A DNA stretch of 22,501 nt from a virus. The stretch's first letter is position 1. Each line of letters opens with the position of its first letter. The notes beneath the pieces are model-generated. The model searched no databases, had not been told where the DNA came from, and saw only the letters and a list, made by a program, of their open reading frames with translations. Positions 1 through 22,501 of the stretch are shown piece after piece. A program made the translations under genes and the position numbers. Location of the stretch: positions 1 to 22,501 of IMG/VR virus record IMGVR_UViG_3300027896_003172. One strand, written 5' to 3'.

Positions 1-183
1 CTTCAACTGCCCGACGTACTTGATTACTTGTCCGCTAACTGGCGCGATGAACTTCGTGAATGCGATGAATGGCACACAACACTCAATGCACGAATCGAGA
101 AGCTTAAGCACGACGCTCACATCTTTCATCGCAATCGCAACTCTGATAACATCACGATGCTTGAATCTACTTGCGCACAATAG
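1..183 (+). CDS. hypothetical protein, 3' end of a gene cut by the window edge
   Basis: Frame 1 is open from the first base to a TAG at 181-183 and gives 60 residues of a charged, probably helical protein (LQLPDVLDYLSANW at the start of the visible part, ending STCAQ). The true start lies outside the window. The 5' neighbour is unknown. The downstream gene begins 23 bases later behind its own ribosome site, so the two are likely co-transcribed. I do not recognise the family. The reading frame is preferred over the overlapping +2-frame ORF because it runs off the edge without a stop and its end leads cleanly to the next ribosome site. Confidence 0.6.
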   Translation, partial: LQLPDVLDYLSANWRDELRECDEWHTTLNARIEKLKHDAHIFHRNRNSDNITMLESTCAQ

Positions 184-206
184 CAATAACAAAAGGAGTC
201 ACGACC

Positions 207-404
207 ATGGCAACATCATTTAGCGTTCATGTTGATATCGTCGTTCGCCCGACAGAAGCGTGGGCAATCGATTATGAGACTGGCGAGGTGCTATTCACCC
301 TTCCGCTGTCAGATCCACGTATTCAGCCAAAGCCTTACCTGTCGGATTTCTACATGAACTACGACGACGTCGTTCGTGAGCAACAGTTACATCCCGTCAG
401 CTAG
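207..404 (+). CDS. hypothetical small protein, 65 aa
   Basis: The start is ATG 207, which has AAAGGAG at 192-197 upstream. A longer in-frame GTG start at 171 would lie inside the previous gene and has no ribosome site. The acidic protein starts MATSFSVHVDIVVRPTEAWA and contains a short beta-rich stretch (AIDYETGEVLFTLPL) that could be a small beta-barrel strand pair. No motif, signal peptide or membrane segment is visible. It lies in the run of small unknown early genes typical of phages. Its function is not recognised. Confidence 0.65.
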   Translation: MATSFSVHVDIVVRPTEAWAIDYETGEVLFTLPLSDPRIQPKPYLSDFYMNYDDVVREQQLHPVS

Positions 405-419
405 CAAACTGGCACTTAC

Positions 420-447
420 ACTGCAGCCAACCACAGTTGACTGCAGT
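420..447 (+). promoter_or_regulatory. 12-bp intergenic stem-loop
   Basis: The arms at 420-431 and 436-447 pair with one mismatch (c427/a440) around the four-base loop CACA. ACTGCAG at 420-426 pairs with CTGCAGT at 441-447. No T-run follows, so it is not a standard terminator. It sits between two genes, just ahead of the smaller leader hairpin at 451-466, and could be an RNA processing or stability element. Confidence 0.5.
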
Positions 448-450
448 AGA

Positions 451-466
451 GTGGCAATTTCGCCAC
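451..466 (+). promoter_or_regulatory. leader hairpin with AATTTC loop, copy 1
   Basis: GTGGC (451-455) and GCCAC (462-466) enclose the loop AATTTC. The hairpin ends 7 bases before the ribosome site AAAGGAGG (474-481) of the gene starting at 489. The same six-base loop closed by a C-G pair, on a different stem, recurs at 980-997 and 3211-3233, each time ahead of a strong ribosome site. Confidence 0.55.
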
Positions 467-488
467 GGCATACAAAGGAGGCTCTATC

Positions 489-938
489 ATGGAACAGCGT
501 CTATCATCACTAGCTCGAGCAGTGAACACATACTGCCGAGCCAACCACGTTCGCATGTTCGTTTGTAAGGGCGATTGTCCAGCTACACTCATGAAGCACT
601 TTGTATTTCAAACTGGCACTCAATACAGTATTACGGTGCATAACGCTCATCTCTCACATTGGATCGTTAATCTCGAAGAGCGTGCGGTTCTGTATGCGGA
701 GTACGTCGGCGGGCCAATCTTCGCAGTTGAAGAGCTAACTGAGACCAAACTAAAGCAACATGCACCCGATGCAACAATAATTATTGAGTGTGTGCTGGCC
801 GAGTACTTAGGTTACGAAGGTTGCGCTTCGCGCCCAGGCCCCTGTGCATCAGAGAACTGCGTCGCAGCACAACCTTGCGCAATTACGCAGTGCGACACGT
901 GCGAGTACAAGCAAGAAGCCGAGCAGCACAACTTGTAG
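489..938 (+). CDS. hypothetical protein with Cys-rich tail, 149 aa
   Basis: ATG 489 follows AAAGGAGG (474-481) with 7 bases of spacing. The first 110 residues look like a compact mixed alpha/beta domain. The last 40 hold seven cysteines, including CDTC at about residues 137-140 with other Cys at about 115, 121, 126 and 132, and could bind a metal. No catalytic motif, signal peptide or membrane segment is seen. It follows two hairpins (420-447, 451-466) that make up its leader, so its mRNA is probably controlled or stabilised. The family is not recognised. Confidence 0.75.
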   Translation: MEQRLSSLARAVNTYCRANHVRMFVCKGDCPATLMKHFVFQTGTQYSITVHNAHLSHWIVNLEERAVLYAEYVGGPIFAVEELTETKLKQHAPDATIIIECVLAEYLGYEGCASRPGPCASENCVAAQPCAITQCDTCEYKQEAEQHNL

Positions 939-979
939 CCACCCAGCTTGGGCCGCTCACTCGAGCGACTCAAGCGGGT

Positions 980-997
980 GTCAGCAATTTCGCTGAC
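980..997 (+). promoter_or_regulatory. leader hairpin with AATTTC loop, copy 2
   Basis: GTCAGC (980-985) and GCTGAC (992-997) form a perfect 6-bp stem around AATTTC (986-991). Two more G-C pairs can form below a bulged T979. It lies 8 bases before TAAGGAGG (1006-1013), the ribosome site of the gene at 1021. The stem differs from copies 1 and 3 but keeps pairing. Confidence 0.55.
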
Positions 998-1020
998 CCT
1001 AGTCCTAAGGAGGCTACAGC

Positions 1021-1341
1021 ATGTCAGCACAGCGTAAGTTCAATCGTCAGCGTCAGGAGACTGTCAACAACTTCTGGCACAAGCACGAGCGGCGTTGGTT
1101 GTCGCAGATCGAGGGCCGTTGGATCTCGCAGGAGGATGCTATCAAGATCCATAACGAACTCGCGTTCCAAGGCTTCAGTATCGACGTCAAAGACATTGAG
1201 TCCCGTTACGGCCAAGATCTCGCGCCGCGTTCGAAGTGGCCGTTGGCGAAGGATCGCGCCATGATTGTGCGCACAGCGGTCTTTGCTTTAGTTGGTACAA
1301 CCGTTCCCGCCGTCACAGATGCATCTACGTGGGTGATCTAA
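1021..1341 (+). CDS. hypothetical basic protein, 106 aa
   Basis: ATG 1021 has TAAGGAGG at 1006-1013. The N-terminal half is rich in Arg, Lys, Gln and Trp (MSAQRKFNRQRQETVNNFW), followed by an apparent helical segment around EDAIKIHNELAFQG (about residues 37-50), which could suit nucleic-acid or protein binding. The C-terminus is mildly hydrophobic (VFALVGTTVPAV, about residues 87-98), too weak to call a membrane segment. The next gene starts one base after its stop. The family is not recognised. A longer ORF in another frame (788-1264) overlaps it, but this frame has the ribosome site and the leader hairpin. Confidence 0.75.
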   Translation: MSAQRKFNRQRQETVNNFWHKHERRWLSQIEGRWISQEDAIKIHNELAFQGFSIDVKDIESRYGQDLAPRSKWPLAKDRAMIVRTAVFALVGTTVPAVTDASTWVI

Positions 1342-1342
1342 C

Positions 1343-1567
1343 ATGAGTATCTCAGAACTTGATCTAGCGATCAGCATGGTAAAGGAAGATATCGCGACTG
1401 AGCGTCGCTGGCTTATTTGGTATGAGGTCCATACCCCTACCAAAGAGACAGCTAAAGTGCTCAAAGTTTGGCATACCGCTAAGCAACCTCATCTCGATGA
1501 GCTCGCGTCGCTCGAGGCCGATCTAAAAGCACTAGAGGAGATAAAAGATGATCAGCATACTAACTAG
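1343..1567 (+). CDS. hypothetical coiled-coil-like protein, 74 aa
   Basis: ATG 1343 follows the previous TAA (1339-1341) by one base, so translation is probably coupled. The protein is highly charged and looks fully helical, with heptad-like spacing in the last third (LASLEADLKALEEI, about residues 53-66). No catalytic motif is visible. Its 3' end overlaps the start of the 39-codon membrane micro-ORF at 1548 by 20 bases and carries that gene's GAGGAG ribosome site. The function is unknown. Confidence 0.7.
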   Translation: MSISELDLAISMVKEDIATERRWLIWYEVHTPTKETAKVLKVWHTAKQPHLDELASLEADLKALEEIKDDQHTN

Positions 1568-1667
1568 CTCAACGATTGTTCCTGGAGTCGCCAACTGGGT
1601 CGTTTTCGCAGCGATATTATACTACGCATGGCTGTTCATACGCATCATTATTGTTTGGAAGGGGTAA
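1548..1667 (+). CDS. single-span membrane micro-protein, 39 aa
   Basis: ATG 1548 lies 7 bases after GAGGAG in the end of the preceding gene. The product starts MISILTSSTIVPGVANW and continues into one hydrophobic stretch (about residues 14-36, with VVFAAILYYAWLFI) ending in KG. It has one predicted membrane span and no other domain. It sits in a chain of micro-genes (1548, 1671, 1835) joined by very short gaps or overlaps, which supports real translation. Such proteins in phages can be superinfection-exclusion, holin-like or host-membrane factors; nothing here decides which. Confidence 0.6.
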   Translation: MISILTSSTIVPGVANWVVFAAILYYAWLFIRIIIVWKG

Positions 1668-1670
1668 AGC

Positions 1671-1838
1671 ATGAGCACCCTACAGACGCTTCGTGATCAG
1701 AAGGTTCGTTTCTTGCACCGTAAGTGGGTTCAAGCGACTGCTGTCTATCAGGATACCCCTTCTGCGGCGAATGCTGCCCGACTTCGCGTTGCGTATAACA
1801 ACTGGAAGGCCGCTAAGGTCGAAGCAGGCCAAGCATGA
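1671..1838 (+). CDS. hypothetical micro-protein, 55 aa
   Basis: ATG 1671 lies three bases after the previous TAA, with GGAAGGGG at 1657-1664 as the ribosome site. The protein is basic and probably helical, with aromatic residues (RFLHRKWVQATAVYQ near the middle, VAYNNWKAAK near the end). It ends at TGA 1836-1838, overlapping the next ATG as ATGA. There is no membrane segment or known motif. The compact placement between two membrane micro-proteins supports it as a real gene of unknown role. Confidence 0.6.
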   Translation: MSTLQTLRDQKVRFLHRKWVQATAVYQDTPSAANAARLRVAYNNWKAAKVEAGQA

Positions 1839-1957
1839 TAGCATGGTGCGATGCACACTGGCAGTTTGTAGTCTTTGCGTGCCTCGTAGTTATTGTTGGC
1901 CTTATGCTATGGGCGTTGATTCGCATCATTAAGCGAATCATTAAGGAGGGCGTATGA
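1835..1957 (+). CDS. single-span membrane micro-protein, 40 aa
   Basis: The start ATG overlaps the previous stop (ATGA at 1835-1838), and its own stop TGA (1955-1957) overlaps the next ATG at 1954. One hydrophobic span covers about residues 9-30 (QFVVFACLVVIVGLMLW), followed by a basic amphipathic tail (RIIKRIIKEGV), so the C-terminus probably faces the cytoplasm. Its last codons contain AAGGAGGG, the ribosome site of the next gene. The function is not recognised. Confidence 0.6.
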   Translation: MIAWCDAHWQFVVFACLVVIVGLMLWALIRIIKRIIKEGV

Positions 1958-2211
1958 AACCGCACAAGCTACATAAGCCACACTTAGGGCAAAAGGTTCT
2001 AATTCACTGGCAGCATACAGACGTACCTGAGGCAGGATTCGTTAGCTTTATCGGCAGGACGTGGTTCGATGTTTTCATTGAAGGCAAAGTCGCGTTTACT
2101 TTCCGCAAATCGACTCTGAAGGACGTCGGAAGCAATACAGGGATCGCCGAGTTAGGTGAGCGCGATCCGGTTACAGAGGAGCAACTTGCATCATTGGTAG
2201 CTCGCAGCTAG
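1954..2211 (+). CDS. hypothetical protein, 85 aa, possible small beta-barrel
   Basis: ATG 1954 lies behind AAGGAGGG at 1943-1950. The sequence reads like a small beta-barrel (KVLIHWQHTDVPEAGFVSFI, then TWFDVFIEGKVAFTF), a pattern found in SH3-like folds. No fold-specific residue proves it. A charged helical tail follows. This is the last gene of the first unit: a strong terminator starts 8 bases after its stop. It is likely expressed with the micro-genes upstream. The family is not recognised. Confidence 0.7.
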   Translation: MKPHKLHKPHLGQKVLIHWQHTDVPEAGFVSFIGRTWFDVFIEGKVAFTFRKSTLKDVGSNTGIAELGERDPVTEEQLASLVARS

Positions 2212-2218
2212 TTCTCTG

Positions 2219-2253
2219 GCCGGCTATAGCATCCGCATATAGCCGGCTTTTTT
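2219..2253 (+). terminator. intrinsic terminator
   Basis: GCCGGCTATA (2219-2228) pairs perfectly with TATAGCCGGC (2238-2247) around a nine-base loop, followed by six T (2248-2253). It closes the unit ending at 2211 and is followed 22 bases later by a promoter. Confidence 0.88.
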
Positions 2254-2274
2254 CTTGCCTAAATTTTTGCGGGC

Positions 2275-2303
2275 TTGACTTTTTCATCAAAAGGGCGTAT
2301 AAT
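2275..2303 (+). promoter_or_regulatory. sigma70-like promoter P1
   Basis: TTGACT (2275-2280), a 17-base spacer and TATAAT (2298-2303) form a near-consensus promoter. The A/T-rich block AAATTTTTGCGG lies just upstream (2261-2272). The sequence from there to the likely start point near 2310 is almost the same as at 8023-8073. The leader is very short: the ribosome site AGGAGG is at 2314-2319. Confidence 0.85.
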
Positions 2304-2325
2304 TAAGATAATCAGGAGGTGCAAT

Positions 2326-2673
2326 ATGCAAACGACAATCTATATCAGTCCACGCGCGGCCAGAGGTCTCGGCTATAACATTTCAGTTGCAAGCGCATCG
2401 ATGCACTCTGCTATTCTACGCATTATTCAGGCAGAGAACATCTCGCGTGTTTTTGGTCCTAACGAACATGGTGCTATTTGGTTCGACAATCTTAATCGAT
2501 GGGCCCTGCCGAGGGCTCCGCACGTTCCGATTACGCTTAATATCCCCGATAAGGAGTACCTCGAGCTTGCAAAAATGGCTCACATGTATTGCTACAGGCA
2601 TACTAACGGATCGCCGAATGTATCGCAGTTTCTAGAGTGCATCGGCTTAGGTTTATATAAGGTGTCACCATGA
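2326..2673 (+). CDS. hypothetical protein, 115 aa, paralog of the next gene
   Basis: ATG 2326 has AGGAGG at 2314-2319. An upstream in-frame TTG/ATG at 2275 would overlap promoter P1 and is rejected. The C-terminal half (LNIPDKEYLELAKMA, then NVSQFLECIGLGLYK at about residues 97-111) aligns with the N-terminal part of the next protein (LRISDQAYEGLCEHA, then GVGGFLDALAHGAYK). The pattern of a beta strand, a helix and a second helix ending in an A/G-L-G-LY-like segment resembles ribbon-helix-helix proteins, so DNA binding is possible. It is first in the P1 transcript, and its stop overlaps the next start. Confidence 0.75.
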   Translation: MQTTIYISPRAARGLGYNISVASASMHSAILRIIQAENISRVFGPNEHGAIWFDNLNRWALPRAPHVPITLNIPDKEYLELAKMAHMYCYRHTNGSPNVSQFLECIGLGLYKVSP

Positions 2674-3137
2674 CAGCTCTACCATGTAACTTAAGAATCT
2701 CTGACCAAGCCTACGAGGGCCTCTGCGAGCATGCAAAGGCTTATGGGTATATTCAAGGCCAACTTACAGCTAAAGGTGTCGGCGGCTTTCTAGATGCTCT
2801 AGCGCACGGTGCCTATAAAGATACTCGTCCAGAAGACGTGCGGGAGGCTGCTTCTGGTGTGCGCATTAAACGCTCACACCAGCTGACAACGCAAATCAAC
2901 GTTGCGTGGCTCTGGTCGCTAGAGTACACGAAGCAACGCTATCGTATTAGCCTGGAACCAAACTCGATCGCATTCTATATTAACCTAGCCGATCAGTTCG
3001 GGATTGCACCTTATTTAAGTACACTTACGCGGATCAGTGCTGTTTTCGAGGCAATCGGTATTTCATGGCTCACTCCGCTTAATTGGCCGCCTATTGTTGA
3101 GCCACGGTGGCGTACACGAAAGGAGGTTAACTTCTAG
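2670..3137 (+). CDS. hypothetical RHH-like protein, 155 aa, paralog of the previous gene
   Basis: ATG 2670 overlaps the stop of the previous gene (ATGA), indicating coupled translation. Residues about 6-50 (LRISDQAYEGLCEHAKAYGY, then a linker, then GVGGFLDALAHGAYK) repeat the motif seen in residues 70-111 of its neighbour and look ribbon-helix-helix-like. Residues 65-155 are a separate region with several aromatic residues (WLWSLEYTKQRYRI and later WPPIVEPRWR) and no known motif. The pair may form a heteromer or be a duplicated regulator. The stop is followed by promoter P2 with no terminator visible between. Confidence 0.75.
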   Translation: MTALPCNLRISDQAYEGLCEHAKAYGYIQGQLTAKGVGGFLDALAHGAYKDTRPEDVREAASGVRIKRSHQLTTQINVAWLWSLEYTKQRYRISLEPNSIAFYINLADQFGIAPYLSTLTRISAVFEAIGISWLTPLNWPPIVEPRWRTRKEVNF

Positions 3138-3171
3138 TGTCAGCAAATGTTTGGTCCTATTTTTTGGGGGC

Positions 3172-3200
3172 TTGAAGTTTTGTTGAAAAAAGCGTATACT
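3172..3200 (+). promoter_or_regulatory. sigma70-like promoter P2
   Basis: TTGAAG (3172-3177), a 17-base spacer and TATACT (3195-3200) match P1 and P3 in layout, including GCG just before the -10 box and AATC at the likely start point (3207-3210). The -35 and -10 boxes are slightly weaker than in P1/P3. The transcript would begin with the hairpin at 3211-3233. Confidence 0.82.
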
Positions 3201-3210
3201 ATTCACAATC

Positions 3211-3233
3211 GAAGGGGCAATTTCGCCGCCTTC
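3211..3233 (+). promoter_or_regulatory. 5'-terminal leader hairpin with AATTTC loop, copy 3
   Basis: GAAGG pairs with CCTTC and GGC with GCC (one bulged G at 3228) around AATTTC (3219-3224). It would lie within the first few bases of the P2 transcript, the position where hairpins are known to protect mRNA from 5'-end decay. The ribosome site AAGGAGG is at 3250-3256. Confidence 0.6.
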
Positions 3234-3263
3234 ACATGCACACACACCTAAGGAGGTGTCACG

Positions 3264-3563
3264 ATGGTTACGGATGTAAAGGTTTCTCTCATGTTCCACT
3301 TGCCGCTCGACATGAAGGTGCAGCTTGAAAAGGCTGCTGCGGCTGCCGGTACCTCAACCACGGCATTCGTACGCAACGTTTTGGCTGAGAAAATCGACTA
3401 CGAGCTCCCCGCTGCGGCTGCATCCGGCGGTGGGCGCAAGTACGCCAGCCCCGAAGAGCGCATTGTGGCCCAGAAGGCTCGCGACAAGGAGCGTCGGTCA
3501 CTGATCAAGAATCTTTTGGCTCAGTATCGCGAAGAGACTCCTGAGACCCCAACCGAGTCCTAA
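3264..3563 (+). CDS. ribbon-helix-helix (CopG/Arc-like) DNA-binding protein, 99 aa
   Basis: ATG 3264 follows AAGGAGG (3250-3256). Residues about 4-45 fit a ribbon-helix-helix fold: a strand (VKVSLMFHLP), helix 1 (DMKVQLEKAAAAAG), then TSTTAFVRNVLAEKI as helix 2. The rest is a charged tail with SPEERIVAQKARDKERR. This is known as a DNA-binding fold of repressors and antitoxins. The gene is a one-gene transcription unit with its own promoter (P2), a 5' hairpin and a strong terminator, which points to high, separate expression. G+C-rich, Ala-rich codons set it apart from its neighbours and could reflect separate origin or expression level. Its targets are unknown; the P1-P3 promoters are candidates. 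Confidence 0.8.
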   Translation: MVTDVKVSLMFHLPLDMKVQLEKAAAAAGTSTTAFVRNVLAEKIDYELPAAAASGGGRKYASPEERIVAQKARDKERRSLIKNLLAQYREETPETPTES

Positions 3564-3581
3564 CCGCGTCCGCGACAGCGA

Positions 3582-3609
3582 GGGCCGTCACCCAGACGGC
3601 CCTTTTTTT
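3582..3609 (+). terminator. intrinsic terminator
   Basis: GGGCCGTC (3582-3589) pairs with GACGGCCC (3595-3602) over a five-base loop, followed by seven T (3603-3609). It ends the RHH unit. The next ribosome site begins only four bases later, with no visible promoter between, so downstream genes need read-through or a promoter I do not see. Confidence 0.9.
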
Positions 3610-3612
3610 CAG

Positions 3613-3631
3613 AAGGAGGCTTGACCGTGCT
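3613..3631 (+). repeat. direct repeat A1 (ribosome site and start of HNH 1)
   Basis: AAGGAGGCTTGACCGTGCT at 3613-3631 matches 4059-4078 at the start of the gene downstream of HNH 1, with one base inserted and two changed. Both copies carry a ribosome site and a GTG start followed by CT. Confidence 0.6.
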
Positions 3632-4070
3632 TGCTAATGACATTGAACGTTTTTGGTCCAAAGTTGACAAACGCGGTCCGGATGAATGTTGGCTTTGGAA
3701 ACCTATTCCAAACAATGCCGGATATGGAGTATTTAGCTTGCAAGGAACCTCCTATCTAGCACATCGTATTGCATACGAGCTTTGTATCGGTTCTATTCCT
3801 TTCGGAGTCAATGTTTGTCACTCTTGCGATCATTCAAATTGCTGTAATCCAATACATTTATTTCCTGGAACGCAGCAAGACAATGTCGATGATATGATTG
3901 CAAAGGGTCGCACCAGACATCATATCATTCTATCGAATGAGCAAGTACGAGAAGTTCGAGCAATCTATGCAACTGGACAGGTTGCGATCCAGGATTTAAG
4001 TAACTGGTATAACGTTTCCTATGCTACAATCGGAAACATCGTTCGTAATGCTGCCCGAAAGGAGGCATGA
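3627..4070 (+). CDS. free-standing HNH homing-type endonuclease 1, 147 aa
   Basis: GTG 3627 is 7 bases after AAGGAGG (3613-3619). The N-terminal half is an HNH_3-type nuclease: ERFWSKVDKRGPDECW at about residues 8-23, then AHRIAYELCIG, then VCHSCDHSNCCNPIHLF carrying the HNH/zinc Cys and His residues. The C-terminal 45 residues (LSNEQVREVRAIYATGQ, then LSNWYNVSYATIGNIV) are a helix-turn-helix DNA-binding segment. Such proteins cut DNA and spread their own gene. It is intact. It is closely related to genes at 14029 and 15267 and to the remnant at 9953. Its last codons (RKEA) encode AAAGGAGG, the ribosome site of the next gene. Confidence 0.9.
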   Translation: MLANDIERFWSKVDKRGPDECWLWKPIPNNAGYGVFSLQGTSYLAHRIAYELCIGSIPFGVNVCHSCDHSNCCNPIHLFPGTQQDNVDDMIAKGRTRHHIILSNEQVREVRAIYATGQVAIQDLSNWYNVSYATIGNIVRNAARKEA

Positions 4071-4078
4071 ATCGTGCT
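4059..4078 (+). repeat. direct repeat A2 (end of HNH 1 / start of next gene)
   Basis: AAGGAGGCATGAATCGTGCT is the second copy of the 3613-3631 repeat. It spans the last HNH codons, the HNH stop and the GTG start at 4074. Confidence 0.6.
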
Positions 4079-4379
4079 ACTCACCTTAACGCAAGCCGGT
4101 AAAGATGCCCTTGAAGCCGAGCACGTCGACTTTACGCAGTTGCAAATACGAATCCTTTGCTACTGTTGGGATCCTACCACTCCGCAAGCGCTTCGCGATC
4201 GCATCAACCTGAATCCAATCTACGTTGGTATTACGCCTCGTTACTTTGTTGCTTATCTCGATGCTCTCATACGCAAACACTATTTGGAGGTAACCGATGT
4301 TGAACCTGATAAACCATTCCATGCACCAAATGTCTTCGTCGGAAAGAAAAGTGGTAACCCTGTTGTCAGGCGGTCTTGA
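4074..4379 (+). CDS. possible winged-helix protein, 101 aa, overlapping queC
   Basis: GTG 4074 has AAAGGAGG at 4058-4065. Residues about 1-75 have a winged-helix feel: LTLTQAGKDALEAE, TQLQIRILCYCWDP, PQALRDRINLNP, then YFVAYLDALIRKHYLEVTD, in which the last helix plus strand resembles the recognition helix and wing. This is inference from pattern. The final 27 codons overlap the start of queC by 83 bases in another frame, an unusually long overlap. It may regulate or simply be coupled to queC. Loss of its 3' end would not remove the domain, so the overlap could result from a lost earlier stop or from a longer-than-real queC start. Confidence 0.6.
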   Translation: MLLTLTQAGKDALEAEHVDFTQLQIRILCYCWDPTTPQALRDRINLNPIYVGITPRYFVAYLDALIRKHYLEVTDVEPDKPFHAPNVFVGKKSGNPVVRRS

Positions 4380-4992
4380 TTCTACCGTCCTGGCATATAT
4401 GCTTCATCGCCTCAATTACCTGCAAACGTTCATTAGCTTCAACTATGGTCAGAAGCACTTGCGCGAACTCGATTGCGCAGCTCAAACAGCAGTCGCTCTT
4501 AACTGCGCGCACCATATCATCGATCTTAGCTGCGTAAATGACCTGTGGCAATCTTCAAGCATTGTTGGTCCTCAAGCAGTACCTGAAGGCCACTACGCCG
4601 CTCCGAATATGGCCTCAACCGTTGTACCAAATCGTAACATGCTGTTCATTACCTTCGCGGGCATACTTGCAGTTAACGTCGGCGCGGCCCACGTTTGTTT
4701 AGCAGTACACGCAGGGGATCATCCAATTTACCCTGACTGCAGGCCGGACTTCATCTCGGCAATCACAAGAACACTTCAATTAAGTTGCGGTGTGGCAGTT
4801 GAAGCTCCATTCAGCGGATATACGAAGTCGGATATCGTTCTCTTGGGTGAACAGAATCAAGCGGACTTCGCAAACACGTGGTCGTGTTATAAAGGCGGCG
4901 CGCGTCACTGCGGCCTGTGCGGAACATGTGTTGAACGCAAGGAAGCTTTTTTATTGGCGGGTGTAGACGATCCGACGGTGTACGATGCCTAA
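4297..4992 (+). CDS. queC: 7-cyano-7-deazaguanine (preQ0) synthase QueC
   Basis: QueC converts 7-carboxy-7-deazaguanine to preQ0 using ATP and ammonia. Visible signatures are the PP-loop SGGLDS (residues 24-29), NYGQKH (49-54), VPNRN (110-114) and four zinc-binding cysteines at 197, 205, 208 and 211. Length (231 aa) is normal, with no fused amidotransferase domain, so it is not the type that makes archaeosine-like bases. ATG 4297 follows GGAGGT with good spacing; a later start at 4330 would match typical QueC N-termini but has no ribosome site. It lies 10 kb from queD, queE, folE and dpdA, apparently in a separate unit, though on the same strand. In this phage its product most likely feeds DpdA. 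Confidence 0.95.
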   Translation: MLNLINHSMHQMSSSERKVVTLLSGGLDSTVLAYMLHRLNYLQTFISFNYGQKHLRELDCAAQTAVALNCAHHIIDLSCVNDLWQSSSIVGPQAVPEGHYAAPNMASTVVPNRNMLFITFAGILAVNVGAAHVCLAVHAGDHPIYPDCRPDFISAITRTLQLSCGVAVEAPFSGYTKSDIVLLGEQNQADFANTWSCYKGGARHCGLCGTCVERKEAFLLAGVDDPTVYDA

Positions 4993-5185
4993 TCTATTTG
5001 AACATGCTAGTTTCGTTGCGGATTTGAAATCGCGCCACAACTGTGATGCATGTGAGGCAGCTAAAGTTTGCCCTATTCTTAAGGCGGCCGAACAATCCGA
5101 TATCGATGCAGCATCCTTGCCGCATGAGATGGATCTCGCATCTGCGCTCCTTATTCTTGCAATGCTTCTTCGAATGCGTGATTAA
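4985..5185 (+). CDS. hypothetical protein, 66 aa, Cys pair
   Basis: ATG 4985 overlaps the last codons of queC (stop 4990-4992), so it is translationally coupled to it. The N-terminal half has CDACEAAKVCP (Cys at about residues 20, 23 and 29), a CX2CX5C pattern that could bind metal or Fe-S but lacks a fourth Cys. The C-terminal half is a hydrophobic helix (LASALLILAMLLRM, about residues 51-64). It could be an accessory to QueC or unrelated. It is the last gene before the structured element at 5184-5226. Confidence 0.6.
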   Translation: MPNLFEHASFVADLKSRHNCDACEAAKVCPILKAAEQSDIDAASLPHEMDLASALLILAMLLRMRD

Positions 5186-5226
5186 GGCGGTAACGGCGCA
5201 GGGAGTTTCAATACTCCCGCCGCCTT
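5184..5226 (+). promoter_or_regulatory. branched stem with inner hairpin between genes
   Basis: AAGGCGG (5184-5190) pairs with CCGCCTT (5220-5226), and inside it GGGAGT (5201-5206) pairs with ACTCCC (5213-5218). Ten unpaired bases lie on the 5' side only. The T-rich stretch that follows (TTTGGTTTT) is weak, so it could be a poor terminator or an RNA control element. The ribosome site of the next gene, GGAGG at 5242-5246, lies 15 bases downstream. Confidence 0.45.
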
Positions 5227-5251
5227 TGGTTTTAATAACAGGAGGTGCAAC

Positions 5252-5941
5252 ATGTTACCGGAAGAGTTACTTCACGCAGCGAACTTGAACGCGTTATGGC
5301 ATCGAGGAGAGAAAGGAGGAGTTCGATTCGAACGCACTACGGAGCACTTTCTAGCTACCCCGTTTGCAAACACGAGTCTTTCGGGGTGCAAGTTCGTGGG
5401 ATGCTCCTTCTACGGGATCAATTTCGAAGACACTATCTTCATTGGCTCCGAGTTCTTAGGCTGCTCGTTTCAGGCATGTGAGTTTCCTACGACGTGGTTC
5501 AAGCAAGCGAAGCTCACCGCAACTCGCTTTCGCCAATGCCGCTTTCGAGACACGCGCTTCAACTATGCACGCCTGAACGGAGTTCATTTCGATCATTGCA
5601 TAGTCAACGCCAACTTTGAACGTGCGAGTATGTACAACTCCGTTCTAACGTTCAGCGATCTCTACGAAGCTGCAACCGAGGCAACCCAAGGCATCTTGCG
5701 CGTTGGTCCAATCGGTAGTCGTGGAGACATTCTCTGGGCAGTATATCACGAAGGCGAGCCCGACGAGCATCTGTATCTTAAGACTGGTTGCTTCTGGGGC
5801 ACTTATGCCGACTTCACTCGTGAGCTCAAAGCAAACCACGAACCTGACGGACGCCACTATCGTGAATATCAAGCCGCGCTAAAGCTTATTTTGTTATGGC
5901 GCGACGACGAAGCTGAGGAGGCCCAACGTGAAACTGATTAA
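5252..5941 (+). CDS. pentapeptide-repeat protein, 229 aa
   Basis: ATG 5252 follows AGGAGG (5241-5246). Residues about 30-135 are pentapeptide repeats with a hydrophobic residue (F, L or I) at the centre of each five, e.g. FANTSLSGCKFVGCSFYGIN and later RFRQCRFRDTRFNYARLNG, which build a right-handed beta-helix. Residues about 145-220 form a separate domain (RVGPIGSRGDILWAV, then LKTGCFWGTYADF, then YREYQAALKLILLW), seen in other phage pentapeptide proteins as far as I recall, of unknown role. Some family members mimic DNA and protect or inhibit gyrase; here the position just before ligase and helicase suits a DNA-metabolism role, but this is inference. The 3' end overlaps the ligase start. 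Confidence 0.85.
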   Translation: MLPEELLHAANLNALWHRGEKGGVRFERTTEHFLATPFANTSLSGCKFVGCSFYGINFEDTIFIGSEFLGCSFQACEFPTTWFKQAKLTATRFRQCRFRDTRFNYARLNGVHFDHCIVNANFERASMYNSVLTFSDLYEAATEATQGILRVGPIGSRGDILWAVYHEGEPDEHLYLKTGCFWGTYADFTRELKANHEPDGRHYREYQAALKLILLWRDDEAEEAQRETD

Positions 5942-6785
5942 CCCAATGCTTGCAAAAGTTGCTCCCGAGGGATACGACCTGCATAGATATATCATCGAAC
6001 CAAAGTATGATGGTATACGCTGTATTGCTTACGGGTCGCAGTTAATTAACCGCTCAATGATCGATGTTACTGATCGCTTTCCTGAAATTAAGCAGCCGTA
6101 CAAAGATGCAGTCCTTGACGGTGAGCTCGTTTGCTTTAATGCTCAAGGAGTGCCTGACTTTCAGCTAATGCAGCGGCGTATGAATCGCTTCTACGACATT
6201 GCAGAGCAGGCGCGTCTTTATCCAGCGACGTTTGTAGTGTTTGATCTGCTTGAACAGCATGGCCTTAACCTATTGCAGACGCCTCTTTGGCGACGCAAGA
6301 CCTACCTCGGACAGCTAGGTGATCTTACTCACGCCCCTTCTGTAGTAGGGTATACCGCTTCGTACGTCGAGGCACTTGTTGAACAGGGGTGGGAAGGCGC
6401 AATGGCCAAACGAGACGAGTCACCTTACAGGCCGGGGTCGCGTACGCTTGATTGGTTAAAAATCAAACTACGCAAGCAGACAGTCGTTACGGTGCACGGC
6501 GTTACGCCAGGCATCGGTCATCGCCGTGACTTGTTCGGTGCGATGATCGGAGCAATGGACAACAATCACATCGGCGATATCGGCACTGGCTTCACTGATG
6601 ATGAAGCATCTAATATGCTCGACTTATTTAGCGAGTGCCGATCGGAAACGCCTACGCTGTCCGGCTACAGAGGCCCTGTACTATTCTGGATGGTACCTGT
6701 AATTAAGATTCGCGTTAGCTATATCGAGATCACCAACGCGGGGCAGTTGCGACATCCGTCGTTCCTCGCGTTGGCGAATGTCTGA
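5928..6785 (+). CDS. ATP-dependent DNA ligase, 285 aa
   Basis: The enzyme seals nicks in DNA through a lysyl-AMP intermediate. Visible nucleotidyltransferase motifs are EPKYDGIR with nucleophile Lys26 (motif I), VLDGELV (motif III, about 65-71), FVVFDLLE (IIIa, about 103-110), EGAMAKR with Lys161 (IV) and DWLKIKLRK at 175-183 (V). The C-terminal 100 residues fit an OB-fold. The size is that of a minimal phage ligase. GTG 5928 lies behind GAGGAGG in the end of the previous gene. The stop overlaps the helicase start, so the two are coupled. It most likely joins Okazaki fragments and recombination products. Confidence 0.95.
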   Translation: MKLINPMLAKVAPEGYDLHRYIIEPKYDGIRCIAYGSQLINRSMIDVTDRFPEIKQPYKDAVLDGELVCFNAQGVPDFQLMQRRMNRFYDIAEQARLYPATFVVFDLLEQHGLNLLQTPLWRRKTYLGQLGDLTHAPSVVGYTASYVEALVEQGWEGAMAKRDESPYRPGSRTLDWLKIKLRKQTVVTVHGVTPGIGHRRDLFGAMIGAMDNNHIGDIGTGFTDDEASNMLDLFSECRSETPTLSGYRGPVLFWMVPVIKIRVSYIEITNAGQLRHPSFLALANV

Positions 6786-8019
6786 GATACTAATACCTAG
6801 GCAGTATCAAATCGATGGCATTGCATTCTTGAGTCGTCTTAAGCGTGCAATGCTTACTGATGCCCCTGGCTTAGGTAAAACGATTCAGGCATCAGAAGCC
6901 GCTGTCAAACCCGTCCTAGTGACTGCGCCATCTTACTTGGTGGAGCACTGGGCGGAGTTTTTGTCTACGCAATTTCCGGACGACAGAATCACGGTCGCAC
7001 AGGGCAGTCGTACACAACGCGAGCGAGCACTTGATACTGAAGCTGAATGGTGCATCGTCAATCACCAAATGCTGCGTACGTACGCTATGCCCAAAGTAGC
7101 GACGTTCATCGTTGACGAGTCGCATCACTTCAAATCACACGTTGCAGAAATGGCGCAAGATGCTTTGATTATCGCCTTGCAAGTGCCGCGTGTCTATTTG
7201 CTTACGGCTACGCCTATCGTTCGAGAGCCGGATGATATGTTTATGCAACTACGTCTCATTGATCCAACTCGGTTCAAAAGCTACGATCAGTTCGTGGAAG
7301 CCTATTGCAGGTACTACTGGGGGCCGTTTAAGCGAGTCATCGCCGGTCTCAAGAAGGGTACGAACTTCAAAGAGGTTGTTGCACTATACGCGCTAGGTCG
7401 CACATACGAACAAGTCCGGCTACAACTACCTGAGCTCATTGAGCAAAAGCTAACGATTACTCCGGAGCCGGCACTGATGCAGCGCTATCGACGCGCCAAG
7501 GCGGAGTATCGTCTTGACGCGCGAGTCATTAGCAATCCACTTGAGTTGCTACGTGAGTTACGCCGTATGACTGTTTGTAAGCAGAAGCTTGAAGTAGTCC
7601 AAGCACTAGTAGAAGACTCTCCTGGATCGAGTGTCGTGTTTTGCTGGTTCCGCGAGACCGCGCAACAACTTGCGACGTTGCTTCAGGCGCCTTTAATTAC
7701 GGGTGCTCTTAAGCCTGATGAGCGACGTAAAATGGCGCTAGAGCAACACAAAGTAATTGTGGCGACCATCGCCGCTCTCAGTGAAGGCGTTGATCTTAGC
7801 TTTGCGAAAACCGTAATTTTCGCTGAGCAGGATTATACGCCAGGGCGAATGCATCAAGCAATCTCGCGAGTCCACCGGTGGACCACCGACATGGCCCCTG
7901 TGCGAGTGTTCTATGTCCTCATGAAACAAACAGTAGATGAGGTGATTCACCGCTGTGTTGATCGACGTATATCTAGTATGCACGAAGTACTTTCAATTGC
8001 TCTACAGGATGATGTTTAG
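6778..8019 (+). CDS. SNF2-like DEAD/DEAH superfamily 2 helicase, 413 aa
   Basis: Two RecA-like domains are visible. The first has a Q-motif-like start (PRQYQIDGIAFL), Walker A DAPGLGKT (residues 28-35, Lys34), DESH at 113-116 and LTATP at 142-146. The second has EGVDLS and the arginine-finger motif QAISRVHR (360-367). The order and spacing match SNF2-type phage ATPases, which move along or remodel DNA. The length is at the short end, with no extra domains. ATG 6778 overlaps the ligase stop. It ends 17 bases before promoter P3, with no terminator between. A role in replication or recombination is likely; direct helicase activity is not proven by motifs. Confidence 0.93.
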   Translation: MSEILIPRQYQIDGIAFLSRLKRAMLTDAPGLGKTIQASEAAVKPVLVTAPSYLVEHWAEFLSTQFPDDRITVAQGSRTQRERALDTEAEWCIVNHQMLRTYAMPKVATFIVDESHHFKSHVAEMAQDALIIALQVPRVYLLTATPIVREPDDMFMQLRLIDPTRFKSYDQFVEAYCRYYWGPFKRVIAGLKKGTNFKEVVALYALGRTYEQVRLQLPELIEQKLTITPEPALMQRYRRAKAEYRLDARVISNPLELLRELRRMTVCKQKLEVVQALVEDSPGSSVVFCWFRETAQQLATLLQAPLITGALKPDERRKMALEQHKVIVATIAALSEGVDLSFAKTVIFAEQDYTPGRMHQAISRVHRWTTDMAPVRVFYVLMKQTVDEVIHRCVDRRISSMHEVLSIALQDDV

Positions 8020-8036
8020 TCCAAATTTTTGCGGTC

Positions 8037-8065
8037 TTGACTTTTTCGCAAAAAGGGCGTATAAT
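8037..8065 (+). promoter_or_regulatory. sigma70-like promoter P3
   Basis: TTGACT (8037-8042), a 17-base spacer and TATAAT (8060-8065) match consensus. The stretch from AAATTTTTGCGG (8023-8034) to AATC (8070-8073) is almost identical to P1. It would transcribe the cassette from 8131 and perhaps the whole replication region, as no terminator is seen downstream. Confidence 0.85.
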
Positions 8066-8130
8066 TAGTACAATCTTTTGGAACAACTATCACAAGTTGA
8101 TGTCGATGGCTTATGCCTTGGAGGTGTCAG

Positions 8131-8412
8131 ATGACCAACGAAGAAACGATCGGTCGCGCACTACTGCGTATTGGACACTGTGACCCCGATAATGAAGATT
8201 CGGTCCAGGTTGAAATTATCTTTACGAAGCACTCGCAAACGTGGTTCGTTAATGTTTACATCGATGACGTTGTTGCTAGCGAGGGTCAGGGGAAGACTCT
8301 TCTTGAAGCAATGATCGCTGCGCAGCTTATTATTGAACTTTGTAAAGATTGCCCGTTGCCTGGTTTACCTAACTGCCCTACGTATCCTCATTGCGATGCT
8401 GATGAGTCATGA
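8131..8412 (+). CDS. hypothetical protein, 93 aa
   Basis: ATG 8131 is preceded by TTGGAGG (8118-8124). A start at 8113 is possible but lies ahead of the ribosome site. The sequence begins MTNEETIGRALLRIGHC, has a strand-rich middle (VQVEIIFTKHSQTWFVNVYI) resembling a small alpha/beta domain, and ends with a Cys/Pro segment (CKDCPLPGLPNCPTYPHC), which might bind a metal. It is the first gene after P3. Its TGA overlaps the next ATG (ATGA). The family is not recognised. Confidence 0.72.
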   Translation: MTNEETIGRALLRIGHCDPDNEDSVQVEIIFTKHSQTWFVNVYIDDVVASEGQGKTLLEAMIAAQLIIELCKDCPLPGLPNCPTYPHCDADES

Positions 8413-8501
8413 AAAGTTGTCTTCTAGGCTGTTTTACAGTCTTCGGGTTGATATTTCTATTCGGCGTTCTTATTAGCTTTGCAGGTGCGCTTGTTAGATG
8501 A
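8409..8501 (+). CDS. single-span membrane micro-protein, 30 aa
   Basis: ATG 8409 overlaps the stop of the previous gene, and its own TGA (8499-8501) overlaps the next ATG (8498). It is nearly all hydrophobic (CLLGCFTVFGLIFLFGVLIS, then FAGALVR), making one membrane span with two Cys near the N-terminus. It sits just before the RlpA-like gene and could be a holin-like partner, but nothing beyond size and context supports this. Confidence 0.55.
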   Translation: MKSCLLGCFTVFGLIFLFGVLISFAGALVR

Positions 8502-8884
8502 ATATAATACTCGCCGGGCTAGCATTGATACTGGCAGCAAATTCAAAGCCTACAGTTATAACAACATATGGCATCGACGATATATTTTACGGCAGGCGCA
8601 CGGCTAGCAGTTGGCACCATCAAACACCGTCAGGAGCACCTGAAGTTGTCAACGACACATACATGGGCGCAGCAAGCAACGTATTTCCATTCGGAACGCG
8701 CTTGCGGGTGTTCCTGACGGCTGAATGTACTGGTGAGTCAGTTCAGCCGCGGTTCGTAGATGTAACAGTAGTTGATCGCTTAGCTATAGGCTTTAATTCG
8801 TACATCGATCTATGGCCAGCCCCAGCAGCCGTGTTAGGCCTCGGCAAGGGGGGCTGTGGTTTAGGAGAAGTCGTTGTACTATGA
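8498..8884 (+). CDS. RlpA-like double-psi beta-barrel protein, 128 aa
   Basis: The first 14 residues are hydrophobic (MNIILAGLALILAA) and could be a signal peptide, though without the usual basic residue. The rest matches the RlpA/expansin-like barrel: TTYGIDDIFYGRRTAS, then GAASNVFPFGTRLRV, then VDVTVVDRLAIGF, then IDLWPAPAAVLGLGKGGCG. Family members bind or cleave peptidoglycan. The Asp of the VDR motif is kept, but the His usual before the PFGT motif is replaced (AASNVFPFGT), so cleavage is doubtful. Flanked by two membrane micro-proteins with ATGA overlaps on both sides, it may belong to a cell-wall or lysis cassette. Confidence 0.75.
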   Translation: MNIILAGLALILAANSKPTVITTYGIDDIFYGRRTASSWHHQTPSGAPEVVNDTYMGAASNVFPFGTRLRVFLTAECTGESVQPRFVDVTVVDRLAIGFNSYIDLWPAPAAVLGLGKGGCGLGEVVVL

Positions 8885-8970
8885 AGCTCATATGGAAGAT
8901 TCTCTTAGGGCTATTGATCTTTGTATTGGTTATCTTTGATGCATGGTTTATTTGCACTGTATTGTTGTGA
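8881..8970 (+). CDS. single-span membrane micro-protein, 29 aa
   Basis: ATG 8881 overlaps the stop of the RlpA-like gene (ATGA). The product is one hydrophobic helix (MKLIWKILLGLLIFVLVIFD, then AWFICTVLL) with two basic residues at the N-terminus, suggesting N-in orientation. Its TGA ends at the first base of the tRNA-like sequence. It is too short for family recognition. Confidence 0.5.
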   Translation: MKLIWKILLGLLIFVLVIFDAWFICTVLL

Positions 8971-9053
8971 GCGGTGTTCACCCGGCAGGTGTGTGTCCCC
9001 CGGCACAGTCGAGAGCCCAGCACTCGATTCCAGGTTCAACTCCTGGCGCCGCT
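8970..9053 (+). tRNA. tRNA-like sequence, long-variable-arm type, odd anticodon arm
   Basis: AGCGGTG (8970-8976) pairs with CGCCGCT (9047-9053) as a 7-bp acceptor stem. CCAGG/CCTGG (9030-9034, 9042-9046) with loop TTCAACT is a textbook T arm. TCGAG/CTCGA (9009-9013, 9023-9027) could be a long variable arm. The D arm (CACC/GGTG around a 5-base loop) and the anticodon arm (TGTG/CACA around TCCCCCGG, 8996-9003) fit poorly, with no normal 7-base loop and U33. No CCA is encoded. It may be a decayed or unusual tRNA; no anticodon can be assigned with confidence. Confidence 0.45.
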
Positions 9054-9080
9054 CTTGTACTTTAGTTTAAGGAGGTGCGT

Positions 9081-9956
9081 ATGAGAATCACAGTGACCGA
9101 GCGGGGCATCTTCAAACGATGCCGAAGGCAGTGGGATTATAATAGTTTTAACCGGCAAGGGTTAGCTAGGATAATCTCCAAGGGGGCACTTGCAACAGGC
9201 CGGTTAGTGCACCAAGCGCTAGCAAACTGGTTGCTACATCCGGACCAAGACCTCGTAGGCATTTACATGGGTCTTGCGGATGATGAGCTTACGAACGTCA
9301 AAGTTCAGTATCAGAAGCAAGTCGGAGCGGAGATCAGTGACGCGGAGCTAGGCGGAGTTTACGATGCAATTCTAGTCGGCCATACGGTTATGGATAACTA
9401 TCAAAAGTACTATCATAAGCCGCTGCCTGATGGTTATACTTTAGTTGCACCAGAACAACAACTCGCAGCAATCATTCCGGGCACAGAGCACTTTCTCGAA
9501 GGCAAGCTAGACGCTATCATCAAGCACGCAAATGGTCTTTTGTTCGTGCTTGAACATAAAACGTTCAGCATGATGCCTAAAGAAGCCGACTTGCAAATGA
9601 ACGACCAGTTCTTAGCCTATACATGGTTACTTAAGCAATTCGCACAGGGCGCGCGGATAGGCGGACTGGTCTATGATGGTGTTTCAAAGAAAGCTAGCGC
9701 GAAGGGCGGGCTCGCCGATTTATTTTTGAGGCTGACCTTGCTACGCCCACCTGAAGAGCTAGAAGAGTTCGAGCACAACCTTCAGGCGGAAGTGCTTGAC
9801 ATGGCTGATGCGCGGATCTATCCGAATCGGCAGTGGGCAGGTTGTTGGGATTGCGACTACAATGACTTGTGCAGCGCGCAAAGCCGTGGCGAAGATGTTG
9901 AGTATCTTAAGTCGCAGTATTATATGCCAAGGCAGAAAGTAGAAGAGCCTGAATGA
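9081..9956 (+). CDS. Cas4/RecB-like PD-(D/E)XK nuclease with Fe-S cysteines, 291 aa
   Basis: ATG 9081 follows AAGGAGG (9069-9075). The nuclease core has GKLDAI with Asp144 and LEHKT with Glu158 and Lys160, the D...ExK of this superfamily. Four cysteines suit a 4Fe-4S cluster: Cys14 in FKRCRRQW, and Cys255, 258 and 264 in CWDCDYNDLC (CX2CX5C), as in Cas4 and AddB-type nucleases. Such enzymes trim DNA ends in recombination or repair. It leads the recombination group with the Sak4-like ATPase and DUF669 protein. There is no Cas1/Cas2 or CRISPR nearby, so it is a phage recombination nuclease. The stop overlaps the HNH remnant start. Confidence 0.88.
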   Translation: MRITVTERGIFKRCRRQWDYNSFNRQGLARIISKGALATGRLVHQALANWLLHPDQDLVGIYMGLADDELTNVKVQYQKQVGAEISDAELGGVYDAILVGHTVMDNYQKYYHKPLPDGYTLVAPEQQLAAIIPGTEHFLEGKLDAIIKHANGLLFVLEHKTFSMMPKEADLQMNDQFLAYTWLLKQFAQGARIGGLVYDGVSKKASAKGGLADLFLRLTLLRPPEELEEFEHNLQAEVLDMADARIYPNRQWAGCWDCDYNDLCSAQSRGEDVEYLKSQYYMPRQKVEEPE

Positions 9957-10174
9957 GCACTCTAAAGACCGTCGCATTGCGCTTCTGGAGCAAAGTTGAC
10001 AAGAGTGGTTCAAAGGCTCGCTTCGCAAGTAAGTTAACTGTCGAACAAGTGCGAGAGATTCGTTTCCTACTTTCTACTGGAACGCTTCAGAGAATCATTG
10101 CAGAAGAGTATGACGTGTCTCCAACAACAATATCTATGATCGCGCGGGACGCCGCGTGGAAGGGGTTACAATGA
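9953..10174 (+). CDS. HNH endonuclease remnant lacking the nuclease core, 73 aa
   Basis: ATG 9953 overlaps the nuclease gene's stop. The start (LRFWSKVDKSG at about residues 9-19) is the same as in the three full HNH proteins. It then jumps directly to the C-terminal helix-turn-helix (KLTVEQVREIRFLLSTG, then IIAEEYDVSPTTISMI, residues 27-62), ending DAAWKGLQ like the others. The DECW segment and all HNH Cys/His residues are gone, yet the frame is open. It looks like an in-frame deletion of about 75 residues. It may be a decaying relic or a reused small DNA-binding protein. Its last codons (TGGAAGGGG) provide the ribosome site for the next gene. Confidence 0.8.
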   Translation: MSTLKTVALRFWSKVDKSGSKARFASKLTVEQVREIRFLLSTGTLQRIIAEEYDVSPTTISMIARDAAWKGLQ

Positions 10175-10998
10175 ACGAGGTCATTATCAAGTCGCGCGTA
10201 CCTACTGAAGAGCAGGAGCGCTTCGCAGGCTTACGAGTTCAGCGTCCGCAAGAGTTGCCGGGCTGGGGCTTGTGCATGGCTATTTATGGTGCACCTGGCT
10301 CTGGCAAGACAACGTTTGCATCTGATGCTCAGGACTCTCCGTTCGGTTCACCAGTCGTGTTTCTTGATGCAGAGTCTGGTATCCGCTCGGTAGGACACCG
10401 CCGAGACATCGATGTGATCCAGATTTCTTCGTGGGGTCAAGTGCAGACATTCATGAACGCACTTAAGCAGCAAGCAGATCCACGCTGGCGAACAATTGTT
10501 CTAGACAACATGAGCGAGCTACAAGCGATGGCAATCAAGGCAGCTCAAGGCGATTCTGAGATGCCGCAGATTCAACACTACGGCAAAGCAACATCGGACA
10601 TTCTTCAACTGACGCGTACTTGTCGTGATATTGCTCGATTACGCTCAACGAACTTTATCATGATCGCTTGGGAGTCGCCAGAGAAAGACGAAGCGACAGG
10701 CGTTATCAAACGTGATATCGGCTTTTCGCCTAGCCTTGCGAAAACGTTTCCCGGCCTAGTTGATCAGGTTGGATATCTCGTATCGAATGATCAGCCGCCA
10801 TTTCTTCGCACGATGCATTTCGAATCCAGCACACGAACCGCAGCGAAATTCCGTCGTAGTCAAAGTGAGGCCGCTGCAGCTATTCCATTAACATTCTCTT
10901 ACAAGCTTGAAGACCAGCCGTTAGTCGATCTTTTAGCCACGCTCGTCGGTGAAAAGCCGTGGCCTAAAGATAAATATCCAGTCCGCGCAGCTAGATGA
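10171..10998 (+). CDS. Sak4-like / AAA_24 phage recombination ATPase, 275 aa
   Basis: ATG 10171 overlaps the previous stop and has GGAAGGGG upstream; an in-frame start at 10156 would lie before it. The RecA-like core has Walker A GAPGSGKT (residues 40-47) and a Walker B-like strand TIVLDNMSEL with Asp112. The family (AAA_24, including Sak4 recombinases) helps anneal single strands in phage recombination and typically travels with a DUF669 single-strand-binding protein, as here (11068). The C-terminus ends in a short Pro/Lys tail (EKPWPKDKYP). The function is inferred from motifs and this pairing. Confidence 0.88.
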   Translation: MNEVIIKSRVPTEEQERFAGLRVQRPQELPGWGLCMAIYGAPGSGKTTFASDAQDSPFGSPVVFLDAESGIRSVGHRRDIDVIQISSWGQVQTFMNALKQQADPRWRTIVLDNMSELQAMAIKAAQGDSEMPQIQHYGKATSDILQLTRTCRDIARLRSTNFIMIAWESPEKDEATGVIKRDIGFSPSLAKTFPGLVDQVGYLVSNDQPPFLRTMHFESSTRTAAKFRRSQSEAAAAIPLTFSYKLEDQPLVDLLATLVGEKPWPKDKYPVRAAR

Positions 10999-11067
10999 AA
11001 GGAGGGTTAGCGCCACGGTCGGGTACGTTCGCCACGTCGTTCAACTAGTGCATAAGGAGTTATCATC

Positions 11068-11463
11068 ATGGTTAAGGTAAACTTTTCTGGTATCAAAGAG
11101 TTCACGCCGATTCCTGACGGAACCTATGCTGCGACCTTGTCCGGCACGAAGCTTGTAGCGGAAGCTAAAACCTCGAAGCAACCGTACATTGAGCTGTCGT
11201 TCACTATCTCGGAAGGCGAGCATGTTGGTCGTCGTCAGTTTCGCAACCTGAGCTTGACCCCGCAGGCTTTATGGGCTTTCAAGCAAGCAATGGTTCGCCT
11301 CGGAGCCGATCCCTCGGAGTTCTCTGGTGAACTGGAGCTCGAAGAAGTTGCCGCTCTCGCGGCTAATTACGTTGGATCGCCTTGTCGGATTGCCGTAGCT
11401 CAGCGCGAATACAATGGCGAGATTCGTAATGACGTTAAAGCCATCCTTGCCCCTGAGTACTAA
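11068..11463 (+). CDS. DUF669 family, single-strand DNA-binding-like protein, 131 aa
   Basis: ATG 11068 follows AAGGAG (11054-11059). The sequence matches the DUF669 pattern: VNFSGIKEFTPIPDGTYAA at the start, KLVAEAKTSKQPYIELSFTI, GRRQFRNLSLTPQALWAFK, then NYVGSPCRIAVAQREYNGE. Family members behave as phage single-strand-binding proteins with OB-like folds and pair with Sak4-like ATPases. The C-terminus lacks the acidic tip of host SSB. Just after its stop lies the hairpin cluster at 11465-11560, and a small ORF overlaps its 3' end. Confidence 0.88.
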   Translation: MVKVNFSGIKEFTPIPDGTYAATLSGTKLVAEAKTSKQPYIELSFTISEGEHVGRRQFRNLSLTPQALWAFKQAMVRLGADPSEFSGELELEEVAALAANYVGSPCRIAVAQREYNGEIRNDVKAILAPEY

Positions 11464-11680
11464 TCCTCTTAGAGAGGGTCTCGAGAGACAGCTGCAGTAC
11501 CTCGAAGCACTGTCTCTCGAGGTTATAGGCGATGTAGATCAGCCACAGATCTGCATCGCCTGTTTCTGTCTACCCGACGAATGCCAGTGTAGAGCACAGA
11601 TTCTATGGCCACTGCCTCACGCAATCAATCTACTTAGACAGAGAATCGCAGCGATGTGTGGAGAAAACTATGGACGTTAG
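11414..11680 (+). CDS. doubtful small Cys-containing protein, 88 aa
   Basis: The frame runs from ATG 11414 (or ATG 11429), inside the DUF669 gene, to TAG 11678-11680, inside the start of the primase gene. Neither start has a clear ribosome site. The product has five cysteines in CIACFCLPDECQC (about residues 47-59), a possible metal site. Most of its coding DNA coincides with long hairpins (11465-11560), so the region could be a structured element with the ORF incidental, or both. It is kept because it would fill the only sizeable gap (about 200 bases) between two firm genes. Confidence 0.45.
   Translation: MARFVMTLKPSLPLSTNPLREGLERQLQYLEALSLEVIGDVDQPQICIACFCLPDECQCRAQILWPLPHAINLLRQRIAAMCGENYGR
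11465..11560 (+). other. tandem long hairpins between DUF669 and primase genes
   Basis: Three adjacent inverted repeats: CCTCT/AGAGG (11465-11469, 11473-11477); a perfect 12-bp CTCGAGAGACAG/CTGTCTCTCGAG (11480-11491, 11510-11521) with an 18-base loop; and a 13-bp GGCGATGTAGATC/GATCTGCATCGCC (11528-11540, 11548-11560) with one T/G pair and a 7-base loop. Weaker pairs follow (11566-11573 with 11589-11599; 11599-11604 with 11642-11647). No T-run follows. It could be a replication-origin structure next to the primase gene, or a structured RNA. Confidence 0.65.
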
Positions 11681-14027
11681 AACATTCTTACAAACAGTGA
11701 TCACAACACCGGAGGGTTGGTTCTGTTTGGCACATAGTAGTGGAGGACATTGGAGAGAGGAGTGGTATAAATGGCCAGAGCAACTTGAAGATATTATAGC
11801 GTTCGCAGCTTCGCGTTCGGATGAAAATGTTTTCTTTACTACACACCTGTTTTCACAGCCGTGCAGTCAAAAGCGTTATGCGCTCAATAGTTCTACAATA
11901 CAAGCAGACCTTGATGACGCGGATGTGCTATCACTACCGATTGTACCAACAATACTAGTACAGTCCAGTCCGGATAGACATCAGGGTTATTGGGTTTTGA
12001 CTAATGCACCGCCAATCGATACACTTGAAATTCTAAGCCGTAAGCTAACTTATGCAATACCCAAATGCGACCACGGCGGTTGGTCAATCGGACACAAACT
12101 AAGAATACCAGAAACGTACAATCATAAGTACTTAGAAGGGCCGCAACAGGTTATTATCGTTGGCAGTGCTCTTAAGTTACATTCAGTTGAAGAATTTGAA
12201 CTATTGCCAGAGGCACCAAAGGCAGCAATAGTTGAAGCCGATAATACCTGGGTTGACTCGCCACATGAATTCAACGTCGGACCACAAGAGTTATTGGAGT
12301 CTATAAAAGATGGCATACCCTTGCGTGTATACATACAGTACAACGTTCTGGCCAAAGACCGATCAGCTGCACTCTGGGCCCTTATGTGTGCGGCTTTTAG
12401 GGCGAATCTTGACCGTAGTGCGGTGTTCTGGTTGGCGAAACACTCAACAAACAATAAGTTTGCGTCTTTGGCATACAATAGTGATCGCGAGCTTGCTAAA
12501 GACGTACTCCGCGCAGAACAAGTTGTCCGAAATAGAACTCCAGATCTCCGTACGGCAATACTCGAAGCGAGGAGACTGGCGGGAATTAATGCTGAGAAGC
12601 GACAGTATATCCAACAACTTGTAATAGACGCAATGAAGCATACCGGAGAGTTTATTCGAACTTATGAAGACTCTATCTGGTATATCAATCGTGAGCAAGG
12701 CAGGCCTGTTACGATATCGCCTAACAGTGAATACTTACAGATGCTTCTTGACTTGCAGTTTGGTTTGAATGCAACGGAGACTGAGCAGGCATATGTCATC
12801 TCAGGCTTAATGGCGTATACACATTCACTACCGCAAACGGCAACAGTAGCATCGATGAGTTATTATGACCCTGAAACAAACACGCTCTTGCTACATACAG
12901 GTAGAAAGGACGTTCTACGCATTACGACAACAAGCGTAACAAAAGTAACCAATGGAGCATACGGAGTAATCTTTCCGTGGAATAGTGCTGCTGAGCCTTT
13001 CGAGCCACATAGCTCGAGCATCGATTGGGCTGATGAGCTGTTCGACAACTGCTTGAACAACATCATTTCAAGTCCGAAAGCGCAAGCAAAAGCATTACTG
13101 CGGGTTTGGTTTCTCTTTCTATTGTTTAGGAGTGCCGCGGTGTCAAAGCCAATCTTAGCGTTGTTTGGACAACCGGGTGCAGGCAAAAGCACTTTATTCA
13201 GGCGCGTATACGCCCTATTGTATGGAGGTAGGAAATCGCTAGGAGCGGTTACGGTCGCTGAGGACTTCGACCATGCAGTAACCATCGACCCGCTAGTGGT
13301 ATTAGACAACGTCGATAGTTGGGAGCGATGGCTACCGGACCGGCTAGCGCTAGCAGCATCAAGTAGTGATATTACAAAACGAAAGCTATATACAGACCAA
13401 GACACAATCGTTCTCAAACGTCAAGCATTGCTAGGCATAACTGCACACAATCCAAGATTCGGTCGTGAAGACGTTGCTGATAGAATGTTGATTATCATGT
13501 TCGAACGTTTGCCGTATTTCTTGCCAGAAGAAGATATTATCTTAAGTTTGCTAGCGTCAAGAGATCAGTTATGGGGAGCGATAATCAATGACGTACAAAA
13601 AACTCTTAATACACCGATCCCCGCCGCATCTGATTGTCCGCAATTCCGAGTTGCTGATTTCGCAAGAATTGGATATCGAATTGCTAGTGGACTCGGAATT
13701 ACCGAAGACTTCGTGGCCGCTATTGGAAGTGTACATAAAAGTCAGAAAACCTTCTCTCTGGACGAGGATCAGCTTTTGGTTACAGCAATGCAGAATCTAA
13801 TTCGCAAACAGAAGTCTAGCACATTTTTAACGACAAGCGTACTGTGGACCGAATTAGAACTTTGTGCGCCGGACGCGTTAGGCTTTACCCGCATGTATCA
13901 TAATGCGGTGCAGTTAGGCAAGAAGCTTTGGGCGTTGCATAGTAGCTTAAGGGAGGTAATGAGTATCGAGTGGAGTGCATCACCGGACGGTAGTCGATTA
14001 TGGAAACTAGGTATAAAGGAGTCTTAG
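11670..14027 (+). CDS. primase-helicase (PrimPol-like plus P-loop helicase), 785 aa
   Basis: ATG 11670 follows GGAG (11660-11663); a GTG at 11658 would precede it. Residues about 1-180 resemble an archaeo-eukaryotic primase: DLD at 80-82 (metal-binding Asp pair), DRHQGYW with His104, and IGHKLRIPETYNHK from 140. The C-terminal part has Walker A GQPGAGKS (500-507, Lys506) and Walker B VVLDNVD (543-549), followed by a sensor-like IVLKRQALLGITAHN, as in phage/plasmid primase-helicases. It should unwind DNA and lay down primers. It is the largest gene of the window. It is followed by an HNH gene placed between it and the RHH gene at 14465. Confidence 0.88.
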   Translation: MDVRTFLQTVITTPEGWFCLAHSSGGHWREEWYKWPEQLEDIIAFAASRSDENVFFTTHLFSQPCSQKRYALNSSTIQADLDDADVLSLPIVPTILVQSSPDRHQGYWVLTNAPPIDTLEILSRKLTYAIPKCDHGGWSIGHKLRIPETYNHKYLEGPQQVIIVGSALKLHSVEEFELLPEAPKAAIVEADNTWVDSPHEFNVGPQELLESIKDGIPLRVYIQYNVLAKDRSAALWALMCAAFRANLDRSAVFWLAKHSTNNKFASLAYNSDRELAKDVLRAEQVVRNRTPDLRTAILEARRLAGINAEKRQYIQQLVIDAMKHTGEFIRTYEDSIWYINREQGRPVTISPNSEYLQMLLDLQFGLNATETEQAYVISGLMAYTHSLPQTATVASMSYYDPETNTLLLHTGRKDVLRITTTSVTKVTNGAYGVIFPWNSAAEPFEPHSSSIDWADELFDNCLNNIISSPKAQAKALLRVWFLFLLFRSAAVSKPILALFGQPGAGKSTLFRRVYALLYGGRKSLGAVTVAEDFDHAVTIDPLVVLDNVDSWERWLPDRLALAASSSDITKRKLYTDQDTIVLKRQALLGITAHNPRFGREDVADRMLIIMFERLPYFLPEEDIILSLLASRDQLWGAIINDVQKTLNTPIPAASDCPQFRVADFARIGYRIASGLGITEDFVAAIGSVHKSQKTFSLDEDQLLVTAMQNLIRKQKSSTFLTTSVLWTELELCAPDALGFTRMYHNAVQLGKKLWALHSSLREVMSIEWSASPDGSRLWKLGIKES

Positions 14028-14039
14028 AATGGCAGAGGC
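14016..14039 (+). repeat. direct repeat B1 (start of HNH 2)
   Basis: 14016-14039 and 14452-14475 are the same length and match at 21 of 24 positions. Each contains AAGGAG, a codon, the stop TAG, then AATGGCAGAGGC. B1 covers the primase end (KES-stop) and the HNH 2 start (MAEA). Confidence 0.75.
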
Positions 14040-14463
14040 GGCTCTACGGCTTTGGGCAAAAATAGACAAGCGTGGTCCCGACGAATGCTGGCCGTGGCAA
14101 GCTGCAATGAACAAGTACGGCTATGGAATGTTTTGGTTTGAGGGAATGATGCAGCACGCGCATCACGTTGTCTATGTACTTGTAGTTGGACGGGTTCCCG
14201 AAGACAAGGATGTTTGTCATGATTGCAATCATTCTTGGTGTTGCAATCCAGCACATTTGTTTCTTGCTACACATCTTGTTAATATGCAAGATAGAAATGC
14301 TGTTGGAAACTTTGGTCATAGCTGCCTGACTTGGGAGAAAGTTCGAAAGATACGTGAACTTCGCAATGAGGGAGAATCTATGAATAATCTTGCCGCGGCG
14401 TTCAATGTATCTCATTCGGCTATACGTAATATTCTCGACAATACTACTTGGAAGGAGGGATAG
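14029..14463 (+). CDS. free-standing HNH homing-type endonuclease 2, 144 aa
   Basis: ATG 14029 is two bases after the primase TAG, with AAGGAG at 14016-14021. The nuclease part shows RLWAKIDKRGPDECWPW (about residues 7-23), AHHVVYVLVVG and VCHDCNHSWCCNPAHLF with the expected Cys and His residues. The C-terminal helix-turn-helix reads LTWEKVRKIRELRNEGE, then LAAAFNVSHSAIRNIL. It is intact. The first four residues, MAEA, equal those of the next gene, and the HNH end (WKEG-stop) encodes AAGGAGG for it. It lacks introns or flanking exon signs, so it is a free-standing mobile gene rather than an intron endonuclease. Confidence 0.9.
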   Translation: MAEAALRLWAKIDKRGPDECWPWQAAMNKYGYGMFWFEGMMQHAHHVVYVLVVGRVPEDKDVCHDCNHSWCCNPAHLFLATHLVNMQDRNAVGNFGHSCLTWEKVRKIRELRNEGESMNNLAAAFNVSHSAIRNILDNTTWKEG

Positions 14464-14475
14464 AATGGCAGAGGC
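14452..14475 (+). repeat. direct repeat B2 (end of HNH 2 / start of RHH gene)
   Basis: Second copy of the 14016-14039 repeat. It covers the HNH 2 end (KEG-stop) and the start of the RHH gene at 14465 (MAEA). Confidence 0.75.
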
Positions 14476-14665
14476 AAAAAGCAGGCAGTTTATGATAAAC
14501 ATTGAGCCTACTCTATATGACCTACTGCAGAGTGTCTTAAATGATGAGAACGTCTCTGCAAGTGGGTTCATGCGAGGCTTGCTAATCAAAGCATTATATG
14601 ATCGCAAGCTGTTGAACGAAGAACATATGTTGACAATGCTAGGAGTACAAAATGCTAGCCACTAA
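14465..14665 (+). CDS. small ribbon-helix-helix-like protein, 66 aa
   Basis: ATG 14465 follows AAGGAGGG at 14452-14459; an upstream in-frame start at 14390 would lie within HNH 2. The strand SRQFMINIE (about residues 6-14), helix LYDLLQSVLNDE and second helix ASGFMRGLLIKALYD fit a ribbon-helix-helix DNA-binding fold. It sits directly ahead of queD, whose start it overlaps by 14 bases, so it might regulate the deazaguanine genes or simply be co-expressed. It is not clearly a close relative of the RHH protein at 3264. Confidence 0.7.
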   Translation: MAEAKSRQFMINIEPTLYDLLQSVLNDENVSASGFMRGLLIKALYDRKLLNEEHMLTMLGVQNASH

Positions 14666-15032
14666 AATGCGAATGTCAGTTACGAAGCAGTTCAGATTCG
14701 AAGCGGCTCATCACCTTCCAGGTTACGATGGGCCCTGTGCGGAACTTCACGGCCATTCGTACTTGCTTGAGGTTACTGTAACCTCAGACTCATTTAAGGA
14801 CGATATGGTGATGGACTTTGTAGCGCTGAAGAAACTTGTACAACCGTTTATCGAACAGCTTGATCATCACTATCTAAACGATCTCATGGAGCGGCCTACT
14901 GCCGAGGCCTTATTGTACTGGCTAGGCACTGAGCTACGAGTATTAGATAAACGTGTTTGGAAGTTGAAGCTGTGGGAAACAGCTACTAGCTACGCCGAAA
15001 TCGAATTCGGCAATCTAGAGCCGCTAAGATGA
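14652..15032 (+). CDS. queD: 6-carboxytetrahydropterin synthase QueD
   Basis: QueD turns dihydroneopterin triphosphate into 6-carboxy-tetrahydropterin, the second step of deazaguanine synthesis. Visible: FEAAHHLPG with zinc ligand His20, CAELHGHSY with catalytic Cys29 and zinc ligands His33 and His35, LDHHYLN with Asp71-His72, PTAEAL and the substrate-binding Glu109 in LWETATSY. At 126 aa it has family length with a short N-terminal extension. ATG 14652 follows AGGAG (14641-14645). It comes first in the queD-queE-folE-dpdA group, split only by an unknown gene and HNH 3. Confidence 0.96.
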   Translation: MLATKMRMSVTKQFRFEAAHHLPGYDGPCAELHGHSYLLEVTVTSDSFKDDMVMDFVALKKLVQPFIEQLDHHYLNDLMERPTAEALLYWLGTELRVLDKRVWKLKLWETATSYAEIEFGNLEPLR

Positions 15033-15289
15033 AAGTTTATGTTATGATTCCGAAGGCTAACATCATGCCGAAAGCTCCACTACCGCCGCCAAGAACCTTT
15101 AGTTCTATGCAAGCCGCGATTGATGCGGCTATAGCAATGCTTGGCTATAAGGATACTGTTTGTACGTCCCAGATTGAAACCGAGGCGGATGTTTGGGCAG
15201 GATGTGCTCATCCGCACTTCTTTTCGGCTCCTGAGATTAAGATAACTGCTGTTGAATTGGAGGAACATGGCGACGTTGAAAGTTGCTAA
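15029..15289 (+). CDS. hypothetical protein, 86 aa
   Basis: ATG 15029 overlaps the queD stop (ATGA), so it is coupled to it. It starts MKVYVMIPKANIMPKAPLPP and continues with an alpha/beta pattern (FSSMQAAIDAAIAMLG, later EIKITAVELEEHGD). No known motif is visible. Its last nine codons overlap the HNH 3 start in another frame. Joining this region directly to queE would give the same length with a TGA stop, so it probably overlapped queE before HNH 3 arrived. Membership of the queD-queE operon hints at a link to base modification, but the family is not recognised. Confidence 0.65.
   Translation: MKVYVMIPKANIMPKAPLPPPRTFSSMQAAIDAAIAMLGYKDTVCTSQIETEADVWAGCAHPHFFSAPEIKITAVELEEHGDVESC
15258..15284 (+). 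repeat. direct repeat C1 (start of HNH 3)
   Basis: TGGAGGAA (15258-15265) and ATGGCGACGTTGAAAGTT (15267-15284) repeat at 15741-15770, with only two changes in the 18 coding bases and a spacer of one base here versus four there. Confidence 0.8.
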
Positions 15290-15752
15290 TCAATACGCTC
15301 GAGATATTATTCGCTTCTGGAGCCGTGTTGATAAGCGAAGTCCTGATGAATGCTGGCTATGGAAAGAGCGATTAGAATCTAATGGCTATGCACACTTTAC
15401 TATTCGCCACGTTCACAATCTTGTACATCGATTCGCTTTCGAATTAGTGATCGGCGAGATTCCTGAAGGCATGGAAGTGTGTCATACTTGCGATATTCGT
15501 TCTTGTTGCAATCCTGCTCACTTGTTTCTTGGAACGCAATTGGATAACATGGTTGACATGGTTGCAAAGAGACGTTCAGATCATGCTTGCGGTGAAGAAC
15601 ATAATCAGCACAAGTTATCTTGGACGCAAGTCGACGAGATTCGAAAGTTGTATTCGACGGGTAGAGTTTCTTTAAGTATGCTAAGTCAACAATACAATCT
15701 ATCCGTCGCCGCACTAAGTCATGTTGTTCGCAATGAAACGTGGAGGAAGTAA
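15267..15752 (+). CDS. free-standing HNH homing-type endonuclease 3, 161 aa
   Basis: ATG 15267 lies just after GGAGG (15259-15263); a TTG start at 15252 is less likely. The first six residues, MATLKV, equal those of queE. Then come IRFWSRVDKRSPDECWLW, VHRFAFELVIG and VCHTCDIRSCCNPAHLF with the HNH/zinc residues, ending with the helix-turn-helix (LSWTQVDEIRKLYSTG, then LSQQYNLSVAALSHVV). It is intact. It closes with ETWRK-stop, whose codons TGGAGGAAG serve as the queE ribosome site. The N-terminal part before RFW is therefore borrowed from the target gene, while RFW onward is shared with the other HNH genes. Confidence 0.9.
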   Translation: MATLKVANQYARDIIRFWSRVDKRSPDECWLWKERLESNGYAHFTIRHVHNLVHRFAFELVIGEIPEGMEVCHTCDIRSCCNPAHLFLGTQLDNMVDMVAKRRSDHACGEEHNQHKLSWTQVDEIRKLYSTGRVSLSMLSQQYNLSVAALSHVVRNETWRK

Positions 15753-15770
15753 ATGGCGACGTTGAAGGTC
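15741..15770 (+). repeat. direct repeat C2 (end of HNH 3 / start of queE)
   Basis: Second copy of the 15258-15284 repeat: TGGAGGAA (15741-15748), four spacer bases, then ATGGCGACGTTGAAGGTC (15753-15770) at the start of queE. Confidence 0.8.
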
Positions 15771-16391
15771 AGTGAAATTTTTGGACCCACCTTCCAAGGC
15801 GAGGGCAATACAACCGGACAGTATTGCAGCTTCTTGCGGTTGAGCGGTTGTAACTTAAAGTGCAGCTGGTGTGATACAAAATACGCTGCACAGGGCGAGT
15901 TCATTGAGATACGTGAGGTGCTCGATCGATTATTTGCGATGTTACCGCGGCGGGTGGTTATAAGTGGTGGCGAGCCGTTACTTCAACAAGGCTACCTGCA
16001 ACCAGTAGTAGATGGCCTTCGCGAGGCAGGCATACTCGTAGACATTGAAACAAACGGTACAATCATACCTACTCTGAAGAAAGTATGTCAGTACAATGTC
16101 TCGCCGAAGTTACGTAACGCCTGTAAGAACGGGATCTATCAAGGCGTACTTACGTGGTTCGCGACACAAACGAACTGCATCTTCAAGTTTGTTTGTGCTA
16201 ATGATTCAGATGTTCGTGAAGTAGGCGGTCTAGGTTTAGAAGCGTCAAAAGTCTGGATAATGCCAGAAGGCATGACTACTGCAGCGCTTGATGCCTCCTT
16301 AAAGGCAATCATACCAACGACGCTCGAGTACGGATATAACCTGACGGATCGATTGCACATCCGGTTATGGGGGTGCAAACGTGGAGTCTAA
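15753..16391 (+). CDS. queE: 7-carboxy-7-deazaguanine synthase QueE (radical SAM)
   Basis: QueE rearranges 6-carboxy-tetrahydropterin to 7-carboxy-7-deazaguanine using S-adenosylmethionine and a 4Fe-4S cluster. Visible: SEIFGPTFQGEG (residues 7-18), the cluster motif CNLKCSWC with Cys33, 37 and 40 (CX3CX2C), GGEP at 72-75 and ETNGT around 96. The 212 aa length is normal. ATG 15753 uses the ribosome site encoded by the end of HNH 3. The stop overlaps the folE start by 11 bases. With QueD, QueC and FolE it completes the preQ0 pathway. Confidence 0.96.
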   Translation: MATLKVSEIFGPTFQGEGNTTGQYCSFLRLSGCNLKCSWCDTKYAAQGEFIEIREVLDRLFAMLPRRVVISGGEPLLQQGYLQPVVDGLREAGILVDIETNGTIIPTLKKVCQYNVSPKLRNACKNGIYQGVLTWFATQTNCIFKFVCANDSDVREVGGLGLEASKVWIMPEGMTTAALDASLKAIIPTTLEYGYNLTDRLHIRLWGCKRGV

Positions 16392-16986
16392 AACACCTAC
16401 ACCGGGAGAAGTAATTGAAGCTATCATTGCGAGAGGAGAGAAAGTGGATACGGATAAAGAAGTCATTGGTCTGCACGAAGTCCTTTTAAGTGTATTTGGT
16501 GAGCATGGTTGGGACGACTCTGCTCTTGATACTGCAAGGCGAGTCGTTCGATACTGGCATGAGTTTCATCAACATGAAAGCACTTTTGTTTTCACATGCT
16601 TTCCAACCGTTGTAAACCAGCTGATTGTTGTCAAAGACATTGAGTTCAGTAGCCTGTGCAGTCATCACCTGTTGCCATTCTATGGCGTAGCACACGTAGG
16701 CTATATACCAAATAAGTTGATGGTTGGTCTTTCAAAAATACCGCGGCTAGTCGATTGGTGTGCACATCATCCGAACACCCAAGAAGCTCTCACTGCCTCG
16801 ATAGCATCGTTTATGAAGGATAAGCTTGCAGCAATGGGAGTAGCAGTAGTTATTAACAGTCGACACACGTGTATGGCATGCCGCGGGGCTAAAGCATTTA
16901 ATGCTTCAATGATCACGTCTGAGATGCGCGGCGTCTTCTTAACCTCCGGCGAAGCGCGGAGTGAGTTTCTGGAGCTGATAAAATGA
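16381..16986 (+). CDS. folE: GTP cyclohydrolase I FolE
   Basis: FolE converts GTP to dihydroneopterin triphosphate, the entry step for preQ0 (and folate). Motifs: FSSLCSHHLLPFYG with zinc ligands Cys93 and His96, VGYIPN at 107-111 and RHTCMACRG with the third ligand Cys164. The length (201 aa) and the zinc motif are of the bacterial type I enzyme. GTG 16381 is used, within the end of queE. The next gene, dpdA, starts in its stop (ATGA). No other folate genes are present, which supports a role in deazaguanine supply. Confidence 0.95.
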   Translation: MESKTPTPGEVIEAIIARGEKVDTDKEVIGLHEVLLSVFGEHGWDDSALDTARRVVRYWHEFHQHESTFVFTCFPTVVNQLIVVKDIEFSSLCSHHLLPFYGVAHVGYIPNKLMVGLSKIPRLVDWCAHHPNTQEALTASIASFMKDKLAAMGVAVVINSRHTCMACRGAKAFNASMITSEMRGVFLTSGEARSEFLELIK

Positions 16987-17726
16987 AACTTGCACCCATC
17001 ATGCCAATGTATGGATGTGATCTAATCGATAGTGACTATAATTTCTGTTTCGCCGAACTCGCGTTGAAGAATCCTGTTTACGCTGCTTACTATCGCGATA
17101 AGGCGAAAACCGGAACAGTGATTATGGATACGATGATCTTTGAACGCGGGAGGCCAATTGCAGTCGGTGCGTGGCTTGATGCCCTCGATTTAGTTCGACC
17201 AACAGTTGCAATTGCTCTTGATACTCTTCAGGACGGTCCTGCAACACGATCACGCTATCGTACACTACGTGAACTAACTGAAACACCGCTTATGGGCGTT
17301 GCTCAAGGTAAGGACTACGCTGAGTTCATGCACTGCTTTACATACTTCATTGAAGAGTGCGAGTGGATAGGCTTACCCGTACAACTCCCTGCAAGACGTC
17401 GCGAACGCTTTATGTTGTTAAATCGTCTACGCGGCGTCGAAGTACCTAGCAGCGTAAAGATTCATTTGCTAGGAGCCTCAAGTGATCAGCTATATTGGGA
17501 GCAAGAAGTAAAAGACTTACCATATGTTATGGGCGTCGATACAACGAAACCGATCGCAGCCGCTCTGAACGGGTTTGCTATATCTGGACCAGAGCAACCA
17601 GACGAGTCGAAGCGTTCTAAGGACTTCTTTGAGAAAACCTACCTTGAATGTTTACCGTTTCAACCGCTGATGCAAATCAATACAGACTATATGAGGAGCT
17701 TATTAGAATGCAACAATCCGGTTTAG
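16983..17726 (+). CDS. dpdA: DpdA-type 7-deazaguanine DNA transglycosylase, 247 aa
   Basis: DpdA proteins are relatives of tRNA-guanine transglycosylase that swap guanine in DNA for a 7-deazaguanine. Visible: VIMDTMIFERG with Asp49 and IALDTLQDG with Asp80 (likely base-recognition/acid region), HLLG at 161-164 and GVDTTKP with Asp186, the likely nucleophile. The protein is short, as phage DpdA proteins tend to be, with no tRNA-binding PUA or obvious zinc motif of tRNA enzymes. It directly follows folE (ATGA overlap) in an operon with queE and queD. Target sequence specificity cannot be read from the sequence. The 3' end overlaps the polymerase start by 19 bases. Confidence 0.82.
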   Translation: MKLAPIMPMYGCDLIDSDYNFCFAELALKNPVYAAYYRDKAKTGTVIMDTMIFERGRPIAVGAWLDALDLVRPTVAIALDTLQDGPATRSRYRTLRELTETPLMGVAQGKDYAEFMHCFTYFIEECEWIGLPVQLPARRRERFMLLNRLRGVEVPSSVKIHLLGASSDQLYWEQEVKDLPYVMGVDTTKPIAAALNGFAISGPEQPDESKRSKDFFEKTYLECLPFQPLMQINTDYMRSLLECNNPV

Positions 17727-19969
17727 CTTGCCATAAACATGGTATACAAGGCTACGGTAATCCGAGTGAAGGAGTTATGTTTATAGGCATAGCTCCTGGA
17801 CGCGAAGAGATGCTTCAGCGTAGACCGTTTGTAGGACAGTCCGGTCGATTACTGAATGCAATACTTGACGCGGTTGGTTGGCCCAGAGAGAACGTTTACT
17901 GCACAAATCTCATATGCTGGCAAAATGATTCACCGTCCGCGGACGAGATCAAATCCTGCCTACCCAGATTGATGGCTGAAATAAGTCAGTATAAGCCGAA
18001 ACTGATAGTGCTATTTGGTCATCTTGTCAGCGCAGCGTTAACAGGCTCAGAGAAACTAAACAGAGGCGCAGTACACTGGCATCCAGAATTTAATGCATAT
18101 GTAATGACCACGTTTCATCCCGCGGGAGTATTACGTGGCGAGGCAAACCTGTTTAACGATATTGTGCGTGACCTAGCAAAGATACCTTTGATACTTACCT
18201 GGCCTCAGCGCGAAGGTTATAAAGACGTCGAATATGAAGTAGTTGCAACTAAAGAGCAAGCACAGTCGCTACTTAATAGCTGCAGTGGTTGGTTGACTGC
18301 ACTTGACGTTGAAACAGACTCTGCTGAGGAAGAAAAGCTAGACGTATTTAGAGACGGTATCATTTGCTTCGCAATCAGTAACGGTCAGAAGTCGTGGGTA
18401 TTTCCAGCAGCAATCGCACAGGGCCTGGTGTGGCCAAACGATGTTAAATGGCTCTTTCACAACGGGCTATTCGACACGCAAAGCATACGACAGAACTACG
18501 GGGTACAACTTGAAATTGCAGAAGATACAATGCTCATGTCGTATTCGCTTGACGAGCGAGGCGGGTATCATCGTCTCAAGCCGCTAGCACAAGAGTACTG
18601 CGCAGCAGATGCATACTCAGAGGATGTTGTATTATATCGCAAAGCTAAACAGAATCCGCCACTACCGATGCTTTATGAGTATAATGCTAAAGACGCGGCT
18701 TATACGATGCGACTGTTTAACGCATTGAGGCCACGCCAAGACGCCGACGGCGTGCGGGGTTTTTACGAAAACCTTTTGATACCGGCAGCAAACACTTTTA
18801 GTGTAATTCAGCGGAGAGGAGTTTTTATCGACCAGGTCAAGCTAAAGGAGCTTGCTCTAGACTGGCTACCGAAGCACATTGCAATGGAAGACGAACTTAT
18901 CGAGCTCGCACGAAACTACGGCTTTCCTGGCAGTATAAACCTGAATAGCCCAAAGCAACTGAGCTTTCTGTTATTTGACAAGCTACGCCTACCAGGAGGT
19001 CCAAGTACTGCTAAAGAAGTTCTTGCAGAGCTCGACCATCCGTTTGTAGGCAGGCTACAAGAATTTAGGCACCTCGATCATATGGTAGGAACATACGTAC
19101 TCGGTCTTAAGGACGATATCAAGCGTGATGGTCGAGTACATGCGGATGTGATGCTCCACGGTACTGTAACTGGACGACTAACCTATCACGAGCCGCCTTT
19201 GCAGATTATTCCGAAGATATATACCCTCGGAGATGATTATGGAAGGCTAAGAAGCATTTTCAGTGCAAGTGATTCAAAGCACTTGATACTCGAGGCTGAC
19301 TATGGTCGTATCGAGATTTGGTGCGCGTACTTCGAGTCAGGGGATCCTCAGTTACTTGCAGACTTACAGTCAGGTGACTACCACGCTAAGTCAGCTTCGG
19401 TCATCTTACAGAAGCCAATAGAGCTGGTTACTCGTCAGGACCGTTTTACAAGCAAGTTCGTTACGTTTGGAATAATGTATGGCCGCGGTGAGGTAAGCCT
19501 CGCACAGGGCGAGTTGCATTGTAGCGTTCTCGAGGCACGCCGCTACTTAGCTAACTGGCTTGCGAGATATCCTATATACGCTGCATGGAGAGAGGAACAG
19601 CGACGTAAGGCGATCGAGGAAGGTGAACTAGTTTCAAAGACAGGACGCAAGCGTCGCTTCGGAATGATTCGAGGTAGCGAGGCGCATCGAGCTCTAAATC
19701 AAGCCTTGAACTTTCCGCTGCAAAGTCTAGCAAGCGACATTATGCTGAGTAGCCTAATTGAGTTGCATCCGCAGCTCGAGCAGTATGATTCGTATATTTG
19801 CTTCTCGGTGCATGACAGCATTTTGTTTGAAGTAAGCAAGGCACATCTACCCGAAGTTGTTGATCTAATCAAGACAACAATGACTAAGCCGCGCTTTCCA
19901 GGAATTAGCGGAGTTGATATTGACTTGGCGATAGGACCTAACTGGGGTGAGATAAAGGAGCTGACATGA
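17708..19969 (+). CDS. DNA polymerase I-type with N-terminal uracil-DNA-glycosylase-like domain, 753 aa
   Basis: ATG 17708 has GAGGAG at 17693-17698; an in-frame ATG at 17648 lacks one. Residues about 1-165 resemble family 4 uracil-DNA glycosylase: GIAPGREE (27-34), PFVGQSGRLL, VYCTNLICW and TFHPAG with His137. Cluster cysteines are partly kept (Cys8, 70, 84; the expected second N-terminal Cys is His11). The 3'-5' exonuclease has DVE (Asp200, Glu202), HNGLFD (Asp256) and YNAKDA. The polymerase has TVTGRLTY, motif A DYGRIEIW (Asp531), motif B with Lys583 and Tyr591 (TFGIMYG) and motif C VHDS (Asp703). Similar fusions occur in SPO1-type phages. It should replicate the phage genome. Confidence 0.93.
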   Translation: MQQSGLACHKHGIQGYGNPSEGVMFIGIAPGREEMLQRRPFVGQSGRLLNAILDAVGWPRENVYCTNLICWQNDSPSADEIKSCLPRLMAEISQYKPKLIVLFGHLVSAALTGSEKLNRGAVHWHPEFNAYVMTTFHPAGVLRGEANLFNDIVRDLAKIPLILTWPQREGYKDVEYEVVATKEQAQSLLNSCSGWLTALDVETDSAEEEKLDVFRDGIICFAISNGQKSWVFPAAIAQGLVWPNDVKWLFHNGLFDTQSIRQNYGVQLEIAEDTMLMSYSLDERGGYHRLKPLAQEYCAADAYSEDVVLYRKAKQNPPLPMLYEYNAKDAAYTMRLFNALRPRQDADGVRGFYENLLIPAANTFSVIQRRGVFIDQVKLKELALDWLPKHIAMEDELIELARNYGFPGSINLNSPKQLSFLLFDKLRLPGGPSTAKEVLAELDHPFVGRLQEFRHLDHMVGTYVLGLKDDIKRDGRVHADVMLHGTVTGRLTYHEPPLQIIPKIYTLGDDYGRLRSIFSASDSKHLILEADYGRIEIWCAYFESGDPQLLADLQSGDYHAKSASVILQKPIELVTRQDRFTSKFVTFGIMYGRGEVSLAQGELHCSVLEARRYLANWLARYPIYAAWREEQRRKAIEEGELVSKTGRKRRFGMIRGSEAHRALNQALNFPLQSLASDIMLSSLIELHPQLEQYDSYICFSVHDSILFEVSKAHLPEVVDLIKTTMTKPRFPGISGVDIDLAIGPNWGEIKELT

Positions 19970-20235
19970 GCTCGGCTGAGGACTTTGTATATGCCCAGCT
20001 TCGCGTTGCTTGCTATCAAAACGAAATGATTACTATGCTGGCTCTAGGAGACGTGGATAACCTGCGCGACTTCTATAGCGCATATCTAGAGGCGGTAGAT
20101 AAGGTACAGATGCAAATCCACGACATGTTTCCGATGTACGGTACGAAGAAGTTCTTTAACTGCTCCGTAGATAGCACAATAAAACAATTCGAAGCTCTAT
20201 TGAAAGGAGATCCTAATGCTAGTAATAGCCATTGA
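19966..20235 (+). CDS. hypothetical protein, 89 aa
   Basis: ATG 19966 overlaps the polymerase TGA, with AAAGGAG at 19954-19960, so it is coupled to the polymerase. The acidic, helical sequence starts MSSAEDFVYAQLRVACYQNE and has no motif or membrane segment. It may be a small accessory factor; this is inferred from position only. Its last 20 bases overlap the RuvC-like gene and contain that gene's AAAGGAG. Confidence 0.7.
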   Translation: MSSAEDFVYAQLRVACYQNEMITMLALGDVDNLRDFYSAYLEAVDKVQMQIHDMFPMYGTKKFFNCSVDSTIKQFEALLKGDPNASNSH

Positions 20236-20590
20236 TCCTGGGATAACTACAGGCATTGCGTTTCATAATCCGGGCGGCTATAAAACTATTGCAACAAAGG
20301 ACGAGGATGAAATCTGGTCTTTGTTGACCGGCGTCCCGTGGGAGTGTGTGATATTTGAAACCTTCGCAACATCAGGTAGAATAAGTGCTCCAGGTCTCGC
20401 GACCGTCCGCCTAGTGGGCGGGATACAGGCCCTGTGCAAGCACCTAAAGTTGCGTACGTGTCCACACTCGCCGCAGGCTCGCTATCCGTATCAGAAGCAA
20501 GCCAAGCAAATGTTACCGCATACGGTTATTCACGAACAGGATGCCATGGCGCATTTATTAAGATGGGAGGCTGATCATGCCAAAGCTTAA
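20216..20590 (+). CDS. RuvC-like RNase H-fold nuclease, 124 aa
   Basis: ATG 20216 follows AAAGGAG at about 20203-20209. The first strand AIDPGITTG carries Asp7, VIFETF carries Glu48, and HEQDAMAHLLR near the C-terminus carries Asp109, the acidic set expected of RuvC-like resolvases. It is short (124 aa against about 170 in cellular RuvC), as in other phage versions. It probably resolves branched DNA during replication and packaging, matching the Sak4-like and Cas4-like genes. The end overlaps a membrane micro-ORF. Confidence 0.82.
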   Translation: MLVIAIDPGITTGIAFHNPGGYKTIATKDEDEIWSLLTGVPWECVIFETFATSGRISAPGLATVRLVGGIQALCKHLKLRTCPHSPQARYPYQKQAKQMLPHTVIHEQDAMAHLLRWEADHAKA

Positions 20591-20723
20591 GGTGTTTCTA
20601 CAAGGCCTCTGGACTCTAGTTCTTATTATTGTTTCATTCGCCCTTGCGCTTGCTGCAACTGCAACTTTAATAATCTTCATCATACGCTTGTTCATCAAGT
20701 TCCTTACGGTGGGGTGGATATAA
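20577..20723 (+). CDS. single-span membrane micro-protein, 48 aa
   Basis: ATG 20577 lies in the end of the RuvC-like gene, with GGGAGG at 20565-20570. A basic start (MPKLKVF) is followed by a long hydrophobic stretch (LWTLVLIIVSFALALAATAT, then LIIFIIRLFI, about residues 12-41), one or two spans. Its stop TAA overlaps the next ATG (TAATG, 20721-20725). It is at least the fourth such micro-protein in the window; the role is not known. Confidence 0.58.
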   Translation: MPKLKVFLQGLWTLVLIIVSFALALAATATLIIFIIRLFIKFLTVGWI

Positions 20724-21205
20724 TGAAACCAAACCAACTACCTCTATGGCCTGATGCATCCGTGTTCACTAATTTTGCCAAGACGTTGGAGGAAAGTATG
20801 GCACATCGAGATCCTATTGAACCGCGTTACGATTTAATCCCATGGAGCGTATTACGACGGATAGCCTTAACGTTTGCCGAAGGAGCTAAACATTATGGCG
20901 ATCGTAATTGGGAGAAAGGGTTACCCTATAGTGTAATGATCAATCATACCTTAGAGCACCTTGCAAAGTATCAACAAGGGGATCGTAGCGAGGATCATTT
21001 GGCGAAGGCTTGCTTTGGATTGATTGCAATGATGTTTTATGATGAGCACCACTTCGAGAATGACTGGACAGAGAAGTGGCCAATGGAAGAGCGAATTGAC
21101 GCGTGTACAGGTCTGAATCTCAAACTAAAGCCAGAGGATCTTCAAGCCAAGGGGCTAGAACAAACGCTTAAGGATTCTTTAGCTGCACAGGGGCATGACG
21201 CTTAA
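20723..21205 (+). CDS. DUF5664 / dATP-dGTP diphosphohydrolase-like protein, 160 aa
   Basis: ATG 20723 overlaps the previous stop. The conserved core reads FAEGAKHYGDRNWEKGLPYS (about residues 50-69), INHTLEHLAKYQQGDRSEDH, then LAKACFGLIAMMFYDEHHFE, an all-alpha pattern with acidic and His residues as in MazG-like enzymes. The family name (dATP/dGTP diphosphohydrolase) implies hydrolysis of purine dNTPs; activity is not shown here. It might adjust host nucleotide pools for phage replication. It is the last + strand gene; its stop overlaps the stop of the convergent tail gene by 3 bases of coding sequence. Confidence 0.8.
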   Translation: MKPNQLPLWPDASVFTNFAKTLEESMAHRDPIEPRYDLIPWSVLRRIALTFAEGAKHYGDRNWEKGLPYSVMINHTLEHLAKYQQGDRSEDHLAKACFGLIAMMFYDEHHFENDWTEKWPMEERIDACTGLNLKLKPEDLQAKGLEQTLKDSLAAQGHDA

Positions 21206-22305
21206 GGTACGGGGATACCTGGTGTAGCCAATTGACCGAAAGTAAATCCTATCTTTTCCGTACCCGCTGCGACGTCTACACTAACACCTATGATTTTGGT
21301 GGCCCGTGTGATGTCATTGAAACGTGCGGTAACAATGTCGCCGTGGAAGAAGTCGCGTCCATAAAGCGTCGCAGCGGGCATAATGTCAAATGTAAATGAT
21401 TCCTTCGCACCATTATCGACAATCATCTTATTTGCTGCTGCAAGTAAACCTGAGTATGTATCCTCCGAACCAGCCTCTTGAACTGCCTCAATTCGGTTCC
21501 ATTGTGAATCAGTTGCTGCTGCGCTTGTTACTGCTACTCGTTGTCTACTTACACCCGTCCCTTGTCCTAGTGCAACTGCTATAGTTGTCTCCCCTTTGCG
21601 CTCTATTGAATACGAAGGGTTGTCCATGTTGCCTAGATTAGGCGCAAAAATGATGTTGGCGCGCCGATCGATTCCAAGCTGTGGAAAGTAAGTGCGAAAC
21701 TCAAAGGTGAGGGGCCCTGTGCGAACCACGTCGAAGTCAATCCTTGTCGTAAGTGAAACCTCTTTGATCACATCTAGTAAGCGAATGAATGCGCGGTCTC
21801 CGAACCAGAAATCGCCCTGAGCGGCATCAGGCGCAATCGTCAACCCAGGAGTTACACCGGAGACAACTCTTAAAGCAGCACTCGCTCCTGGTCCCGCATT
21901 CTCATCTACATAAGACTTAATAACCGATTCGCCAGGGCCCGACTTTAGAGTATACGCAGATACGCTAGGATACATAATACACTTACGGCTAATTAAGCTA
22001 AGTAAACTTTCGCCGGTAGATAGAAACGTCTGACGCGAGTTCTTGATTGTAAATTCAGGCGAGCGATGAAAACCTGTATATTCAAGGTAGCGATCACCTC
22101 CATCAGGCGTTCGCCACACTTCAAAGATAGCATCGAGTTTGAACAGTGCGACACGAGGGTCGGTCGACGGTAGCTCGAAGGTATATGGAGCTACGTCATT
22201 AAAGATCTTCTCATAATGCAGCTTATCCCAAGCATCAAAAATGGCCATTAAAAGCCCGCTAGCAGGATCGTATAACCTAACCTCGTATCGCGCTTGTTGT
22301 ACCAT
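21202..22305 (-). CDS. siphovirus Gp37-like tail protein, 367 aa
   Basis: The frame on the - strand starts at ATG (22303-22305). The start RYEVRLYDPASGLLMAIFD, then APYTFELPSTDP, then FEVWRTPDGGDRYLEYTGF resembles the Gp37-like family of siphovirus tail proteins named after Rhodococcus phage ReqiPepy6. Family members have beta-rich folds and are placed at the tail tip/baseplate; that placement is family knowledge. The gene opens TAATG with the upstream gene, so they form one late operon facing the early genes. It converges with the + strand gene at 21205, with no terminator seen between. Confidence 0.85.
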   Translation of the reverse strand: MVQQARYEVRLYDPASGLLMAIFDAWDKLHYEKIFNDVAPYTFELPSTDPRVALFKLDAIFEVWRTPDGGDRYLEYTGFHRSPEFTIKNSRQTFLSTGESLLSLISRKCIMYPSVSAYTLKSGPGESVIKSYVDENAGPGASAALRVVSGVTPGLTIAPDAAQGDFWFGDRAFIRLLDVIKEVSLTTRIDFDVVRTGPLTFEFRTYFPQLGIDRRANIIFAPNLGNMDNPSYSIERKGETTIAVALGQGTGVSRQRVAVTSAAATDSQWNRIEAVQEAGSEDTYSGLLAAANKMIVDNGAKESFTFDIMPAATLYGRDFFHGDIVTARFNDITRATKIIGVSVDVAAGTEKIGFTFGQLATPGIPVP

Positions 22306-22501
22306 TATTTGAAACCCTCTTTAGTCAACGTAGCTTCGGGCGGAGTACCTTCAGTAACGCCGGTAACTATCTCGACCGGGATCTGCATAACTACGGCTGC
22401 AACCGACTTCGGCAAATCATCAACATTCGCAACGGGTAACCTGTCTACTGAAACTTTCTTATCCATCAGATTGTAAAGATAGCTCGGACCGGCCCCACAT
22501 G
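22305..22501 (-). CDS. 3' end of an upstream structural gene, cut by the window edge
   Basis: The - strand frame is open from the window edge to a TAA (22305-22307) that overlaps the ATG of the Gp37-like gene. The visible C-terminal 64 residues include GPSYLYNLMDKKVSVDRLP and end EATLTKEGFK, with many Val and Thr, fitting a tail structural protein. The ATG and most of the gene are outside. Tight coupling to the tail gene supports a related role, but the family cannot be named. Confidence 0.65.
   Translation of the reverse strand, partial: CGAGPSYLYNLMDKKVSVDRLPVANVDDLPKSVAAVVMQIPVEIVTGVTEGTPPEATLTKEGFK

Follow-up and report, generated by a model that had tools for sequence, protein, structure and literature searches.

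A free-standing putative HNH endonuclease gene (HNH3) and the gene that directly follows it, queE, open with the same codons in the virus record IMGVR_UViG_3300027896_003172, which we analysed as its complete 22,501 bases (hereafter the window). What gave an endonuclease gene and its downstream neighbour a common start? We consider it fairly probable that HNH3 (and HNH2, probably also HNH1) is an HNH gene of the free-standing homing type, inserted at the start of its target, such that the native start of the target became the start of the HNH gene and the element brought a replacement.

The window encodes queC, queD, queE and folE, together with three intact HNH_3-type genes and one remnant without the nuclease domain (Table 1). 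The co-occurrence of queC, queD, queE and folE suggests 7-deazaguanine modification of phage DNA, as judged from gene content. NCBIfam QueE models match queE at E 5e-26, but under their curated cut-offs. Two of the intact HNH genes are located within or beside this gene group, and every HNH gene of the window either directly precedes the following same-strand gene or overlaps its start. A degenerate tRNA-like match at 8969-9055, with an incomplete anticodon, is probably spurious.

Table 1. Positions of the HNH genes, their repeats and neighbouring genes in the window
Feature	Position	Strand	Basis
HNH1, third intact HNH gene, GTG start	3627..4070	+	HNH_3 match; weak flanking repeat
queC	4297-4992		
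HNH remnant, nuclease domain deleted, HTH retained	9953..10174	+	family matches, alignment
Repeat copy 1, HNH2 start, AAGGAGTCTTAGAATGGCAGAGGC	14016..14039	+	direct-repeat search
HNH2, second intact HNH gene, HNH3-like arrangement	14029..14463	+	HNH_3 match; start ATGGCAGAGGCG copies downstream start ATGGCAGAGGCA
Repeat copy 2, HNH2 end and gene 14465 start, AAGGAGGGATAGAATGGCAGAGGC	14452..14475	+	direct-repeat search
HNH2 target gene, 66 aa, begins MAEA, without family match	14465..14665	+	ORF and family searches
queD	14652-15032		
Upstream ORF, 86 aa, without family match, end inside copy 1	15029..15289	+	ORF and family search
TGGAGGAA, ribosome-site-like, before HNH3, within upstream ORF	15258..15265	+	sequence
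HNH3, free-standing putative HNH endonuclease gene, 161 aa, nuclease domain and C-terminal HTH	15267..15752	+	Pfam HNH_3, E 2e-14; PHROG endonuclease families
Copy 1 of target start, ATGGCGACGTTGAAAGTT, equal to HNH3 N-terminus MATLKV	15267..15284	+	sequence
Second TGGAGGAA, before queE	15741-15748	+	sequence
HNH3 last codons W-R-K and stop (TGG AGG AAG TAA), also queE ribosome site	15741..15752	+	sequence; W159 conservation; SD excess
Copy 2, ATGGCGACGTTGAAGGTC, equal to first six queE codons	15753..15770	+	sequence
queE, HNH3 target gene (7-carboxy-7-deazaguanine synthase)	15753..16391	+	Radical_SAM match; NCBIfam QueE models
folE	16381-16986		

Counted from the start codon, HNH3 and queE are identical at 16 of 18 bases, with the first 14 all matching, and this repeat lies where a sequence-only reading of the same DNA had placed it, letter for letter. 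The 14-mer has no other occurrence in the record when up to two mismatches are allowed. Copy 1 is located outside the conserved core of the HNH family, which starts at R16-F17-W18. The upstream ORF terminates in copy 1 (...EEHGDVESC*); fusing copy 1 to queE leaves it at 86 aa (...EEHGDVEGQ*), in agreement with the earlier statement that this gene keeps its length if the queE start replaces copy 1. Prior to the insertion of HNH3, the upstream ORF probably overlapped queE, if the joined sequence is a guide.

HNH2, which the sequence-only reading had passed over, is the stronger case. An exact 15-base repeat (TAGAATGGCAGAGGC) is found at its start and again at its stop and the start of gene 14465, and 21 of 24 bases are repeated at the two ends when the ribosome site is counted in. 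HNH1 has a weaker repeat (AAGGAGGCTTGA at 3613-3624 and AAGGAGGCATGA at 4059-4070, 11/12 bases), with GTGCT at both starts. These flanking repeats are the only direct repeats detected in the HNH2 and HNH1 regions, and they are placed exactly at the gene ends. No start copy is recognisable between the remnant and its downstream gene.

The sequence-only reading had described a duplication of the ribosome site as well as of the start codons, and only the latter part holds: the start codons recur in the same manner at HNH2 and in other phages (see below), whereas the downstream TGGAGGAA is simply the last three codons of HNH3, W-R-K. Because W159 is at least 90% conserved among 43 HNH family members, this part of the repeat needs no duplication to account for it, and the case for copying consequently rests on the start codons. 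Shine–Dalgarno (SD) cores occur in the last 21 nt of HNH genes at a density of 0.32 versus 0.16 expected, an about two-fold excess. The ribosome site before queE is thus best read as HNH coding sequence doing double duty, and a common function may be all that makes it resemble the site upstream of HNH3.

To place the window in context, related HNH genes were gathered from viral and prokaryote contigs, and tight pairs were defined as those in which the downstream gene starts -9 to +14 bases from the HNH stop (n=141 in the main set). An ungapped DNA repeat search of 84 HNH loci showed little beyond the window, the cases of which were the only clear ones; start-anchored and peptide-level scores were then adopted, with start-peptide similarity measured by prefix scoring, as global peptide alignment missed short matches. 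Five of the 141 tight pairs reached a start-peptide score of at least 18 versus 0.48 expected from cross pairs: loci L235 (VRFHVPALP in the HNH protein, VRFHIPSLP in the target), L106 (MRASKGS/MRAAKGS) and L050 (MAVDL/MAVDL), HNH3 of the window, and L138, the match of which may be due to chance. HNH2 is conspicuous at the DNA level in this survey, and L115 is similar with a gap of one codon (MTALVAIDR/MTVLAMDR). A separate set of 36 previously unused pairs yielded one case (L370, VIAGYTQR/VIAGYHQR), at a score that no control pair attained.

Altogether, and counting those of the window, roughly 7 of 177 tight pairs have recognisable start copying, with mostly synonymous base changes; by this count, it is real yet uncommon. 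Most of the HNH genes collected have no copy of target codons past the start codon, suggesting that codon copying is not obligatory or decays fast. Most HNH bodies that are at least 60% alike at different sites had one common target. In six cases, the copies differ at 18 synonymous versus 4 non-synonymous codons—a contrast inflated by the selection of these cases for peptide similarity—and a synonymous excess is as expected if the copies were two alleles of the target start (resident and incoming) rather than a freely drifting duplicate, a useless HNH leader being expected to have the reverse pattern.

The route of insertion can be followed in named phages that have occupied and empty versions of the same site. 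In Escherichia phage HC13, genes 2.5 and 3 are separated by an HNH gene that HC12 lacks, and the two phages are identical at 455 of 455 bases through ATGGC at the start of gene 3. At the empty Kayfunavirus sites of HC12 and K1F, the stop of gene 2.5 and the start of gene 3 share bases (TTCTAATGG). The HNH gene of HC13 occupies this original gene 3 start; gene 3 is now found behind a ribosome site in the C-terminal codons of the HNH gene and is foreign over its first ~200 nt (identities to K1F in 50-base steps are 58, 78, 60 and 80, then 92-100%). At the ligase gene of Klebsiella phages Patroon/ViciousJeremy, the upstream DNA is native up to TAACAGGAGAA and the first ~150 nt of ligase are foreign. 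In Patroon (L314), TAACAGGAGA is located before the HNH start (1465-1510) and again in the HNH C-terminal codons before ligase (1885-1915). The first of these follows a promoter-like sequence in Patroon, which no longer has the 79-base ligase leader native to the empty phage.

Members of this HNH family are therefore present in one phage and absent at the same site from a close relative, both ahead of gene 3 and ahead of the ligase gene, and they are accompanied by co-conversion of flanking DNA, the first 150-200 nt of the target being foreign. We read these pairs as homing with one-sided co-conversion, in which the upstream crossover would be at the ribosome site or start of the target and the downstream crossover inside the target. 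In T7 2.8, TM1 and pO91, the HNH codons past the start are unrelated to those of the target; codon copying therefore depends on the position of the upstream crossover and on later drift. For the window itself, blastn found no match in phages, searches of viral contigs with the polymerase and primase-helicase found no relatives, and the best match there to queE was at 41%; no relative of this virus with an empty HNH3 site was found in phages or viral contigs.

HNH1, HNH2 and HNH3 all exceed the curated cut-off of HNH_3 (PF13392, 24.8 bits). In the HNH family alignment, H73, C75, C80, H85 and N94 are invariant and H54 and N82 are at least 90% conserved, and the conserved H, N and H and the zinc-site cysteines of HNH_3 are present in the family. 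The predicted structure of HNH3 is confident (pLDDT 94). Residues 2-19 form one helix in this model, and since the first ten residues are less certain, a variable N-terminal leader is plausible. The nuclease part aligns with I-HmuI (PDB 1u3e) and I-PpoI (VIA Z about 6.7 each); these two enzymes are intron-encoded, whereas the C-terminal HTH of HNH3 matches recombinase/transposase HTHs instead and resembles that of Hin recombinase. A sequence search of the PDB with the HNH protein returned nothing. A group I intron-encoded HNH gene was rejected as a candidate, as Rfam intron models matched nothing in 13500-16500 at E up to 0.5 and the ORF leaves no space beside it for intron RNA. Transposons with target-site duplication were likewise rejected as a class: no transposase was found (family searches gave HNH matches only), and the ends of HNH1, HNH2 and the remnant are without inverted repeats.

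Could the shared starts be accidental, with codon preference in start regions or a common ribosome-site context mimicking copying? SD cores are common by function, MA- starts are frequent, and one unrelated pair of genes in the window (1671 and 9953) has 12 of 14 bases alike after the start codon. Yet, when the 561 gene-start pairs of the window are ranked, HNH2/14465 and HNH3/queE come out first and second, and both are pairs of HNH gene and target neighbour; random ATG/GTG pairs of the window equal the HNH3 score at a frequency of 2.5e-5, and a score of 14 was not reached by a single one of 20,000 cross-locus HNH/target pairs. Same-genome codon preference, which the sequence-only reading had itself named among the outcomes that would undo it, is thus no explanation, and with the excess in the collection and the separate set we regard coincidence as very improbable. 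Nor do we give much credence to copying in reverse, in which the HNH gene would have brought its own start and overwritten that of the target. The QueE leader preceding VSEIFG is variable among relatives, as such overwriting would allow, and HNH4 opens with MSTLKTVA, similar to MATLKVA of HNH3. Against this, HNH N-termini ahead of the RFW motif are not conserved among HNH genes, and the target of L235 is a glycosyltransferase, homologues of which in unrelated cyanophages begin with MRFHILGLPH. Because these homologues carry the peptide, the HNH gene of L235 obtained it second-hand: this conserved N-terminus is native to the target family, and the copying went from target to HNH gene. This check of direction is limited to L235, as L106 target homologues were not found in phages; searches for other HNH genes on the L235, L106 and L050 contigs gave nothing recognisable.

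A simple target-site duplication, in which fill-in of a staggered break at the target start, as by a transposon, gave identical copies that have slightly diverged since, deserves more attention, and we rate it as unlikely. The near-identity of the window copies (14 and 15 exact bases) is what it predicts, and precise loss between copies would restore both neighbours. Its difficulties are the length of the repeat, which is not fixed (about 15 exact bases at HNH2, 14 at HNH3 and 5 at the HNH1 start codon), the lack of a transposase and of terminal inverted repeats noted above, and a sole inverted repeat near HNH3 that has one arm within the gene. Moreover, the target side in the named phages is foreign, not a copy of the resident sequence, and copies elsewhere differ mainly at synonymous sites.

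Insertion at the target start, the reading that we prefer, would have proceeded from an ancestral state in which a single queE start (ATGGCGACGTTGAA) overlapped the 15029 ORF at its end. The HNH3 junctions would stem from recombination after cleavage of the target close to its start. The resident queE start and first codons, in place behind the upstream ORF, would have become the start and N-terminus of HNH3, and the incoming DNA would have brought the HNH3 body, the ribosome-site codons W-(K/R) and a second start for queE; the copy now adjoining queE would accordingly be the one that arrived with the element. The HNH body appears to begin right past the copied codons: those of HNH1 and HNH3 both open with GCT AAT immediately thereafter, and the family core runs from RFW. 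All three genes—upstream ORF, HNH3 and queE—would be translated. At the level of sequence, direct support is at hand for the copies, their excess over chance, the pattern in other phages, the target-to-HNH direction at L235 and the route in two occupied/empty pairs. Against the model stand the unrelated HNH codons past the start in T7 2.8, TM1, pO91 and most of the collection, the failure of our searches to turn up an empty site in a relative of this virus, and the resemblance of the HNH4 and HNH3 N-termini, since HNH genes could have part of their N-terminal likeness by descent. More tentatively, and with doubt prevailing, start-site capture may be the regular mode of invasion of this HNH family: a mobile unit without its own start codon would recombine in at the target start, use the native start, and carry a ribosome site in its conserved C-terminal codons and a replacement start, most copies having drifted past recognition.

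The sequence-only reading knew of no such behaviour of HNH genes. In the literature searched, coverage of which is incomplete, we likewise found no report of an HNH gene that carries the start of its target, but the mirror image is known from fungal mitochondria. There, mORFs (in Allomyces and Glomus; atp6, atp9, cox2 and nad3) carry the C-terminus of the invaded gene, and a divergent native remnant stays (PMC3630166). As at HNH3, an endonuclease ORF is inserted with a copy of one end of the target, the target remains whole, and native and carried copies differ. mORFs, however, bring along the C-terminus and leave the native end as a remnant, whereas at HNH3, in a phage, the duplicated end is the start, and the HNH nuclease gene probably begins with the native copy. 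A duplicated target end flanking an endonuclease ORF is hence present in the window at the 5' end, and the carried C-terminus typical of mORFs is not; the arrangement would be a mirror image of mORFs and not a member of that group. The arrangement would extend to gene 5' ends, and to phages, a principle known until now from the 3' ends of fungal mitochondrial genes.

Phage systems offer further comparisons. According to the sections of PMC2988022 consulted, free-standing HNH and GIY-YIG endonuclease genes of T-even phages (mob, seg) sit between genes, and their homing carries flanking DNA; several of those in T4 start inside or overlapping the upstream gene, and the start of mobE shares bases with the stop of nrdA (UAAUGA), which suggests that their translation is coupled (PMC2988022). 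A copy of the downstream target's start codons, present at HNH3, is not described for mob and seg genes in those sections. T7 2.8 and the Kayfunavirus/Teetrevirus HNH genes before gene 3 or ligase share the HNH type, the position at the target start and the foreign 5' part of the target with HNH3, but have little or no copying of target codons past the ATG (at most MAT/MAT in HC13). In phage ShiLan, an HNH gene is inserted out of frame and unspliced, and the host gene is still readable (PMC11855218); that gene lies inside a methylase gene in another frame, without a start copy, unlike HNH3 at the start of its target (PMC11855218).

Our findings suggest a way for free-standing homing genes to enter packed phage operons with the target gene surviving: the invader takes over the target's own start, and the target receives a new one. 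The sequence signature (repeated start codons plus ribosome-site C-terminal codons) could reveal recent insertions and name the targets of anonymous HNH genes.

Two further observations concern other ends and other fates of such genes. On contig L100, a phage glycosyltransferase gene (614-2002) ending in ...HTWRHTAERLMEAIRERMG is followed by an HNH gene, and TTAEKLMAEIQSRLGQT, directly past the HNH stop (2424-2477), looks like the displaced old glycosyltransferase end; from its sequence, this would be an mORF-type C-terminal duplication in a phage. In the window, the N-terminus and HTH of the remnant are still in frame, and the remnant may survive as a small DNA-binding protein. Its start (ATGAGCACTCTAAAGAC, 9953-9969) resembles that of the unrelated gene 1671 (ATGAGCACCCTACAGAC, 1671-1687), which is preceded by TGGAAGGGG, similar to the remnant's own 3' end; this likeness is possibly the trace of a former location, or chance.
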